Positions 1 to 64,000 of a stretch of 64,000 nt of DNA are shown here, one piece after another. This DNA is from Roseomonas sp. (lineage in GTDB: Bacteria > Pseudomonadota > Alphaproteobacteria > Acetobacterales > Acetobacteraceae), in NCBI GenBank assembly GCA_020249505.1, contig JADCFN010000033.1:62001-126000 (forward strand), given 5' to 3'. Positions within the stretch are counted from its first letter, which is position 1; every line of letters begins with the position of its first letter. The notes under the pieces are model-generated. The model did not search any database. It was not told where the DNA came from and worked only from the letters and a program-made list of their open reading frames with translations. Made by a program: the position numbers and the translations under genes.

Positions 1-2
1 TG

Positions 3-125
3 ACACCGGGGATTCTCGCCCGGCCCGCGCCGAAACTGGGCGAGCATAATAAGGAGATTCTGGGGGCCGCGCTTGGCGCCGCGCGCTACGAAAGCCTGCG
101 CGCTGCCAAGGTAATACTGGGTTAG
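3..125 (+). CDS. CoA transferase family III (CaiB/BaiF), C-terminal fragment
   Basis: The first 40 codons visible read in frame to a TAG at 123-125. The end of the protein, with GEHNKEIL followed by a short alanine-rich helix, resembles the C-terminus of CaiB/BaiF-type (family III) CoA transferases, which typically finish with a G-x-H-(T/N)-x-EIL motif. These enzymes move CoA between carboxylic acids. The body of the gene lies outside the window, so the call rests on this tail alone. It converges on the Bug receptor gene that follows. Confidence 0.55.
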   Translation, partial: TPGILARPAPKLGEHNKEILGAALGAARYESLRAAKVILG

Positions 126-156
126 GGGCGCCGCACAAATACGCGCGCTTCAGCCC

Positions 157-1095
157 CTATTCCGGCTGAACCCCCAATTCGCGAAACGCCTTGCCGGTCG
201 CTTCATATTCAGAAGCAAGCAAGCGCCCAAGATCAGCGCGCCCACGGAATTGTGCCACGGCGCCCCAGTTTTCCGCGAAGCGCTTGAAACCTTCGGTTTC
301 CATCGCGCGGCGGCAGGCTTCCTGCAGCCGATCCAGGATCGGTTCCGGCGTGCCGCGTGTTGCCCAAAGCGCCGCATAGGAAGGCTGGAAGGCATCAACG
401 CCCTGTTCGCGCGCGGTTGGCACATCCGGAAAGGCCGGGTGGCGCCCTTCAGAGAATACCGCAACCAGCCGCGTCTGCCCCGCCCGCGCCATGGGCACGC
501 CAGAGGCCACCACAATCGCGGCGAAATCCAAGCGTCCGGCAATCACTTCGGTGAGTGACGCACCATCACCGCGAAAGGGCACATGAGTCCATTGCCCGCC
601 AGCGGCAACTTGCACGCGATGCACGCCCAGAAACGGCGCGGAATTCGGCCCTGGAGAGCCATAGCTTAAAGGCCGCTGCTTCGCTGCCGCTACCATATCG
701 GGCAGCGTGCGCCATGGGCTATCGGCCTTCACCATCACGCCAAGAATATTCTCGGTCACATTGCAGACCGGCGCCACGGCATCCGGCCCAAGCCCCGTAT
801 TGCGCACGAGATGCGGCTGGAACGCGAGCGGCACGAGCGGCGCATAGGCCAGCGTATGCCCATCAGGCGCTGCGGCCATCAAGGCGCGCATGCCGACAAC
901 GCCCGATGCGCCGGATTGGCTGGTCACCACAAAATTCTGCCCGAAATCGCGTGTGAAGGCATCGGCCAAGGCGCGCGCCGCCGCATCGGTGCTGCTCCCG
1001 GTCGCATAGGGATTGATGATGGTGACCGGCCGATCCGGAAAAGCCTTGGCCGCAAAGGGAATCAGCAGCAGGGCAAGGAATAGCAGGCGCTTCAT
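157..1095 (-). CDS. Bug/TctC-family periplasmic solute receptor
   Basis: A 312-residue protein of the Bug (TctC) family: extracytoplasmic binding proteins for carboxylates and related small molecules. Residues 1-17 form a signal peptide (MKRLL, hydrophobic core, then AKA and FPDRPVTIINPYATGSSTD, the usual start of the mature domain). I chose the ATG at 1095 because a GAGGAG ribosome site lies 8 bases upstream; GTG and ATG codons at 1104 and 1101 are also in frame but badly spaced. It is the last gene of the leftward run with the two cyclases and fumarylacetoacetase and starts within six bases of the cyclase stop. No tctA/tctB membrane genes are nearby, so it may work with a distant transporter or as a sensor. 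The ligand cannot be read from sequence. Confidence 0.9.
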   Translation of the reverse strand: MKRLLFLALLLIPFAAKAFPDRPVTIINPYATGSSTDAAARALADAFTRDFGQNFVVTSQSGASGVVGMRALMAAAPDGHTLAYAPLVPLAFQPHLVRNTGLGPDAVAPVCNVTENILGVMVKADSPWRTLPDMVAAAKQRPLSYGSPGPNSAPFLGVHRVQVAAGGQWTHVPFRGDGASLTEVIAGRLDFAAIVVASGVPMARAGQTRLVAVFSEGRHPAFPDVPTAREQGVDAFQPSYAALWATRGTPEPILDRLQEACRRAMETEGFKRFAENWGAVAQFRGRADLGRLLASEYEATGKAFRELGVQPE

Positions 1096-1100
1096 CCGCA

Positions 1101-1889
1101 TCACTCCTCAATGATCGCAACGGCGCGTGTCCAGCCGGCGGAACCGCGATGCACCTTCACAGGGAAGCAGGAAATCATGAAGCCATCCGGCGGCAGGCTT
1201 TCCAGATTCGTGAGTTTTTCCATGTGGCAATAGCCAATCTCGCGCCCTGCGCGATGGCCTTCCCAGATCAGGGATGCGTCACCGGTTTCCTGCACCTTCT
1301 TCTTGGTCAGCGAAAACGGCGCATCCCAGGACCAGCCATCAATACCCGTCACGCGCACACCCTGTTCCAGCAGCCAAAGCGTCGCCGCCTTGCCAACACC
1401 GCAGCCGCTATGGATGAAATCTTCCTGCCCGTAACGGCTGGCGGCGCGTGTATTCACCACCACAATTTCAAGCGGTTTCAGCGTGTGGCCGATTCGCTTC
1501 AGTTCGGCCTGCACATCGCCAGGCGTCGCGACATAGCCATCCGGGAAATGCCGAAAATCGAGCTTCACGCCAGGCTGAAAGCACCAATCGAGCGGCACTT
1601 CATCAATGCGCCAGGAAGGCTCGCCACCCGGGACGGTTCTTTCATTCATGCGGCTGAAGAAGTGATAGGGTGAATCAAGATGCGTCCCGCTATGGGTTGT
1701 GATGCGCACCACTTCCCGCGCGGCGAATTGGCCTTCGGGCAATTGATCCACGCTGATGCCGAATTCCTGCGCCAAGCGCGGCGCGGTCATGTGATGATCG
1801 TGATACTCAATTTCAGGCAGCATATGTGGTGGGTCTGAAGCAATCCCGCCTTTGAGTGCGACCGAAATATCAATGAAACGGCGTGCCAT
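1101..1889 (-). CDS. Cyclase-family metal-dependent hydrolase (kynurenine formamidase-like), copy 2
   Basis: A 262-residue member of the cyclase/kynurenine-formamidase superfamily (Pfam Cyclase). The metal-binding motif is clear: THSGTHLDSPYHFF at about residues 78-91 (HxGTHxDxPxH). These enzymes hydrolyse amide or lactone-type bonds with bound metal. The start at 1889 is preceded by GGGGGAAG; seven codons further upstream are in frame but would overlap the previous gene more. It is a tandem paralogue of the gene at 1900-2688, with long identical stretches such as QLPEG and GEPSWRIDEVPLDWC. The neighbouring fumarylacetoacetase suggests a ring-cleavage catabolic route, but the substrate is unknown. 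Confidence 0.88.
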   Translation of the reverse strand: MARRFIDISVALKGGIASDPPHMLPEIEYHDHHMTAPRLAQEFGISVDQLPEGQFAAREVVRITTHSGTHLDSPYHFFSRMNERTVPGGEPSWRIDEVPLDWCFQPGVKLDFRHFPDGYVATPGDVQAELKRIGHTLKPLEIVVVNTRAASRYGQEDFIHSGCGVGKAATLWLLEQGVRVTGIDGWSWDAPFSLTKKKVQETGDASLIWEGHRAGREIGYCHMEKLTNLESLPPDGFMISCFPVKVHRGSAGWTRAVAIIEE

Positions 1890-1899
1890 GGCTTCCCCC

Positions 1900-2688
1900 T
1901 TATTCTTCAAAAATCGCGACAGCGCGGGTCCAGCCGGCGGAGCCGCGATGCACTTTTACGGGTAGGCAGGAAATGGTGAAGCCATTGGCCGGCAGCTTAT
2001 CCAGGTTGGAGAGTTTTTCGATATGGCAATAGCCAATCTCTCGCCCCGCACGATGGCCTTCCCAGATCAGTGAAACATCGCCGGTAGCTGCGACCTTTTT
2101 CTTGGTGAGCGAAAACGGCGCATCCCAGGACCAACCATCCGTGCCGGTCACGCGCACGCCCTGCTCCAGCAGCCAAAGGGTCGCTTCCTTGCCCATGCCG
2201 CAGCCGGAATGGATGTAATCATCCTCCCCATACCGGGCGCCGGCGGCGGTATTCACCACCACAATCTCCAGCGGCTTTAGCGTATGGCCGATGCGCTTCA
2301 GTTCGGCCTTCACATCATTGGCGGTCGCGACATAGCCATGCTCAAAATGCCGGAAATCGAGCTTCACGCCAGGCTGCAAGCACCAATCCAAAGGCACTTC
2401 ATCAATGCGCCAGGAAGGCTCGCCACCAGGCACCAGCCTTTCATTCATGCGGCTGAAATAATGATAGGGCGCGTCAATATGCGTGCCATTATGGGTGCTT
2501 ATCTGCACGCGCTCAATCGCGGCATATTCGCCTTCTGGCAATTGATCCACGCTGATGCCGAAATCCTTGGCCATGGCGGGCGCGGTCATGTGGTGATCGA
2601 GATACTCGATCTTCGGCAGCGCATGCGGCGGGTCACTAATGATGCCGGCCTTGAGGGCTACAGAAATATCAACGATGCGACGGGGCAT
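1900..2688 (-). CDS. Cyclase-family metal-dependent hydrolase (kynurenine formamidase-like), copy 1
   Basis: A 262-residue paralogue of the following gene, with the same superfamily motif THNGTHIDAPYHYF at about residues 78-91 giving the metal-ligand set. The ATG at 2688 has a strong AGGAGG site 7 bases upstream; the open frame extends 30 codons further but that part is low-complexity and overlaps the fumarylacetoacetase end. It starts 22 bases after the fumarylacetoacetase stop, and its own stop lies 11 bases inside the start region of copy 2, so the genes are translationally coupled. Differences from copy 2 lie mainly at the N-terminal region and surface loops, while the active-site block is kept. 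This suggests two active enzymes with related substrates rather than decay. Confidence 0.88.
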   Translation of the reverse strand: MPRRIVDISVALKAGIISDPPHALPKIEYLDHHMTAPAMAKDFGISVDQLPEGEYAAIERVQISTHNGTHIDAPYHYFSRMNERLVPGGEPSWRIDEVPLDWCLQPGVKLDFRHFEHGYVATANDVKAELKRIGHTLKPLEIVVVNTAAGARYGEDDYIHSGCGMGKEATLWLLEQGVRVTGTDGWSWDAPFSLTKKKVAATGDVSLIWEGHRAGREIGYCHIEKLSNLDKLPANGFTISCLPVKVHRGSAGWTRAVAIFEE

Positions 2689-2710
2689 GGGGTTCCTCCT
2701 TTTCTTGAAA

Positions 2711-3997
2711 TCAAACAGGCCAGGCGATGGCGGGCGCGATGGCGCCGCGGCATTCACCAAAGCCAATGGCAACCGCACCGGGCGCTTCAGCGCGGGCGCG
2801 GAAAATCACCTCATCACCATCCTGCAACCAGCGGCGGGTTTCGCCATTCGGAAGGGTGATGGGGCCGGTAAGGCCAAGTTCGGCAAGACACGCAGCGGCA
2901 GTGTCTTCCGGGCCGGAAACCGTGCCGCTACCGAGCAAATCGCCGGGCAGCATATTGCAGCCATTGGTGCCGTGATGCGCCACCATTTGCGCCGCGGTCC
3001 AATACATGCGGGCAAATTCGGTGTCGGTCAGCAGCGCGGGCGCGGCACCTTCCGCGCGCATCTTGGTGGTCACCAGCAAAGCTTGCATGCGAACGCCAAG
3101 CGCGCCCGCAGCACGGTTCCAGGCGCTATCCAGATAAGGCAGCGGCGGCGGCTCAATCGCCGGTGCCGCCTTTGCGAAGGGTTCCAGCGCTTCCGCCGTG
3201 ATTACCCAGGGCGAGACCGAAGTTGAGACACTCTTCGCCAAGAACGGCCCAAGCGGCGGCATTTCCCAGCGCTGGATGTCGCGCGCGGACCAGTCATTCA
3301 GCAGACCGAAGCCGAAAATACGCTGCGGTGCCTCGGCCATCGTCACGGGAGTGCCGAGCTTATTCTCCCCCGCTATCCAGATCGCCAATTCCAATTCGTA
3401 ATCCATCGCTTCCGATGGGGCGAAGCGTACCTCGCCATCGCTGCGCGCCCATTGGCCATGCGGGCGGATCACATCTTCGCCACTCACGCGGACGGAACTG
3501 GCGCGGGAATGATAGGCCACGGGCAAATGGCGGAAGGCCTGGGGCAGAGGGTTCTTCGGATCGCGCCGCACGCCAAGGCGCGCGCAGTGGTCATAGCTCG
3601 CCATGAAATCGGAGAAATTCGCGACTGTGGCGGGCATATGCATGTGGGCATCACGCATCGGCACCAGAATGCGCGCGGCCATGGCTTCCGCGGGCGATCC
3701 CGCCGCCAACAGTGCCGAGATTTGCACGCGCAAAGCGGCAGAAGCGCCCCGGCCAAGCGCCATCAGCGCATTCAGGCTTGGCCCTGCGGCGGCTTCCGCA
3801 GCGGCGCCGGCAAGCAGGCCAGCGCTGATGGCGGCGCGCAAATCCAGGATCATCTCGCCAATCGCGACCCCGCCGCGCGGCGCTTCCCCGGCGCGGCTGA
3901 AGACGCCGAAGGGCAGGTTCTGGATCGGAAAATCCTGCCCCGGCTGATTGGCAGAAGCGACCCAGCTTTTCAGGCCGGGGTCATGGGTGGCATCCAT
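2711..3997 (-). CDS. fahA: Fumarylacetoacetase
   Basis: A 428-residue enzyme matching the usual size of fumarylacetoacetase, which cleaves 4-fumarylacetoacetate to fumarate and acetoacetate in the last step of tyrosine/homogentisate breakdown. The N-terminal FAH domain opens with SWVASANQPGQDFPIQNLPFGVF. The catalytic domain has the metal-binding region SDFMASYDH near residue 130, the AYHSRASSV block near 160, DYELELA near 205 and DWSARDIQRWE near 245. AGAGGA lies 9 bases before the ATG. It leads the leftward operon with the two cyclases and the Bug receptor. Homogentisate dioxygenase and maleylacetoacetate isomerase are not in the window, so the natural substrate may be another acylpyruvate. 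Confidence 0.92.
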   Translation of the reverse strand: MDATHDPGLKSWVASANQPGQDFPIQNLPFGVFSRAGEAPRGGVAIGEMILDLRAAISAGLLAGAAAEAAAGPSLNALMALGRGASAALRVQISALLAAGSPAEAMAARILVPMRDAHMHMPATVANFSDFMASYDHCARLGVRRDPKNPLPQAFRHLPVAYHSRASSVRVSGEDVIRPHGQWARSDGEVRFAPSEAMDYELELAIWIAGENKLGTPVTMAEAPQRIFGFGLLNDWSARDIQRWEMPPLGPFLAKSVSTSVSPWVITAEALEPFAKAAPAIEPPPLPYLDSAWNRAAGALGVRMQALLVTTKMRAEGAAPALLTDTEFARMYWTAAQMVAHHGTNGCNMLPGDLLGSGTVSGPEDTAAACLAELGLTGPITLPNGETRRWLQDGDEVIFRARAEAPGAVAIGFGECRGAIAPAIAWPV

Positions 3998-4126
3998 TTG
4001 GGCGTTCCTCTGGCTTTCTTGGGGCCGATCATGGCCTGCCGGGACGTGAGCGCAAGCCCGTGCCCATAAGACTTGGGAAAAGGCGCTGTTTCAGCCTACT
4101 CTGGTCCAAAGCCCAGGAGGACCCAG

Positions 4127-5605
4127 ATGCTCGACGCGACAACCAAGCTGCCCTTGAAGGACCCCGCCCTTTTCCGGCAGGCGAATTACATTGCCGGTGC
4201 CTGGGTGCAGGCCGATAGCGGCAAGATGATTGCCGTGCGCAACCCCGCGACGGGTGAGGTGATTGGCGAAGTCCCCGCCATGGGCCAGGCCGAAACGCGT
4301 CGCGCCATTGAAGCCGCCAATGCCGCCTGGCCGGCCTGGCGCGCGATGCTGGCCAAGGATCGCGCCGTGATCCTGCACAAGATTGCCGCGCTGATGCATG
4401 AAAACGCCGATGATCTGGCCACGATCATGACGGCGGAACAGGGCAAGCCACTCGCTGAAGCGAAGGGTGAGGTGGTTTATGCCGCGTCCTTCATTGAATG
4501 GTTCGCCGATGAAGGCCGCCGTATTCAAGGCGAGACGATTCCACAAAACGCCAAGGGCCGCCGTATTCTGGTGACCAAGGAACCGATTGGCGTTTTCGCT
4601 GCCATCACGCCCTGGAATTTCCCTGCGGCGATGATCACGCGCAAAGCCGGGCCGGGCTGGGCCGCGGGCTGCACCGGCGTTATCCGCCCCGCATCGCAAA
4701 CGCCGTTTTCGGCGTTAGCCTTGGCGGTGCTGGCGGAACGTGCCGGCATGCCTTCCGGCGTGTGCAATGTGATTACCGGGCCTTCTGGTGAGACGGGCAA
4801 GGAGCTGACGAGCAACCCGATCATCCGCAAGCTTTCCTTTACGGGTTCCACGGAAGTGGGGCGCGTGCTGCTCGCGCAATGTGCGGCGACGGTGAAAAAG
4901 ACCTCGATGGAATTGGGCGGCAATGCGCCCTTCATCGTGTTTGATGATGCGGATTTGGATGCGGCCGTTGCGGGGGCGATGGCGTCCAAATACCGCAATA
5001 CCGGCCAGACCTGCGTCTGCGCCAATCGGCTTTTGGTGCAGGATGGCGTCTATGAAGCCTTCGCCGCCAAGCTGAAGACAGCGGTGGAAGGCTTGAAGGT
5101 CGGCAACGGCATGGAACCTGGTGTGACGCAAGGCCCGCTGATCAATGCCGATGCGGTCGCCAAGGTTGAAGAACATATCGCCGATGCGCTGGCGCAGGGT
5201 GCGAGCTTGATCACCGGCGGCAAGCGCCATGCGCGCGGCGGCAATTTCTTTGAACCGACGGTGCTGGCCAATGTGCCGCGCGGGGCGAAAATTTTTGGCG
5301 AGGAAACCTTCGGCCCCGTCGCCCCCCTGTTCCGCTTCAAGACGGAAGAGGAAGCGATCAAGCTGGCGAATGATACGGAATTTGGTCTGGCCGCCTATTT
5401 CTACGCGCGCGATGTCGGGCGCATCTTCCGCGTGGCCGAGGCTTTGGAATACGGCATTATCGGCATCAATGAAGGCATCATCTCCACCGCTGAAGTGCCC
5501 TTTGGTGGCTTCAAGCAATCGGGCCTTGGGCGTGAAGGCAGCCATATGGGGATCGAGGAATATCTGGAAGTGAAATACCTGGCCCTTGGTGGTATCGGCA
5601 CGTGA
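4127..5605 (+). CDS. gabD: NAD(P)-dependent succinate-semialdehyde dehydrogenase
   Basis: A 492-residue aldehyde dehydrogenase most like GabD, which oxidises succinate semialdehyde to succinate. The catalytic cysteine is Cys296 in GQTCVCANR, with a second cysteine two residues later as in GabD; the general base lies in SMELGGNAPF near residue 262. AGGAGG is 6 bases before the ATG at 4127, making the upstream in-frame ATG at 4073 unlikely. The nucleotide-binding segment is unusual: the family's ALAAGCTMVVKPAS region reads GWAAGCTGVIRPAS, so the conserved cofactor-contacting lysine is Arg187. The following MaoC gene overlaps its stop by 4 bases. Confidence 0.9.
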   Translation: MLDATTKLPLKDPALFRQANYIAGAWVQADSGKMIAVRNPATGEVIGEVPAMGQAETRRAIEAANAAWPAWRAMLAKDRAVILHKIAALMHENADDLATIMTAEQGKPLAEAKGEVVYAASFIEWFADEGRRIQGETIPQNAKGRRILVTKEPIGVFAAITPWNFPAAMITRKAGPGWAAGCTGVIRPASQTPFSALALAVLAERAGMPSGVCNVITGPSGETGKELTSNPIIRKLSFTGSTEVGRVLLAQCAATVKKTSMELGGNAPFIVFDDADLDAAVAGAMASKYRNTGQTCVCANRLLVQDGVYEAFAAKLKTAVEGLKVGNGMEPGVTQGPLINADAVAKVEEHIADALAQGASLITGGKRHARGGNFFEPTVLANVPRGAKIFGEETFGPVAPLFRFKTEEEAIKLANDTEFGLAAYFYARDVGRIFRVAEALEYGIIGINEGIISTAEVPFGGFKQSGLGREGSHMGIEEYLEVKYLALGGIGT

Positions 5606-6054
5606 GTGAGGCGATTTTTCTGGAGGACCTATTCCCGGGCCGGCGCTTCACCGCTGGCTCGGTGATGGTTGATGCCGAGGAAGTCAAACGCTTCGCCGCG
5701 CTTTATGACCCGCAGCCCTTCCATATGGATGAGGCAGCGGGGGCAGCGCATCCGCTTTTTGGGCGGCTGGCTGCGAGTGGTTGGCACACTGCCGGCATGA
5801 CCATGCGCATGGTGGTGCAGGCCATTGGTGGGATTTCCGGCGGCATTGTCGGTGGCGGCGGCGAGCTTCAATGGACCAAGCCGGTCTATCCCGGCGATAC
5901 CTTGCGCGTGGAAATTGAGGTGCTGGAAGTGGCGCCATCACGTTCCCGCCCGGATCGCGGCTCCGCGCTAATGCGCAACACAACCTTCAACCAGTATGAT
6001 GAGCCGGTGCAGATTTTCACTGTGCGCGTTGTTGTTCCGAAACGCCCAGCCTGA
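5602..6054 (+). CDS. MaoC family dehydratase
   Basis: A 150-residue single hot-dog-fold protein of the MaoC/(R)-hydratase family, which adds or removes water across the double bond of enoyl-CoA type substrates. The region FAALYDPQPFHMDEAAGAAHPLFGRLAASGWHTAGMTMR carries the characteristic D-P-x-x-x-H hydratase motif (Asp/His near residues 36-41). Translation begins at a GTG inside the dehydrogenase stop (GTGA overlap), so the two are coupled. Its exact substrate is unknown. Confidence 0.88.
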   Translation: MSEAIFLEDLFPGRRFTAGSVMVDAEEVKRFAALYDPQPFHMDEAAGAAHPLFGRLAASGWHTAGMTMRMVVQAIGGISGGIVGGGGELQWTKPVYPGDTLRVEIEVLEVAPSRSRPDRGSALMRNTTFNQYDEPVQIFTVRVVVPKRPA

Positions 6055-6073
6055 TCGGCTTATTGAGGTTTCC

Positions 6074-7435
6074 ATGGCCTATGATTTTGATCTTTTTGTG
6101 ATTGGTGGTGGTTCCGCCGGGGTGCGCTCCGCGCGTATCGCGGCCGGGCATGGCGCGCGCGTGGGTGTGGCGGAAGAACGCTTCTGGGGCGGCACTTGTG
6201 TCAATGTCGGCTGTGTGCCGAAGAAGATCATGGTGAATGCCGCCGAATATGGCGCCTGGGCGGAAGATGCGGCGGCCTTTGGCTGGTCCTTTGAAAATCA
6301 CGGGCATGATTGGGCAAAGCTGGCGGCGGCACGGGATGCCGAAGTGGCGCGGCTTTCGGGCATTTATGGCCGCCTGCTCGGCAACGCCGGTGTCACTTCC
6401 TTCGATGCGCGCGCCAGCTTTCTGGACGCACATACACTTGATGTCGGCGGCAAGCACGTGACGGCAGAGCGCATCATCATCGCGGTTGGCGGTGTCGCCA
6501 CCCGGCTTGATATTCCGGGCGCCGAGCTTGGGCTGATTTCTGATGATCTCTTCACTCTGAAGGCTTTGCCCAAGCGCGTCGCTGTGCTGGGTGCCGGTTA
6601 TATCGCAGTGGAATTCGCCTGTATTCTGAAGGGGCTGGGGGCAGAGGTTGCGCTGGTGCATCGCGCGCCCCTGCCGCTGCGTGGCTTTGACGAGGATATT
6701 CGCAGCGCCGCCGCTGAAGCCTTGGTTGCACAGGGCATTGTCTGCCATGCCGGCGTGACCCCAACACGGATTGAAGCGCGCGGTGCGGAGCGTGTGCTGC
6801 ATCTTTCCGATGGCTCGTCGCTTGTGGTTGACGCGGTGTTTTTCTGCACCGGGCGCAAACCCGCCACCGCCGGGCTTGGGCTCGATAAGGCCGGCCTGCG
6901 CTTGGGCGATAATGGCGTGATCGCGGTGGATGACCATCACGCGACCAGCGAGGGGCATATCTATGCGATTGGCGATGTGCTGGACCGCGTGAACCTGACG
7001 CCCATGGCAACGGCGATTGGTCACGCCCTGGCCGATACGCTCTTCGGCAATAACCCACGTCGCGTCAGCTATGAAAACGTGCCAACCGCTGTTTTCATGA
7101 ACCCGCCCATCGGCACAGTGGGCATCACGGAACAGGAAGCCGCCAAGCGTGGCCCCGCTGATATCTATGTCACGCGCTTCACGCCGATGCGCCACACCAT
7201 CAGCAAGCGTGAAGGCCGCAAGACGCTGATGAAGCTGGTGGTCTGCCAACGCACGCAAAAAATCTTGGGCGCGCATATGATAGGCGAAGACGCCGGTGAG
7301 ATGATGCAAGGAATCGGCATTGCCGTGGTGATGGGCGCCACAAAGCAGGATTTTGATCGCACCATCGGCATTCATCCAACGGCGGCCGAGGAATTCGTCA
7401 CACTGCGCACCCGCACGCGCGTGGTGGGTGCGTGA
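6074..7435 (+). CDS. gor: Glutathione-disulfide reductase
   Basis: A 453-residue flavoprotein that reduces glutathione disulfide with NADPH. Order of motifs: FAD-binding VIGGGSAGVRSAR near residue 10, redox-active disulfide GGTCVNVGCVPKK (Cys42 and Cys47), the NADPH-binding GAGYIAVEFA near 175, a second FAD motif IYAIGDVLDRVNLTPMA near 297, and the C-terminal HPTAAEEFVTLRTR with the active-site His/Glu pair. A TGAGGT site precedes the ATG at 6074; 26 upstream codons are open but overlap maoC. It is separated from the MaoC stop by 19 bases and likely shares its transcript. Confidence 0.94.
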   Translation: MAYDFDLFVIGGGSAGVRSARIAAGHGARVGVAEERFWGGTCVNVGCVPKKIMVNAAEYGAWAEDAAAFGWSFENHGHDWAKLAAARDAEVARLSGIYGRLLGNAGVTSFDARASFLDAHTLDVGGKHVTAERIIIAVGGVATRLDIPGAELGLISDDLFTLKALPKRVAVLGAGYIAVEFACILKGLGAEVALVHRAPLPLRGFDEDIRSAAAEALVAQGIVCHAGVTPTRIEARGAERVLHLSDGSSLVVDAVFFCTGRKPATAGLGLDKAGLRLGDNGVIAVDDHHATSEGHIYAIGDVLDRVNLTPMATAIGHALADTLFGNNPRRVSYENVPTAVFMNPPIGTVGITEQEAAKRGPADIYVTRFTPMRHTISKREGRKTLMKLVVCQRTQKILGAHMIGEDAGEMMQGIGIAVVMGATKQDFDRTIGIHPTAAEEFVTLRTRTRVVGA

Positions 7436-8655
7436 TGCAGCCCGCGCAGCGCCTGATCATCAGCTTCGCCTCGGTTGGGCATTTTTTGCATCATGTGCTG
7501 ACGGGCTTGTTCCTGACGCTTGCCGTGATTTTGGAAGCCATTTGGCAAAGACCCTATGCGGAAATCATCGCGCTTTGGACGCTTGGCGCCGCCATGATCG
7601 GCGTTGGCGCACCGCTGGCCGGTTGGCTCGCGGATCGCTTTGGCCATGCGCGCATGATGACGGTGTTTTTCCTGGGTATTGGCTTCGCTTCCATCATTGC
7701 CGGAACAGTGACCGATAGTGCGGAAATGGGCCTCGCACTGGCGCTGCTCGGTGGCTTTGGTGCGATTTATCATCCGGTGGCACTCGCTTGGGTTTCCATG
7801 ACCGCGCCGCCTGATGCGCGTGGGCGGCTGATGGGGATTTTGGGCATTGCGGGCAGTATTGGCGTGGCCTGCGCTGCCGTTATCGCCGGCGGGCTGGCAG
7901 AGATTGCCGGCTGGCGCATGGCGATGATTATTCCTGGCATGATCACCATCATCGCGGGGCTTGCGCTGCTGTTTTGCCTGATCACAGGGCGCGTGGCCGC
8001 CAGCAATCACCAGCCTGGGCAGGAAGCGGCACAGGCTGTGGCGGCTGAGGCCGCGCGCATTCCCTGGGGCGTGCTGATCGTGCTCGCCATCACCTTCATG
8101 CTGGGGTCCATCGCCTACACTGCCTATTCCACCGCGCTGCCGAAATGGCTGAGTGATATGCTGCTGCTTGACTCCACCAGGGCGGCGCAGCTTGGCCTGA
8201 TTGTGGGTGCGGTCATGTTGATGGGCAGCGCCGGGCAATTGATTGGCGGGCGGCTTGCGGATCGCATGCCGATGAAGGCGCTGTATGTCGCGACTTTCAT
8301 GATCAAGCTGCCCTTGATGATCCTGGCCGCCTGGTTTGGCGGCGCCTGGGCGCTGCTGGTCGCGGTGGTGATTGGCTTTATGTTTGATTTCGCAGCACCG
8401 GTCGAAAACCTGTTGCTGGCGCGTTATTCATCCGGCAGGCGGCGTGGCCTGGCTTTCGGGCTGAAATTTGCCATGGGGTTTGTCGCGGCACCGCTGGGGG
8501 TGAACCTGGTCGCCTGGGCCTATGGCGATGCTGCGGGCGGCGCGCCGGCGCTGTTTCTGACTCTGGCTGTTCTTGGGTTGGTGATGCTTTTCGCCGCCAT
8601 GGCTTTGCCGCGTGATGCGGGCGCACGTACGGCACCAAGGGCGGTGCCAGCCTAG
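7435..8655 (+). CDS. MFS transporter
   Basis: A 406-residue membrane protein with about 12 hydrophobic segments and a loop of the major facilitator type between segments 2 and 3 (GWLADRFGHARMM, residues 62-74), repeated in the second half as GGRLADRMPMKALY. It begins at ATG 7435, overlapping the glutathione reductase stop by one base (TGATG). A central cytoplasmic loop rich in Ala/Gln (about residues 185-205) splits two six-helix halves. The substrate is not deducible; the operon suggests a carboxylate or a thiol-reactive compound. Confidence 0.85.
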   Translation: MQPAQRLIISFASVGHFLHHVLTGLFLTLAVILEAIWQRPYAEIIALWTLGAAMIGVGAPLAGWLADRFGHARMMTVFFLGIGFASIIAGTVTDSAEMGLALALLGGFGAIYHPVALAWVSMTAPPDARGRLMGILGIAGSIGVACAAVIAGGLAEIAGWRMAMIIPGMITIIAGLALLFCLITGRVAASNHQPGQEAAQAVAAEAARIPWGVLIVLAITFMLGSIAYTAYSTALPKWLSDMLLLDSTRAAQLGLIVGAVMLMGSAGQLIGGRLADRMPMKALYVATFMIKLPLMILAAWFGGAWALLVAVVIGFMFDFAAPVENLLLARYSSGRRRGLAFGLKFAMGFVAAPLGVNLVAWAYGDAAGGAPALFLTLAVLGLVMLFAAMALPRDAGARTAPRAVPA

Positions 8656-9126
8656 GGCTTCCACCACATCGCCAAGCCGTTCCAATCCGGTCACCCTGCC
8701 GGAGCTGGGGGATATTGTGGAAACCTGAAGCGCGACCGCGCTTGGCATTAGCACCCTGGACCTGCGAAGAATTACTCGGCTGATAGCAGGTCAGGAAAAG
8801 CGTAAAGCCCGGCAGGCAGCATGCAATCAGCGCGTCAATCAGGCTGGAAGACGTTCCTAGGTTCTCCGAGCGCGCCATGCCTGGATGAGTAGAGCGCGAA
8901 AAGCGCGGAGGCAAATCGTGATGCAAAATGGCGCCGAGCAATGGTTCGGGCGCGGGTGAAGCCGGGCTGGTACCATGAAATAGCCCTCACCTTCGGTCAG
9001 AGCTGCGGTGGTATCTGGGATATGCTTCCCGCGGCCAAAATCAAGCAGCACATATCCGCAGAGACTGCGGCAGCCCTGACACAAGGTCCGCTTCTGGCGT
9101 CCTGACACGCCACCAGAAACCGCCTG
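8656..9126. other. Gene-free stretch, possibly degenerate sequence
   Basis: About 470 bases between the MFS transporter and the first copy of the duplicated block hold no convincing gene. Both strands contain short open frames interrupted by stops. On the minus strand around 8660-8740 a stretch reads like an amphipathic helix (GLERLGDVVEALG), and on the plus strand around 8735-8800 another reads LRRITRLIAGQEKRKARQA; neither could be assigned to a family. The rightmost part (from about 9127) starts the direct repeat. I read the stretch as decayed coding DNA or long spacer. Confidence 0.4.
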
Positions 9127-9171
9127 AAAACAATGAGTTAGAAAATTTTTGCGTTCCGCGTCACTTTCTGC

Positions 9172-9200
9172 TTGCCAATTTGTTCTTGTTTTGTTCATCT
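9172..9200 (+). promoter_or_regulatory. SOS promoter with LexA box, copy 1
   Basis: A candidate -35 (TTGCCA, 9172-9177) is followed after 17 bases by a weak -10 (TCATCT, 9195-9200). Between and overlapping them sits GTTCTTGTTTTGTTC (9182-9196), a perfect match to the alphaproteobacterial LexA operator GTTC-N7-GTTC. The gene's ATG is only 11 bases after the box and there is no Shine-Dalgarno sequence. Transcription would therefore begin at or just before the start codon, giving a leaderless message. Confidence 0.8.
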
Positions 9201-9207
9201 ACTCCCT

Positions 9208-9387
9208 ATGAGCAGCACCCTTTACCAAGACCCCTCCCTGATCATCCCGCAACGCCCAGTGCGCGTGCGCTTTCGGCCGCGCCGCGCAGGGTTTGAGCAG
9301 GCACGCAGCGCCATGCGCGATTTTACGCTTTTGCTGGCGCTTGCCTGGGGCGCGGCCGAGGTGGCGCTATGGTTGAGCGGGGGCTGA
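9208..9387 (+). CDS. SOS-regulated 59-aa membrane micro-protein, copy 1
   Basis: A 59-residue protein with no family I recognise. Residues 1-38 are polar and strongly basic (QRPVRVRFRPRRAGFEQARS) and residues 40-57 form one hydrophobic helix (LLLALAWGAAEVALWL), ending in SGG, so it should sit in the inner membrane with a cytoplasmic N-terminal segment. The LexA-box promoter ends 11 bases upstream and the start is probably leaderless. It differs from copy 2 (11254-11433) at 9 of 180 bases, 7 silent, the two changes being Arg24His and Ala31Val as read from copy 1 to 2. Damage-inducible one-helix peptides include SidA of Caulobacter (division inhibitor) and TisB of E. coli (membrane toxin); a similar role is inference. 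Longer in-frame reading from 9172 would run through the promoter and is rejected. Confidence 0.8.
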   Translation: MSSTLYQDPSLIIPQRPVRVRFRPRRAGFEQARSAMRDFTLLLALAWGAAEVALWLSGG

Positions 9388-9447
9388 GCCCTTACGCCTG
9401 CGCGGCTTCCTGGCTTGAAACCGTCTTTGGGCTAGCATCGCGCCCAA

Positions 9448-9891
9448 TCAATCCCGCGCGGCGTCGAGATGCGCGCGCAGCCGCCTGAGGTGCGGTAGAA
9501 TTTCGGCGATTTCAGCCTCCGACAGCACACCCCCGATGGCGGCCATCTGCGGCCCAACAGCGGCAATCGCGCGTTCACGCATGGCGCGCCCGGCATCGGT
9601 CAGAAAAACGCGTTTGCCCCGCCCATCCTTTGGGTCGGCTTCCACCCGGATCAGGCCGCGTGCTTCCAGCCGGTGCAGGGTATTGGTCATCGCTGCCTTG
9701 GCCGTCTGAAAAGCGCGCGCCAGGGCGCCCGGCGACGCGCCATCCCCGCGCCGTACCAGGTGATTGAGCACGGCGAAATGCGGCTGCCGGAGCCGATCCG
9801 GCAGCGCGCGTTCCAGGGTATTGCGGGCCAATTGCTCAATGATCGCGATCTCATTGAGCAATTGGAAGGTGGGCGGTTCGGTGGGGGTCAC
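9448..9891 (-). CDS. MarR family transcriptional regulator
   Basis: A 147-residue winged-helix regulator of the MarR family. The DNA-binding core is at about residues 50-105: SPGALARAFQTAKAAMTNTLHRLEARGLIRVEADPKDGRGKRVFLTDAG, with the wing's DxRGKR turn. It starts at a GTG inside the stop of the oxidoreductase upstream (GTGA overlap), so both are one transcript. MarR proteins usually repress their own operon and respond to small phenolic or electrophilic compounds. The palindromes at 11056-11089 in front of the operon are the likely operator. Confidence 0.9.
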   Translation of the reverse strand: MTPTEPPTFQLLNEIAIIEQLARNTLERALPDRLRQPHFAVLNHLVRRGDGASPGALARAFQTAKAAMTNTLHRLEARGLIRVEADPKDGRGKRVFLTDAGRAMRERAIAAVGPQMAAIGGVLSEAEIAEILPHLRRLRAHLDAARD

Positions 9892-11018
9892 CCGCGCAGT
9901 ATACGCGATTCCGCTGGCCAGCGTAGAGCGGTGCGAATGCCCGGCGATGCCGGATGGCCAAGCCGCCCAAACATTTGCAGCCTCTCGCCCGAAGCCACAC
10001 CCGTCGCGCGGCGTATCGCCTCATGCAACGGCTCCATTTCCGGAAATTCCTGTAGCGCTTGGCTCAATGGCTGGATGCCAAGGCCGGCGGCATTGGCCGC
10101 CAGATCAAGCCGAAGCCAGTCGCGCCCCGCCTCAAGCTGCGCCACGCGCCCATTGCCCGGTGTCGAGGTCCAGACAAAGCAGGGCGAAGCGGCAATGACC
10201 GAAAGCTGCGCTTGCATCATCATCCCGAAGGCCTGGCCGTTGCGGTCCATGAAGGCGGCGCGGGTCAACTGCCCGCGGGCAACCATTTCTTCAACCTGCG
10301 GCCCGCCAATGCCGATCCCATCCGGGTTCGCCGCCATCTCGGCCCGGCCGAGGCGAAACAGGTCCACACTTTCCTGCAACGTATGCGGCGTGCCGGCCTC
10401 CACCCGGAAGCCCTCCTGCGCGATATCACGCAATGCCGCGACCCGCGCCGGGTCGGTCGTGAAGCCGAAGCGCTTCGGATCAGCAAGCGCGGCGGCGAGC
10501 GGCGCCGGGTCCGGAACCCGCGCCATATCATAGGGCTGCTTGGCCGAACGGCGCGTGGGCACCGCGGCAAAGAGCGGATCGCGCATACCCGCGCCGGGGC
10601 GGAGCGTGATTGCCGCGATTGGCCGCTGATCAAGCCGCCGTCCCGGCAGCCCCTCGGGGAAGAGGGCGATATCGGCGCCGATGCCTTCCTGCGCCAGCGC
10701 CATCCGATAAAGCTCAAGGAAACCGCCAAGGCCGATCACGATCTGCCGATCAAAGGGGTCGGTTTCGGGCAGGCGGCGATCGAGGTCGCAACGGAGCAAC
10801 ACGCGATCAGCGCCCGCCAACTGCACCAGCCAGGGTTGCCGATTATGCGGGTTTGGGGCGCGAATGGCGTGGCCGGCGGCACGGATGCGCGGATCGGCAT
10901 GGCGCGTTGCCGGATCGGCTTCAGGTGCGGGCTGGGCTTTCGCCATGCGCAGCATCCCTTCCGACAGGACAAGCATGGCGCCGGCGGCGGTGAGGATTTG
11001 GCGTCTTTGGATTGTCAT
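9888..11018 (-). CDS. Acg-type nitroreductase-family protein with Tat-like signal
   Basis: A 376-residue protein of the nitroreductase (FMN-binding) superfamily, closest in layout to the Acg family. The N-terminus MTIQRRQILTAAGAMLVLSEG has a twin-arginine followed by a hydrophobic stretch, suggesting Tat export. APNPHNRQPWLVQL near residue 55 is the family's FMN-contacting N-x-Q-PW motif; RRSAKQPYDMA is the start of a second subdomain, as in duplicated nitroreductase folds. The ATG at 11018 is preceded by a promoter with TATACT at 11080-11075; longer in-frame starts would run through that promoter. It forms an operon with the MarR gene. The role may be redox detoxification, but the substrate is unknown. 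Confidence 0.8.
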   Translation of the reverse strand: MTIQRRQILTAAGAMLVLSEGMLRMAKAQPAPEADPATRHADPRIRAAGHAIRAPNPHNRQPWLVQLAGADRVLLRCDLDRRLPETDPFDRQIVIGLGGFLELYRMALAQEGIGADIALFPEGLPGRRLDQRPIAAITLRPGAGMRDPLFAAVPTRRSAKQPYDMARVPDPAPLAAALADPKRFGFTTDPARVAALRDIAQEGFRVEAGTPHTLQESVDLFRLGRAEMAANPDGIGIGGPQVEEMVARGQLTRAAFMDRNGQAFGMMMQAQLSVIAASPCFVWTSTPGNGRVAQLEAGRDWLRLDLAANAAGLGIQPLSQALQEFPEMEPLHEAIRRATGVASGERLQMFGRLGHPASPGIRTALRWPAESRILRG

Positions 11019-11055
11019 GGGGCGAGAGGCCTTTTGGAGTGGCGCGAACGGTATT

Positions 11056-11089
11056 GTTCGATTTCGAACTAAGTAGTATAACATCGAAC
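11056..11089 (-). promoter_or_regulatory. Promoter and palindromic operator of the oxidoreductase-MarR operon
   Basis: GTTCGATTTCGAAC (11056-11069) is a 14-bp palindrome with one central mismatch pair, and its left half pairs again with ATCGAAC at 11083-11089. On the minus strand a TATACT -10 element (11080-11075) lies between these half-sites, so a bound dimer would block RNA polymerase. A third half-site ATCGAAC is at 11135-11141. The arrangement fits autoregulation by the co-transcribed MarR protein. Confidence 0.6.
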
Positions 11090-11217
11090 CAAATGCAAGA
11101 TGAAAACACGCTGCAGGGACCAGAGGCGTGGCCGATCGAACCAAGCGCCAGCACATGCCCTAAAAATACATAAAAACAATAGGTTAAAAAATTTTCGCGC
11201 CCCGCATGGTTTTTCGC

Positions 11218-11246
11218 TTGCCAAATTGTTCTTGTTTTGTTCTTAT
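11218..11246 (+). promoter_or_regulatory. SOS promoter with LexA box, copy 2
   Basis: TTGCCA (-35, 11218-11223), a 17-base spacer and TCTTAT (-10, 11241-11246) frame a perfect GTTC-N7-GTTC LexA box at 11228-11242. The predicted transcription start falls within a base or two of the ATG at 11254, and no ribosome site is present, again implying a leaderless message. The spacer core TTGTTTT of the box is identical in both copies although surrounding bases have drifted. Confidence 0.82.
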
Positions 11247-11253
11247 CTTCCAC

Positions 11254-11433
11254 ATGAGCAGCACCCTTTACCAAGACCCCTCCCTCATCATCCCACAACG
11301 CCCGGTGCGCGTGCGCTTTCGGCCGCACCGCGCAGGGTTTGAGCAGGTACGCAGCGCCATGCGCGATTTCACGCTTTTGCTGGCGCTTGCCTGGGGCGCG
11401 GCGGAAGTGGCGCTCTGGTTGAGCGGGGGCTGA
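11254..11433 (+). CDS. SOS-regulated 59-aa membrane micro-protein, copy 2
   Basis: A 59-residue basic protein with one C-terminal transmembrane helix (about residues 40-57), 57 of 59 residues identical to copy 1 at 9208. His24 and Val31 replace Arg and Ala. Seven of nine base differences between the copies are silent, which is the pattern expected if both are translated and selected. The gene is convergent with the DsbA-family gene, four bases apart at the stops. No homologue is recognised; the regulation and shape suggest a damage-induced membrane peptide. Confidence 0.82.
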   Translation: MSSTLYQDPSLIIPQRPVRVRFRPHRAGFEQVRSAMRDFTLLLALAWGAAEVALWLSGG

Positions 11434-11437
11434 GCCC

Positions 11438-12130
11438 TTACCCCTGCGCGGCTTCCTTGGCCCGTTCGCGCAAAATCGCGACGGCCCGGCGCAGCCCATC
11501 GGCGATATTCTCGGGCGGCATGGCGCCGGAGAACAGCAAATGCCGATCCAGCACAAAGGATGGCACGCCCGATATCCCGGCGCCGCGATAGCCCTCATCC
11601 TCGGCCAATACCTCATGCCGCCCGGCATCGCCGGCGCTGAAGGCGGCCAGGCTTTCCGCTGACATGCCTGCCGCCGCACCCAAGGCGGTAAGTGTCCCGA
11701 TATCGCCGATATCCCGGCCCCCCTGGAAATAGGCCTGGAAGATAGCCTCGGCCACCTCGCGCTGCCGGCCATCCACACCCGCCAGCCGGATCAGCCGGTG
11801 CGCTTCCAAGGTATTGGGCGTGCGCGTCATCAGATCATGGCGAAAATCGAGCCCGGCGATCCGCCCGGCATCGGCCACGCGGCGGTCCAATTCCTGGGAT
11901 TTTTCGAGCGATCCGAATTTGGCGCTGCGATATTCCCGCCGATCCACGCCTTCCGCCGGCATTTCCGGGTTTAATTGGAAGGGCCGGAAACGGACTTTGA
12001 ACATCAGCCCCTCCTCCGAAAGCATCTCCAAAGCCGCATCCAGATTGCGCTTGCCGATCCAGCACCAGGGGCAAATCGCGTCCGAAATCACATCCAGAGT
12101 GCCGGCATTGGCTTCAGTGGCGCTGTCCAT
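11438..12130 (-). CDS. DsbA family oxidoreductase (FrnE-like)
   Basis: A 230-residue thioredoxin-fold protein of the DsbA/FrnE group. It has the redox motif CPWC near residue 20 (ISDAICPWCWIGK), the helical insert between about 60 and 170, and the cis-proline loop GISGVPSFVLDRHLLFSGA near 185-200. There is no signal peptide, so it acts in the cytoplasm, probably as a thiol-disulfide enzyme; 2-hydroxychromene-2-carboxylate isomerases share the fold but usually lack CxxC. The ATG at 12130 has AGGAGGAAG just upstream; the 116 upstream in-frame codons are glycine-rich and belong to the opposite strand. Confidence 0.9.
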   Translation of the reverse strand: MDSATEANAGTLDVISDAICPWCWIGKRNLDAALEMLSEEGLMFKVRFRPFQLNPEMPAEGVDRREYRSAKFGSLEKSQELDRRVADAGRIAGLDFRHDLMTRTPNTLEAHRLIRLAGVDGRQREVAEAIFQAYFQGGRDIGDIGTLTALGAAAGMSAESLAAFSAGDAGRHEVLAEDEGYRGAGISGVPSFVLDRHLLFSGAMPPENIADGLRRAVAILRERAKEAAQG

Positions 12131-12223
12131 GGGGCTTCCTCCTCTGCAAGGGCCACCCACCATGCCGCTTTGGCGCGCCCCGGTCCAGCACACCCCCTCT
12201 TGGAGAGTAGCGCGGAAAGCCGC

Positions 12224-13345
12224 ATGGTCGGGCGCATGACCAGCATGATCTTCCCTGCCCCCGCCCCGGCCGCCTGGCCCAGCGCCACCCCCGCCCAAGC
12301 CGGTTTCGATGCCGCCAAGCTGCAAGGCGCCGTCGCTTTTGCCGCCACGCATGAAACCCCCTGGCCCTATGATCTGGCAGGCCATATCGGCCGCGGCTTT
12401 TTCGAAGCGCCCCCGGATAACGAAGTGCTGGGCCCGCTCAGCCCGCGCGGTGCGCCTGGTGGCCTGATCACGCGCCATGGCGCGCTGGTCACAAGCTGGG
12501 GCGATACGCGCGAAGTCAGCCAGACCTTCAGCGTCGCCAAATCCTACCTATCAATGCTGGCCGGCATTGCCTGGGCCGATGGGCTGATCCCGGACCTTGA
12601 TCAGCGCGTCGGTGAAACCGTCAAGGATGGCGGGTTTGATACGCCCCAAAACGCCCCGATCACTTGGCGGCATTTGCTGCAGAACATGTCGGAATGGGAA
12701 GGCACGCTGTTTGGCAAATCCGACACTATTGACCGCGGCCGAGACCTTGGCGCTGAAGGCCAGGGCAAGAAGGGCATGCGGCAATTGCAGGCGCCCGGCA
12801 CGCATTGGGAATACAATGACGTGCGGGTGAACCGGCTTTCGCTCGCTTTGCTGCGCCGATTTGGCCGGCCCTTGCCGGAGGTTTTTGCCGAACGCATCCT
12901 GAACCCGATCGGCGGCAGCCGCGATTGGCGCTGGGATGGCTATCGCACCTCCTGGGTCACGCTGGAGGATGGGAAGCGGGTGCAATCCGTCCCGGGCGGC
13001 ACGCATTGGGGCGGCGGCGTTGCCATCCATGCCGAGGATCAGGCGCGGATCGGGCTATTGGCACTCAATCGCGGCCGCTGGGCGGGGAGTGAAATCCTGC
13101 CGGCGCAATGGTTTGATTGGTCCACCGAAGCCTGCGCGCTCAATCCGTCTTATGGTTTCCTCTGGTGGCTGAACACCTCCGGGGAGCGTTTCCCCTCTGC
13201 CGCGCGGGATGCCTTCTTCGCCTCGGGCGCCGGGGGCAATCTGACCTGGGTGGACCCGGCCAGCGGCATCGTCGCGGTGCTGCGCTGGACCGATCCCAAG
13301 GCGATGGATGGTTTTATCGGTCGCGTCCGCGCGGCCTTGGTCTGA
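12224..13345 (+). CDS. Beta-lactamase-fold serine hydrolase
   Basis: A 373-residue protein of the class C beta-lactamase/esterase fold. Ser103 and Lys106 in QTFSVAKSY form the SxxK catalytic pair, and YNDVR near residue 202 supplies the tyrosine motif (Y-x-N position shifted to YND). GGTHWGGG near 260 may serve as the third, KTG-like element. It lacks an evident signal peptide and is probably cytoplasmic. GGAAAG lies 4 bases before ATG 12224; ATG 12236 is an alternative. The gene is divergent from the DsbA-family gene and lies 14 bases before gnd. Possible activities include esterase or amidase; the substrate is unknown. Confidence 0.85.
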   Translation: MVGRMTSMIFPAPAPAAWPSATPAQAGFDAAKLQGAVAFAATHETPWPYDLAGHIGRGFFEAPPDNEVLGPLSPRGAPGGLITRHGALVTSWGDTREVSQTFSVAKSYLSMLAGIAWADGLIPDLDQRVGETVKDGGFDTPQNAPITWRHLLQNMSEWEGTLFGKSDTIDRGRDLGAEGQGKKGMRQLQAPGTHWEYNDVRVNRLSLALLRRFGRPLPEVFAERILNPIGGSRDWRWDGYRTSWVTLEDGKRVQSVPGGTHWGGGVAIHAEDQARIGLLALNRGRWAGSEILPAQWFDWSTEACALNPSYGFLWWLNTSGERFPSAARDAFFASGAGGNLTWVDPASGIVAVLRWTDPKAMDGFIGRVRAALV

Positions 13346-13359
13346 GGGGAGCAGGCGCC

Positions 13360-14334
13360 ATGGAAATCGGCATTGTTGGTCTGGGCCGCATGGGCGGCAA
13401 TATCGCGCGGCGCCTGATGCAGGCCGGGCATCGCGCCGTGGTTTGGGACAAGGATGCCGCCGCTGTGGCTGCCTTGGCGGCCGAGGACGCGGTGGGTGTG
13501 GCCGGCCTCGCCGGGCTGGTCGCAGCCCTAACCCCGCCGCGCGCGGTTTGGGTCATGCTGCCCCATGGCGCGCCGACAGAAGACGCCCTCGAACAGCTCA
13601 GCGGGCTGCTTGCCCCTGGCGATACCGCGATTGATGGCGGCAATACCCATTGGAAGGATGATATCCGCCGCGCCAAGGCGCTGGCTGCCCGGGGGATTGA
13701 TTACCTGGATATCGGCACCTCGGGCGGGGTTTGGGGGCTGAAGCGCGGCTATTGCCTGATGATCGGCGGCAAGCCGGCCCCCGTCACGCGGTTGGCGCCG
13801 ATTTTCACCGCGCTGGCCCCTGGGCGGGGCGATATTCCAGCCACACCACGGCGTGAAGGACGCCCTGCAAATATCGAAGAAGGTTGGATTCATTGCGGCG
13901 ATCATGGCGCGGGACATTTGGTCAAGATGGTCCATAACGGCATTGAATACGGCATGATGCAGGCGCTGGCGGAGGGGCTTGATCTGCTGCGCCACGCCGA
14001 TAGCCCAGAATTGCCGGAAGATCAGCGCCTTAGTGTGGATATAACCGATGTAACAGAAGCCTGGCGGCGCGGGTCGGTCATCACCTCCTGGCTATTGGAC
14101 TTGACGGCGAGTGCCTTGGCCGAAGACCCTGATCTTGCGAAATATTCCGGTAAGGTGGGGGATTCCGGCGAAGGCCGCTGGACCGTGCAGCAGGCGGTGG
14201 AAACGGCGGTCGCCGCACCTGTCCTGACGGCCGCCCTTTATGCGCGCTTTCGGTCGCGCGATCAGGTCAATTTCGGCGATCGCGCGCTTTCTGCCATGCG
14301 TCATGGCTTTGGCGGGCATCTCGAGCCGAAATAG
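13360..14334 (+). CDS. gnd: 6-phosphogluconate dehydrogenase, decarboxylating (short NAD-type)
   Basis: A 324-residue enzyme, the length of the short GndA/YqeC-type 6-phosphogluconate dehydrogenases that tend to use NAD. It oxidises and decarboxylates 6-phosphogluconate to ribulose 5-phosphate. The Rossmann motif GLGRMGGNIARRL is at residues 7-19; the substrate site DIGTSGGVWGLKRGYCLMIGG is near 122 and HGAGHLVKMVHNGIEYGMMQA near 185 (with the catalytic lysine). AGGGGAGC precedes the ATG. With gluconokinase 2 bases downstream it makes a gluconate-to-pentose-phosphate module. Confidence 0.94.
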   Translation: MEIGIVGLGRMGGNIARRLMQAGHRAVVWDKDAAAVAALAAEDAVGVAGLAGLVAALTPPRAVWVMLPHGAPTEDALEQLSGLLAPGDTAIDGGNTHWKDDIRRAKALAARGIDYLDIGTSGGVWGLKRGYCLMIGGKPAPVTRLAPIFTALAPGRGDIPATPRREGRPANIEEGWIHCGDHGAGHLVKMVHNGIEYGMMQALAEGLDLLRHADSPELPEDQRLSVDITDVTEAWRRGSVITSWLLDLTASALAEDPDLAKYSGKVGDSGEGRWTVQQAVETAVAAPVLTAALYARFRSRDQVNFGDRALSAMRHGFGGHLEPK

Positions 14335-14336
14335 CC

Positions 14337-14873
14337 ATGCGCGCCGCGGCGATCATTGTGATGGGGGTATCGGGGTCGGGCAAATCCACCATTGGCGCCC
14401 TACTGGCCGAGGCGCTGGGCTGGCCCTTTGCCGATGCGGATGGCTTTCACCCGGCGGCGAATGTCGCGAAAATGGCCTCCGGCCAGCCGCTGACGGATGA
14501 GGATCGCTGGCCCTGGTTGGATGCGATTGCCGCGCATATCGCCACGGCGCGCCAGACAGCGCAGCCCGTGGTGGTGGCATGTTCGGCGCTCCGACGCGCC
14601 TATCGGGACAGGCTGCGCGCCGGGCATAAGGATTTGGTTTTTCTGCATTTGGCGGGGGAAGCAGCGCTGATAGCCGGCCGCCAGGCCGCCCGCCAAGGCC
14701 ATTTCATGCCGCCTTCCCTGATGGCAAGCCAATTCGCCACCCTGGAAGACCCCACCGCCGAAGCCGATGCCGTGACGGTTTCAGTGCTGGCTTCCCCGGC
14801 GCAGGTCGCGGCGGCCGCCCTCAGTCAGCTTATCGCCGCCGGTGCCGTGGCCCCGACTAAGGCGGATCCATGA
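14337..14873 (+). CDS. gntK: Gluconokinase
   Basis: A 178-residue kinase that phosphorylates D-gluconate to 6-phosphogluconate. The Walker A motif GVSGSGKST is at residues 10-18, followed by the gluconokinase signature DADGFHPAANVAKMASGQPLTDEDRWPWLD (about residues 34-63) and the VVACSALRRAYRDRLR block near 80. It directly follows gnd and supplies its substrate. Its 3' end overlaps the convergent gene at 14857 by 17 bases. Confidence 0.95.
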   Translation: MRAAAIIVMGVSGSGKSTIGALLAEALGWPFADADGFHPAANVAKMASGQPLTDEDRWPWLDAIAAHIATARQTAQPVVVACSALRRAYRDRLRAGHKDLVFLHLAGEAALIAGRQAARQGHFMPPSLMASQFATLEDPTAEADAVTVSVLASPAQVAAAALSQLIAAGAVAPTKADP

Positions 14874-15504
14874 AGGCCGAGGACATGGAAGCCCGCGCGA
14901 TCAGCGACCGCATGGAGGGGTTTTCATGCCCCTCATGCGCGGTCAGTGCCTCCATGGGGCAGAAATACTCATGCGGCTGGGGCACCTGGTTGCGCGCAAA
15001 GCCGGTGTAATGTTCCCGCTGCAAGCCATAGAGCACGCGAATATCGCGCACCGGCAGCGTCAAGCCCGCCAGGGGTTCCGCGATACAGGCCGGTATCATG
15101 CGCCAGCGCGGCGTGTCATCCCCTGGCTGGATGGGGGCGAGCAGCCAGGGCAAGGGGCAGAAGGCCAGCAGGGAGGTGGTGGAAGGCGCGAAGCGGGAGC
15201 GCTTATCCAACAAATTCTGAAAGGTGGAGCAGGCTTCGATGCAGAGGATATCCGCATAAGGGTCCTCAGGCGTGCCACCAAAATGCAGCCAAAGCCCATC
15301 CGGGATGGTGCGCATCCGATCAGAGCCAGGCACCTTCAGATAGGGCTGGGCGATAGGCTCCCCCTCACTCGGGCGAGCGCGCAGCCAGGATGCCCCCTCA
15401 CTGGAGGTTGCCCCCGGTGGGCGTTGTGGCCAGGTCTTGAGCCGTGCACGGACGACATTGTCCAGCCGAATGGTTTTGCGATGGCTACGCAGGGCTTCAC
15501 TCAT
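14857..15504 (-). CDS. Hypothetical protein
   Basis: A 215-residue protein with no family I recognise. It has a basic N-terminus, a middle region with DPYADILCIEACSTFQNLLDKRSRF (about residues 83-107) that looks like a folded core, and proline-rich loops; there is no signal peptide or membrane helix. GAGAGG lies about 11 bases before the ATG at 15504. It is the only gene beside the AT-rich gap at 15505-15907, hinting at recent acquisition. Codon use in the gene itself looks like that of its neighbours. Confidence 0.6.
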   Translation of the reverse strand: MSEALRSHRKTIRLDNVVRARLKTWPQRPPGATSSEGASWLRARPSEGEPIAQPYLKVPGSDRMRTIPDGLWLHFGGTPEDPYADILCIEACSTFQNLLDKRSRFAPSTTSLLAFCPLPWLLAPIQPGDDTPRWRMIPACIAEPLAGLTLPVRDIRVLYGLQREHYTGFARNQVPQPHEYFCPMEALTAHEGHENPSMRSLIARASMSSAFMDPP

Positions 15505-15907
15505 AACACGAATTACCTCTCATCAATACAACCTATGGTTAAAATAATATGAATCACGCGGAGCAAAGCAAGGGAAATTTGGTGACCAAAGCGCCAAAAC
15601 TTCGAGTCAAATTGATGATTAAGAAGAGTTTTTTGAATTCCCACTTTAAAAGTGCCAAGTAACTGATTCTACAGACTCATGCTTAAAAATCCCGGATGAA
15701 AAGGAGTCTCGGCCATGAAAATACAACCATAAGATGTATATTGAATTGCTCATGTTATTTGTATTTGTTTTGTTCTTGCCGTGCAAGGCCTTGCAGCCCA
15801 TCAGCAATCATTTCCGGTCGCGAAAATACCTTCTAGAATACCCTCGGATCCGAAAACGCCTCAGTTCCAAGCCCCGCATCTTGGCCTGAATGCAAAGGAA
15901 AGAGCCC
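15505..15907. other. AT-rich intergenic stretch
   Basis: About 400 bases with clearly lower GC than the rest of the window, especially 15540-15780. It contains a well-formed ribosome site (AAGGAG) followed by an ATG at 15715 whose frame closes after five codons (15715-15732), as if a gene's start had been left behind by a deletion. Further right, GTATTTGTTTTGTTC (15761-15775) resembles the LexA boxes of the micro-protein genes but with a degraded first half. No gene is supported here. Confidence 0.45.
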
Positions 15908-16258
15908 ATGCCCATTACCCGCCTTGCCCCCGAAGAACGGCTCTCGGGCGCCGTCATTGGCGGCGGCCTGATCTGGCTCGCTGGCCAGGTTGCTGATGAC
16001 ACCAGCCTGGACGCGGAAGGCCAGACCGCCGATATCCTGAAACAGATAGACGCGCTGCTGGCCGAAGCCGGTACGGATAAGCGCGCTTTGCTCTCTGCCA
16101 CCGTGATCCTGGCCGATATCCGCGATGCGCCGGCCATGAACCGCGCCTGGGATCGCTGGCTGGACCATGCCCATAAGCCCGCCCGCATGACGATTGAGGC
16201 CGCGCTGGTGGACCCAGCCTGGAAAGTGGAGATCACCGGCGTCGCCCTGGCGCCGTGA
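15908..16258 (+). CDS. RidA (YjgF/YER057c) family protein
   Basis: A 116-residue protein of the Rid superfamily, trimeric enzymes that in the RidA branch hydrolyse reactive enamine/imine intermediates. Recognisable blocks are GGLIWLAGQVADD near residue 20, QTADILKQIDALLAEAGTDKRALLSATVILADI near 40-72, and the C-terminal PARMTIEAALVDPAWKVEITGVAL. The catalytic arginine of RidA lies just before VEI; here it is lysine (WKVEI). It may belong to a Rid subfamily without imine-deaminase activity. AAAGGAAAGAG precedes the ATG at 15908. Confidence 0.9.
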   Translation: MPITRLAPEERLSGAVIGGGLIWLAGQVADDTSLDAEGQTADILKQIDALLAEAGTDKRALLSATVILADIRDAPAMNRAWDRWLDHAHKPARMTIEAALVDPAWKVEITGVALAP

Positions 16259-17211
16259 ACGCACCCTCCCCCCCTCGCCGGCCGGCTGGCTGGCTGCGCG
16301 CGGCGCTGGCGACACTCGGTTTCGGGCTGTTGGTGGCGGGCGGGATTGCGGATCATGGCGGGGTGTTGCCGCTCCTGGTGATTGGGATCGCCGCGACGGC
16401 CATCGGCTTCTTCTATCTACTCTTTCCCCAGGGCATGCATTTCGCCTTCGGCGCCAGCGCGGGGCTTGCAGTTTATGCCTGCCTTTTCGTGGTGATTGGC
16501 CGTGCGGCCTTCCCCGAGGCGCCAGCCCTCGCCCATGCGATGGCCTTTCTATTGCCGGTCTTTGCCTTTCTGGGGTCGGTCTGGGTGCGGCGGGATGTTC
16601 TTCGCCGCGCCGCAGAGGCCGATGCGCCGTTTGACCATGGCCACCTGCCGCGCATGGCGCGCTGGCTGATCCCGGTTTGGGTGGTGGGGGGCTTCAGCCT
16701 TTCCCTGCCGCTCAACCGCCTGTCGCCGTTCGATCAGGGCTTGGCGTTGCTCGCCGCGATGGGGGCGATTGCCGCGATTGTCGCGGTCTCGGTCCGCCCT
16801 GTTGTGCTGCTGCTCAGTGATCTGACGCTGATCACCGAGGAACTTTCCGCGCGACTTCGACGCATCACCGTGCCCGTGGTGGCGTTCCTGACGCTTTATA
16901 GCCTGCTGGTCATATCCTTCGCCTGCTTTTATCGCATCGCCGACGGGCTTTCCCGCCTGCCGCTATTTCATGGCCCGGGCGGCCCGATCAGGCTTAGTTT
17001 CCAGGATGCGCTTTATTTCAGTCTGGTCACCCAAGCGACGGTCGGCTTTGGCGACCTGACGCCGCATGATGATGGTATCCGGCTACTGACCGGCGTGCAG
17101 GTGCTGGCGGGGCAAATCCTGCTGCTGTTCGGCTTTGCGGAGATCATGCGCAGCCGCCGGGTGCGGATGACGCAACGCGACGAAAAACGCCCCGGCCCCG
17201 CCGGGGATTAA
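16255..17211 (+). CDS. Potassium channel family protein
   Basis: A 318-residue membrane protein ending in a two-helix ion-channel pore. The selectivity filter TVGFGDLTPHD (Thr262 onward) sits between the helices FLTLYSLLVISFACFY and LLTGVQVLAGQILLLFGFAEIM. Upstream are several more hydrophobic segments (around residues 13-60, 68-88, 95-110, 140-185). There is no RCK/TrkA-N domain, so gating is not by a cytoplasmic NAD-binding domain. Start is a GTG within the RidA stop (GTGA). The C-terminal codons form a CCCCGG/CCGGGG hairpin that may act in termination. Confidence 0.85.
   Translation: MNAPSPPRRPAGWLRAALATLGFGLLVAGGIADHGGVLPLLVIGIAATAIGFFYLLFPQGMHFAFGASAGLAVYACLFVVIGRAAFPEAPALAHAMAFLLPVFAFLGSVWVRRDVLRRAAEADAPFDHGHLPRMARWLIPVWVVGGFSLSLPLNRLSPFDQGLALLAAMGAIAAIVAVSVRPVVLLLSDLTLITEELSARLRRITVPVVAFLTLYSLLVISFACFYRIADGLSRLPLFHGPGGPIRLSFQDALYFSLVTQATVGFGDLTPHDDGIRLLTGVQVLAGQILLLFGFAEIMRSRRVRMTQRDEKRPGPAGD
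17190..17206 (+). terminator. GC hairpin at the end of the channel gene
   Basis: CCCCGG (17190-17195) and CCGGGG (17201-17206) pair across a 5-base loop within the last codons of the channel gene. No T-run follows directly, so it is at best a weak intrinsic terminator or a pause/stability element. Confidence 0.35.
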
Positions 17212-17213
17212 GC

Positions 17214-17312
17214 ATTTTCAAGCCAAGTGGCTTCACTTGGCGACTCGGAAAATGCGACCCAAAAACAGAAAGATTTTCAAGCCAAGTGGCTTCACTTGGC
17301 GACTCGGAAAAT
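17214..17312. repeat. Pair of 40-bp palindromic direct repeats
   Basis: A 40-base unit occurs at 17214-17253 and, identically, at 17273-17312, with 19 bases between. Each unit has a perfect inner stem GCCAAGTG/CACTTGGC with loop GCTT and an outer stem ATTTTC/GAAAAT, so each can fold into a two-tier hairpin. They lie between the channel gene and the epimerase gene. The form resembles REP/BIME-type intergenic palindromes, or twin transcript-end hairpins. Confidence 0.85.
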
Positions 17313-17432
17313 ACGACAAGACAGAGAAGCTTGCGTATGGCGGATGAACGGATGTGAATCCGCCACGCTCCAGGCGTGTTTCCGCCGTAATTCTGATATG
17401 TGATGAAAACCGTTGAAGCAGGATATGCGCGC

Positions 17433-18425
17433 ATGGTGACGCCGGCCTATTGGCAGGGAAAACGGGTTCTGGTGACCGGGGGGGCGGGCTTTCTTGGCTC
17501 CAACCTCTGTCACGCCTTGGCCGGCATGGGGGCGCGGGTCACGGCGCTCGATGCCATGATGCCGGATGGTGGGGCTTCGGCGCGCAATCTGGAAGGGGCC
17601 GGTGTATTGCTGGTGCGCGGCGATATTCGCGACACGGAATTGCATTCCCTTTGTGAAGGGATTGATGTGCTGTTCAATATGGCGGCGCAAACGAGCCATT
17701 TGGGCGGGCAGAAGGACCCGGTTGCCGATATTGCCATCAATGCGGTGGCACAGGTGCGCCTGATTGGCGTGATGCGTGAAGCGGCGCCGAAAGCGACCGT
17801 GGTGCATGCCTCCACCCGGCAATTCTACGGCCGCCCGCGCAGCCTGCCGGTGGATGAATTACACCCGGTGAACCCGCCCGATGCCAATGGCGTTTCCAAA
17901 TGGGCGGGCGAGCAATATTGGCTTTTGGAAAACCGCGTGCTGCATCGCCCGGTGGTGTCTCTGCGCCTCACCAATTGCTACGGGCCAAGGCTGCGGATCA
18001 GGGATGCGCGCCAGACCTTTTTGGGCATTTGGATCCGGCGCGTGCTGGAAAGCGAGCCCTTCGAAGTCTGGGGGGGCGCGCAACTGCGTGACCTGACCTA
18101 TGTGGATGATGTCACCAGCGCCTTTCTGATGGCCGCCGAACAAGCGACAAACCCCGGCGTGGACGGCCAGGTGTTCAATATCGGTGGCAGCCCGCCCATT
18201 TCCCTCCTTGATCTGGCGGCCAAGCTGATTGCTGCCAATGACGGTAAGGGTAATTTTGAGACACGCGAGTTTCCTGCCGACCGGGCGCCGATTGATATCG
18301 GCTCCTACGCTGCGGATGATCGCGCCTTCCGCCATGCGACCGGCTGGGTGCCGGCGATTGACCTCGATCAGGGGCTGAAGCTTTCCCTTGACTGGTATCG
18401 CCAGCGTCTTGCCGATTATTTGTGA
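17433..18425 (+). CDS. NAD-dependent epimerase/dehydratase (extended SDR)
   Basis: A 330-residue extended short-chain dehydrogenase acting on a nucleotide sugar. The NAD site is VLVTGGAGFLGSNLCHALA (about residues 10-28), followed by FNMAAQTSHLGGQ near 87, STRQFYGRP near 127, and RLTNCYGPRLRIRDARQTF near 180. The usual YxxxK catalytic pair reads NGVSK (near residue 150), with Asn in place of Tyr. AGCAGGA lies 9 bases before the ATG at 17433; ATG 17403 and GTG 17400 are also in frame. It is the first gene of a sugar cassette with an aminotransferase and glycosyltransferase. Confidence 0.85.
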   Translation: MVTPAYWQGKRVLVTGGAGFLGSNLCHALAGMGARVTALDAMMPDGGASARNLEGAGVLLVRGDIRDTELHSLCEGIDVLFNMAAQTSHLGGQKDPVADIAINAVAQVRLIGVMREAAPKATVVHASTRQFYGRPRSLPVDELHPVNPPDANGVSKWAGEQYWLLENRVLHRPVVSLRLTNCYGPRLRIRDARQTFLGIWIRRVLESEPFEVWGGAQLRDLTYVDDVTSAFLMAAEQATNPGVDGQVFNIGGSPPISLLDLAAKLIAANDGKGNFETREFPADRAPIDIGSYAADDRAFRHATGWVPAIDLDQGLKLSLDWYRQRLADYL

Positions 18426-18447
18426 ACCTGAAGGGAAAGAACGCAAA

Positions 18448-19587
18448 ATGAATGCGCCCGTCATCACCATGATCCCCCAGGCCGATCCCGGCGCCGGGTA
18501 TCGCGCCCAGAAGACCGAGATTGACGCGGCAGTCGCGCGCGCCCTGGCCAGCGGCTGGTATATCCTTGGCAAGGAAGGCGCGGCTTTTGAGGAAGAATAC
18601 GCGGCCTGGCTTGGCACGCGCCGCGCAATTGGTTGCGCCAATGGCACGGATGCGCTGGCGCTGATCCTGCGCGGGCTTGGCATTGGACCGGGCATGAGTG
18701 TCGCCACTGTGTCCCACACGGCGGTTGCCACCGTGTCCGCGATTGAAATGGTGGGTGCGACGCCGCTGCTGCTTGATATTGATCCCGATACCTACACCAT
18801 GGATCCGGATGAATTGCTGAGTGTGATTGACCATCCGCCGCCCGGACTGCCGCCTTTGCGCGCCGTGATCCCGGTGCATATCTATGGTCAGGCCTGTGAT
18901 CTTGAGCCGATGCTGGCGGCAAACCGCGCGGCCGGCATCGCCTTGATTGAAGATTGCGCGCAATGCCATGGCGCGACGCTGAATGGCACGAAGCTCGGCA
19001 CGCTTGGTACCGCATCTGCTTTCAGCCTTTACCCCACCAAGAACCTTGGTGCTTTGGGTGATGGTGGTGTGCTGGCCACCAATGATGAGGAATTGGCGGA
19101 CCGCATTGCGGCCATTCGGCAATATGGCTGGAAGGAACGCTATATCAGCGACATGGTCGGTGTGAATTCGCGGCTTGATGAAGTGCAGGCCGCCATTCTG
19201 CGCGTGAAACTGACCGCGCTTGATGCCGGCAATGAACGCCGCCGCGCGATTGCAGCGGCCTATGATGCTGCGCTGGCTGGTGGCCCTTATGCGCCGCCGC
19301 AGCGCCGCGCGGGGGCAGAGCATGTCTTTCATCAATATGTGCTGCGCGTGCCGGATCGTGCCGTCGTGCAGGCGAAGCTGAAGGAACAGGGCATTGGCAC
19401 GGGTATTCATTACCCGGTGCCAGTGCATTTGCAGCCGGCCTATCAGGGACGCGTGCCGCTTGGGCCGGCGGCATGTGCCGAGACCGCCGATGCCGCGCGG
19501 GAGGTGATGAGCCTGCCCATGTATCCCGAATTGACCGATGCGCAGGTGGAACGCATTTGCGCAGGGCTGCGGAGCTTGAAGGGCTGA
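18448..19587 (+). CDS. DegT/DnrJ/EryC1/StrS family sugar aminotransferase
   Basis: A 379-residue PLP enzyme of the family that transfers an amino group from glutamate to a keto-sugar nucleotide. The PLP lysine is Lys198 in SLYPTKNLGALGDGG; CANGTDALALILRGLGIG near residue 58 binds the phosphate and IPVHIYGQACDLEPM near 138 is typical of the family. AAGGGAAAG precedes the ATG at 18448, 22 bases after the epimerase stop. With the epimerase and glycosyltransferase it probably builds and attaches an amino sugar to a surface polysaccharide. Confidence 0.92.
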   Translation: MNAPVITMIPQADPGAGYRAQKTEIDAAVARALASGWYILGKEGAAFEEEYAAWLGTRRAIGCANGTDALALILRGLGIGPGMSVATVSHTAVATVSAIEMVGATPLLLDIDPDTYTMDPDELLSVIDHPPPGLPPLRAVIPVHIYGQACDLEPMLAANRAAGIALIEDCAQCHGATLNGTKLGTLGTASAFSLYPTKNLGALGDGGVLATNDEELADRIAAIRQYGWKERYISDMVGVNSRLDEVQAAILRVKLTALDAGNERRRAIAAAYDAALAGGPYAPPQRRAGAEHVFHQYVLRVPDRAVVQAKLKEQGIGTGIHYPVPVHLQPAYQGRVPLGPAACAETADAAREVMSLPMYPELTDAQVERICAGLRSLKG

Positions 19588-19601
19588 ATACTTCAGCTGC
19601 C

Positions 19602-20453
19602 TTGGCGCGCGTTTGCGTCGTCACGGTCGCCTATAACAGTGCGGCCGCCTTGCGCGGGATGCTGGGGAGCATGCCGCCCGGCCTTGGCGTGATTGTGGTG
19701 GATAATGCAAGCGCGGATGACAGCGCGGCGGTGGCGGTAGGTGCGGGCGCGCGCGTAATCCGCAATGCGGCCAATCTTGGTTTTGGCGCGGGCTGCAATA
19801 TCGGGATGGGTGCGGCAGCAACGGAATTCGTGCTGCTCGCCAATCCTGACACGCGCTTGGATGGGGCGGCGATTGCGCAGCTGCTTGCCGCCGCTGATGC
19901 CTTTCCGGATGCGGCCATTCTGGCGCCGATGCTCTGCGATGAAACCGGGGCGCCTGTCAGATCCTGGGATGTGGAACAACAGCATCGCCGTTTATTGACG
20001 CGCAAACGTGATGCCGAGCCCTGGCCAGAAGGGCCGCTTTGCGCGGAATTCCTTTCTGGCGCTTGCCTATTGCTGCGGGCGTCAGAGGGGCTGCGCTTCG
20101 ATGAAGCCTTCTTCCTGTTTTATGAGGATGACGCGATTTGCGCCGCCGCCCGCGCCAAGGGGCGCGCTTTGGTGCTGGTGCCGGATGCGGTGATGCATCA
20201 CGCCGGCGGCGGTTCTTCCGCGCCATCGCAAGCGCTGTCTGCCTTCAAGGCGCGGCACCTGGCCTGGAGCCGATTGCATTACATGGCACTGATGCGGGGT
20301 AGCGCGGCGGCGCGGCGCGAAGCATCGGCGCGGGTGTGGCACCATGCGGGTAAGGCATTCGGCCACGCGCTGACACTGCGGTTTGAAAAGCTGCGGGCTG
20401 ATATGGCGGGGCTTGGCGGGACGCTCGCCTGGCTGCGCGGGCGTCGCGCCTGA
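19602..20453 (+). CDS. Glycosyltransferase family 2 (rhamnosyltransferase-like)
   Basis: A GT2 enzyme of about 283 residues. The nucleotide-sugar fold begins at VCVVTVAYNSAAAL; VVDNASADDS, NLGFGAGCNIGM and LLANPDTRLD (the metal-binding NPD, in place of DxD) follow within the first 90 residues. FLSGACLLLRA and EAFFLFYEDDAICAAARAKG, near 150-180, resemble WbbL-type rhamnosyltransferases, with the catalytic aspartates in YEDD. No ATG exists near the fold's start; TTG at 19602 is the simplest choice, 14 bases after the aminotransferase stop. ATG 19473 would overlap that gene by 115 bases. It ends five bases from the convergent acyl-CoA dehydrogenase. Confidence 0.82.
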   Translation: MARVCVVTVAYNSAAALRGMLGSMPPGLGVIVVDNASADDSAAVAVGAGARVIRNAANLGFGAGCNIGMGAAATEFVLLANPDTRLDGAAIAQLLAAADAFPDAAILAPMLCDETGAPVRSWDVEQQHRRLLTRKRDAEPWPEGPLCAEFLSGACLLLRASEGLRFDEAFFLFYEDDAICAAARAKGRALVLVPDAVMHHAGGGSSAPSQALSAFKARHLAWSRLHYMALMRGSAAARREASARVWHHAGKAFGHALTLRFEKLRADMAGLGGTLAWLRGRRA

Positions 20454-20458
20454 TTGGT

Positions 20459-21607
20459 TTATGCCCCCAACATCTTCCGCGCGACGATCAGGCGCATGAT
20501 CTCATTCGTGCCTTCCAAAATCCGATGGACGCGTAAATCCCGCACGATTTTTTCAATGCCGTATTCCGCCAAATAGCCATAACCGCCCAGCAATTGCAGC
20601 GCATCATCCGCGACGCGAGACGCGGTATCCGTCACGAAACGCTTGGCCATGGCACAATACATGCCGGCATCAGGTGCCTTGGCATCAAGCTTGGCGCAGG
20701 CGCGCCATAACAGCGCGCGCGCCGCTTCCAATTCAATGCGCATATCGGCCAGCTTGAATTGCGTATTCTGGAAATCGCTGATCGCCTTGCCAAAGGCGCG
20801 GCGTTCCTGCGTATAGCGCAACGCGATATCCAAAGCGGCTTCCGCGCCACCCAAGGAACAAGCTGCGATATTCAACCGCCCGCCATCCAACCCCGCCATG
20901 GCGAAGCGGAAGCCCTGCCCTTCGGCGCCCAGCAAGGCATCCGCGCCCACGCGCGCATCCTCGAAAATCACCTGACGCGTTGGCTGCGCGTTCCATCCCA
21001 TTTTGCGTTCATTGGCGCCGAAGGAAAGCCCGGGCGTTTCCTTCGGGATCAGCAGCGCGGAAATGCCATCCGGGCCGTCACCACCCGTGCGCAGCATGGT
21101 CAAATAAAGATCAGATGCCCCAGCACCCGAGATGAATTGCTTGGTGCCATTCAAGACATACCCCTGATTATCGCGCGTTGCGCGCGCCTTCAGCGCGGCG
21201 GCATCGCTACCTGAGCCTGGTTCCGTCAGGCAATAAGATGCGATGGCTTCCATGGTGATCAGTTTCGGCAACCAGGCACTACGCTGCGCATCATTGCCGA
21301 AGCGGTCAATCATCCAGGCGACCATGTTGTGGATGGACATGAAGGCGCTGATGGTGGGGCAACCGGTCGCAAGCGCTTCAAATACCACTGCCGCATCCAG
21401 CCGCGTGAGGCCCGCGCCACCTGATTCTTCCCGCACATAAAGCGCTGCCATGCCAAGGGCGGCGGCTTCGCGCATTTCGGCGACTGGGAAATGCTGTTCG
21501 CGGTCCCATTGCAGGGCTTTGGGCGCCAACACATCACGGGCGAAATCCCGTGCGACGGATTGCAGCGCGCGGGTTTCTTCAGGAAGATCGAAGGTAATGG
21601 CGTTCAT
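20459..21607 (-). CDS. Acyl-CoA dehydrogenase (isobutyryl-CoA dehydrogenase-like)
   Basis: A 382-residue FAD enzyme that introduces a double bond into acyl-CoA. Features in order: ITMEAIASYCLTEPGSGSDAAALKARATRD near residue 110 (FAD/substrate signature), ISGAGASDLYL near 148, ERRAFGKAISDFQNTQFKLADMRIELEAAR near 270 and the catalytic-base region VHRILEGTNEIMRLIVARKML at the end. The ATG at 21607 overlaps the upstream stop by 4 bases (ATGA), coupling it to the indolepyruvate-oxidoreductase-type gene. That pairing suggests oxidation of branched 2-keto acids to acyl-CoA and on to enoyl-CoA. Confidence 0.92.
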   Translation of the reverse strand: MNAITFDLPEETRALQSVARDFARDVLAPKALQWDREQHFPVAEMREAAALGMAALYVREESGGAGLTRLDAAVVFEALATGCPTISAFMSIHNMVAWMIDRFGNDAQRSAWLPKLITMEAIASYCLTEPGSGSDAAALKARATRDNQGYVLNGTKQFISGAGASDLYLTMLRTGGDGPDGISALLIPKETPGLSFGANERKMGWNAQPTRQVIFEDARVGADALLGAEGQGFRFAMAGLDGGRLNIAACSLGGAEAALDIALRYTQERRAFGKAISDFQNTQFKLADMRIELEAARALLWRACAKLDAKAPDAGMYCAMAKRFVTDTASRVADDALQLLGGYGYLAEYGIEKIVRDLRVHRILEGTNEIMRLIVARKMLGA

Positions 21608-24600
21608 GCGGAGATTTCCTTGGCGATATCGGCCATGCACGCGCGGGCGGCCTTCAGGTTGCGCGCCTTCACATGGCCAAACCCCTTGATGCCGGCGGCA
21701 GCTTCCGCCCAATCACAAATGGCGTTGTGCGTGGCAGGCGAGAGCTTGGGTAGCAGCGCTTCAAGGCCAGCACGATATTCGCCCGGCAGTTCGCGTTCTT
21801 CGCGGCGTTCGGTGGTGCGCGCGAAAGGATCAAGCCAGGTGCCGCGCAGGAATTTACCGTGGCGGAGCAGCCGCATCGCGCGCAGCATGCCGGGACCGAA
21901 GGCGCGCTTTTCAGGCAGGCCGGTATCGGGATTGATCTTGCTGATGATGGGCGGCGCCAAATGCACCTCAATGCGCTGTGTGCCGGCAAAACCGCGCGCG
22001 AGGCTGTCCTGCCATTCCGGCAGGCTATGCAGCCGCGCGACTTCGTATTCATCCTTATAGGCCATGAGGCGATAGAGCTGCCGTGCCACAGCGCGGGAGA
22101 GCCGTTCTTCGCCAGGCATCGCCGCCGCTTCCGCCGTACGGATACGCGCAACAAAATCCTGAAAGCGCCTTGCATAACGCGATGACTGATATGCCTTCAG
22201 GTCACCCGTGAAGCGCGCGATCATCTCATCCAAAGTTTCTGGCCCGCGCGGTGCTGTGGGTGTTTCAGTCGCTGCAATACGGCCCAGCGCGAAAGCCCCC
22301 TTGTTGCGCTCCACCGCCGCGCCATTCAGTTCAATGGCGCGCAGGATCGCCTCGGCCGAAAGCGGCACCAGCCCGCGCTGCCAGGCAAAGCCTAGCATAA
22401 AAGGATTGAGGTAGATGGCATCGCCCAAATCCCGCTCAACGCGCGTGAGCGCGGGGATGGTCAGCGCTTCGCGGCACGCCGCGCCCAGGCTTTGCAGCAT
22501 GGCGGCAGCATCGTAGCGGGTTTCGGTATCCTTCACGAATTGCGCGGTGGGTGAGAGATCAGCATTCACAATCGCCGTGCTGCGCGCGGGGCCAAGCAAG
22601 GGCCGCGCGGTACGGCCATGCGCCACCACCATATCGGCGGCGAGCAACAAATCCGCCTCACCGGCGGCGATGCGCGCACCAGAAAGCTGATCCGCCGCCG
22701 CACCCACCGGGCCGATGCGCAACTGCGCGTAAACCCCGCCACCTTTTTGCGCGAGGCCGAGGAAATCCAAGGTGCGCACAGGCCGCCCTTCCAAATGCGC
22801 GGCCTGCGCCAGAATGGCCGCCATGGAAGACACGCCCTGCCCGCCAACGCCGGCAATCAGCAGATTCCACGCCTCGCCTTGAATGGCGGGCAGGCTTGGT
22901 TCGGGCGGCAAGGACGGCAGCGTAATGGCCGCGAGGCGTGCCGGTTCCGCGCCGATCAGGCTGACGAAGGATGGGCAAAACCCCTCCACACAGGAGAAAT
23001 CCTGATTGCAGGCGGATTGATCAATGCGGCGCTTCCGCCCAAACGGCGTTTCAATCGGTTCCACCGCCAGGCAATTGGATGCGCGGGAGCAATCGCCGCA
23101 ATCCTCACAAATGCGCGGATTGATCGCGATACGGCGATTGGCGCGCGGTGCGAGGTCCCGCTTGCGCTTGCGGCGGCGTTCGGTGGCGCATTCCTGATCA
23201 TAGATGATGGCGGTGACACCCTTCACCGCGCGCAATTCCTTCTGTACGGCATCAAGCCGTGACCGATGATGAAACCCAACCGTGGAGGGGATCAGCGGAT
23301 CGCCGCGATGCCGATCAGGATCGTCGGAGACAATTTCAATCCGCCCGACCCCTTCGCCATGCAATTGCGCGGCGATGTGCGGCACATCAATCTCGCCTTC
23401 CGGAGTTTGGCCACCGGTCATGGCGACTGCGCTATTCACCAGAATCTTGAAAGTGATATTGGCCTTGGCGGCGACAGCGAAGCGCACGGAAAGACTGCCG
23501 GAATGGGCATAGGTGCCATCGCCCATATTGGCAAAAATATGTTCCTGGCTGGTGAAATGTTCCTGCCCGATCCAGGCAGAACCCTCGCCGCCCATTTGGC
23601 AGAAGAAATCCGTATCGCGATTCATGAAGCGTGCGAGGTAATGGCAGCCAATGCCGGCGAGCGCGCGGCTGCCTTCCGGCACGCGGGTTGAGGTATTGTG
23701 CGGGCAGCCAGGGCAGAAATACGGGTCACGCCCATGCACCGGTAGCTGATCGCCCGCAGCCAGCGATTCAAGCGCGGCCATGCGCGCCAGCATGGCGTTG
23801 GTGCGAAAGGCTTGCGGCAGGCGCGCGAATAGGGCGCGCAAAATCTGGGCGGAATCAAGCTCATTCAGATCAGATAGCAAGGGCCGCCCAGCCTCATCGC
23901 GCTTGCCGGTAATGCGCGGTCGGCGATCCATATGGAACAGCGCATCGCGCAGCTGCCATTCCAGGAAGGACCGGCGATCTTCAATCACCAGAATTTCCTC
24001 AAGCCCTTCGGCAAAGGCGCGCGCGGCATCGGCATCAAGCGGCCAGGCCAGGCCCACCTTCCAAATGCGCAGGCCCTGGGCGCGGGCGAAATCCTCGGAA
24101 ATGCCGGCTTCAGCCAAAGCCTGACGCAAAACAGTGAAAGCCTTGCCGCGCACGGCGATGCCGAAGCGCGCATCGGCGCTATCCAAGACCATGCGGTCAA
24201 TGCCATTGGTGCGTGCAAAGGCATTGGCGCGCGGCAGCTTCACGTGGCGCAAGCGTTCTTCCTGCACCATCGGCGGGTCAGTCGCGCGGATATGCACGCC
24301 ATCTGGCGGGCTTGGCATGCCCTGCGGTTCGCGCGTGGCGTAAAGGGCGGGGTCCAGCATCACCGTCATGGTCGCATCCATGGTGTCGGCCACACATTTC
24401 ATGCCAACCCAGGTGCCGGCGTAACGGCTGAGCGCAATGCCCTTCAGCCCATATTCCAGCACCTCCGCCACATCGGCGGGATCGAGCATAGGGATTTCCA
24501 GATCCATAAAGGCATATTCGCAGCCCGATGTGATCGTGGAGGATTTGGACGAAGGATCATCCCCGGCCAACGCCAGCACACCACCCAGCGGCGCGCTGCC

Positions 24601-25005
24601 AGCGGAATTGGCATGGCGCAGCACATCGCCCGAGCGATCAACGCCTGGCCCCTTGCCATACCAAATGCCGAAAACGCCATCCAAACGCGCGCCGGGTGTC
24701 AGATGCACCTGCTGCGAACCCCAAATGGCGGTCGCGGCCAGATCCTCATTCAAGCCTGGCTGAAACACCACATCATGGGCGCGGAGCCTTTCGGCTTGGC
24801 GCGCCAATTCCCGGTCAAAGGCGCCAAGGGGTGATCCGCGATAGCCGGAAATGAAGCCCCCGGTGCGGAAGCCAAGCGCGGCGTCCATTTCCTGGCGCAG
24901 CATGGGCAGGCGCACCAGCGCATGCGTTCCCGTCAGCAATACGGGGCCGGACCGGGCTTCCCAGCGTTCTTCTAATGTGGCCTCTGGCCGGATGATGCTT
25001 CCCAT
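21604..25005 (-). CDS. Indolepyruvate ferredoxin oxidoreductase family protein (fused subunits)
   Basis: A 1133-residue fusion of the alpha/beta and gamma parts of a 2-keto acid:ferredoxin oxidoreductase, the single-chain layout common in proteobacteria. Such enzymes oxidatively decarboxylate aryl or branched 2-keto acids to acyl-CoA using ThDP and iron-sulfur clusters. Order: pyrimidine-binding domain (GFISGYRGSPLGAFD near residue 50), ThDP-binding domain (ANMGDGTYAHSGSLSVRF near 515), a Cys-rich 4Fe-4S segment (ICEDCGDC and CNQDFSCVEGFC near 640-675), then the gamma domain (LLIAGVGGQGVSSMAAILAQA near 725). Start ATG 25005 chosen because it opens the conserved domain; 32 further codons are open upstream. 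A hairpin at 25147-25169 lies in the leader region. Confidence 0.92.
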   Translation of the reverse strand: MGSIIRPEATLEERWEARSGPVLLTGTHALVRLPMLRQEMDAALGFRTGGFISGYRGSPLGAFDRELARQAERLRAHDVVFQPGLNEDLAATAIWGSQQVHLTPGARLDGVFGIWYGKGPGVDRSGDVLRHANSAGSAPLGGVLALAGDDPSSKSSTITSGCEYAFMDLEIPMLDPADVAEVLEYGLKGIALSRYAGTWVGMKCVADTMDATMTVMLDPALYATREPQGMPSPPDGVHIRATDPPMVQEERLRHVKLPRANAFARTNGIDRMVLDSADARFGIAVRGKAFTVLRQALAEAGISEDFARAQGLRIWKVGLAWPLDADAARAFAEGLEEILVIEDRRSFLEWQLRDALFHMDRRPRITGKRDEAGRPLLSDLNELDSAQILRALFARLPQAFRTNAMLARMAALESLAAGDQLPVHGRDPYFCPGCPHNTSTRVPEGSRALAGIGCHYLARFMNRDTDFFCQMGGEGSAWIGQEHFTSQEHIFANMGDGTYAHSGSLSVRFAVAAKANITFKILVNSAVAMTGGQTPEGEIDVPHIAAQLHGEGVGRIEIVSDDPDRHRGDPLIPSTVGFHHRSRLDAVQKELRAVKGVTAIIYDQECATERRRKRKRDLAPRANRRIAINPRICEDCGDCSRASNCLAVEPIETPFGRKRRIDQSACNQDFSCVEGFCPSFVSLIGAEPARLAAITLPSLPPEPSLPAIQGEAWNLLIAGVGGQGVSSMAAILAQAAHLEGRPVRTLDFLGLAQKGGGVYAQLRIGPVGAAADQLSGARIAAGEADLLLAADMVVAHGRTARPLLGPARSTAIVNADLSPTAQFVKDTETRYDAAAMLQSLGAACREALTIPALTRVERDLGDAIYLNPFMLGFAWQRGLVPLSAEAILRAIELNGAAVERNKGAFALGRIAATETPTAPRGPETLDEMIARFTGDLKAYQSSRYARRFQDFVARIRTAEAAAMPGEERLSRAVARQLYRLMAYKDEYEVARLHSLPEWQDSLARGFAGTQRIEVHLAPPIISKINPDTGLPEKRAFGPGMLRAMRLLRHGKFLRGTWLDPFARTTERREERELPGEYRAGLEALLPKLSPATHNAICDWAEAAAGIKGFGHVKARNLKAARACMADIAKEISA

Positions 25006-25486
25006 ACGGCCTATTGTGGCGATTGGCGGGGCGGATGCCAATCGCTTTTTGGAATTTCCACCAACACGCCCGGATAAGCCGTAGGTTCCCACAGAAAACA
25101 AAATAGCGTTCTTGGCATTCCCAACCCGGCGGATTCCAAGACCGGCACGATGCCGGCGACAGGCATCGTACGTTGAAACACCAATAGCTCAATAGCGCTT
25201 CACGCTTCATCAATGCTCGGATCTGGCTGCGGTCAGCGGCAAGCATCATAGGCTTCAGCATGGCAAGCAAAAACAAATAAGAAATCGCAATGAAACAAAA
25301 CCTGGCCGGGGTTGATTGATGAACCAAGAAAATCGTTTCGCATGAGCTTGGTAAACCGATTTTCGCTCGGATTATCGGTGCATATTGTGGTCAAGCACCT
25401 CCTCCCCGCCAGCGATGTTCCGGCTGCGCGCCACTTCCTCCTGCGCAAACTATCGCTGTTCCTGTTTGGCCAACGCCAAGACCCGC
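25006..25486. other. Gene-free stretch between two leftward operons
   Basis: About 480 bases between the Mrp operon end and the oxidoreductase start. Apart from the inverted repeat at 25147-25169 and lower GC around 25200-25400 (runs of A such as CAAAAACAAATAAG), I see no gene, tRNA or terminator with a T-run. Short minus-strand open frames do not resemble any family. Confidence 0.4.
25147..25169. promoter_or_regulatory. Inverted repeat upstream of the oxidoreductase gene
   Basis: ACGATGCC and GGCATCGT form a perfect 8-base inverted repeat around a 7-base centre, about 140 bases before the oxidoreductase start. It could be an operator or a leader hairpin; no regulator gene is adjacent. Confidence 0.35.
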
Positions 25487-27097
25487 TCAGCCCCTGAGGC
25501 CAATCAAGCCATAAAGCGCCAGAATGATCAGCATCAGCGCAATGCCGGCAATTGGCCAAGGGCGTGTTGCGTGTTCAACCATCACAACGAAGCGCGCCAT
25601 GGCATCGCGCATCGGCGAACCGCGCTCGGCAAAGACCAGCAGATCGCCCGCCGGTACCTCTGGCACGCGCGGGAAGATGCGCGCCCAAAGCAGGGCGAAA
25701 GCCGCCCCGGCCAGAATGGGCGCGATGCTTGCCGCAGTCCACAACCCCTCCGGCGCCTTGCCGATCATCACGCCATAAAGCGCCCAGGGCAGCACCAGCG
25801 CTGCCAAACCCAGGATCAACCACGGCCCGCCAAGGCCCCAATGCAGTTTTGCGGCCGGCGCTTCCAGCATCGCCGCGCGCAGCCTTTGGACAAAATGCAG
25901 CATCAGCGCGGTTGACCCAAAGGCGGAAAGCATCGCCGCTGCGGCAGCGAGCCCATCACCAAGTTCCGACTTGACCGCCGCTTTGGCCAATGCCCCACCG
26001 GTCGGCGGCAGCCCGCCAAAGCCAAGCGCCAGCAGCAATGCCAAAGGCAGCACCAGGGCCCGTCCTGCCGGGCCGCTAGCCAGTGCCAGACCGACACCCA
26101 AAAACAGCGCGCCCTTGGCCAGCATGTGATGCAGCGCATAAAACGCCGCATGGATTGGCGTCTCTGCCAGCCCAAGCGTCAGCCCCATGCCAAGTGTTGC
26201 CGCCAACACGCCCATCTGACTCACGCTGGAATAGGCCAGGATGGTTTTCGGGTTGCGCTGTGTGAGGCCCATCGCCACACCCCAATAGGCTGTCGCAAAA
26301 CCCAGTGCAGCGAGCAGCGCACCATCGGGCGCCGGCACACCATCAAAGGGCAGAAAGCGGACCAGCCCAATCACACCCGCCTTGATAATGGCGCCGCTCA
26401 GCACCGCGGAACCAGGCGCCGGCGCGGCCGGATGCGCGATGGGCAACCATACATGCAAGGGCATCAGCCCCATCTTGAGCCCGAAGCCCAGGATCAGCAG
26501 CATCGCAATCACCGGCCCGCCCGGCGTGGTGCGCAGCACTGGCGCGACATCGGCAATCGCGATGCTCTCTGTACCCGCGCGGCCATGCAGCAGGGCAAAG
26601 GCGAGCAGCAGCGCAATTTCGCCAAGCACCGCAAGCAGCAAATAAAGCCCACCAGCGCGCCGCGCCTTTTCCGTGCCATCATGCGCGACAAGGCCAAAGG
26701 CAGCGAGGCTCACGACCGCGAAAGCCAGATAAAAGCTGAGCAAATCGCCCGCGATGAAAACGCCAAGGCAGCCCGAAAGCGTCAGCAGCCACCAGGCCGC
26801 GAAGCGCTTCGCCATGGGTCCTTTGCCCATCTGCGCCCGGGCGAAAACGCCAGCCGCACTCCATAACAGCGCAGCACCGCCCAGCAGCAGCGCGCCCGGT
26901 GCATCCAGCAGCAAGGTGAATCTGATGCCACCAGGGTAGAACACCAGCGACGAACCCAACGCCAAGGGCGCGATCAGCAGCGCGGGTAAAGGTGCCAGCC
27001 AAAGCGCGCCCATCACGCGCCCGCGCGTGACTGGCCAGGCAAGTGCCAGCAGCATCAACAAGGGCAGTAGCGGCACAAGCGGTAGCAGCAAATTCAT
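25487..27097 (-). CDS. Proton antiporter-type subunit (NuoL/M/N family), second MrpD-like subunit
   Basis: A 536-residue, about 14-helix protein of the complex I/Mrp antiporter family. The proton-transporting half is recognisable by GFGLKMGLMPLHVWLPIAHPAAPAPGSAVLSGAIIKAG (about residues 205-243), with the conserved lysines, and by NPKTILAYSSVSQMG near 283. The TM5 region, FFE in most relatives, reads SFYLAFAVVSL, so the conserved glutamate is missing. It is the last gene of the cluster and overlaps the MrpD stop by 4 bases. It may stand in for the NuoL-like part of MrpA, which is otherwise absent. Confidence 0.82.
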   Translation of the reverse strand: MNLLLPLVPLLPLLMLLALAWPVTRGRVMGALWLAPLPALLIAPLALGSSLVFYPGGIRFTLLLDAPGALLLGGAALLWSAAGVFARAQMGKGPMAKRFAAWWLLTLSGCLGVFIAGDLLSFYLAFAVVSLAAFGLVAHDGTEKARRAGGLYLLLAVLGEIALLLAFALLHGRAGTESIAIADVAPVLRTTPGGPVIAMLLILGFGLKMGLMPLHVWLPIAHPAAPAPGSAVLSGAIIKAGVIGLVRFLPFDGVPAPDGALLAALGFATAYWGVAMGLTQRNPKTILAYSSVSQMGVLAATLGMGLTLGLAETPIHAAFYALHHMLAKGALFLGVGLALASGPAGRALVLPLALLLALGFGGLPPTGGALAKAAVKSELGDGLAAAAAMLSAFGSTALMLHFVQRLRAAMLEAPAAKLHWGLGGPWLILGLAALVLPWALYGVMIGKAPEGLWTAASIAPILAGAAFALLWARIFPRVPEVPAGDLLVFAERGSPMRDAMARFVVMVEHATRPWPIAGIALMLIILALYGLIGLRG

Positions 27098-28578
27098 GGC
27101 GCAATTACCGGTTGGCCAATTTGTGCGAGGCCGAGCATGGAAAGCGGCAGCAGCCCAAGCGCCATGGAGAGCAACGCCAGCACCAGTACCGAGACCTCCT
27201 GCAAGCGCGGCACGGGGCGCGGCGTTGCATCAGGCGGGGCGGGTGCCAGTGCAGCGGCGACAAGACGATAGACATAACCGCCTGTCAGCAGGCCGCCCGC
27301 CAATATCACCAGCGACCACCACCATTGCCCAGTATCCACCGAAGCGCGCAGCAACATCCATTTGGCGGTGAAGCCACCGCTTGGTGGCACGCCCATCAGC
27401 GAAAGCCCGCCAATCGCAATCGCCAGCACGGCCAAGGGCGCGGCCCGCGCCGCACCACAAAGACCCGCGACGCGATCTTCACCAATGGATTGCACAATCA
27501 GCCCGGCCGCCAAAAACATCGCTGCCTTGGCCAGCGCGTGAGAGACTGCCTGCAACATGCCGCCCATCCAGGCGCGTGTTGCCGCATCAGGATCCCCCGC
27601 CATCAACAGCGGAAACATCAGGAACAGATAACCGATTTGCGCGACAGTCGAATAAGCGATCAGCGCCTTCAGTTTTTCCTGCCTGAGTGCGACTACGCTA
27701 CCAACGAGGATAGCTGCCGCACCGAGGGTCGCGAGCAATTCCGCCCCCGCCACCGGCGGGCCAGGCAGCACCCAGAACCAAAGCCGCACCAACAGAACAA
27801 AGGCGCCCTTGACCACAAGCCCGGACAGCAAGGCGGAACCCGCTGGCGGTGCCCCCGCATGCGCGGGCGGCAGCCAAAGATGCAAGGGAAACACAGCCAT
27901 CTTGGCAAGCAGCCCAGCCGTCATCAGTGCGCCAGCCAAGCGCGTTGGCGCATCGGCGCGCGTATTGCCCGTAAGCAACCCGATATCCAGCGTGCCATAG
28001 GCGCCATAAATCAGCGCGCATCCGAGCAGATAGAGCACCGATCCCAGCAGCGCGAAAAGCAGGTAACGCAGCTCTGCCTTGAATTGCGAAGGCCGCCCAT
28101 CAAGGCAGGCAAGGGCGAGTGCCGTGAAGGTCAGCATCTCAAGCGCCACAAAAAGGCTGAACAAATCGCGCGCCAGAAAGGCAACAGCGAGGGAGGCTGC
28201 AAGTGCCGGCAGCAGGCACCAATAGGCGAAGGCAGCACGCCCACCCATTTCCCAGGAAGGGGCCGCGTAAGCGACACGCCCGAATTGTGCTGTCGCCACC
28301 AGCACAATTGCACCAGCGAGCAGCATGGCGGCAGCCAGCCCATCGGCACTGAGGGCAATGCCAAGCGGCGGGGCGAAACCGCCCAGCACATAGATGATTG
28401 GTTCACCCTGCCGGATGACCATCGCCGTAATCGCGACGGTAAGCGCAAGCCATAACCAAAGTGAGGCACGCGCAAGCCGCGCCGCTGCCTGGCCACCCAG
28501 CACAAAGGCGATCAGCGTTGCACCAAGCGGCAGCGCGATAGCCAGCACCAAAAGTGAACCGCCCGGTGTGCCAGTCAT
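27094..28578 (-). CDS. mrpD: Mrp Na+/H+ antiporter subunit D
   Basis: A 494-residue membrane antiporter subunit of the MrpD/NuoM/N type. TM5 has the conserved glutamate (LFVALEMLTFTALALA, about residue 137), and AGLLAKMAVFPLHLWLPPAHAGAPPAGSALLSGLVVKG near 215 carries the conserved lysines. AYSTVAQIGYLFLMFPLLM near 300 is the matching second-half motif. ATG 28578 overlaps the mrpC stop (ATGA), as for every join in this operon. Confidence 0.93.
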   Translation of the reverse strand: MTGTPGGSLLVLAIALPLGATLIAFVLGGQAAARLARASLWLWLALTVAITAMVIRQGEPIIYVLGGFAPPLGIALSADGLAAAMLLAGAIVLVATAQFGRVAYAAPSWEMGGRAAFAYWCLLPALAASLAVAFLARDLFSLFVALEMLTFTALALACLDGRPSQFKAELRYLLFALLGSVLYLLGCALIYGAYGTLDIGLLTGNTRADAPTRLAGALMTAGLLAKMAVFPLHLWLPPAHAGAPPAGSALLSGLVVKGAFVLLVRLWFWVLPGPPVAGAELLATLGAAAILVGSVVALRQEKLKALIAYSTVAQIGYLFLMFPLLMAGDPDAATRAWMGGMLQAVSHALAKAAMFLAAGLIVQSIGEDRVAGLCGAARAAPLAVLAIAIGGLSLMGVPPSGGFTAKWMLLRASVDTGQWWWSLVILAGGLLTGGYVYRLVAAALAPAPPDATPRPVPRLQEVSVLVLALLSMALGLLPLSMLGLAQIGQPVIAP

Positions 28579-28913
28579 TCCGATGGTGCAGCCGAATTGG
28601 CGGTTGGCGGGTCTTCCGCCAGCGTCACCGCGCCAGTGGTCTGGTGCAAGCGCAGCGTCAGCACCAGGGCGAGCGCCGTGGCCGCGAAGGCAACCACCAG
28701 ACCGGTGATCACCATGGCTTGCGGCACGGGATCGGCGGGTAGTCCCGCCGCAGCACCGCGCCTTGCCGCGATACCAAACACCAGAAACACGCCAATGCCG
28801 AGCAGGTTGAAGGCAATCACCTTCCGCAGCACGGATGATTGCGCCAGCATGCCATAAAGCCCAAGACCGACCAGGCCAGCAGCAGCCAGCGCAAAGGGCG
28901 CGGTTCCATTCAT
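28575..28913 (-). CDS. mrpC: Mrp Na+/H+ antiporter subunit C
   Basis: A 112-residue NuoK-like subunit with three membrane helices. RKVIAFNLLGIGVFLVFG near residue 30 and DPVPQAMVITGLVVAFAATALALVL near 60 are typical of MnhC/MrpC. The C-terminal tail (TLAEDPPTANSAAPSE) is cytoplasmic or periplasmic and unremarkable. It overlaps mrpB upstream by 4 bases. Confidence 0.93.
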   Translation of the reverse strand: MNGTAPFALAAAGLVGLGLYGMLAQSSVLRKVIAFNLLGIGVFLVFGIAARRGAAAGLPADPVPQAMVITGLVVAFAATALALVLTLRLHQTTGAVTLAEDPPTANSAAPSE

Positions 28914-29848
28914 GGCCGCGCGCGCCTCTCAGGCGGGCCGGCGATCATGCAGGCCATGGCGGCGGCGACGGAGAGCGTCATTGCCGTTTCGATCAGCAGG
29001 ATCAGGGTTTTCGCATAGCCCGGCGGATAGGCCAGAAAGCCCTCTGCCACGGCAAAACCCATGAGCCCCACCATCAGAAACACAAGCGGCCCGGCAGCGA
29101 TGGCAAGCCTGAGGCGCATATCGCTGATGCTTGGTGGCGCGACCAGACCGGCGATCCAGGGCAGCACCCACATGGCGGCCAGCACCGCCCCACCCTGGAA
29201 TTTGCCGCCCGGCGCATCCGCACCCACCCAGGCGATATAGACACCGATCACAATGCCAATCGGCGGCAGTACCTTCGCCAGAAACGCAAGCGGCCCATGC
29301 GCTTCGGCCATGAAGGCAGGCCCCGGTGCGCGACCCCAGCGGCGTTCGGGCGCCATGGACCATATCGCGAAGACAGCAAAGACCAGCACCGCGGATTCAA
29401 GCAGCGTATCAATCGCGCGATGCGCCATCAGCACCGCTGTCACCGGATTGCCAAGGCCCGTCGGCGCGATGTTATCCAGCACCGGTGCCGCAAGGCTTGG
29501 CGCGGGCTCTGGCAAGCTAAAAAGCGCATGCGCCAAAAGCACGGCCAAAAGCGCCGAAAGAATACCCGCGAGCACACGCTGCGCGATCGGCGGCGGCGCC
29601 GGTGGCGTGGCGCGATTACCGATGCGGCTTGCGACATAAAGGATGATCACGGAAGTCGCGGCCGCGCCAATCACCGCCTCGGTCAAGGCGACATCGGGCG
29701 CTTCAAGCCGCACCCAGACAAGGGTCGCGATCAGGCCGGTGGAGATGAAGCCCAACACCGCGCCAAACAGCGATCTGGCAAGGAGAGTGGCCGCCCCCGC
29801 GCCAAACAGCCCAAGCGCCAAGGGCAGATCGAGCAATAACGCGGTCAT
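28910..29848 (-). CDS. mrpB: Mrp antiporter subunit B fused to the MrpA C-terminal (DUF4040/MbhE) region
   Basis: A 312-residue membrane protein combining three modules. Residues 1-75 contain the DUF4040/MbhD-like segment (VWVRLEAPDVALTEAVIGAAATSVIILY). Residues 130-165 hold an MbhE-like helix (HRAIDTLLESAVLVFAVFAIWSM). From about 190 on is the MnhB domain (KVLPPIGIVIGVYIAWVGADAPGGKFQGGAVLAA). In classic Mrp systems the first two are the C-terminus of MrpA. ATG 29848 overlaps the mrpG stop by 4 bases; 27 further upstream codons are open but lie inside mrpG. Confidence 0.88.
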   Translation of the reverse strand: MTALLLDLPLALGLFGAGAATLLARSLFGAVLGFISTGLIATLVWVRLEAPDVALTEAVIGAAATSVIILYVASRIGNRATPPAPPPIAQRVLAGILSALLAVLLAHALFSLPEPAPSLAAPVLDNIAPTGLGNPVTAVLMAHRAIDTLLESAVLVFAVFAIWSMAPERRWGRAPGPAFMAEAHGPLAFLAKVLPPIGIVIGVYIAWVGADAPGGKFQGGAVLAAMWVLPWIAGLVAPPSISDMRLRLAIAAGPLVFLMVGLMGFAVAEGFLAYPPGYAKTLILLIETAMTLSVAAAMACMIAGPPERRARP

Positions 29849-30141
29849 GGCGGAGGGTCCTGTTCGCGCCGTACCGCAAGCGCGACAAGCTGCGCTGCCG
29901 TGGTGCCACCCAAGAAAACCAGCGCCCATATCACAACAAGCTTGAGTGCATCCGCAATGCCATCCACGAGCGGCAGCAAGCCAAGCGCGATCAGCCCAAG
30001 GCCAAGATTATCCGCCTTGGTCAGCGCATGCACGCGGCTGAGCGTATCGCCAAAGCGCAGCAGGCCAAGCGTGCCCGCGATGAAGAAAAAGACACCCGCC
30101 AGCACGCAGGCGGCAGAAAAAAGGGAAATCAGCATGCTCAT
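29845..30141 (-). CDS. mrpG: Mrp Na+/H+ antiporter subunit G
   Basis: A 98-residue three-helix subunit. FFFIAGTLGLLRFGDTLSRVHALTKADNLGLGLIALGLL (about residues 18-57) is the MnhG/PhaG signature with its R-H-A-x-x-K segment. It overlaps mrpF by 4 bases. Confidence 0.93.
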   Translation of the reverse strand: MSMLISLFSAACVLAGVFFFIAGTLGLLRFGDTLSRVHALTKADNLGLGLIALGLLPLVDGIADALKLVVIWALVFLGGTTAAQLVALAVRREQDPPP

Positions 30142-30398
30142 CGCCGGTCAATCACGCGCGATGCCATGACAAAAGCGACCGAGGCAAAGGCACCGACCAG
30201 GGCGAGCACCAGCGCGACATCAATCAACTCCGGCGCGCCGGCGGCAGCAAGCAACAGCAGCGCGCCAATCCCCGCCGTACTCAGCAATTGCGCGGCGAGC
30301 AAACGGTCAGCGCGTGTGGGGCCGCGTAGCACCCGTACCAAGCCGACAAGGGCACTCAGGATAATCAGCGCAGCGGCGCCGGTCAGCACTTCAGCCAT
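30138..30398 (-). CDS. mrpF: Mrp Na+/H+ antiporter subunit F
   Basis: An 86-residue three-helix subunit with the MnhF motif RVLRGPTRADRLLAAQLLSTAGIGALLLLA (about residues 23-52). The ATG at 30398 overlaps the mrpE end by 8 bases; 26 further in-frame codons belong to mrpE's frame-shifted sequence. Confidence 0.9.
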   Translation of the reverse strand: MAEVLTGAAALIILSALVGLVRVLRGPTRADRLLAAQLLSTAGIGALLLLAAAGAPELIDVALVLALVGAFASVAFVMASRVIDRR

Positions 30399-30885
30399 GA
30401 AGCGCGCCTTTGTGGCTGCGCGCCAAGGCGACTTCGATTTCAGTGACGTCCTTCGCAAGCGGCATGGCGATATCAAGCGCGTGCAACTTCAGCCTGCCAT
30501 CGGGCAGATCCTCAAGCGGCAGCGAACCAGGGGCGAGGCTGGCAAGCGCCCGAAAGGCATCCCGCGACGGCCCGGGCGGGATAGCGAGCGGGACCTCAAT
30601 AACACCGGGGGCGAGGCGCGGCGGCCGCGCGAAGGCACGAAGTGCCACATCCCATCCCGCGCCAAAACTTTGGCGCAGCACAATGAGGGCCAGGCGGGGC
30701 AGCGCGCTGATCACCATGCCGCCAGGGCTGGGCGGCAATAGGCGCAAGCTTGCATGGGCTGCGCATAGCGCCGCGAGCAGACCAAAGGGTAGCCCCATCG
30801 GTTCTGCGCCGGCCAGCGCCAGCCAGAGGCCGAAGAACAAGGCGCCGCGCGCCAGGGCGGCGGGCAGGGCGGATTGCGACGGCAA
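30391..30885 (-). CDS. mrpE: Mrp Na+/H+ antiporter subunit E
   Basis: A 164-residue subunit of the MnhE type: two N-terminal helices (ARGALFFGLWLALAG and LPFGLLAALCAAHASLRLL), then a cytoplasmic domain ending in LEDLPDGRLKLHALDIAMP. It is the first gene of the operon E-F-G-B-C-D-D2. The 222 bases before it, up to cysE, hold no other gene and should contain the operon promoter, though I cannot name a convincing -35/-10 pair. Confidence 0.9.
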   Translation of the reverse strand: MPSQSALPAALARGALFFGLWLALAGAEPMGLPFGLLAALCAAHASLRLLPPSPGGMVISALPRLALIVLRQSFGAGWDVALRAFARPPRLAPGVIEVPLAIPPGPSRDAFRALASLAPGSLPLEDLPDGRLKLHALDIAMPLAKDVTEIEVALARSHKGALHG

Positions 30886-31107
30886 AGACGTCGGCTCCTT
30901 GATGCAAGCGTCACTTTAGGTGTCGCATGGCAGGCTGGGGCAAACAAGGCGAGGCGAAGCCGCAAAGCTGGGCCTACCGTGCCGGGACTGTGCGCCGCGT
31001 TCAGGTGGACCTGTCGCCTACAAATCTAATTCGTCTTGTAAAGTGGCCGGAAACGGCGAGGTTGGTTTCTGTCACAGACAATTTTACCGAGCGTTGTTCA
31101 GCCCCCT

Positions 31108-31764
31108 TCACTCCCCCACCTTCCGCTTCTCCGCCTCCGCCAAGCGCGCCCGCAGCCCCGCGACTTCGGCCCGCAATGCCGCAATTTGGTCGCCCACAGG
31201 ATCATCCTCGGTATTGCTCAGCCCATACCCAAGGAAAGGGTCAGCACAGGTGGTGCCCACAGGCGGTCGGGCGGGAATGCCAACGACTGTGCATTCTGGC
31301 GGCACATCGCGCGTCACCACCGCATTGGCGCCAATGCGTGCCCCTTGGCCGACGGTAATCGGCCCCAGAACCTGCGCCCCGGCGCCAATCGAAACGCCCG
31401 ATTCAATTGTCGGGTGCCGTTTGCCGGGGTTGCTGGAAAGCCCGCCCAAAGTAACGCCATGGTAGATCAGTACATCATCGGCGATTTCGGCGGTTTCGCC
31501 GATCACAACGCCCATACCGTGGTCAATGAAAAGCCGCCGGCCAATCTGCGCGCCAGGGTGGATTTCAATCCCTGTCAGAAAGCGGCTGAGGTGCGAAACC
31601 AGCCGCCCCGCGCCGCGCCAACCACGCCGCCAAAGCCAATGCGCCAGCCTGTGCCACAGCACGGCATGAAGCCCAGCGTAACAGAAAATCGTCTCCAGCC
31701 AGGAAGGCCGCGCAGGATCACGCGCGCGAATGCTGCGCCCGATTTCAACAAGTTCCGAGACCAC
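31108..31764 (-). CDS. cysE: Serine O-acetyltransferase
   Basis: A 218-residue acetyltransferase that makes O-acetylserine from serine and acetyl-CoA. The left-handed beta-helix begins at [43 protein letters not shown] (about residues 66-108), including the catalytic His-Asp region, and ends at GIPARPP. The C-terminal 40 residues form a charged coiled coil ([23 protein letters not shown]). The short N-terminal domain is the EpsC type. It starts 9 bases after cysK. Confidence 0.93.
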
Positions 31765-31773
31765 TGCGCTACC

Positions 31774-32784
31774 TCACGCAAGCCATGGCGGTATGGGCAG
31801 GCCGCGTTCGCGCAGGAATTCCGGATTGAACAGCTTGGATTGGTAACGCGCGCCGCCATCACACAAAATCGTCACCACGCGATGCCCCGGGCCCAATTGG
31901 CGCGCCACCTTGATTGCGGCAGCCACATTCAAACCGGCGGAACCGCCAAGGCAAATGCCTTCCTGCACCAGCAGGTCAAATACCTGCGTCAGCGCCTCCT
32001 CATCCGTCACCTGCACCGCGTCATCAATCAGGGCGCGGTCACCCACCAGATTGCCGGGCACGCGCGCGGCCTGGCCAATACCTTCGGTGATGGATGATCC
32101 TTCCGGTTTCAACTCTCCGGTCTTCACCCAGGAATAGAGCGAACTGCCCATCGGGTCCGCCAGCACAATGCGCGTCGCTGGCCCGCGCGCCTTCAAGGCG
32201 CGTGCGATGCCCGCCAGCGTGCCGCCAGTGCCGCAAGAACAGGTAAAGGCATCAATCTGCCCGCCGGTCTGGTCCCATATCTCGGGCCCCGTGGTTGCCT
32301 CATGCACGTCGCGATTGGCGAGGTTGTCGAATTGATTGGCGTAAACCGCGCCAAGCTCCTCGGCCAAGCGGCGACTGTAATGCACGTAATTGCCGGGGTC
32401 TGAGAATGGCTTGGCCGGTACCAGGCGCAAATCAGCGCCGATCATGCGGAGAAAATCGAGCTTTTCGCGGCTTTGGGTTTCCGGCACCACAATAATGCTG
32501 CGATAGCCACGCGCGTTGGCCACCAGCGTAATGCCGATGCCGGTATTGCCCGCCGTGCCCTCTACGATGGTGCCGGGCGTGCCGGGCTTCAGCGCGCCGT
32601 GCGCTTCGGCATCCGCAATAATTCCAAGCCCCGCGCGATCCTTCACGGAACCGCCGGGGTTCATGAATTCCGCCTTACCCAGGATATCGCAGCCGGTCAT
32701 TTCGCTGGCGCGCTTCAGGCGTATCAATGGCGTATTGCCGATCGCACCGGCCAGACCATCCACGATATTTTGCATGCCTGCCAT
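31774..32784 (-). CDS. cysK: Cysteine synthase A
   Basis: A 336-residue PLP enzyme that converts O-acetylserine and sulfide to cysteine. Lys48 in NPGGSVKDR is the PLP lysine; GTAGNTGIGI near residue 86 binds the substrate carboxylate and CSCGTGGTLAGIARALK near 187 the PLP phosphate. I chose ATG 32784; GTG 32796 and ATG 32775 are also possible. With cysE next in the operon it forms a complete serine-to-cysteine pair. Confidence 0.94.
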   Translation of the reverse strand: MAGMQNIVDGLAGAIGNTPLIRLKRASEMTGCDILGKAEFMNPGGSVKDRAGLGIIADAEAHGALKPGTPGTIVEGTAGNTGIGITLVANARGYRSIIVVPETQSREKLDFLRMIGADLRLVPAKPFSDPGNYVHYSRRLAEELGAVYANQFDNLANRDVHEATTGPEIWDQTGGQIDAFTCSCGTGGTLAGIARALKARGPATRIVLADPMGSSLYSWVKTGELKPEGSSITEGIGQAARVPGNLVGDRALIDDAVQVTDEEALTQVFDLLVQEGICLGGSAGLNVAAAIKVARQLGPGHRVVTILCDGGARYQSKLFNPEFLRERGLPIPPWLA

Positions 32785-32955
32785 CGAAACCACCACGCTC
32801 TTTGCTTGACTATTGGCGCGCCATGCTGGCCCGGACCGAAAAGCGGCACAAGCTTCGGAAAGTTCTTGCCTATTTATCCCAATCGGGAAATGGCGCTGCT
32901 CTCAAGCGCTAAAAACACGAAAGGTCTTGCCCCGCACGGATCAGGCGCGGCTTGG

Positions 32956-33522
32956 TCAGGCCGCTTCGCTGCGCGCCTTGCGTGAACGCCGATACCAATG
33001 GCGCGCAACGAAGAACGCCAAGGCACCGAGCGCAATCCCGGCAATGGTCCAGCCCAGCCTCTCCGGCCCGATCAGGCTGCCGAGGAACCAGCCGGCCGCG
33101 ACGAAGCTGCTGGCCCAGATGCCTGCCGCGATGAAATTCAGCACGGCGAACCGTGCCCAATTCAGGCCAGCCAGACCGCAGGCAGCAGAGGCGACATTGC
33201 GGATGCCATACAGAAACCGGAAGCTCAGAATGAACCAGGTGCCGTAGCGGTGAAGCAAATCATTCACGCGGGCCACTTTTTCCTCGGCACCCTTGATACG
33301 GCGCACTACCCGGGGTCCGAAACGACGGCCAAGGGTGAACCAGGTTTGATCACCCAGAAAGGACCCGAACCACACCGCCAAAAGCAGCCACCACGGATTG
33401 ACCGCACCCGTTGCCGCACCCAGGGCTGCCGCGGCCAGAACAAAAGTTTCACCTTCAAAAAACGCCCAGATAAACGACCCCAGATAGGCGTAGTGCCCCC
33501 AGGACTCCCAGATTTCTGCCAA
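32956..33522 (-). CDS. DedA family membrane protein
   Basis: A 188-residue protein with the VTT/DedA domain of bacterial lipid-related membrane proteins. FVLAAAALGAATG, LLLAVWFGSFLGDQTWFTLGRRFG (about residues 46-69) and FILSFRFLYGIRNVASAACGLAGLNWARFAVLN (about 97-129) are the family's conserved blocks, with the essential arginines. It is transcribed away from hslO. DedA proteins are linked to undecaprenyl-phosphate recycling and membrane integrity. Confidence 0.9.
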   Translation of the reverse strand: MAEIWESWGHYAYLGSFIWAFFEGETFVLAAAALGAATGAVNPWWLLLAVWFGSFLGDQTWFTLGRRFGPRVVRRIKGAEEKVARVNDLLHRYGTWFILSFRFLYGIRNVASAACGLAGLNWARFAVLNFIAAGIWASSFVAAGWFLGSLIGPERLGWTIAGIALGALAFFVARHWYRRSRKARSEAA

Positions 33523-33645
33523 GACACCACCCCCGGAATTTGACTATAATTGGCCTCGATTGGTGAAAAGGGGAAGGGGCGGCCCAATTTTGATCGGGGC
33601 TGAACGTGTCTCAGCGCTTTCGCCCTGCTTGGATAAGGATATCTC

Positions 33646-34611
33646 GTGTCGCAAATACCGGAAAAGGCCGATGGCCCCATGTTTAATGCCTTCGGCCGCC
33701 CGCCCGTTCCTGATCTGGTGGTGCCCAGGGCCATCCTGCCCTTTCATTTGGATGAAAGGCCGGTGCGCGGACGCCTGGTGCGCTTGGGGCCGCTGGCGGA
33801 TGCCTTGCTTAGCCGCCATGATTATCAACCTGAGGTCGCAAAACTCGCTGGTGAGGCCATGGCGCTGACGGCGGGGCTGGCGGCGGCGTTGAAATTTGAA
33901 GGCTCCTTCAGCTTGCAGGCGAAGGGCGATGGCCCGCTTTCCATGCTTCTGGCGGATTGCACCCATGCCGGGGCGCTGCGCGGCTATGCCAAGCTGAATG
34001 AGGAGAGGTTCGCGGGGTTGGCGGCGCCTTCTGCTGCCGCGCTGCTTGGCAAGGGGTATCTGGCTTTCACTTGCGACCAGGGGCCCGATATGGATCGCTA
34101 CCAGGGCATTGTTGCCATTGAAGGCGAGACGCTGACGGAGATGACCGGCGAGTATTTCCGCAATTCGGAACAGCTTGATACCTATCTGAAGCTAGCCTGC
34201 GCAGAAACGCCGACCGGCTGGCGGGCTTCTGCCCTGCTATTGGAACGGGTGGCCGGTGCCGGCTGGCTTGATCAACAGATGGATCAGGAAGAGCAGCAGG
34301 AAGCCTGGCAGACCGCGACCATCCTGGCGCGCACCATCACCAATGAGGAATTGCTGGATGATCGGCTTTCGGGTGAGCAGGTGCTGAACAGGCTATTCCA
34401 TGCCGAAGGGCTCAGGCTGGATCGCCCAAGGCCGCTTTCCTATGGCTGCCGCTGTTCGCGCGAACGCCTGTTGAATGTGCTGGGCGGCTTCAGCACCGAT
34501 GATCTGGACCACATGGCCGATGAAGGTACCATCACCATGACTTGTGAATTCTGCAATTTCGATTTCCGTTTTGATCGGGCGACTTTGCCGGTGCGCGAGG
34601 CAGGCGTTTGA
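33646..34611 (+). CDS. hslO: Hsp33 redox-regulated chaperone
   Basis: A 321-residue chaperone switched on by oxidation. The zinc/redox cysteines are Cys268 and Cys270 (CRC), then Cys300 and Cys303 (CEFC), exactly the CxC...CxxC pattern. The N-terminal domain carries LLADCTHAGALRGYAKLNEERF near 105. Start is GTG 33646 with AAGGAT upstream; its promoter lies in the 123-base gap shared with dedA. The following lipoprotein gene starts just after the stop. Confidence 0.93.
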   Translation: MSQIPEKADGPMFNAFGRPPVPDLVVPRAILPFHLDERPVRGRLVRLGPLADALLSRHDYQPEVAKLAGEAMALTAGLAAALKFEGSFSLQAKGDGPLSMLLADCTHAGALRGYAKLNEERFAGLAAPSAAALLGKGYLAFTCDQGPDMDRYQGIVAIEGETLTEMTGEYFRNSEQLDTYLKLACAETPTGWRASALLLERVAGAGWLDQQMDQEEQQEAWQTATILARTITNEELLDDRLSGEQVLNRLFHAEGLRLDRPRPLSYGCRCSRERLLNVLGGFSTDDLDHMADEGTITMTCEFCNFDFRFDRATLPVREAGV

Positions 34612-34613
34612 CC

Positions 34614-35246
34614 ATGGCCTTGCTGATGAAACGCCGTGCCTTCATGGCCCTTCCGCTACTCGCCGCCTGCGCCAATGAACAGCCGGCGGGGCCTTTCGTG
34701 CCACCCGGGCCGCCAAGCTATGGGCATTTGACACCGCTTCGGCTCAAGGTCGGTACGCTGGAAATCCAGGAAGCCGGCACTGGCACCGCCTTCCTTGTGG
34801 ATCAGTCAGCGCCGCTTCAGCCGGCTGATGTAATACTGCGCATGGCGCAAGACAGGCTGAGTGCGGCCGGCGGCCCTGGCAAGGCGCGTTTTCTGATCCA
34901 GACCGCAAGCCTTACCCGCGAAGGCGGCGCATCGGGCGGTGTTTTCAGCCCAGCATCCGAGATCTTCCGCTGCGTCATGCGCTGCCAGGTGGAGATTATC
35001 TCCGCCGAAGATGCCACCCTTGCTACCGCCTCGGCCGAGGCCACGCGTGTTGCGACCGGGTCAGTACGTGATGCCGGGGAAAGAGCAGCGCTGGCGGAAC
35101 GCGCGGTGAAACTGGCCGGGCAGGATCTGAATGTGGAATTCGAATATCAGTTGCGGCGGCATTTGCGCGCCTGGCTGCAAATGGTGGCCGCCCCCGGAGA
35201 AACACTGCCGCAACCGGTTGAACGCGAAGCCCTGCTGCATTCCTGA
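34614..35246 (+). CDS. Putative lipoprotein of unknown function
   Basis: A 210-residue protein with a lipoprotein signal: MKRRAF, a short hydrophobic stretch and LLAAC, the cysteine being residue 19 or so. The mature part has a proline-rich linker (GPFVPPGPPS) and then about 160 residues that fold around repeated small motifs. I do not recognise the family. A helical region near the C-terminus (GERAALAERAVKLAGQDLNVEFEYQLRRHLRAWLQ) is amphipathic. ATG 34614 is two bases after the hslO stop, so it is probably co-transcribed with it. Confidence 0.75.
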   Translation: MALLMKRRAFMALPLLAACANEQPAGPFVPPGPPSYGHLTPLRLKVGTLEIQEAGTGTAFLVDQSAPLQPADVILRMAQDRLSAAGGPGKARFLIQTASLTREGGASGGVFSPASEIFRCVMRCQVEIISAEDATLATASAEATRVATGSVRDAGERAALAERAVKLAGQDLNVEFEYQLRRHLRAWLQMVAAPGETLPQPVEREALLHS

Positions 35247-35272
35247 TTTTTCAAGCGAAAGAAAGAAGCCGC

Positions 35273-36475
35273 ATGACAGACCATCCACTGATGCAGGAAA
35301 TCGCCCCCATCCTGCCGGAGCTGATCGCGATCCGCAAAGACATCCACGCCCATCCGGAATTGGGCATGGAAGAAACGCGCACCGCGGCGCTGGTCGCCGC
35401 ACGGCTGCGCAGCCTTGGTATTGAAACCACGGAAGGTGTTGGCCGCATGGGTGTGGTGGGGACGCTGCGCGGCACACGCCCCGGCCAGGGCGCAATTGGG
35501 CTGCGCGCCGATATGGATGCGCTGGCGCTGACGGAAGCGACGGGGCTGCCCTATGCCTCCCAGAATATCGGCAAGATGCATGCCTGCGGCCATGATGGGC
35601 ATACCGCCATGCTATTGGGCGCGGCCGAGGTCTTGGCGAAGAAGCGCGATTTCGCCGGCACGGTGCATTTCATTTTCCAACCTGCCGAGGAAGGCCGCGG
35701 CGGTGCGCGCGCCATGCTGGATGATGGGCTGTTTGAGCATTTCCCCTGCGATGCGGTCTACGGCATGCACAATATGCCGGGGCTGCCGCTGGGCCATTTT
35801 GCGTTGTGCGATGGGCCGATGATGGCCGGTTCCGGGCGCTGGAAAGTGCAGTTTCGCGGTACCGGCGGGCATGGCGGCAATTCGCCCCATTTGGCGAGTG
35901 ACATCACCATCGCCCAAGCGAATTTCATCACGGCGCTGCAAAGCATTGTCAGCCGCAATACACCCGCGTTGGAAAGCGTGGTGATCAGTGTTGGTCATAT
36001 CTCGGGCGGGTCCGTGGATGCGCTGAATGTGATGCCCTCAGAAATCCTGGTGGGCGGCACCATGCGAGCCTTCAACCCGACCATGCAGAAAATGCTGGAA
36101 GATCGCATGCGTGAGGTGGCGGAACTGACCGCCCGCATGCAGGGCGCTAGTGCCGAGGTAACGCTATGGTGGAATGCCGCGCCGCTGATCAATCATGCGC
36201 GGGAGACTGCCGTCATGGCGGATACCGCGCGGGAATTGGTCGGTGCTGGCGCGGTGGATGATGAGATGACGCCGGTGACGGGCGGTGAGGATTTCGCCTT
36301 CATGCTGCGCGCCAAGCCGGGCGGCTTTGTCTTCATGGGCAATGGCAATGGGCCGGATGGCAAGGCGCATGCACTGCACACACCGCTGTATGATTTCAAT
36401 GATGCTGCCCTGCCGCATGGCGTGGCGTTTTGGGTCAATCTGGTGCGGCGGGAAATGAATAGCGCCGCTGGATAA
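35273..36475 (+). CDS. M20 family amidohydrolase (hippurate hydrolase-like)
   Basis: A 400-residue metallo-amidohydrolase that cleaves N-acyl amino acids or related amides. Blocks in order: RKDIHAHPELGMEE (about residues 21-34), GLRADMDALALTEATGLPYAS near 80, HACGHDGHTAMLLGAA near 103 (metal ligands), PAEEGRGGARAM near 138 and GTGGHGGNSPH near 197. No signal peptide. A purine-rich GAAAGAAAG precedes the ATG. A 9-base-pair hairpin follows the stop. Confidence 0.92.
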   Translation: MTDHPLMQEIAPILPELIAIRKDIHAHPELGMEETRTAALVAARLRSLGIETTEGVGRMGVVGTLRGTRPGQGAIGLRADMDALALTEATGLPYASQNIGKMHACGHDGHTAMLLGAAEVLAKKRDFAGTVHFIFQPAEEGRGGARAMLDDGLFEHFPCDAVYGMHNMPGLPLGHFALCDGPMMAGSGRWKVQFRGTGGHGGNSPHLASDITIAQANFITALQSIVSRNTPALESVVISVGHISGGSVDALNVMPSEILVGGTMRAFNPTMQKMLEDRMREVAELTARMQGASAEVTLWWNAAPLINHARETAVMADTARELVGAGAVDDEMTPVTGGEDFAFMLRAKPGGFVFMGNGNGPDGKAHALHTPLYDFNDAALPHGVAFWVNLVRREMNSAAG

Positions 36476-36491
36476 CTGCCATTCAATCAAA

Positions 36492-36517
36492 GTCGGCGCC
36501 CTATCGGAGGCGCCGAC
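36492..36517. terminator. Shared terminator hairpin between convergent genes
   Basis: GTCGGCGCC (36492-36500) and GGCGCCGAC (36509-36517) form a perfect 9-base-pair stem around an 8-base loop. It lies between the stops of the M20 gene (36475) and the leftward hyuB (36527). On the minus strand it is followed by TTTGATT, a weak T-run, so it may terminate both transcripts. Confidence 0.65.
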
Positions 36518-36526
36518 CTTGCGGGA

Positions 36527-38200
36527 TTATTTAACCTCAACGCCATAGATATCCCGCGCAGCATGGGCGGTGATCAGCCCATCCGCGACATCGCGCTTCA
36601 CCAATTCCGGATCGCGCGCCTTGGGATCACCCATGCCGCCGCCGCCTGGCAGTTTCAGCAGCAGCCGCCGGCCCTTCGGGATGGTCTGAAAGCCTTTTGT
36701 CCGCAGCACCGTGCCATTCGGATCATTCAGCCCAACCCAACCGCCAGCGCCTTCCCCACCGCCATCGCGGCCCTTGGGCGGATTGGCGACACGATCGAAA
36801 ATCGCATTCACCGCGAATTCCGCATCGCCCTTGGCGCCGATTTCCATGATCTGGCCAAAGCCACCCCGCGTCTTGCCGGCACCTGCGGAATCAGGGCGGA
36901 GTTCCTTCTTCCAGAAAATCACGGGTGCGACGTTTTCAGTCGCTTCCACCGGCATGGTGCGCACGCCGGATGGGAAGGCCGTGCCATCCAGCCCATCCTT
37001 GGTCGGGCGCGCACCGGTGCCGCCGGAATTGAAGGTGATGATTTCGAAATCATCCACCTCAGCTTCCTGGCCCGAGACTTGAGAACCCCCGCGCAAAGGC
37101 GGATTCCAAAGCGCCGAGGAGCCTTCCGCATTCACCCGGTCCGGCACCGCCTGATGCAGGCACCCCATCATCAGATCCGGGATCAATTGCCCGATCACGT
37201 GCCGCACACTGACAGGATAAGGGCGCGGCGCATTCAGGATGGAACCTTCGGGAATTTCCATCTCAAACGGCGCCAGGCTCGCCCAATTATTCGGAACTTC
37301 AGGGGCGACCACGCATTTGATGCCAAAGCAGGAATAGGCGCGGCAATAGGCGGGTGGCACATTGATGCCGCGGCCGGAAAGCCCCGAAGTGCCGGCATAA
37401 TCCACCACAATCCGATCCGCATGGATGGTCATGGCCGCCTTCAGCGTCACCGGCGCCTCATAGCCATCCGATTTGATGTCGGAGCGGAAAGTACCACGCG
37501 GCAGCTTGGCAATTTCCAGCAATGTCGCGCGCCGGCTGGCTTCGAAAATGTATTCCGCGAGGTCATCCAGGCTATCCATCGCGAACTCGTTCATCATTTC
37601 AACAAGTCGCTTGGATCCAGCATCATTGCAGGCGCAGAGTGAATAGATATCGCCTTCCAATTCCACCGGCGTGCGCGATCCCGCGCGGATGAAATCGAAA
37701 AACGTCTCATTCGGCGCGCCGGCATCGAAGCATTTGATGATGGGGATATAGAGCCCTTCTTCGAAAACGCTGCGCCCTTCCGGGCCCATGCCAAGGCCCC
37801 CGATATCAATGATATGCGCGGTATTGGCGAAAAGCCCGACAATCTTGCCACCGCGAAACGCGGGCGAGACCACGGTCAGGTCATGCAAATGCCCGGTCGC
37901 GAGCCAAGGGTCATTGGTGATGTAGTGATCACCTGGCTTCATGCTGGCGGCAGGAAATTTTGCGAGGAAATGCCCCACCGATTCCGCCATGGAATTCACA
38001 TGGCCAGGTGTGCCGGTCACGGCCTGGGCCAGCATGCGTCCTTGCAGGTCGAAGACGCCGGCGGAAAGATCACCCGCTTCGCGCACCGTGGTGCTGAAGG
38101 CAGTGCGGATCATGGTTTGCGCCTGTTCTTCGACCACTGCGATCAGGCGATTCCATTGGATCTGGCGTTGAATTGTCGCCAGCGCGCCGGTTTCCTTCAT
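36527..38200 (-). CDS. hyuB: Hydantoinase B/oxoprolinase family protein
   Basis: A 557-residue beta subunit of an ATP-dependent hydantoinase/5-oxoprolinase-type enzyme. Family blocks include FSTTVREAGDLSAGVFD near residue 35, GDHYITNDPWLATGHLHDLTVVSPAF near 92 and the C-terminal GGRDGGGEGAGGWVGL-like glycine-rich region. The ATG at 38200 overlaps the hyuA stop by 4 bases, so alpha and beta are made together. It hydrolyses cyclic ureides or amides; the real substrate is not known. It is the last gene of the operon. Confidence 0.92.
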   Translation of the reverse strand: MKETGALATIQRQIQWNRLIAVVEEQAQTMIRTAFSTTVREAGDLSAGVFDLQGRMLAQAVTGTPGHVNSMAESVGHFLAKFPAASMKPGDHYITNDPWLATGHLHDLTVVSPAFRGGKIVGLFANTAHIIDIGGLGMGPEGRSVFEEGLYIPIIKCFDAGAPNETFFDFIRAGSRTPVELEGDIYSLCACNDAGSKRLVEMMNEFAMDSLDDLAEYIFEASRRATLLEIAKLPRGTFRSDIKSDGYEAPVTLKAAMTIHADRIVVDYAGTSGLSGRGINVPPAYCRAYSCFGIKCVVAPEVPNNWASLAPFEMEIPEGSILNAPRPYPVSVRHVIGQLIPDLMMGCLHQAVPDRVNAEGSSALWNPPLRGGSQVSGQEAEVDDFEIITFNSGGTGARPTKDGLDGTAFPSGVRTMPVEATENVAPVIFWKKELRPDSAGAGKTRGGFGQIMEIGAKGDAEFAVNAIFDRVANPPKGRDGGGEGAGGWVGLNDPNGTVLRTKGFQTIPKGRRLLLKLPGGGGMGDPKARDPELVKRDVADGLITAHAARDIYGVEVK

Positions 38201-40272
38201 CGTGCAGCCTCCTGCGTCAGATCGAGATAGCCAAGCCCATCCATGCGGCACATCCAGCCAGGGCCAATCAAGGTGCTGGTTTCCGCTTCCGCGATAATGG
38301 CGGGGCCGGCCACGGTGGCACCGGGCCGCATCGCCTCACGATCATAAACCTGCCATTCGGCCACTTCGCCGGTCGCGGTATCACGCACCATTTGTACGCG
38401 GATCGGGCTTGGCGCCGGCGCATTCGCCACCGCACCCGCCGGTTCCACATGCGCTTCAACAGTGCGAACCGTGACGGCGAAGGACAGGATTTCCACATCC
38501 GAACCCGGCACCGGCCGATCATAAAAGCGGCTATATTCCGCGTCATACAATGCGCGGATTTCGCGTACATCCTGTTCGGTCAAGGCACGCGGCGGGATCG
38601 GCACGGCAATCTCATGCCCCTGCCCGACATAACGCATGTAGGCGATGCGGGTTTCCTCGATTGGCGCACCAAAGGCGCCTTCCGCCACAACGCCTGACGC
38701 TTCGCGCGACATGGCGGCGAGCAGGCCATTCACCGCAGCGACGTCAAAGCTACCGAAGCGCTGATAGAGCGACTTCACCACCTCATAAGCCACCGGCGCG
38801 CGGAGGAAGCCAATCGCGCTACCGACACCAGCACCGGATGGCACCAAGATGCGCTTCACGCCGATTTTCTCGGCCACGCGATAGCCATGCACGGGGCCGC
38901 CGCCACCAAAGGCAATCACCACGCGGCCTTCGTAATTCTTCGCACTTTCAATGGCATGCACGCGCGCTGCATTGGCCATATTCTCATCCACCATCTCAAC
39001 CACGCCAAGTGCTGCCATATCAGCGGAAAGTGCCAGCTTGCCGCCAACATGTTCCGCCAGCGCCTTGCGTGACTGATCCGGATGAAGCCTAAGCGCACCA
39101 CCCGCGAAAAGCTCCGGATCGTAGCGGCCAAGCGCCAGATTGGCGTCAGTCACTGCCGGATGCGTGCCGCCACGCCCGTAACAGGCAGGGCCAGGATCAG
39201 CGCCAGCACTTTCGGGGCCCACCTGAATGCGCCCCATGCTGTCCACCTGCGCGATGGAACCACCACCCGCGCCGATTTCCACCATTTCAATCACGGGAAT
39301 GCGGAGCGGCAGGCCAGAGCCCTTCTTGAAGCGCCCAACCCGCGCCACTTCGAAAGTGCGCGACGCCTGCGGGCGAAAATCATCAATCAGGCAGACCTTG
39401 GCCGTGGTGCCGCCCATATCGAAGGACAACACCTTATCAAAGCCGCGTTGCCGCGCGACAAAGGCCGAGAAAATCGCGCCGCCCGCCGGGCCGCTTTCCA
39501 CCAAGCGGATCGGGAAACGCGCTGCCGTATCAATCGTGGTAAGCCCACCGCCGGACAGCATCAAATAAAGCGGGCAAGCAAGTCCTGCTTCACGCAACCC
39601 CAGTTCCAATTGCTTCAAATAGCGCGCCATCAAGGGCTGCACATAGGCATTGGCGACAGTGGTTGAAAAACGCTCCCATTCGCGCATTTCCGGCGAGACT
39701 TCGGAAGAAAGCGAAACCGGCAATTCCGGCCAGGCTTCCCGCACAATCTCAGCCGCGCGGCGTTCATGGGTTGGGTTTACAAAGCCATGGATGAACCCAA
39801 TCGCGAGGCTTTCAATCCCCTCAGCGCGCAGAAAGGGAATATGCGCGCGCACCGCAGCCTCATCCAGTGCCAGCAGCACCTTGCCGGTATTGTCCAGGCG
39901 TTCCGGCACCGGCAGGCGCCAACGGCGCGGCACCAGCGGTTTGGGCAATTCGATATTCAGATCATATTGATCGTAACGCGCTTCATTCGCGAGTGCCAAA
40001 ACATCGCGAAAACCTTCCGTTGTGATCAGCGCGGTCTTGGCACCTTTGCGTTCGATCACCGCATTGGTGGCAAGCGTGGTGCCATGGATCACCAACGCCA
40101 GATCGGCAGGCTTCATGGCGGCCTTGGCCAACACCTGCTGCACCCCTTCCAGCACGCCCTTTTCAGGCGCGGCAGGCGTGGTCAGGACCTTGGCGGTCCA
40201 GCGCTGGCCATCCTTTTCAATGGCAAGGTCCGTGAAGGTGCCGCCAATATCAACGGCGAGGCGAGCAGTCAT
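38197..40272 (-). CDS. hyuA: Hydantoinase A/oxoprolinase family protein
   Basis: A 691-residue alpha subunit with an actin-like ATPase fold. The ATP-binding block AVDIGGTFTDLAIEKDG opens the protein, HGTTLATNAVIERKGAKTALITTEGFRDVL follows near residue 63 and SFDMGGTTAKVCLID near 285; KRILVPSGAGVGSAIGFL is near 475. GAGCTC lies before the ATG. It pairs with HyuB and follows the periplasmic binding protein by 46 bases. Confidence 0.93.
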   Translation of the reverse strand: MTARLAVDIGGTFTDLAIEKDGQRWTAKVLTTPAAPEKGVLEGVQQVLAKAAMKPADLALVIHGTTLATNAVIERKGAKTALITTEGFRDVLALANEARYDQYDLNIELPKPLVPRRWRLPVPERLDNTGKVLLALDEAAVRAHIPFLRAEGIESLAIGFIHGFVNPTHERRAAEIVREAWPELPVSLSSEVSPEMREWERFSTTVANAYVQPLMARYLKQLELGLREAGLACPLYLMLSGGGLTTIDTAARFPIRLVESGPAGGAIFSAFVARQRGFDKVLSFDMGGTTAKVCLIDDFRPQASRTFEVARVGRFKKGSGLPLRIPVIEMVEIGAGGGSIAQVDSMGRIQVGPESAGADPGPACYGRGGTHPAVTDANLALGRYDPELFAGGALRLHPDQSRKALAEHVGGKLALSADMAALGVVEMVDENMANAARVHAIESAKNYEGRVVIAFGGGGPVHGYRVAEKIGVKRILVPSGAGVGSAIGFLRAPVAYEVVKSLYQRFGSFDVAAVNGLLAAMSREASGVVAEGAFGAPIEETRIAYMRYVGQGHEIAVPIPPRALTEQDVREIRALYDAEYSRFYDRPVPGSDVEILSFAVTVRTVEAHVEPAGAVANAPAPSPIRVQMVRDTATGEVAEWQVYDREAMRPGATVAGPAIIAEAETSTLIGPGWMCRMDGLGYLDLTQEAAR

Positions 40273-40318
40273 TGGAGCTCCTTAATCAATGAAAGACGAG
40301 CAATTGATCACTATCGAC

Positions 40319-41071
40319 TCAAACCGGTAGCCGAACACCGCGCAACCCTGCTTCGCTGATGAGCCGGGCCAGGAGACCATCGCTCAGCGCCGCAGCGACA
40401 AAGTTATTGATGGCGGGCATGGCCTGCTCTGCCTCAGCCTTCGGCACTGCAATTGACATCAGCACGAGATTGAAGCGGCCTTCCAGCACGCGTGCCCCGG
40501 GCAGCTTTTCTGCAATGCCATGACACAGATGCGTGTTATCGCCATAGGCATCGGCGCGCCCCTCGGACAAGGCTGCGCGCGCCGCCTCCAGACCGCCGGG
40601 CACGCGAACCAAAGTTGCCGCACGCAAGTTACGCGTAAGCACACCATCGGGTGCCGACCCCTCTGCCACGGCAACGCGTATGCCTGGGCGGTCGACTTCC
40701 TCAACATGGCGCAGCGCGCTGCTGGGACCGACAACATAACCGTTGTCTACCTCAAGAAAGGGTACACTGAACGCAAGGTGCTCACCTCGCGCCGGATCGC
40801 GCGCCGCTAGGCCCACATCCCAGGCGCCATGGCCCACACTCCCGTTATAGCGGGCTGGATTGTCGTAACTGACTAGCTCCAAGGGTCGCCCGAGGCGCTT
40901 GGCTAGCGCCTGGGCAAGGCCGACAGTCACGCCACCGGGCGTACCATCTGGACCGCGCGTGACCAGCACCGGATTGGACAAAATGATCGCCGCGCGAAGG
41001 GGCTTGGTTGGCGTTTCAGCTAGGGCAGGCATTGCAAGCGCTCCAAGCAGAAGGGTGCGACGCCCGCTCAC
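40319..41071 (-). CDS. Amino-acid-type periplasmic binding protein (SBP family 3)
   Basis: A 250-residue binding protein of the ABC-type family-3 kind. The signal sequence is VSGRRTLLLGALAMPALAETP with a twin arginine and AxA cleavage site. FSVPFLEVDNGYVVGP near residue 100 and the second-lobe AEGSAPDGVLTR near 133 are recognisable. I chose the GTG at 41071, which overlaps the stop of the preceding hydrolase (GTGA); the TTG at 41107 adds 12 residues before the signal. No ABC permease or ATPase gene is nearby, so the binding protein may use components encoded elsewhere. Confidence 0.82.
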   Translation of the reverse strand: MSGRRTLLLGALAMPALAETPTKPLRAAIILSNPVLVTRGPDGTPGGVTVGLAQALAKRLGRPLELVSYDNPARYNGSVGHGAWDVGLAARDPARGEHLAFSVPFLEVDNGYVVGPSSALRHVEEVDRPGIRVAVAEGSAPDGVLTRNLRAATLVRVPGGLEAARAALSEGRADAYGDNTHLCHGIAEKLPGARVLEGRFNLVLMSIAVPKAEAEQAMPAINNFVAAALSDGLLARLISEAGLRGVRLPV

Positions 41072-42330
41072 GTGTACCCCATTGCGAAACGTTGGATTAC
41101 AGCGCAAGCGGCCGCAAAATCTTCCATGCGCATAGCTTCCTTCGGATTATGACTGCCATTCTGATTGCGAACGAAAAGCATCGCTGCCGGCACGCCCGCT
41201 TCGGCAAAGGCCGCCGCATCATGCCCGGCGCCCGATGCCATATGCCGATAGCGAATCCCAAGCGCCTGTGCCGCGCTTTCAAGCCCTGCCCGCACACCCT
41301 GATCCATCGGCGCGGAAAGGCTACCGGTCTCCGGGCCAAGATCAAACCGCACACCGCGGCGCGCTTCAATTTCGGCCACGATGCGCCCCATGGCGGCGAA
41401 AAGCAGATCGCGCGACGCCGGTTCAACGCTGCGAATATCAAGCTGAAAACGCGCCTCGCCGGCAATTTTCGTAAAACCTGCTTCTTCCGTGGTGGCCATG
41501 GTGCAGAAGGTGCAGACCAAGGCACGGCCCAGCGCTTCCAGCCGGCACCATTCCTCATCCAGCCGATGCACAAGCTCGGCCAAGGCAACCGCCGCATCGC
41601 GCCGATAGCGCCGCGCGGTCGCGCCCGAATGATTATATTCACCCAATACGCGCGCAGCACGCAGCCGGCGCGATCCTGGGATGCCGGTCACAATGCCAAT
41701 GGGCAGCCCTTCGGAATCGAGGCTCGGCCCCTGTTCGATATGCACTTCCAGGAAGGCCGCGGTGTTGTGGGGGCCGAGCAGATGCTCACCGCGCGCCACC
41801 GCATCCGGGTCAAAGCCTTCTTCGCGCATATGTTCGGCCAGCGTCCTGCCGCTATCGGTGCGTTTCACTTGCAGGATTTCAGGTGCCAGCAATCCAAGCG
41901 CTGCCTTGCTGCCCGGATAGGATGTTGGGAACCATTGCCCGGCTTCTTCAGCGCGAATGGCCATCACCGTCATGTCGCGGGCGGGCTGAAACCCCGCGCG
42001 CTTCATGCCGGCCACTGCCGCAAGCCCCGCCAAAACCCCGGCAGCGCCATCGAAATTGCCGCCCTCACGCACAGAATCCAAATGGCTGCCCATGATGATC
42101 CGCTTCGCGGCGCGATCCGTCCCGGGCAGGGTCATGTACAGGTTGCCCGCGACATCATTGCGGCATTCCAAGCCAAGTTCTTCGGCGGCGTCACGCACCA
42201 ATTGATGCGCAATACGCTCACCGCGCCCATAGGCTTCGCGCGTGACACCTTCGCCATCGCGTGTGGCGTCCCGCAGCGCGTCAAACAATCGCGCTGCGAG
42301 GTCCATATCGGGGGTCAGATTGGGCAGCAT
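41068..42330 (-). CDS. M20-type N-carbamoyl-amino acid hydrolase / allantoate amidohydrolase family
   Basis: A 420-residue zinc hydrolase of the allantoate amidohydrolase/L-carbamoylase family. The metal-binding blocks are GSHLDSVREGGNFDGAAGVLAGLAA (about residues 80-104), RAEEAGQWFPTSYPGSKA near 130 and FLEVHIEQGPSLDSEG near 193, with SGAGHDAA near 375. It would split an N-carbamoyl amino acid into the amino acid, CO2 and ammonia. This is the natural next step after ring opening by HyuA/HyuB encoded downstream, and supports a hydantoin-like pathway. Confidence 0.9.
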   Translation of the reverse strand: MLPNLTPDMDLAARLFDALRDATRDGEGVTREAYGRGERIAHQLVRDAAEELGLECRNDVAGNLYMTLPGTDRAAKRIIMGSHLDSVREGGNFDGAAGVLAGLAAVAGMKRAGFQPARDMTVMAIRAEEAGQWFPTSYPGSKAALGLLAPEILQVKRTDSGRTLAEHMREEGFDPDAVARGEHLLGPHNTAAFLEVHIEQGPSLDSEGLPIGIVTGIPGSRRLRAARVLGEYNHSGATARRYRRDAAVALAELVHRLDEEWCRLEALGRALVCTFCTMATTEEAGFTKIAGEARFQLDIRSVEPASRDLLFAAMGRIVAEIEARRGVRFDLGPETGSLSAPMDQGVRAGLESAAQALGIRYRHMASGAGHDAAAFAEAGVPAAMLFVRNQNGSHNPKEAMRMEDFAAACAVIQRFAMGYT

Positions 42331-42338
42331 GTGCAGGC

Positions 42339-43130
42339 TTACAGCATGCTCCGCACGCGCCCGCCATCCACGCGGATCATGGAAGCGGTGATATAGGCGC
42401 CGGTCTCACCCGCCAAAAACGCGCCCATCGGCCCATATTCCGCCGGCATGCCAATGCGGCCTGCGGGGATTTCCTTGGCCGTCTGGGCCAGGATTTCATC
42501 CTCAGAAACGCCCGTTTGCTTCGCGCGAATGGCCGTATTGGTGGTGATGCGATCGGTCAGGATGCTGCCCGGCGCCAGCACATTCATGGTGACACCATCA
42601 GCGGCCACTTCGGCGGCGAGCGTCTTCAGCCAACCCCAGATCGAAGCGCGCAGCGTATTGGAAAGCGCCAGAGTCGGTATCGGGTGCTGCATGCCCGTGC
42701 TACCCACCACAATCACGCGGCCCCATTTTTGCGCGCGCATCGCCGGCATCAGGCGATTGGTGATGCGAATGGGCGATAGCACGATATTCTGGAACCACTT
42801 GACCAGATCTTCTTCCTTCATCTGGGAAGCGGTGCAGACCGGCGGCCCGCCATGGTTCAGCACCAGGATATCCACGCCCCCCATGGCAGCGACCGCAGCA
42901 TCCGCAAGCTTATCCATCTCGGCGCCGGACGAAACATCGGCCTGAATGCCATAGGCTGCCTGGGCGCCGAGCGCCTTCAATTCCGCCGCCACCTTATCCA
43001 GGCTTGCCTGTTCGCGCCCGCTGACCGTCACAATGGCGCCCTCGGCCGCGATGGCATCCGCGATAGACCGCCCGAGCCCCTTGGAACCGCCCATGACCAA
43101 GGCGCGCTTGCCCTTCAACCCCAAATCCAT
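42339..43130 (-). CDS. SDR family oxidoreductase with altered active site
   Basis: A 263-residue short-chain dehydrogenase-like protein. The NAD motif GSKGLGRSIADAI is present at residues 15-27. LVLNHGGPPVCTASQ replaces the usual NNAG block near residue 90, and the catalytic YxxxK is absent: GSTGMQHPIPTLALSNTLRASIWGW near residues 143-167 has no tyrosine. Such SDR-like proteins form a known divergent subgroup related to 3-oxoacyl reductases. The ATG at 43130 is the first of the hydantoin-type operon, 8 bases before the carbamoylase start. Confidence 0.85.
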   Translation of the reverse strand: MDLGLKGKRALVMGGSKGLGRSIADAIAAEGAIVTVSGREQASLDKVAAELKALGAQAAYGIQADVSSGAEMDKLADAAVAAMGGVDILVLNHGGPPVCTASQMKEEDLVKWFQNIVLSPIRITNRLMPAMRAQKWGRVIVVGSTGMQHPIPTLALSNTLRASIWGWLKTLAAEVAADGVTMNVLAPGSILTDRITTNTAIRAKQTGVSEDEILAQTAKEIPAGRIGMPAEYGPMGAFLAGETGAYITASMIRVDGGRVRSML

Positions 43131-43249
43131 GACCCGTTTCTCCACAAAAGAATGATGCCCCGACCCTGCCCCCTCACCCGCCCTCTGGCAAGACGGGCCA
43201 AGCCGGGCCATGGTGCGGCCCGTTCAAAGACGCGGAGCACAATACCCCC

Positions 43250-44227
43250 ATGGCCAAGCCAGTCATTCTCGTCACCCGGAAATTGCCCGAGGCCATTGAG
43301 GCGCGGCTCACCGAAGTTTTCGACGCCAGGCTGAACCCCGAGGACGCACTTTGGGGCCGCGATGGCGCTGAGATCGCCGCCCGCGCCAAGGCCTGCGGGG
43401 CGGCTGGTATCCTTTGCGCCGCTGGCGATGCGATGAACGCTGCCGCCATCAATGCCCTGCCCGAAAGCGTGAAGGTGATCGCAACTTTCAGCGTCGGCTT
43501 TGACCATATTGCCATTGAGGCCGCGCGTGCGCGCGGCATCGCTGTCACCAATACGCCCGAAGTACTTTCCTTCGCGACCGCCGAATGCGCCTTCACCCTC
43601 ATGCTGATGGCCGCCCGCCGCGCCGGAGAAGGGGAACGCATGGTCCGTGCCGGACGCTGGGAGGGTTGGGCACCAACGCAGCTCATGGGTGTCACGCTGC
43701 AGGGCAAGAAGCTCGGCGTTTTGGGCTATGGGCGCATTGGCCGCGAATTGGCCGCCATGGCGCGCGGCATGCAGATGGAAATCCATTACCGCGACATGCA
43801 GCGCCTGCCGCCCGAGGTCGAACAAGGTGCCATTTTCCATGAAACCGATGCCGGCTTCCTGGCCACGATTGATGTGCTTTCCATGCATGTCCCAGGGGGT
43901 GAGGGCACGCGCAAATGGCTGAACGCTGAGCGCCTGGCGCAGATGAAAAAGGGCGCCATTGTCATCAATTCCGGGCGCGGGCCTTCGGTGGATGATGAAG
44001 CGCTGATCGCTGCCCTGAAATCCGGCCATATCCGTGCCGCCGGGCTTGATGTGTATGATGGCGAGCCCCGCGTGCATCCGGGCTATATGGCGCTTGAGAA
44101 TGTGGCGCTGCTGCCGCATCTCGGTTCCGCCACCATCGAAACGCGCCATGCCATGGGCATGCGCTGCATTGAAAATCTCGCCGCTGTGCTGATCCAGGGC
44201 ATCGCGCCCCCGCATCGCGTCGTCTGA
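43250..44227 (+). CDS. D-2-hydroxyacid dehydrogenase (D-glycerate dehydrogenase-like)
   Basis: A 325-residue NAD(P)-dependent dehydrogenase of the GyaR/glyoxylate-hydroxypyruvate reductase type. GFDHIAIEAARARGIAVTNTPEVLSFATAECAFTLML spans about residues 83-119; the NAD site is LGVLGYGRIGRELAAMARGM near 157. The catalytic trio lies in INSGRG (Arg), DVYDGEPR (Glu) and LLPHLGSAT (His). It starts the rightward catabolic run. Confidence 0.9.
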   Translation: MAKPVILVTRKLPEAIEARLTEVFDARLNPEDALWGRDGAEIAARAKACGAAGILCAAGDAMNAAAINALPESVKVIATFSVGFDHIAIEAARARGIAVTNTPEVLSFATAECAFTLMLMAARRAGEGERMVRAGRWEGWAPTQLMGVTLQGKKLGVLGYGRIGRELAAMARGMQMEIHYRDMQRLPPEVEQGAIFHETDAGFLATIDVLSMHVPGGEGTRKWLNAERLAQMKKGAIVINSGRGPSVDDEALIAALKSGHIRAAGLDVYDGEPRVHPGYMALENVALLPHLGSATIETRHAMGMRCIENLAAVLIQGIAPPHRVV

Positions 44228-44258
44228 TCTTTCGCTCTCAACACCAAGGAAGCACAAG

Positions 44259-44897
44259 ATGAATTTCGATTTCGCGAAAATCCCCTTTGAACAGGCCTAT
44301 AAGCTTGTGGTGTCCACCGTGGTGCCGCGCCCGGTGGCCTGGGTGGTCACGAAGGACCAGGATGGCGTGGTGAATGCCGCGCCCTATTCCTTCTTCAACG
44401 CCTTCTCCGACAATCCCGTGGTAGTAGGCTTTGGCTGCGGGCCGCGTGCGCCGGGGGCGCTGAAGGATACGGTCGCGAATATCGAAGCGACGGGGCAATT
44501 CGTGGTGAATATGGTCTCCGCTGACCTCGCCGAGAAAATGAACATCACCGCGGTGGATTTCCCGCCCGGCGTCAGCGAAATTACCGAAGCAGGGCTTTCG
44601 ACCGTGCCTTCCACGAAGGTCGCGGTGCCGCGCATTGCCGAAAGCCCGGTTGCTTTGGAATGCGAGATTTTTCAATTCGTGCCTGCTGGCCGGCACATCA
44701 TTGTGCTCGGCAAGGTTGTTGGCATGTATGTGCAGGATGATTGCGTGATGGATCTGGCGAAATACTACATTGATACGCCGAAGCTTGACCTGGTTGGGCG
44801 CATGCATGGGCGCGGCTGGTATGCTCGCACGACGGACCGTATCGAAATCCCGCGCATTGATCTTGATGAATGGGAAGCCCGCAAGAAGAAGGGCTGA
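44259..44897 (+). CDS. Flavin reductase family protein
   Basis: A 212-residue FMN-binding split-barrel protein. PRPVAWVVTKDQDGVVNAAPYSFFNAFSDNPVVVGF (about residues 25-60) is the family's flavin-binding region, followed by TGQFVVNMVSADLAEKMN. Such proteins supply reduced flavin to a monooxygenase; the flavoprotein at 49698 is a candidate partner but is not in the same operon. It starts 31 bases after the dehydrogenase. Confidence 0.88.
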   Translation: MNFDFAKIPFEQAYKLVVSTVVPRPVAWVVTKDQDGVVNAAPYSFFNAFSDNPVVVGFGCGPRAPGALKDTVANIEATGQFVVNMVSADLAEKMNITAVDFPPGVSEITEAGLSTVPSTKVAVPRIAESPVALECEIFQFVPAGRHIIVLGKVVGMYVQDDCVMDLAKYYIDTPKLDLVGRMHGRGWYARTTDRIEIPRIDLDEWEARKKKG

Positions 44898-44901
44898 GGT
44901 A

Positions 44902-45885
44902 ATGCGGGCACCGCCGAAGCTGGATATGATACCGCGTCGTCTCGCTTTGGCGCTGCCATTCCTGCCCATGGCAGCGCAGGCGCAGGCACCCGCTTGGCCA
45001 TCCCGCCCGATCAGGCTGATTGTGCCTTTCGCGCCCGGTGGCACCACCGATGTTGTCGGGCGCTTGGCCGCTGAGAAACTCGGCCCCAGGCTTGGCCAGC
45101 CCATGCTGGTGGAAAACCGCCCCGGCGCCGGCGCCACGCTTGGCGCGCAATTAGTGGCACGGGCGGAAGCGGATGGGCAGACGCTGCTGGTATCATCCTC
45201 AACTTCGCATGGCGTTTCGCCGGCGATCTATCCCAATATCGGCTATGACCCGATGGCGGATTTCGCGCATCTCGCGCTGCTGTCACGCACGCCCCCTGCC
45301 CTTCTGGTCACGCGCAATCATCCCGCACGCAATATCCAGGAATATCTGGACATGGGCAGACGTGAGCGTGAATTGACGCTGGCGGTGGCGGCCATCGGCA
45401 CTTCATCCCATCTGGCGGGTGTGCGGCTTGGTCAGGCGCTGGGGGTGGAGGTGCGTTCTGTTGTCTATCGTGGCGTTGGCCCGGCGCTGACGGATGTCAT
45501 TGCCGGTATTGTGCCGGGCATTATTGATAGCTTGCCCTCTGCAGTCGGCCATATGCGCAGCGGATCACTCCGCGCCCTGGCGCTGCTTGCTGAAACCCGT
45601 TCACCGCTATTTCCTGATTTGCCCACCATGCGTGAAGCCGGGCTTGATGTGGTCTCGGCGGCCTGGTTCGGCATTTCCGCGCCTGCCGCGACACCGCAGC
45701 CTATTTTGGCGCGGCTGACGCGGGAAACCCAGGCCATGCTGGCGGAACCCGAAACGCGCGCAAGGCTTGAGGATTTGGGCGGCGCGCCGCCGCCATGGAC
45801 ACCAGCCGAATATACCGCCTTCATCAAAAGCGAATTGGAAACACTCGGCGCGCTGGCGCGGGCTGCCGGGATCAAGCCGCAATAG
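44902..45885 (+). CDS. Bug/TctC-family periplasmic solute receptor
   Basis: A 327-residue Bug-family receptor. Signal region MIPRRLALALPFLPMAAQAQA starts at the in-frame ATG 44926, which could be the true start; ATG 44902 adds 8 residues and follows GAGGT. PSRPIRLIVPFAPGGTTDVVGRLAAEKL and VENRPGAGATLGAQLVARA are the family hallmarks. It sits 4 bases after the flavin reductase and ahead of a second Bug gene, so this operon carries two receptors. Confidence 0.92.
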   Translation: MRAPPKLDMIPRRLALALPFLPMAAQAQAPAWPSRPIRLIVPFAPGGTTDVVGRLAAEKLGPRLGQPMLVENRPGAGATLGAQLVARAEADGQTLLVSSSTSHGVSPAIYPNIGYDPMADFAHLALLSRTPPALLVTRNHPARNIQEYLDMGRRERELTLAVAAIGTSSHLAGVRLGQALGVEVRSVVYRGVGPALTDVIAGIVPGIIDSLPSAVGHMRSGSLRALALLAETRSPLFPDLPTMREAGLDVVSAAWFGISAPAATPQPILARLTRETQAMLAEPETRARLEDLGGAPPPWTPAEYTAFIKSELETLGALARAAGIKPQ

Positions 45886-45954
45886 AGCGCTGCCGCACCC
45901 GCTTGCACTCACGCGCCAATGCGTCAGGATAGCGAGAGGGTGAGGAAACGCATC

Positions 45955-46920
45955 ATGATCAATCGCCGCGCACTTGGCTTGGCAGCGCTGCCAATTCTGA
46001 TCCGGCCGGCTGTGGCGCAAACTTGGCCGGCCCGGCCCATTCGACTGGTGGTGCCCTGGCCGCCCGGCCAGGCGACAGATCAGGTTGGTCGCCTGATGGC
46101 GCAACGGCTCTCGGAAAGGCTGGGCCAACCCATCGTGCCGGAAAATCGCCCCGGCGCAGGCGGGAGCATCGGGACGGATATCGTCGCCAAGGCCACACCC
46201 GATGGCTATACGCTGCTCGCGGCCTCAATCGGGCCGATCAGCCTGGGGCCGCTGATCCATCGTACGCCTTATGATGTTGGCCGCGATTTGGCGCCGGTCG
46301 CGCGGTTTTCGGGCTCGCCCTATATCCTCGTGGCGCGGGCGGATTTCCCGCCACCCGATGCGCGCGCCCTGCTGGCTTTGCTGCGCGCCAATCCTGGCAA
46401 ATACACCTATGCGTCTTCTGGTGCGGCGGGATCGCAGCATGTGCTGACCGCGCTTTTGCTGGCCCGCGCGAATGTGGAGGCGCTGCATATACCCTATCAG
46501 GGCAGCGGCCCTGCCATGGCGGCGCTGCTCGGCGGGCAGGTGCATTTCGCCATCGAAACTTTGGCGGCTTCCGGCACGCTGATCCGCGAAGGCAAGCTCA
46601 AGGCCTATGGTTCCACCAGCGGGCGGCGCAGTCGCTTGGCACCTGATATCCCACCGCTGGCCGAGGCCGCCGATCTTCCAGGCTATGATTACACCGGCTG
46701 GATCGGCCTGATGGCCCCCGCCGCCACGCCGCCTGCCATCATCGCGCAAATCGCGGGCGCTGTTGAACAAATTGCCGCGCAGCCCGACACGCATGAGCGA
46801 TTGACCAATATCGGAACCGAGGCCTTCTTCGCCGGCCCGGATGCCTTCCGGCAGGTTTTGGCGGAGTATCGCGCGAATTTCGAAGCTGTCATTCGTCAGC
46901 TTGGCATCCGCGCTGAGTGA
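45955..46920 (+). CDS. Bug/TctC-family periplasmic solute receptor
   Basis: A 321-residue Bug-family receptor with signal MINRRALGLAALPILIRPAVAQ and the hallmark blocks RPIRLVVPWPPGQATDQVGRL and ENRPGAGGSIGTDIVAKATPDGYTLL. GTGAGGAAACG precedes ATG 45955. It belongs to the run with the ThDP enzyme, whose start is 21 bases downstream. It is only distantly similar to the preceding receptor, so the two likely bind different ligands. Confidence 0.93.
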   Translation: MINRRALGLAALPILIRPAVAQTWPARPIRLVVPWPPGQATDQVGRLMAQRLSERLGQPIVPENRPGAGGSIGTDIVAKATPDGYTLLAASIGPISLGPLIHRTPYDVGRDLAPVARFSGSPYILVARADFPPPDARALLALLRANPGKYTYASSGAAGSQHVLTALLLARANVEALHIPYQGSGPAMAALLGGQVHFAIETLAASGTLIREGKLKAYGSTSGRRSRLAPDIPPLAEAADLPGYDYTGWIGLMAPAATPPAIIAQIAGAVEQIAAQPDTHERLTNIGTEAFFAGPDAFRQVLAEYRANFEAVIRQLGIRAE

Positions 46921-46941
46921 CACAGGATCGGAGAGAAACCC

Positions 46942-48621
46942 ATGACCAAGACCGTCGGCACTATGCTGGCCGAAAGCCTCGCGGCGCATGACATTGACAT
47001 CATCTATTGCGTGCCGGGGGAAAGCTATCTTGGCCTGACTGATGCGCTGAGCGAATTCCCTGACATCAGGCTTGTGGTTTGCCGCCATGAAGGTGGCGCG
47101 GGCTTCATGGCCGCTGCCGATGGGCGCATGCGCAATGGCCGCGCTGGTGTGGCGCTGGTCTCACGCGGGCCGGGCGCGACCAATGCCATGATCGCGCTGC
47201 ACACCGCCTTTCATGACGCAACGCCGCTGGTGATGCTGATCGGCCATGTGGAACGTAAGGATGTTGGGCGGCTTGCCTTGCAGGAACAGAATTATTCGCG
47301 GCTTTTGTCCGATGTGACCAAGGGTGTCTTTGAAGTCATTGAACCGATCCAGGCGAGCGAGACGATTGCGCGCGCCTTCCACTTGGCAGAATCCGGCACG
47401 CCCGGCCCTGTCGCGGTGATCCTGCCCGAGGATATTTTTGACGCCCCCGCCGAAGGCCCCGTGGTGAAGCCGCGCGCCATGCCCTTGGCAGGTCCGCGTG
47501 CGGAGGATTTGGATCAGCTTGCGGAAATGCTCGCCAATGCCGAACGCCCGCTGGTGCTGGTGGGTGGCGCGCTTGCGACCCATGGCGAAAACGCTGCCGC
47601 CGAATTGAACCGGCTGGCGGAAGCCTGGACGCTGCCGATCAGCCCAACCCATCGTCGCCCGCATTTGTTTGACGCGGAGCATCCGAATTACGGCGGCTAT
47701 ATGGGTATTCGCGTCCCAAAACCGCTGATCGAAGAAATGAAAAAGGCCGATCTGATGATCTGCCTTGGCGAACGCATGTCGGATTCGATCAGCCAATCCT
47801 ATAGCTTCCCCGCGGCACCCGAACCGCAGTTGACGATGGTGCAGGTCTGGCCGGATGCGAATGAAATTGGCCGCGTCTGGCGCGTGGATTTGCCGATTGC
47901 GGCTGATCCGCTCGCCGTCATTCGTGGCTTGCTCGCGCGCAATGCCCCGGAAGCGAGTGAGGCGCGCAAGCGCTGGGTCTCTGGCCTGAATGCCATTCAC
48001 CGCAAATTGCTCGCACCCGAATGGGACAAGATGGAAGATGGTGTGAATTTCGGCGCGGTTTGTGCGGCTGCGGCGCGGCATGTGCCGCGTGATGCGGCGA
48101 TCACGTCAGATGCCGGAAATTTCTCATCCTTCCTGCATCGCTATTTCCCTTTCAAGCAAACGCAATGCTTCCTGGCTTCCGTGGTCGGAGCCATGGGGGC
48201 TGCGGTGCCGATGGCGGTGGCCGCTGCCCTGCGCCGCAAGGGCAAGCGCGCGGTCGCCTTTGTGGGTGATGGCGGCATTCTGATGACCGGAAATGAAATC
48301 GCAACCGCAGTGCGCGAAGGTGTGGCGCCGGTGATCATCCTTTCGGATAATTCCTGCTACGGCACCATCGGCATGCATCATGAAGGCCGCTATCCGGGCC
48401 GGGCATATGATGCCGCGATCCGGCTTGCCAATCCGGATTTCGTCGCCTGGGCCAAGGCCTTTGGTGCGGCGGCGGTTTCCATTGAAACGGAAGATCAAAT
48501 CGAAGGCGCGCTTGCGGAAGCTTTCGCGATTATGGATCGCCCGGTGCTGGTGCACGTGAAATCATCTGCCATGCAGGCTTCTGCCTGGCGCAAAAGGACC
48601 ATGCCTTTGCCGGCTGCTTGA
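46942..48621 (+). CDS. Thiamine pyrophosphate-dependent enzyme (acetolactate synthase-like)
   Basis: A 559-residue ThDP enzyme of the acetolactate synthase/benzoylformate decarboxylase superfamily. The pyrimidine-activating glutamate is Glu50 in VCRHEGGAGFMAAADGR; the ThDP-Mg motif is FVGDGGILMTGNEIATAVREGVAPVIILSDNSCYG near residue 435-470. There is no adjacent small subunit gene and the context is catabolic, so a decarboxylase or carboligase role is as likely as branched-chain amino acid synthesis. GGAGAGAA lies before the ATG. Confidence 0.9.
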   Translation: MTKTVGTMLAESLAAHDIDIIYCVPGESYLGLTDALSEFPDIRLVVCRHEGGAGFMAAADGRMRNGRAGVALVSRGPGATNAMIALHTAFHDATPLVMLIGHVERKDVGRLALQEQNYSRLLSDVTKGVFEVIEPIQASETIARAFHLAESGTPGPVAVILPEDIFDAPAEGPVVKPRAMPLAGPRAEDLDQLAEMLANAERPLVLVGGALATHGENAAAELNRLAEAWTLPISPTHRRPHLFDAEHPNYGGYMGIRVPKPLIEEMKKADLMICLGERMSDSISQSYSFPAAPEPQLTMVQVWPDANEIGRVWRVDLPIAADPLAVIRGLLARNAPEASEARKRWVSGLNAIHRKLLAPEWDKMEDGVNFGAVCAAAARHVPRDAAITSDAGNFSSFLHRYFPFKQTQCFLASVVGAMGAAVPMAVAAALRRKGKRAVAFVGDGGILMTGNEIATAVREGVAPVIILSDNSCYGTIGMHHEGRYPGRAYDAAIRLANPDFVAWAKAFGAAAVSIETEDQIEGALAEAFAIMDRPVLVHVKSSAMQASAWRKRTMPLPAA

Positions 48622-48635
48622 GGCCGCCATGCTCC

Positions 48636-48659
48636 GGCCCGCGATGCAGCTTGCGGGCC
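48636..48659 (+). terminator. Candidate hairpin terminator after the ThDP enzyme
   Basis: GGCCCGC (48636-48642) pairs with GCGGGCC (48653-48659) over a 10-base loop, 15 bases after the ThDP gene stop. No T-run follows, so it may be a rho-dependent or weak end. The rest of the 277-base gap is AT-rich (GTAATTTTTTGG and GCGTTTTG-type tracts) and probably holds the porin promoter. Confidence 0.4.
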
Positions 48660-48898
48660 CGAGAGATGTCGCATCAAAATGGAATTTCTGTAATTTTTTG
48701 GCATGGTTTTGTTTCGGGTTTTGATCGATTGCGCGTTTTGTTATCCCGCCCGCAATATCTGCATGCTTTATGGGCAGAATTTCACTGCAAGGCGTTAAAT
48801 GCTCGAAAAACATTCTCCGGTAAACTTCGTTTCGCAATAGGCTGATGGCGTTGGTCCTACATCATCAGTGCAACTCACTTGCGAAAGGAAAATTTCGG

Positions 48899-49636
48899 AT
48901 GATGAAGAAACTCATGGCGCTCGGTTTTGCGCTTGGCCTGGTTTCGACGCCTGCTTTGGCGCAAGTCGAATTGGGTAGCGGCTTTTCGGTCACCGGCTCT
49001 GCCGTTGGTCAGACCGACTATATGTTCCGCAACATCAGCCAGACGCGCAATCGCCCCGCCGCACAGGGCAGCCTGGAACTGTCCCATGAAAGCGGCTTTT
49101 ACGTCGGTGGCTTCGTCAGCAATGTCACTTTCGTCGGCACCGATGCGCGCCAGGAAGTGGATGGGCTCGCCGGCTTTCGCTTTGAACTGAGCGGCCTCAA
49201 GGTTGATATCGGCGGCGTCTATTACTCCTACCCCGGCTATACCGCGCAGCCAGGCCAATATGACCTCGCCTTCGCTGAAGGTGTGATGAAGCTTTCTTAT
49301 GAGATTGATGCCGTGACGCTACTCGGCACCGCGGCCTATTCGCCGGATTTCTTTGGCAGCTCCGGCACGGGCGTTTGGCTTGAAGGCGGTTTTGATTGGA
49401 AGACGCCGGTATTTGATTTGACGCTGTCGGGCCGCCTTGGTCATCAGTGGATCGAACGCAATAACCGCTTCGGAGCGCCGGACTACCTTGCCTATGGCGT
49501 CTTCCTGCAACGCGACATTGCCGCAGGCTTTTCGGTGAGCGTTGGCTATTACGGTACCGATATCAGCCAGAAGGAATGCCTTGATCTGAAAATCTGCGAC
49601 AATCGCGTCATGGCAGGTCTGACCTGGAAATTCTGA
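48899..49636 (+). CDS. TorF-family putative outer-membrane porin
   Basis: A 245-residue beta-barrel protein. MMKKLMALGFALGLVSTPALAQ is a clear signal peptide; VTGSAVGQTDYMFRNISQTRNRPAAQGSLELSHESGFYVGGFVSNV matches the TorF family's N-terminal strands and the last residue is phenylalanine (TWKF), as required by the Bam machinery. AAAGGAA lies 8 bases upstream. It stands alone between the ThDP gene and a strong terminator. Confidence 0.9.
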   Translation: MMKKLMALGFALGLVSTPALAQVELGSGFSVTGSAVGQTDYMFRNISQTRNRPAAQGSLELSHESGFYVGGFVSNVTFVGTDARQEVDGLAGFRFELSGLKVDIGGVYYSYPGYTAQPGQYDLAFAEGVMKLSYEIDAVTLLGTAAYSPDFFGSSGTGVWLEGGFDWKTPVFDLTLSGRLGHQWIERNNRFGAPDYLAYGVFLQRDIAAGFSVSVGYYGTDISQKECLDLKICDNRVMAGLTWKF

Positions 49637-49648
49637 AGCGCCCAAAAG

Positions 49649-49683
49649 AACCCGCCCTGATCTTCGACCTGGGCGGGTTTTTC
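49649..49683 (+). terminator. Rho-independent terminator of the porin gene
   Basis: AACCCGCCC (49649-49657) and GGGCGGGTT (49671-49679) form a 9-base-pair stem around a 13-base loop, followed by TTTTC. It lies 12 bases after the porin stop and is the clearest intrinsic terminator in the window. Confidence 0.9.
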
Positions 49684-49697
49684 ATGTCGTGAAGCCT

Positions 49698-51128
49698 TCA
49701 CTCCGCCGCGATACGGCTTGGGTCAAGCACCACTTGCGGAATGTCGTAGCTGCGCAAATCGCGATAAAGCCGCGGCAGATCGCCTTCGAACAATCCGCGC
49801 GTCACCCCCGCTGCCAGGCGCGGTGCGGCCATGGTCATGGCATTAATGGAAGACCCCGCGGGCCCGAACGACATGGTGGTGCCGATGCCAAACAAATGGA
49901 TATCGCGAATCCAGGGCGTCTCACCTTCCCGCCTTTCCACAAAGGCATAATCCGGCGCCAGATAGGGGAATTCGCCGAGTCTTTCGCTCGCCTCCTCGGG
50001 CGGTGGCGTATAACGATCCGCCCATAGCGCAATGTTGTTCGCGCAATTGCCAAGTGCGGGGATCAGCGCGGGGTCCATGCGCACGCCCGTGCCGCAAATC
50101 GCATAATCGGCGAGGAAGTCACCGCGCGTTGTTGCCAATTCAACGCGCCCATCCACAACGCGCGCCCCGGTCCAGGGGCGGCCGACATGCATGGTGAAAT
50201 TCGGAAAGGCATTGACCCGCGCATAGGTATCGGCCGGAAAGCCCTCCCGCAGTCCAAGAATGTAGGACATGAAGCGCCAACGCCATTCATCCGGCATTTC
50301 AAAAACATGGCGCATGAAACCAGCAAAGGTCAGCCAGCGATAAGGCTGAATGATCATCGGATCAGCACGGCGGCAGAACAGATGCACCTCCGCTGCCCCG
50401 GCCTCCAGCGCCATGGCCGCATTGTCAAAGGCCGAAGCACCCGCGCCCAGCACCGCCACCACGCGGCCCTTGAGTGCGGCGAAATCAATCGCATCCGCGC
50501 TATGGGCGCGCTTATCGCCGGGCAGCGCGCGTAGGAAATCGGGCATCCACCATTCGCCAACGCCTTCCTGCCCTGTTGCCAGCACCACCTTGCGCGCCAG
50601 ATAGGGTCCGGCCGAGCTTTCCACGCGAAGACAAGGAAGCCCATCATCCGTGCGCGCGGGGGAAATGCGCCCGGCCTCCACACCATTTTGCACCGGCAAG
50701 GCCAGAACGCGGCGCAGCCAATTCAAATAATCCTGCCAGGCTTCGCGCGGGATCATGCGCATGGCGGCGAAATGCGCCGCACCGAATTGGGCCTCATGCC
50801 ATGCCTGATACGTCAAGGAAGGAATGCCCAAATCCGGCCCGTTCTGATCTTTCCAGGATCGCAAGGTCGGCATGCGGGCATAGGTGACCCAGGGGCCTTC
50901 CTTGCCCTCCGGCGCGCGATCAATCAGCAGGATATTGCTGACCTTGTCGCGCTTGAGCGCATGCGCCACCGCCAAGCCACATTGCCCCGCGCCGATGATC
51001 AGGCAATCCAGCACCGGCGCGCCGCCACTGGTTTTGGCCTCAAGCCAGGCAGCGCGCGGATGGGCCACCAATTCCAGGTCGCGGCTGATATCGGCTTCAA
51101 GCTCGGTCAGATTGCGCGGGGCCGGCAT
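49698..51128 (-). CDS. FAD/NAD(P)-binding oxidoreductase (flavin monooxygenase-like)
   Basis: A 476-residue flavoprotein with two dinucleotide-binding motifs: LIIGAGQCGLAVAHAL (about residues 43-58) for FAD and VAVLGAGASAFDNAAMALEAGA near 225 for NADPH. YARMPTLRSWKDQNGPDLGIPS near 85 and LATGQEGVGEWW near 180 are typical of this group. It is close to flavin-containing monooxygenases. It stands alone and converges on the porin. A role with the flavin reductase at 44259 is possible but unproven. Confidence 0.85.
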   Translation of the reverse strand: MPAPRNLTELEADISRDLELVAHPRAAWLEAKTSGGAPVLDCLIIGAGQCGLAVAHALKRDKVSNILLIDRAPEGKEGPWVTYARMPTLRSWKDQNGPDLGIPSLTYQAWHEAQFGAAHFAAMRMIPREAWQDYLNWLRRVLALPVQNGVEAGRISPARTDDGLPCLRVESSAGPYLARKVVLATGQEGVGEWWMPDFLRALPGDKRAHSADAIDFAALKGRVVAVLGAGASAFDNAAMALEAGAAEVHLFCRRADPMIIQPYRWLTFAGFMRHVFEMPDEWRWRFMSYILGLREGFPADTYARVNAFPNFTMHVGRPWTGARVVDGRVELATTRGDFLADYAICGTGVRMDPALIPALGNCANNIALWADRYTPPPEEASERLGEFPYLAPDYAFVERREGETPWIRDIHLFGIGTTMSFGPAGSSINAMTMAAPRLAAGVTRGLFEGDLPRLYRDLRSYDIPQVVLDPSRIAAE

Positions 51129-51285
51129 GTGGGGGAAAGCTCCTCTTATTCAGGGACAAGCATCCAGGATTCTGGCGCGGGATGCAAAACCATGGCCAAA
51201 CCCCATGTGAGCGCCATCCGGGGCCATGTTTTCGCCCTATCTCGGCTGTTATCACGCCTTTCTCAACCCCCTTGAGGCTTCAGCT

Positions 51286-52239
51286 TTGTCCCAGGACCCG
51301 CCCGCACTTTCCATCGTCGTCCCCGCCTATAATGAGGAGGAGGTGCTGCCCCAATTCCATGCGCGGCTGGCGGCGGCACTGGCGGGCATCGGCCTCACTT
51401 GGGAAGTGGTTTATGTGAATGACGGGTCTAAGGATGGCACGCTTGCCGTCATGCTCGGCCTTCAGGCGCAAGATCAGCGCGCCTCAATGCTCAATCTGAG
51501 CCGCAATTTCGGCAAGGAGATTGCGCTCACCGCCGGCCTGGATCACGCACGCGGGACGGAGGCAGTGGTGGTGATCGACGCCGATCTGCAAGACCCGCCG
51601 GAGGTGATCCCGGATTTGATCGCCGCCTGGCGCCAGGGCTTTGATGTTGCCTATGCGCAGCGCAATACGCGCGCCGGCGAAACCTGGCTGAAAAAGGCGA
51701 CCGCTGCGGCGTTTTATCGGCTGATGCAGCGGATCAGCGGCAAGGTGCATCTGCCGCCCGATACCGGTGATTTCCGGCTGATGAGCCGCCGCGCTTTGGA
51801 TGCGCTGCTGAAACTGCGCGAACAGCATCGCTTCATGAAGGGGCTTTTCGCCTGGATCGGCTTTCCCGCCATCGCCGTGCGGTATGATCGCGCGCCGCGC
51901 GCTGCCGGCACCACCAAGTGGAATTACTGGAAGCTCTGGAATTTCTCGCTGGAGGGCATCACGTCTTTTACCGTCGCACCTCTCAAAATCGCGACCTATA
52001 TCGGGCTGCTAACGGCTATTGGTGCCTTGCTTTATCTGGCGCAATTGGTCTTCCGCACCATTTTCTTCGGCAATCCTGTGGCCGGTTACCCAAGCCTTTT
52101 GGCCGTGACACTTTTCCTGGGCGGCGTGCAGATGATGATGCTTGGCATCATTGGCGAATATCTCGGGCGCATCTTCAACGAAACCAAGGGCCGGCCGCTT
52201 TACCTGGTGGAACGCTATCTGCCGGGCGATAAGGCGTGA
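51286..52239 (+). CDS. Glycosyltransferase family 2 (dolichol/polyprenyl-phosphate mannosyltransferase-like)
   Basis: A 317-residue GT2 enzyme of the DPM1/GtrB/ArnC type, which loads sugar onto polyprenyl phosphate. LSIVVPAYNEEEVLPQF opens the domain; VYVNDGSKDGT, NFGKEIALTAGLDHARG and VVIDADLQDPPEVI (metal-binding DAD) follow within 105 residues. Two C-terminal membrane helices lie near 230-290. TTG 51286 has GAGG 8 bases upstream; ATG 51226 would add an unlikely 20-residue extension. The DUF6311 gene overlaps its stop by 4 bases. Confidence 0.88.
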   Translation: MSQDPPALSIVVPAYNEEEVLPQFHARLAAALAGIGLTWEVVYVNDGSKDGTLAVMLGLQAQDQRASMLNLSRNFGKEIALTAGLDHARGTEAVVVIDADLQDPPEVIPDLIAAWRQGFDVAYAQRNTRAGETWLKKATAAAFYRLMQRISGKVHLPPDTGDFRLMSRRALDALLKLREQHRFMKGLFAWIGFPAIAVRYDRAPRAAGTTKWNYWKLWNFSLEGITSFTVAPLKIATYIGLLTAIGALLYLAQLVFRTIFFGNPVAGYPSLLAVTLFLGGVQMMMLGIIGEYLGRIFNETKGRPLYLVERYLPGDKA

Positions 52240-53873
52240 CGCGAAAGCCTTGGCATATTTGGGCCGGGGCCGCGGCTTCGGTCCTGATCGCCTGGGCGGT
52301 CATCGCTTATGCTTTCGGGCTGCATATCCTGCCACCCTGGAATACGGGTTGGATGTTGAGCGGCATGATCGGCCCCGACCCGGTGCAATATTGGCTCGGC
52401 TGGAATTTCTTTCGCCGCGCGCCTTGGTCCTGGCCGCCCGGCCTCAACCCGCTTTGGGGGTTGGAGGTCAGTTCTTCCATCTACTACGCGGATGCGATTC
52501 CGCTGCTCGCGTTTTTCTTCAAGACGATCAGCCCGGTGATCGAGGTTTCGCAATATTGGGGGCTTTGGATTTATGGCTGTGCCGCGATGCAAGCTTTCAT
52601 GGCGTGGCGTATCATTGGCCTTGCGACGGATGATCCCTTGGCGCGCGTCGCGGGTGCGGCCTTGTTTGTGCTGCAACCAACGATGCTTGCGCGCATGGGC
52701 GGGCATTTCGCGCTTTCGGCGCATTTCCTGCTACTAATGGGATTTTGGCTTTGCCTGACGCGCACAGCAAATAGGCGATGGCTGGCCTGGGCGGCGCTGC
52801 TGGTCGCGACCGCGTTGATCCATGCCTATCTGCTGCCCATGGCGGCTGCGCTTTGGACTGCGGATGTGCTGGCGCGCTGGCTTGATGGCGCAAAGCGCAG
52901 CGGGCTTTTCGTTGAAATCATCATCGTCTTCGCCCTGGTTGGCGCCGCGCTTTGGGCGGGCGGGATGTTCATGCTGGGCGGCGGCTTTGGCGGAAGCTGG
53001 GGCGGCTATGGGCAGATGCAGATGGACCTGCTGGCACCCTTGGACCCCGCGCCCTGGGGCGCTTTTCTGCCGGATTTGCCGGGGCCGAATCATCTGGAAG
53101 TGGGCCATTCCTATGCCGGGCTTGGCGCGCTTTTGCTGGTGCTATTCGGGCTGATCGCCTGGGCGAAAAACCCAAGCCCGCCCGAAATGCGCTTCCGGCC
53201 GCTGATCCTGGTGCTGGCGACCATGGCGCTATTCGCCATCTCACCCAATGTCTCCGTCGCTGGCGTGAGTTTCACGCTTGTCGAATTACCGCCCTGGGTG
53301 TTGCGCTACGCGGATGCCTTGCGCGCATCAGAACGTTTTATCTGGCCGGCCGGCTATGCCGCGCTCATCACCGCGGTGTTTCTACTGATCCGCTGGCTCG
53401 GTGGGCAGCGCGCCGGGTTTGTGCTGACCGCCTTGGTTGTAATCCAGGTTTTAGACATGCGCCCTGGCTTTGCCCGGCTGCATCACTTTTTCCCGCCCAC
53501 CGCCGCCACCGTGCCCTTGCGCCTTTCCGATCCCTTCTGGGCTGAGGCCGCGCGGCATTACACCCGCATCCGCATCATCCCCTCCGGCAATCAGGCCCCG
53601 TGGTGGGAGGAGATTGCGGTCTTCGCCGCCACCAAGGGGCTGGAGACCGATGCGGTCTATCTTGCGCGACTCGACCCGAAGCGCGTCGCGGCGCTGAATG
53701 CCAAGCTGGCGCAGCAACTGGCGGAGGGGAAATTTGAGCCCCAAACCCTTTATGTTTTGGCCGATGAAGGCGCGCTTGCCCTGGCTAGTGCCAGCCATCA
53801 GGCGGGACGCGACATGATTGGCGGCTTCAACGGGCTTTGGGTACTGGCGCCTGGCTGGCATGTCCGCCGGTAA
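52236..53873 (+). CDS. DUF6311 multi-pass membrane protein (putative GT-C-type glycosyltransferase)
   Basis: A 545-residue protein with about ten membrane helices. The conserved N-terminal block DPVQYWLGWNFFRRAPWSWPPGLNPLWG (about residues 48-75) and the following SSSIYYADAIPLLAFFFK match DUF6311, a family often next to polyprenyl-phosphate glycosyltransferases. The C-terminal 110 residues are soluble. GTG start within the upstream stop (GTGA). It probably uses the lipid-linked sugar made by the preceding GT2 enzyme, by analogy with GtrB/GtrC pairs. Confidence 0.82.
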   Translation: MTRKPWHIWAGAAASVLIAWAVIAYAFGLHILPPWNTGWMLSGMIGPDPVQYWLGWNFFRRAPWSWPPGLNPLWGLEVSSSIYYADAIPLLAFFFKTISPVIEVSQYWGLWIYGCAAMQAFMAWRIIGLATDDPLARVAGAALFVLQPTMLARMGGHFALSAHFLLLMGFWLCLTRTANRRWLAWAALLVATALIHAYLLPMAAALWTADVLARWLDGAKRSGLFVEIIIVFALVGAALWAGGMFMLGGGFGGSWGGYGQMQMDLLAPLDPAPWGAFLPDLPGPNHLEVGHSYAGLGALLLVLFGLIAWAKNPSPPEMRFRPLILVLATMALFAISPNVSVAGVSFTLVELPPWVLRYADALRASERFIWPAGYAALITAVFLLIRWLGGQRAGFVLTALVVIQVLDMRPGFARLHHFFPPTAATVPLRLSDPFWAEAARHYTRIRIIPSGNQAPWWEEIAVFAATKGLETDAVYLARLDPKRVAALNAKLAQQLAEGKFEPQTLYVLADEGALALASASHQAGRDMIGGFNGLWVLAPGWHVRR

Positions 53874-53947
53874 AATGACTTCGCGCCAATAGCTTAACCG
53901 GCGTTTTTCTCATTCACCCTGAAGCCGCGGCCGCAGCGCCGCAAAAT

Positions 53948-53985
53948 GGGCCACGCTTGCCACAATCTGGCCGCAAGCGCGGCCC
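53948..53985 (+). other. Long imperfect hairpin before the sugar transferase
   Basis: GGGCC-A-CGCTTGC pairs with GCAAGCG-C-GGCCC: twelve pairs with one mismatch around a 12-base loop. It lies 111 bases before the sugar-transferase start and 75 after the DUF6311 stop. There is no T-run, so it may be a leader-RNA structure rather than a terminator. Confidence 0.45.
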
Positions 53986-54095
53986 AAATCCGCCGCCGTT
54001 GAGGACTTAAACCCTTCATCAATACCGGGAATCCGGTGCCCCCCAGTGAGAGGTCTCACCGCCTCTTTCTTTCAGGTTCGAAGGTTCAGGACACC

Positions 54096-54782
54096 ATGTC
54101 CAGCGTACCCGCCCAGACCATCCAGCAATCCACGACCCAGACCATTGGTTTGGAAGGCGACCGCAAATCGCTTTTCCCTATCGCCAAGCGCGCACTCGAT
54201 ATCATCGGCGCCGGCGTCGGGCTGGTGTTGCTTGCCCCCTTCTTCCTGATCGTGGCGCTGCTGGTGCGCGCCGATGGCGGCCCGGCCTTTTTCGCGCATC
54301 AGCGCGTGGGGCGCGGCGGCAAGCTGTTCGGCTGCCTGAAGTTCCGCTCCATGGTGATCGATTCGCAAGCGCGCCTGGAAGCGCTGCTCGCGAGCGACCC
54401 CGCGGCGCGCGCTGAATGGGAAGCAACGCGCAAGCTGAAGAATGACCCGCGCATTACGCGGATCGGCCGCTTCCTGCGTTCCACCAGCCTGGATGAATTG
54501 CCGCAGCTGATCAACGTGCTGCGCGGCGAAATGAGCCTGGTTGGCCCGCGCCCCGTGCAGGAAGCGGAGATTGATCGCTACTACGGCGCTTCGGCCGCGC
54601 ATTACATGGCCGTGCGCCCAGGTATTACCGGCCTTTGGCAGGTGAGCGGGCGGAGCGAGACATCTTACGAATCGCGCGTGGCGCTGGATGTTTCCTATGT
54701 GTCGCGCCCCTCGCTGCTGGCAGACATTTCTATTCTGCTGCGCACACCGGTTGCGGTATTATCGCGCCGCGGCGCACATTGA
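54096..54782 (+). CDS. Priming sugar transferase (undecaprenyl-phosphate glycosylphosphotransferase)
   Basis: A 228-residue bacterial sugar transferase that attaches the first sugar phosphate to undecaprenyl phosphate at the inner membrane. One N-terminal membrane segment (ALDIIGAGVGLVLLAPFFLIVALL, about residues 31-54) is followed by the catalytic domain: FAHQRVGRGGKLFGCLKFRSMV, STSLDELPQLINVLRGEMSLVGPRPV (near 133) and VRPGITGLWQVSGRS. It is the short ExoY-like form without the N-terminal helical bundle. CAGGA is 5 bases before the ATG. It starts the export part of the polysaccharide cluster. Confidence 0.94.
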   Translation: MSSVPAQTIQQSTTQTIGLEGDRKSLFPIAKRALDIIGAGVGLVLLAPFFLIVALLVRADGGPAFFAHQRVGRGGKLFGCLKFRSMVIDSQARLEALLASDPAARAEWEATRKLKNDPRITRIGRFLRSTSLDELPQLINVLRGEMSLVGPRPVQEAEIDRYYGASAAHYMAVRPGITGLWQVSGRSETSYESRVALDVSYVSRPSLLADISILLRTPVAVLSRRGAH

Positions 54783-54856
54783 AGATGGCGGCGCGCGGCA
54801 AGCCTGCCGCGCTGCCTTCCTAAATTCCAGCGCGCAGCCGGCTGAAGGGTCTGCCA

Positions 54857-56377
54857 ATGGCTGAGGCGCAAATCTCCACTTCCGCGGAACGCGCGGGCGG
54901 GCGCAGGCTGGTCTCCGGTATTCTCTGGAATGGGCTTGGGCGCGGCCTGCCCTTGCTGCTGGCCCTTGTCATAACGCCGTTTCTGGTTGGCGCGCTTGGC
55001 GTGGAACGTTGGGGGCTTTTCACCCTGGCGCTGGCGCTGATCGGTATCTTCGGCGTTTTCGATCTTGGCCTTGGCATGGCGCTGACGCGCGGCGTTTCGG
55101 AAAAGCTTGGCGCTGGTGCAATTGATGAAGCGCGCGCCATGATCGGCGCGACATTGCTTGCCCTGCTTGGTGTCTCTTCCATCATCGCGGCTGGGCTTTT
55201 TCTGACCGTACCTTGGCTAGTCGGGCGCTTCCTGAATGTACCGGAAGCCTTGCAGCAGGAAGCGATCACCGCCTTTCAATTGCTGGCAGCAGCCGCGCCT
55301 TTGGTGGTGCTGAATGCCGCGCTTTGGGGTGTACTTTCCGCCTGGCAGCGCTTTCGCATCGCCAATCTGGTGAATATCCCACTCAATACCTTCTATTATC
55401 TCGGCCCTCTGCTCGTGCTGTTTGTCTGGAACAGCCTGATCGGCGTGATGCTGGCGATAATTCTGGTGCGGCTTTTCAGCGGTATCGCTTACGCCATCAT
55501 CGCCCATCGCGATGTGCCGGGGCTTGGCCTGCGGGCGCCACGCTTTAGCCTGATGCGGCCCCTGCTGCGCCAAGGTTTGTGGATGAGCCTTTCCGGCGCG
55601 CTCACGCAGCTATTGCTTTACGCGGATCGCTTCATCATCGGCGCCATGCTGACGCTTTCAGCCGTGGCATTTTACGCAACACCGCTTGATCTGATCATGC
55701 GGCTTTGGATTATTCCTGTGGCGGTCGCGCAGACCATGCTGCCGGCGATTGCCTCATCCTTCCGGGAACTGCCCGACCATACCGCGCTGCTGATCAAACG
55801 CGGGGCGCTGATTGTGATGCTACTCAGCCTGCCGGCCTCCCTGATTTTGATTCCGGGCGCGGAGCTTTTCCTCAGGCTTTGGTTGGGCGCGGAATTTGCC
55901 GCGGGCGGCGGGCCGGTGCTGCGTATTCTGGGCTTTGGCATTTTCTTTTCGTGTCTCGCCTTCATCCCCGGTGTTCTGCTGGAAGCTATCGGGCGGCCGG
56001 ATGTGACAGCCAAATTCTCTCTGGCGCTGGCGGCGATTTTTCTGCCACTCAGTGCCGCGCTTTTGCCCTGGCTTGGCATTGAAGGTGCGGCAATCGCTTG
56101 GGCGGCGCGCTGCGTGGTGGATTGTCTGGGGCGCTGCTGGTTCGCCGCAAAGCTTTATCCGGCAGCGCGTCAGACCATGCGGGAATTGCTGTGGCCCATC
56201 GCGCCCGCAGCGCTTGGTTTGGCCATGCTGGTGCCCTTGGCCGGCTGGCTTTGGCCCGCGCTTCTGGCCGCCCTGATTTTCGGCTTGGTTTTCGCCGCCG
56301 GCTGGTCCATTGCCGCCCCGCAGGACAAGGCCCATGCCTTGGGGATGATCCGCAGAATGAGGCGCCGCAGCGCATGA
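54857..56377 (+). CDS. Lipopolysaccharide/oligosaccharide flippase (Wzx/PST-type)
   Basis: A 506-residue membrane protein with about 14 helices, of the polysaccharide-transport family that flips lipid-linked sugar units. LVSGILWNGLGRGLPLLLALVITPFLVGALGVERWGLFTLALALIGIFGVFDLGLGMALTRGV fills residues 16-78, and QGLWMSLSGALTQLLLYADRFIIGAML is near 240. Its stop overlaps the next glycosyltransferase (ATGA). A polymerase (Wzy) gene is not evident in this window. Confidence 0.92.
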   Translation: MAEAQISTSAERAGGRRLVSGILWNGLGRGLPLLLALVITPFLVGALGVERWGLFTLALALIGIFGVFDLGLGMALTRGVSEKLGAGAIDEARAMIGATLLALLGVSSIIAAGLFLTVPWLVGRFLNVPEALQQEAITAFQLLAAAAPLVVLNAALWGVLSAWQRFRIANLVNIPLNTFYYLGPLLVLFVWNSLIGVMLAIILVRLFSGIAYAIIAHRDVPGLGLRAPRFSLMRPLLRQGLWMSLSGALTQLLLYADRFIIGAMLTLSAVAFYATPLDLIMRLWIIPVAVAQTMLPAIASSFRELPDHTALLIKRGALIVMLLSLPASLILIPGAELFLRLWLGAEFAAGGGPVLRILGFGIFFSCLAFIPGVLLEAIGRPDVTAKFSLALAAIFLPLSAALLPWLGIEGAAIAWAARCVVDCLGRCWFAAKLYPAARQTMRELLWPIAPAALGLAMLVPLAGWLWPALLAALIFGLVFAAGWSIAAPQDKAHALGMIRRMRRRSA

Positions 56378-57450
56378 TGCCAATCGCCATCAATGGCCGC
56401 TTCCTGACGCAGGGCATGACCGGCGTGCAGCGCTTTGCGCGCGAAATCACCGCAGCAGCGGATCGGCTGATGGGCCATGATGCCTGGCCTGAAGCACGGT
56501 TATTGATGCCAAGCAGCGTGGCGCAAAGCCCCTTTGCCTATCTGAAGGCGGAAGCCATCGGCCAGAAATCCGGCCAGCTTTGGGAGCAATGGGAATTGCC
56601 CCGGGCGGCCAAGGGGTCCTTCCTGATCAATCTTGGCAATACCGCGCCGCTGATGCTGGGCCGCGCCCAGGCAGTGGTGATCCATGATGCCGGTGTCTTT
56701 GACACGCCGGAGAGTTATTCCTTCGCCTTCCGCGCCTGGTATCGCTTTCTGCATAAGATGCTCGCGCGGTCCGGCGCGCAATTGCTGACGGTTTCCGAAT
56801 TTTCGCGCGGCCGCATTGCTGCGGCGCTGGGTGTGGCGCCTGAGGTCATTGGCGTGCTGCCGGAAGGTGGCGATCACATGCTGCGCATCAGCGCGGATAG
56901 CGGCGTGCTGGCCCGGCATGATTTGGTGGCGGGCCGCTATGCGCTGGTGGTGGGCAATCCGGCGGCGCATAAAAACCTAGCGGCGCTAACCAGCGCTGCG
57001 GCGCTGCTCGGTGCTCGCGGCCTGACTTTGGCCGTGGCGGGGGCGGCTGACCCGGCCGTATTCCGCGCGGGCGGCGGGCCAGCCGCCGAAGCCGGGCGCA
57101 TCCTGGGGCGCGTCAGTGACGCTGAATTGCGCGCCCTTTATGAAAACGCGCTCTGTCTGATTTTTCCGTCACGTTATGAAGGGTTCGGCCTGCCGCCATT
57201 GGAGGCCATGACCTGCGGCTGCCCGCTTGTCGCGGCCCATGCCGGCGCGGTGCCAGAAGTGTGTGGCGAAGCGGCGCTCTGGTTCGACTCGCTGCGGCCT
57301 GAAACATTGGCCGAAGCCCTGGAAAGGCTACTGGATGAAGAAGGCCTCGCCGCCGGCATGCGGGATGCGGGGCTGAAGCGGGCGGCGCATTATACTTGGG
57401 AAAAGGCAGCGCTTGCCTTGTTGTCTCTGATCCGAAAGAACGCGCCATGA
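56374..57450 (+). CDS. Glycosyltransferase family 4
   Basis: A 358-residue GT-B enzyme. INGRFLTQGMTGVQRFAREI opens the acceptor domain; LALVVGNPAAHKNLAAL is near 190 and LIFPSRYEGFGLPPLEAMTCGCPLVAAHAGAVPEVCGEAAL (about residues 265-305) holds the catalytic E-x7-E motif of GT4 retaining transferases. ATG 56374 overlaps the flippase stop; a second ATG follows at 56377. Confidence 0.9.
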   Translation: MMPIAINGRFLTQGMTGVQRFAREITAAADRLMGHDAWPEARLLMPSSVAQSPFAYLKAEAIGQKSGQLWEQWELPRAAKGSFLINLGNTAPLMLGRAQAVVIHDAGVFDTPESYSFAFRAWYRFLHKMLARSGAQLLTVSEFSRGRIAAALGVAPEVIGVLPEGGDHMLRISADSGVLARHDLVAGRYALVVGNPAAHKNLAALTSAAALLGARGLTLAVAGAADPAVFRAGGGPAAEAGRILGRVSDAELRALYENALCLIFPSRYEGFGLPPLEAMTCGCPLVAAHAGAVPEVCGEAALWFDSLRPETLAEALERLLDEEGLAAGMRDAGLKRAAHYTWEKAALALLSLIRKNAP

Positions 57451-58577
57451 AGATCGCGCTGGTGCATGAATGGCTGGATAGCTACGCGGGTTCGGAACGC
57501 GTGCTGGAACAGCTTCTGCTGGAATGGCCCGAAGCGGATGTCTTCGCCGTATGCGATTTCATGCCGGAAGCAGAGCGTAGTTTCCTGCAAGGCAAGCAGG
57601 TTACCACTAGCTTCATCCAGCGTATGCCCTTTGCCCGCAAGCATTTCCGCAAATTCCTGGGCCTGATGCCGCTTGCGATCGAACAACTTGATCTTTCCGG
57701 TTACGATGTTGTGATTTCATCCTCTCACGCCGTGGCGAAGGGCGTTCTGACGGGGCCTGGGCAGATCCATATTTCCTATGTGCATAGCCCCATGCGCTAT
57801 GCCTGGGATTTGCAGCATCAATATCTGCGCGAAGCGGGCCTCACGAACGGCTTGAAGGGCGCTTATACGCGCTGGCTATTGCATCGCATGCGGCTTTGGG
57901 ATCGCGCGAGTGCGCTTAATCCTGATATCGTGCTGGCCAATTCAAGCTATATCGCGGAACGCATTCAAAAGACCTGGCGGCGCAATGCCCAGGTTTTGCA
58001 TCCGCCAGTGGATATCGAAAGCTTCACACCTGCGCCGGAGAAGGGTGATTACTACCTGATCGCATCGCGCATCGTCCCCTACAAGAGGGTTGATCTGATC
58101 GCCGCTGCCTTCCGCGGCATGCAAAACCGCAAACTGATCATTGTGGGCGATGGCCCGAATGAGGCGCAGGCGCGCGCCGCTGCCGGCGATGCGCCCAACA
58201 TCACCTTCAAGGGTCGGCTTGCGCGGGCGGAATTGATCGCATTGACACAAGGCGCCCGCGCAGCAGTCTTTGCCGCCGAGGAAGATTTCGGCATCGCCAC
58301 CGTGGAAGCGCAAGCCTGCGGCACGCCGGTAATCGCCTATGGTCGCGGTGGTGCGCGCGATATCGTGGTCGCACCACCTGATGCGCGCCCGACCGGCATT
58401 TTCTTTCAGGAACAAACCACCGCAAACCTGATCGCCGCGGTGGAGCGCTTTGAAGCCATGGCGCCCGCCATCACGCCCGAGGATTGCCGCGCCAATGCGG
58501 AACGCTTCAGCAATGCGCATTTCCGCCGCCGCTTTCGGCAGGTGGTGCATGACGCGCTTGGGATCGCCGCGACATGA
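57447..58577 (+). CDS. Glycosyltransferase family 4 (WbaZ-like)
   Basis: A 376-residue GT4 enzyme. KIALVHEWLDSYAGSERVLEQLL at the start and YVHSPMRYAWDLQHQYL near 115 are characteristic of WbaZ-type mannosyl transferases. ASRIVPYKRVDLIAAAF is near 211 and FAAEEDFGIATVEAQACGTPVIAYGRGGA near 280-310 contains the E-x7-E motif. ATGA overlaps join it to both neighbouring transferases. Confidence 0.9.
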   Translation: MKIALVHEWLDSYAGSERVLEQLLLEWPEADVFAVCDFMPEAERSFLQGKQVTTSFIQRMPFARKHFRKFLGLMPLAIEQLDLSGYDVVISSSHAVAKGVLTGPGQIHISYVHSPMRYAWDLQHQYLREAGLTNGLKGAYTRWLLHRMRLWDRASALNPDIVLANSSYIAERIQKTWRRNAQVLHPPVDIESFTPAPEKGDYYLIASRIVPYKRVDLIAAAFRGMQNRKLIIVGDGPNEAQARAAAGDAPNITFKGRLARAELIALTQGARAAVFAAEEDFGIATVEAQACGTPVIAYGRGGARDIVVAPPDARPTGIFFQEQTTANLIAAVERFEAMAPAITPEDCRANAERFSNAHFRRRFRQVVHDALGIAAT

Positions 58578-59449
58578 GGTTCTCGCTCATTGTCGCAACC
58601 CTTGGCCGCAGCAGCGAAATCGGCGAATTGCTGGAAAGCCTTTTGGCGCAAGAGCGCGATGATTTTGAAGTGATCATCGTGGATCAGAATGCGGATGATC
58701 GCGTGGCGCCGGTGCTACAGCCCTATGCGGCACGCTTGCCGATTACCCATCTGCGCTCTGCCATCCGCAACGCCAATCACGCGCGTAACCTTGGGCTGCG
58801 CCAGGCGCGTGGTGAGATCGTGACTTTCCCTGATGATGACTGCCTTTATCCAACGGGTGTTCTCGCGCGTGTTGATGCCGCCTTTCGCGCGACACCATCG
58901 CTTGGCGTGCTGACAGGACCTGCGGCATCACCGGAAGGCGGGCTTGGATCGGGGCGCTGGCGCGAAGCCTCGGGCGCGATAGACCTGGCAAATGTCTGGA
59001 CCAGCGTGATTGAATTCAACCTGTTCCTGCCGCGCAAATTGATGCTGTCGCTGGGTGGCTTTGATGAAAGACTCGGACCTGGCACGCGCTGGGGCTCGGC
59101 TGAGGGGAATGATCTGGTCTGCCGCGCCATAGCACGCGGTGCGGTAGCGCAATATGATGCTGGCTTGCGCATCATCCATCCCGATAAGCGCTTGACTGAA
59201 GTGGCGGTGTCTCGTGCGGCGAGTTACGGGCGTGGGCTTGGCTTCGTGCTGCGCCGGCATCGCGTGCCGCTTTCCGTATGGTTTCCGTTTCTGGTGCGCC
59301 CAATTGGCGGTGCGTTACTCAGCTTGGCAAGGCTGCGCTTTCACAACGCCGCCTATTACACCATGAGCTTTTGGGGCCGGCTGATCGGTGGCCTGGCGCG
59401 GGAAGCGCGCGAAGCGCCTCTGCCCGCGCCGCTGCAAGGTAGCGCCTGA
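58574..59449 (+). CDS. Glycosyltransferase family 2
   Basis: A 291-residue GT2 enzyme. FSLIVATLGRSSEIGELLESLLAQ starts the nucleotide-sugar domain, VIIVDQNADDRV follows, and VTFPDDDCLYPTGVL near 80 holds the metal-binding DDD. FDERLGPGTRWGSAEGNDLVCRAI near 170 is the acceptor region with the catalytic acid. A C-terminal hydrophobic stretch (WFPFLVRPIGGALLSL) may associate with the membrane. Confidence 0.88.
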   Translation: MRFSLIVATLGRSSEIGELLESLLAQERDDFEVIIVDQNADDRVAPVLQPYAARLPITHLRSAIRNANHARNLGLRQARGEIVTFPDDDCLYPTGVLARVDAAFRATPSLGVLTGPAASPEGGLGSGRWREASGAIDLANVWTSVIEFNLFLPRKLMLSLGGFDERLGPGTRWGSAEGNDLVCRAIARGAVAQYDAGLRIIHPDKRLTEVAVSRAASYGRGLGFVLRRHRVPLSVWFPFLVRPIGGALLSLARLRFHNAAYYTMSFWGRLIGGLAREAREAPLPAPLQGSA

Positions 59450-60318
59450 TGCATATCACCATCGGCATCGCCACGCGTGGCAGGCCGGCCATTCTGGCGG
59501 GTGTCTTGCGTGATCTTGCGCGACAATCGCGCCCGGCAGATCGCATTATCGTCTGCCATGTCTCAACAGATGATATCACCGGCTGTGAAGCGATCCCCGG
59601 TGTGGAGTTCATCGCTGCCCCCGCCGGCCTGCCGCGCCAGCGCAACCGTATCCTGGATGAAGCGCGGGACAGCGATGTGGTGCTATTTCTGGATGATGAT
59701 TTCCTCTGCAATGCACAGTATCTTGCCGTGCTGGAAAGCTGTTTTGAAAAACACCCTGAAATGGTAGTCGCGACCGGCACGGTGATCGCCGATGGCGCCA
59801 ATGCGCCGGGCTATGATTTGGACGAAGGCGCGGCACTACTCGCCGCCGATCCCGGTGTGGCGGATGCCTTTGCGGTGACCGAGGCCTTCAACGGCTATGG
59901 CTGCAACATGGCCTTCCGCATGGCTGCCGTGCGCGCCCATGATATTCGCGTTGATGAACGCCTGCCACTTTACGCCTGGTATGAGGATATTGATGTCACG
60001 CGCCGGCTTGGTGCGCACGGGAAAATCCTACGCCTTACCGGTGCGCGCGGTGTGCATCTTGGCGCGAAGGCGGGGCGCGTGCCGGGCCTCAGGCTTGGTT
60101 ATTCGCAGGTGGTGAACCCTATCTACCTTGCCATCAAAGGCTCCTTCCCCTGGAGCCACGCCATCCCAAGTGCGGCACGCCATTGCGCAAAGAATCTGCT
60201 GCGCTCGGCGTTTCCTGAGCCCTGGGCGGATCGCTGGGGCCGGTTTCGCGGCAATATGATCGGGCTTTGGGATGTGCTGCGCGGGCGCGTCACGCCGGAA
60301 CGCGTTCTGGACTTATAG
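59449..60318 (+). CDS. Glycosyltransferase family 2
   Basis: A 289-residue GT2 enzyme with ITIGIATRGRPAILAGVLRDLARQ at the start and VLFLDDDFLCNAQYLAVL near residue 78 (metal-binding DDD). EAFNGYGCNMAFRMAAV and WYEDIDVTRRLGAHG near 145-190 contain the catalytic acid. It starts one base inside the previous stop (TGATG) and ends the cluster. GGGCGCGCGCCC just after its stop is a perfect 12-base palindrome but has no T-run. Confidence 0.88.
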   Translation: MHITIGIATRGRPAILAGVLRDLARQSRPADRIIVCHVSTDDITGCEAIPGVEFIAAPAGLPRQRNRILDEARDSDVVLFLDDDFLCNAQYLAVLESCFEKHPEMVVATGTVIADGANAPGYDLDEGAALLAADPGVADAFAVTEAFNGYGCNMAFRMAAVRAHDIRVDERLPLYAWYEDIDVTRRLGAHGKILRLTGARGVHLGAKAGRVPGLRLGYSQVVNPIYLAIKGSFPWSHAIPSAARHCAKNLLRSAFPEPWADRWGRFRGNMIGLWDVLRGRVTPERVLDL

Positions 60319-60404
60319 GGCGCGCGCCCTGCGCATTTACCCCCTTTCCCTTCTGGCCAAGGCAGTGGAACATCGCCTGATCAATATCAGGAGGAAGCTC
60401 AGCC

Positions 60405-60821
60405 ATGAGCCTTGAACCAGGCCGCGCCCGGCCGGAACCCACGCCCGAAACCCGCCACTTCTGGGAGGGGCTGCGCCAAGGCAAGCTTTTGCTCCAGCGC
60501 TGCGGCGATACGGGCAAGCCCTATTTCCCGCCGCGTCCCTTCAGCCCCTATACCGGCACGCGCAATGTGGAAGTGTTTGAAGCCTCCGGCCGCGGCACGC
60601 TGCATTCCTATGTGATCCATCATCGCCCAGTGCCTGGCTTCAAGCCGCCCTATGCAATTGCAGTGGTGGAACTGGAAGAAGGCCCGCGCATGATGACGAA
60701 TATCGTTGAATGCCCGCAAACGCCGGAAGCCTTGGTTCTGGACATGAAACTGGAATTGGCGCCAACCAAGATGGATGACGACATCACCCTGCCCCTTTTC
60801 CGCCCTGTGAAGGAGGCTTGA
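60405..60821 (+). CDS. Zn-ribbon/OB-fold (DUF35) protein
   Basis: A 138-residue protein of the DUF35 family, partners of SCP-x-type thiolases and 2-ketocyclohexane/steroid-like hydrolases. ETRHFWEGLRQGKLLLQRC starts with the family's N-terminal helix; the OB-fold follows (GTLHSYVIHHRPVPGF, YAIAVVELEEGPRMMTNIVE). Of the four zinc-ribbon cysteines only one remains (QRCGDTGKPYFPPRPFSP), so it probably does not bind zinc. GGAGGAAG lies 9 bases before the ATG, and the thiolase starts 3 bases after the stop. Confidence 0.88.
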   Translation: MSLEPGRARPEPTPETRHFWEGLRQGKLLLQRCGDTGKPYFPPRPFSPYTGTRNVEVFEASGRGTLHSYVIHHRPVPGFKPPYAIAVVELEEGPRMMTNIVECPQTPEALVLDMKLELAPTKMDDDITLPLFRPVKEA

Positions 60822-60824
60822 GCG

Positions 60825-61973
60825 ATGATTCGTCCCGGTGAAATCGCGATTGTCGGCGCTGCCGAAAGCACGCGCATCGGCGCTGTGCCCGATATGGCGC
60901 AAATCATGCTGCATGCGGATGCAGCGCTGAATGCCATGGCTGATGCAGGCTTGAAGCCTGGCGATATTGATGGCGTTGCCTGTGTTGGCCCCATGATGCC
61001 GCAGCAGATCGCGCATTACCTTGGCATCACCCCGAAATGGGTGGATGGCACAGGTGTGGGCGGCTGTTCCTTCATGCTGCATGTACGCCATGCGGCAGCG
61101 GCCATTCATGCCGGCTATTGCAAGACCGTGCTGATCACGCATGGGGAAAGCGGCAAGTCCCGCGTGAATGGCACGCCGCGTCCGCCCGAACCGCAAAGCC
61201 TGAATGGCCAATTCGAAGCGCCTTTCGGCCCCATGGGACCGCCCACGCTCTTCCCCATTCCCGTCCTGCGCTACATGAAGACCTATGGCGTCACGCATGA
61301 ACAAATGGCGCAGGTGGCGGTGGTACAGCGCGAATGGGCGGCCAAGAATCCGCGCGCGGCCTTCAAGGACCCGATCACGATTGATGATGTGCTGAACAGC
61401 AAAATGATCGCCTATCCCTTCCGGCTGCTGCAATGCTGCCTGGTGACGGATGGCGGCGGCGCGCTGATCCTGACATCATCCGATCGCGCCAAGGATTTCC
61501 CGACCAAGCCGTGCTACATTCTGGGCAGTGGCGAAAGTGTGGAAACCACCATGGTCAGCCAGATGGAGGATTTCACCTCATCCCGCGCGTTCCGCGTGGC
61601 AGGGCCGGAAGCCTTCCGCATGGCCGGCATCAACCACAGCGATGTGGATCATCTGATGATCTATGACGCCTTCGCGCATCTGCCCATGTATGGCTTGGAA
61701 GATCTTGGCTTCGTCAAGCGTGGTGAAGCCAAGGATTTCATCTGGGAACGCAATACGGCGCCGGGAGGCAAACTGCCGATCAATACCAATGGCGGTGGGC
61801 TTTCTTACACCCACACTGGAATGTATGGCATGTTCGCTCTGCAAGAAAGCGTGCGCCAGGTGCGCGGCACAGCGCCGGCCCAGGTGCCCAATGTGAAAAT
61901 CAGCGTGGCGCATGGCGTGGGCGGCATGTTCTCAGCCTCCGGCACGGTGGTTCTCAGCAATCAACGTCCCTGA
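60825..61973 (+). CDS. Thiolase family (SCP-x-like acetyl-CoA acyltransferase)
   Basis: A 382-residue thiolase-fold protein of the SCP-x type. VAESTRIG-type N-terminus (AIVGAAESTRIGAVPDMAQ), GVGGCSFMLHVRHAAAAIHAGYCKTVLITHGES (about residues 76-108, with Cys in the nucleophile region) and the C-terminal NTNGGGLSYTHTGMYGMFALQE and VAHGVGGMFSASGTVVL are typical. With the DUF35 partner it likely acts as a complex on a CoA-linked intermediate, as seen for two-gene thiolase/DUF35 systems. Confidence 0.9.
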   Translation: MIRPGEIAIVGAAESTRIGAVPDMAQIMLHADAALNAMADAGLKPGDIDGVACVGPMMPQQIAHYLGITPKWVDGTGVGGCSFMLHVRHAAAAIHAGYCKTVLITHGESGKSRVNGTPRPPEPQSLNGQFEAPFGPMGPPTLFPIPVLRYMKTYGVTHEQMAQVAVVQREWAAKNPRAAFKDPITIDDVLNSKMIAYPFRLLQCCLVTDGGGALILTSSDRAKDFPTKPCYILGSGESVETTMVSQMEDFTSSRAFRVAGPEAFRMAGINHSDVDHLMIYDAFAHLPMYGLEDLGFVKRGEAKDFIWERNTAPGGKLPINTNGGGLSYTHTGMYGMFALQESVRQVRGTAPAQVPNVKISVAHGVGGMFSASGTVVLSNQRP

Positions 61974-61985
61974 GAGAGGTTGAAG

Positions 61986-63482
61986 ATGACGGAGGCGGTG
62001 AATTTACGCGAAAGGGTGAAGGAACCGCCTTCGCCATTATTGGTGGAAAGCTATTATCGCGGGTCAGTCGCGCGGGCGCAGCATTATGTCTTTCAGCATG
62101 AGATGTGGGTGCATCTGGCGCATGGGCTGATGCTGGAACGCCAAGGCATCATCGCCCGCGATGCCATGGCGCAAATCCTGCCGGAAATTATTACCATGGC
62201 TGATGCCGGGCCGGATGCGGTGCCGGTCGACTACCGGCAGGAAGATCTCTATTCCTATGTCGAGAAACTGATCATCCAAAAACTCGGCCCCGATATTGGC
62301 GGGCGGCTGCATACTGGGCGCAGCCGGAATGATCTGAACGCAACCACCTGGCGCATGGCGTTGCGCACGGAATTGCTCGCGGTGCTGGGGCTGCTCGCTG
62401 ATCTGCGGCAGATAATGCTTGCGCTGGCCGAGGAACATATCGCGGCAGTCATGCCCGGCTATACGCATGGCCAGCATGCGCAGCCCATTACTTTTGGCTA
62501 TTGGTTGGCCTCGGCGGCGGATGCGCTGGCGCGTGACCATGAAAGGCTGATGGGCGCGCTGGCGCATTGTGATCTTTGTCCCCTGGGCGCGGGCGCACTT
62601 TCCACCACGGCCTTCCCGCTTGATCGCGCGTGGGTCGCCGATGCGCTGGGTTTCGCCGCGCCGTTGGAGCTTGCCTATGACGCGGTGTCGTCGCGCGATG
62701 ATGCGCTGGAAGCGGCATCCGCCATGGCGGTGATGATGACGCTGCTGTCGCGCCTTGCGACCGATCTGCAAAATTGGGGCAGTTGGGAATATGGTTTTGT
62801 CGAATTGGCGGATCGCCATTCGGCGGTTTCCAGCATCATGCCTCAGAAGAAAAACCCTGTGGCGCTGGAACATTTGAAGGCAGCGGCAGCAATGGTGCAG
62901 GGCGCGCATCATGCCGCCATGGCCTGCACCAAAAACACTTCCTTCGCTGATGTGAATGATGCGGTGACGGCGGTGAATGAACCTGTGCTGGATGCAGCAC
63001 TTCGCAGCCGGCGCATCCTGGCCCTGTTTCAGGAAGTGATGCAGGGCATCAGCCTGAACAAGGCCCGCATGGAAAATGCAGCGCGTGAGGGTTTTGGCTC
63101 GGCCACCGAATTGGCCGATGTGATTGTGCGCGAAACCGGGCTGAGTTTCCGCATGGCGCATAACGTCGTTGCCATTGTTGTGCGCGATGCCTTGGCTGAG
63201 GGCCGCACGGCGGAAAGCATTTCAAGCGTGGCATTGGATGAGGCTGCTCAGCTGCTGTTCGGCAAAGCCTTGCATATTCCAGCCGCGAAGCTCCGCGCCG
63301 CACTTGATCCGGCAGAAAACCTGATCGGGCGCAGCGTACAAGGCGGCCCGGCACCGACCGCCATGGCAGCGCTGATAGCGCGCCGGCGCGATAGCCTGGC
63401 GCAGGATCGTGCGACCATTACCGCCATCAGTCAGCGCATTGCAGATGCAAGGGCGGCGTGTTGGACAGAGGCGCAGGCATAG
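61986..63482 (+). CDS. Argininosuccinate lyase family protein
   Basis: A 498-residue member of the fumarase/aspartase superfamily, with the argininosuccinate-lyase arrangement: GGRLHTGRSRNDLNATTWRMALR (about residues 102-124), MPGYTHGQHAQPITFGYWL near 157 and the signature SSIMPQKKNP near 282-291. No arginine-synthesis gene is close; instead it lies between a thiolase and a Bug receptor. A catabolic lyase acting on an N-substituted aspartate-like compound is plausible. ATG 61986 has GAGAGAGG upstream; the TTG at 61980 is in frame. Confidence 0.85.
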   Translation: MTEAVNLRERVKEPPSPLLVESYYRGSVARAQHYVFQHEMWVHLAHGLMLERQGIIARDAMAQILPEIITMADAGPDAVPVDYRQEDLYSYVEKLIIQKLGPDIGGRLHTGRSRNDLNATTWRMALRTELLAVLGLLADLRQIMLALAEEHIAAVMPGYTHGQHAQPITFGYWLASAADALARDHERLMGALAHCDLCPLGAGALSTTAFPLDRAWVADALGFAAPLELAYDAVSSRDDALEAASAMAVMMTLLSRLATDLQNWGSWEYGFVELADRHSAVSSIMPQKKNPVALEHLKAAAAMVQGAHHAAMACTKNTSFADVNDAVTAVNEPVLDAALRSRRILALFQEVMQGISLNKARMENAAREGFGSATELADVIVRETGLSFRMAHNVVAIVVRDALAEGRTAESISSVALDEAAQLLFGKALHIPAAKLRAALDPAENLIGRSVQGGPAPTAMAALIARRRDSLAQDRATITAISQRIADARAACWTEAQA

Positions 63483-63563
63483 TCTTGACGTGCTGCCCGA
63501 TGTTAGACTGAACATGAAATAGCGTGGGCCATGCCAGCATCGCGCCAAAACCGGGAGGAAGAC

Positions 63564-64000
63564 ATGAAACTGACACGCCGCACTGCCTTGACCGCCGCCG
63601 CGGGGGTTCTTGCAACGCCCGCCATTGCGCAATCAGGCTTTCCCAATCGCCCCATTCGCCTGATCGTGCCCTGGCCGCCCGGCGGTTCCACCGATGGCCA
63701 ATTGCGCGCCTTGGCGGAAGCGGGATCACGCTATCTTGGCCAGCAGGTGATTATTGACAATCGTGGCGGCGCCAGCGGCACTCTGGCAGCGGCGGCCATG
63801 GCGCAGGAACAGCGCGGCGATGGCTATCTGGTCGGCCAATTGCCCATCACCGTCTTCCGCTTCCCGATGATGTCGAGCCGCCCGACCTGGGATCCGCTGC
63901 GGGATTTCACCTATATCATCCATTTGACTGGCTATCTTTTCGGCGTGGTGGTGAAGGCCGATAGCCCTTGGAAAACCTGGGAAGAATTCCTGGCCTACGC
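63564..64000 (+). CDS. Bug/TctC-family periplasmic solute receptor, N-terminal part
   Basis: The first 145 codons of a Bug receptor that runs past the window's end. MKLTRRTALTAAAGVLATPAIAQ is a twin-arginine-like signal; FPNRPIRLIVPWPPGGSTDGQLRALAEA and IIDNRGGASGTLAAAAMAQ are family hallmarks. GGGAGGAAG precedes ATG 63564. It follows the lyase gene by 81 bases. Confidence 0.92.
   Translation, partial: MKLTRRTALTAAAGVLATPAIAQSGFPNRPIRLIVPWPPGGSTDGQLRALAEAGSRYLGQQVIIDNRGGASGTLAAAAMAQEQRGDGYLVGQLPITVFRFPMMSSRPTWDPLRDFTYIIHLTGYLFGVVVKADSPWKTWEEFLAY

Follow-up and report, generated by a model that had tools for sequence, protein, structure and literature searches.

Does a small membrane protein encoded directly behind a LexA operator belong to the SOS response of Roseomonas, and what might it do in a cell with damaged DNA? 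The question is raised by a 64,000-nucleotide stretch (positions 62,001 to 126,000 of contig JADCFN010000033.1, assembly GCA_020249505.1; hereafter the window) from a Roseomonas sp. of the family Acetobacteraceae with a genome of 4.06 Mb, for which an initial annotation had proposed an SOS-type promoter driving a protein of 59 amino acids with a single membrane helix.

A duplicated small gene and its promoter

The gene is found twice in the window, in a repeat of 285 nt with 90% identity between its copies. The features of both copies are as follows:

9127..9411, + strand: duplicated unit, reference copy
9172..9177, + strand: -35 element TTGCCA, copy 1 (the element begins with TTG in 37/38 genus copies and with TTA in L014)
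9182..9196, + strand: LexA box GTTC-N7-GTTC, GTTCTTGTTTTGTTC, copy 1
9195..9200, + strand: -10 hexamer position, copy 1, TCATCT, at 17 nt spacing
9208..9387, + strand: 59-aa small membrane protein, copy 1, with ATG start (ORF; pN/pS about 0.2 in its own subclade)
11173..11457, + strand: duplicated unit, second copy (90%)
11218..11223, + strand: -35 element TTGCCA, copy 2
11228..11242, + strand: LexA box, GTTCTTGTTTTGTTC, copy 2
11241..11246, + strand: -10 hexamer TCTTAT, copy 2, the commonest in the genus
11254..11433, + strand: 59-aa small membrane protein, copy 2 (57/59 residues identical to copy 1)

The open reading frame of copy 1 translates into MSSTLYQDPSLIIPQRPVRVRFRPRRAGFEQARSAMRDFTLLLALAWGAAEVALWLSGG (59 aa), from which copy 2 differs in two residues (97% identity; pN 0.015, pS 0.158). 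The perfect LexA box that the initial annotation had placed in the promoter is present as an exact GTTC-N7-GTTC at 9182-9196, and the remaining elements also lie where they had been described: TTGCCA at 9172, a spacer of 17 bases, TCATCT at 9195 and, 11 nt past the box, the ATG at 9208, with no purine-rich ribosome site between box and start codon. In both window copies the ATG begins 7 nt after the -10 position; the transcription start is predicted at or next to the ATG, and the mRNA is probably leaderless. A strict sigma-70 scan of 9100-9500 passed neither a consensus promoter nor a terminator. TCTTAT occupies the -10 position in 30/38 genus copies, copy 2 included, and TCATCT is found among these 38 in copy 1 only, which is why copy 2 may be the stronger gene of the two.

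The two copies are separated by a MarR-type gene (Pfam) and a long, presumably nitroreductase-like frame; copy 2 is convergent with a DsbA-like gene, a neighbour that recurs, judging by eye, at several other loci of the genus. Copies of the small gene enclose other genes not only in the window (9127-11457), but also in two further loci (L043, L050), where the genes between the copies presumably include alpha/beta-hydrolase-like, NAD(P)-binding and TetR-like ones in addition, and this gene content varies among relatives. Upstream of copy 1, the stretch 8656-9120 is without a convincing gene and may consist of decayed remnants. Outside the genus, the small SOS gene repeatedly has as its neighbour a gene beginning approximately NxLLRGQSNA (L082, L093, L112, L191); one 66-aa stretch of it had no match in Pfam. 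Among the 18 loci listed, a few of them annotated, the neighbouring genes lend no support to a role in division.

Conservation within the genus

The protein was present in 33 of 59 genomes searched (the source genome included), and all 33 are among the 35 genomes of the same genus; the two same-genus genomes without a match were G017 (98% complete, 770 contigs) and G018 (85%, 520 contigs). The gene occupies 39 places in the genus, as a single copy in 28 of the 33 gene-bearing genomes and as two or three copies in five. With L016 left out, as its sequence begins at the edge of a contig, 38 copies with readable upstream DNA remain. When these were recounted with the protein and not the promoter as anchor, each of the 38 carried an exact GTTC-N7-GTTC before the ATG, at a distance of 10 nt in 14 and of 11 nt in 24 copies. 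Two subclades can be distinguished in the genus; their mutual protein identity is 52-60%, yet box, spacing and length (57-64 aa) are kept in both. The initial annotation had staked its reading on the frame and the LexA box being kept in related genomes, and both indeed are (33/35 genus genomes, 38/38 boxes).

The small protein is under purifying selection. For 27 of the 32 distinct genus coding sequences, those of 59 aa, the mean pN/pS amounted to 0.20 (19 sequences) and 0.34 (8 sequences) in the two subclades; the 32 sequences had been gathered by a pattern requiring TTG and both GTTC halves, so that the invariance of these elements in that set is there by construction. Among the matches listed, protein relatives were found at eight loci, all in MAGs, assigned to Roseomonas sp. 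(five), an uncultured Rhodospirillales (one) and Asaia bogorensis (two).

Distribution in the Acetobacteraceae and beyond

Across 299 genomes of the family, own genus included, the promoter-first pattern TTGC-N6-GTTC-N7-GTTC-N(9-12)-ATG was found at 47 places in 44 genomes, and the reversed pattern at none. At 37 of the 47 places (35 genomes, 13 genera) it opens a small protein with the same type of C-terminal helix, the four genomes of genus g41 being divergent among these relatives; the other ten (L069, L070, L083, L084, L092, L099, L107, L108, L111, L114) were set aside, as no relative follows them. A numeric filter (a length of 40-90 aa and a C-terminal 17-mer that is hydrophobic) retains 60 of the 78 distinct promoter places, compared with 275 of all 13,054 ATGs in those loci, members included.

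Searching by protein, a profile built from genus members only (A1) matched 19/299 family genomes, seven of the genus and 12 others; of these 12, three scored better than E 1e-4 and the others were mostly weak. A second profile (A2) of 22 diverse members, in which the majority of the diverse rows came from the promoter-first search, matched 55/299. A search for regulatory sites can thus find relatives of a small protein that a profile of near homologues misses. Two of the protein-first matches, L208 (in G212) and L210 (a second place in G117), lack the box and were rejected as chance matches. A further 21 genomes were recovered by the protein alone, having been missed by the promoter pattern and having given no row to A2: 16 have the exact box upstream, four (genus g40) have ATTC-N7-GTTC and one has GTTC-N6-GTTC. 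In the 16, the box precedes the ATG by 27-28 nt in three (two genera), by 15 nt in three and by 10-11 nt in the rest; in g40 the one-mismatch boxes lie 22-46 nt before the matched start, and upstream boxes of this kind are not rare by chance. A second GTTG-N7-GTTC about 25 nt upstream of the ATTC-N7-GTTC operator was observed in g40 (L202-L205), which suggests a drifted or double LexA site.

Taken together, both searches place the family in about 56/299 genomes and 17/102 genera, and the check proposed in the initial annotation, whether LexA boxes precede the gene in other Acetobacteraceae, came out positive from the promoter side as well as from the protein side. Over all fetched loci, an exact box stands before 76 of 91 distinct profile matches at E <= 1e-5, and of the 15 matches without an exact box, five are those of the variant-box genomes, two are truncated at the end of a contig or locus, and eight are secondary stretches within long frames. 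No family member was found in 85 of the 102 sampled genera at the given sensitivity, the profile searches having scored at most 16-55 candidates per genome, which makes absences soft; the small protein is therefore not a universal checkpoint.

Outside the family, the A1 profile returned from 385 genomes of the class only the own genome and two weak matches, and A2 from 113 class genomes the own genome only. A looser promoter pattern gave 42 places in 200 genomes of the order (one reversed-control match) and 17 places in 337 genomes of the class (two reversed-control matches). None of the 13 class places outside the family opens a relative, some of them resembling what we presume to be other SOS genes (MmcB-like, UmuD-like), and the extra order places (L137-L142) were likewise rejected, opening no relative.

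Probable partners in the SOS regulon

The box of the small gene has company in the source genome. Boxes of its type are found 192 nt before the start of recA (C14), on the opposite strand 77 nt before the start of lexA (C89), between ssb (Pfam) and uvrA (NCBIfam), upstream of two genes that NCBIfam assigns to a PA0069-family radical SAM protein and to a ligase-associated exonuclease, beside a gyrB/parE-type gene, and 36 nt before a gene followed by another, which we label imuA-like and imuB-like from their sequences; Pfam had no match for the imuA-like gene, whose box differs from that of the small protein in one spacer base. These sites are from 20 fetched loci and the first loci of the genome listing, picked by eye from 63 for AT-rich spacers, and several of the inspected boxes are without an obvious SOS gene. 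The small gene thus has a promoter-overlapping GTTC-N7-GTTC that is common to recA and lexA and conserved in its own orthologues.

Some further sites deserve mention. The radical SAM gene at L002 (C1:51521) is preceded by GTTCTTATTTTGTTC, exactly the box that the imuA-like operon has, and in another genus (L107) the box is followed by a frame resembling a PA0069-type radical SAM gene. For each of three paralogous genes (L122, L123 and L127, on C92, C96 and C41), the opposite strand carries a LexA-type box at 57-58 nt from the gene start; Pfam had no match for the N-terminal 70 aa of two of the products, and the three may be further SOS genes of unknown kind.

Architecture and novelty of the protein

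Two parts of the protein stand out in the family, which ranges from 43 to 89 aa in length:

9238..9261, + strand: conserved I-P-P-x-P motif region in the N-terminal tail (copy 1: LIIPQRPV)
9322..9378, + strand: likely membrane part, inferred as residues 39-57 of the modelled helix 27-57, with conserved L43, W47 and E51

In the A2 alignment M1, P14 and P17 are invariant (22/22), L43 and E51 are found in 20/22 and W47 in 18/22 members; the common layout is an I-P-P-x-P-like motif in the tail, then a mostly basic linker, then a C-terminal R/Q-E-A-x-L...L...W..A-E-L.L. The four g41 members are without the helix Glu, and genus g61 has a short extra stretch after the helix. AlphaFold2 modelled the single chain as one helix (residues 27-57; mean pLDDT 83.6, pTM 0.46), with a block of pLDDT 92-98 over residues 31-59; a one-sided conserved face of this helix was not apparent (permutation p 0.18). 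The net charge before the last 22 residues lies between +1 and +7 in 21 of 22 members and is -5 in one, and the description of the product as a basic segment plus one membrane helix is thus matched by both charge and model. According to the positive-inside rule, a positive tail predicts an N-in, C-out orientation, and we infer from sequence and model that the basic N-terminal tail would be cytosolic and the C-terminal helix would cross the inner membrane.

The initial annotation had recognised no family, and Pfam and NCBIfam offered nothing convincing either, with no family above the curated cut-off for the window proteins and, for the 22 A2 members, Pfam DUF3487 as the sole match at E <= 0.1 (0.095, one member). 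A PDB profile search ended at a best E of 0.94, a PHROGs search with four proteins at 0.093, and tblastn of P0001 against a plasmid collection gave no match. In the open-licence literature, among the matches listed and as far as titles and the beginnings of abstracts go, no account of the family or of a LexA regulon in Roseomonas relatives was found. Apparently, these are undescribed one-helix SOS proteins with a conserved motif of their own, unrelated to the known ones.

What might the protein do?

General caution is advisable as to the box alone. Three perfect boxes in the window compare with 0.70 expected, a number reached in 3 of 100 shuffles, which is a weak signal, and genome-wide the 63 perfect boxes are fewer than the 181 of the reversed control, so that by itself the box proves little and leaves room for a chance ORF behind a chance box, or for a duplicated non-coding element. 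The case goes beyond chance because the exact box precedes all 38 readable genus copies and because 47 promoter-pattern places in the family stand against none for the reversed pattern; with purifying selection on the protein, and with the searches by promoter and by protein agreeing over 17 genera, conservation refutes the chance explanation, to which we leave hardly any probability. Membership of the small-protein gene in the LexA regulon is, on sequence grounds, strongly supported by the boxes in 38/38 genus copies, at 37 of the 47 promoter places (none reversed) and in 16 of the 21 genomes found by protein only, the other five having variant boxes. The same arrangement argues strongly for LexA repression, a leaderless mRNA and induction by damage: LexA, seated between -35 and -10, would keep the promoter closed until DNA damage removes it, and the 59-aa protein would then be translated from an mRNA whose 5' end would lie at the ATG or beside it.

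As to the product, LexA-controlled membrane peptides offer more than one model. A small, basic, one-helix protein behind a LexA-type operator could act in the manner of TisB or DinQ, depolarising or perturbing the inner membrane and promoting growth arrest or persistence, and DinQ is indeed described as an SOS-controlled toxic peptide of 27 aa with a single helix (PMC3567139). However, DinQ and TisB are, by the same account, repressed by antisense RNAs that target processed transcripts (PMC3567139), while the start codon of the present family is too near the promoter for a leader (ATG 10-11 nt past the box in 38/38 copies) and no antisense RNA was recognised nearby, Rfam giving no RNA match in 8600-11800, where RNAs of unknown type are possible. 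The invariant prolines of the tail and the helix Glu would also suit specific binding better than the formation of a pore, and altogether we consider a toxin of this type unlikely. Our leaning towards a regulator that binds a partner follows from the lack of a leader and of an Rfam match nearby, the conserved proline motif of the tail, and the mostly single copy per genome (28/33). Which partner this might be is a separate matter. It is common for small one-helix proteins to regulate larger proteins of the membrane, and as the present analysis singles out no partner, the target could be another inner-membrane protein unrelated to division, such as a protease, a transporter, a respiratory complex or an envelope sensor; there is no specific argument against this alternative, but among SOS-induced inhibitors, small membrane proteins blocking late steps of division are described as widespread (PMC13396833), and we find it doubtful.

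The remaining and preferred reading, an SOS-induced division checkpoint peptide working like SidA, draws on analogy, and we would give it about even chances. More weakly, the analogy suggests a division block through the septal wall synthase: the helix might dock via its conserved L, W and E on a membrane helix of this synthase, FtsW being the leading candidate, the proline motif might engage a cytosolic partner, and septation would pause until repair is done. In its fullest form, the proposal is that a fast-evolving family of leaderless, LexA-controlled microproteins serves as SOS division checkpoint in a sizeable part of the Acetobacteraceae, with an origin independent of SidA and a two-point grip formed by the cytosolic I-P-P-x-P and a helix with a buried glutamate; this we put forward tentatively, as slightly less than evenly balanced. 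The SOS division inhibitors known so far vary between lineages, and the family would provide a testable inhibitor candidate for part of a large bacterial family, whose natural variants of 43-89 aa outline the minimal working part.

Comparison with known systems

The nearest parallel is SidA of Caulobacter crescentus, described as an SOS-induced inner-membrane protein of 29 aa that binds FtsW (PMC4211646), in an organism whose SOS motif is given as GTTCN7GTTC and in which loss of LexA is reported to cause filamentation through SidA (PMC12700426). Both systems have the alphaproteobacterial GTTC-N7-GTTC box and a small inner-membrane protein in common, but the present family is longer (43-89 aa) and is set apart from SidA, as that protein is described, by its conserved proline motif and helix Glu; in the class samples searched, no relative of the family was found outside the Acetobacteraceae. 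It would correspond to SidA in function, though probably not in descent. DidA, also of Caulobacter, which is described as a protein of 71 aa with one helix that binds FtsN (PMC4211646), resembles the family in its length and single predicted helix as far as that description goes, but DidA is SOS-independent, whereas the family lies behind LexA boxes.

TisB and DinQ of E. coli are likewise LexA-controlled single-helix peptides. The translation of TisB is controlled by an untranslated 5' leader, a trait of type I toxin-antitoxin systems, whereas in the present family the ATG follows the box by 10-11 nt in 38/38 copies, at the predicted start point, leaving no such leader; the lack of an Rfam antisense RNA and the conserved proline motif are further differences.

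SosA of S. aureus, YneA of B. subtilis and ChiZ of M. tuberculosis are described as SOS-linked membrane proteins acting on late steps of division (PMC13396833), and in this they resemble what is proposed here. They belong to different phyla, however, and the present family has no room for a LysM domain and has its conserved motif in the predicted cytosolic tail. The helix of YneA is reported to bind TM7 of FtsW, where SosA, ChiZ and SidA are likewise placed by AlphaFold 3 models of less than high confidence (PMC13396833). Should the family from Acetobacteraceae bind FtsW, the FtsW-targeting strategy that has been proposed for SidA, SosA, ChiZ and YneA would gain a further, independent example, and the role of the conserved cytosolic proline motif would become an additional question.
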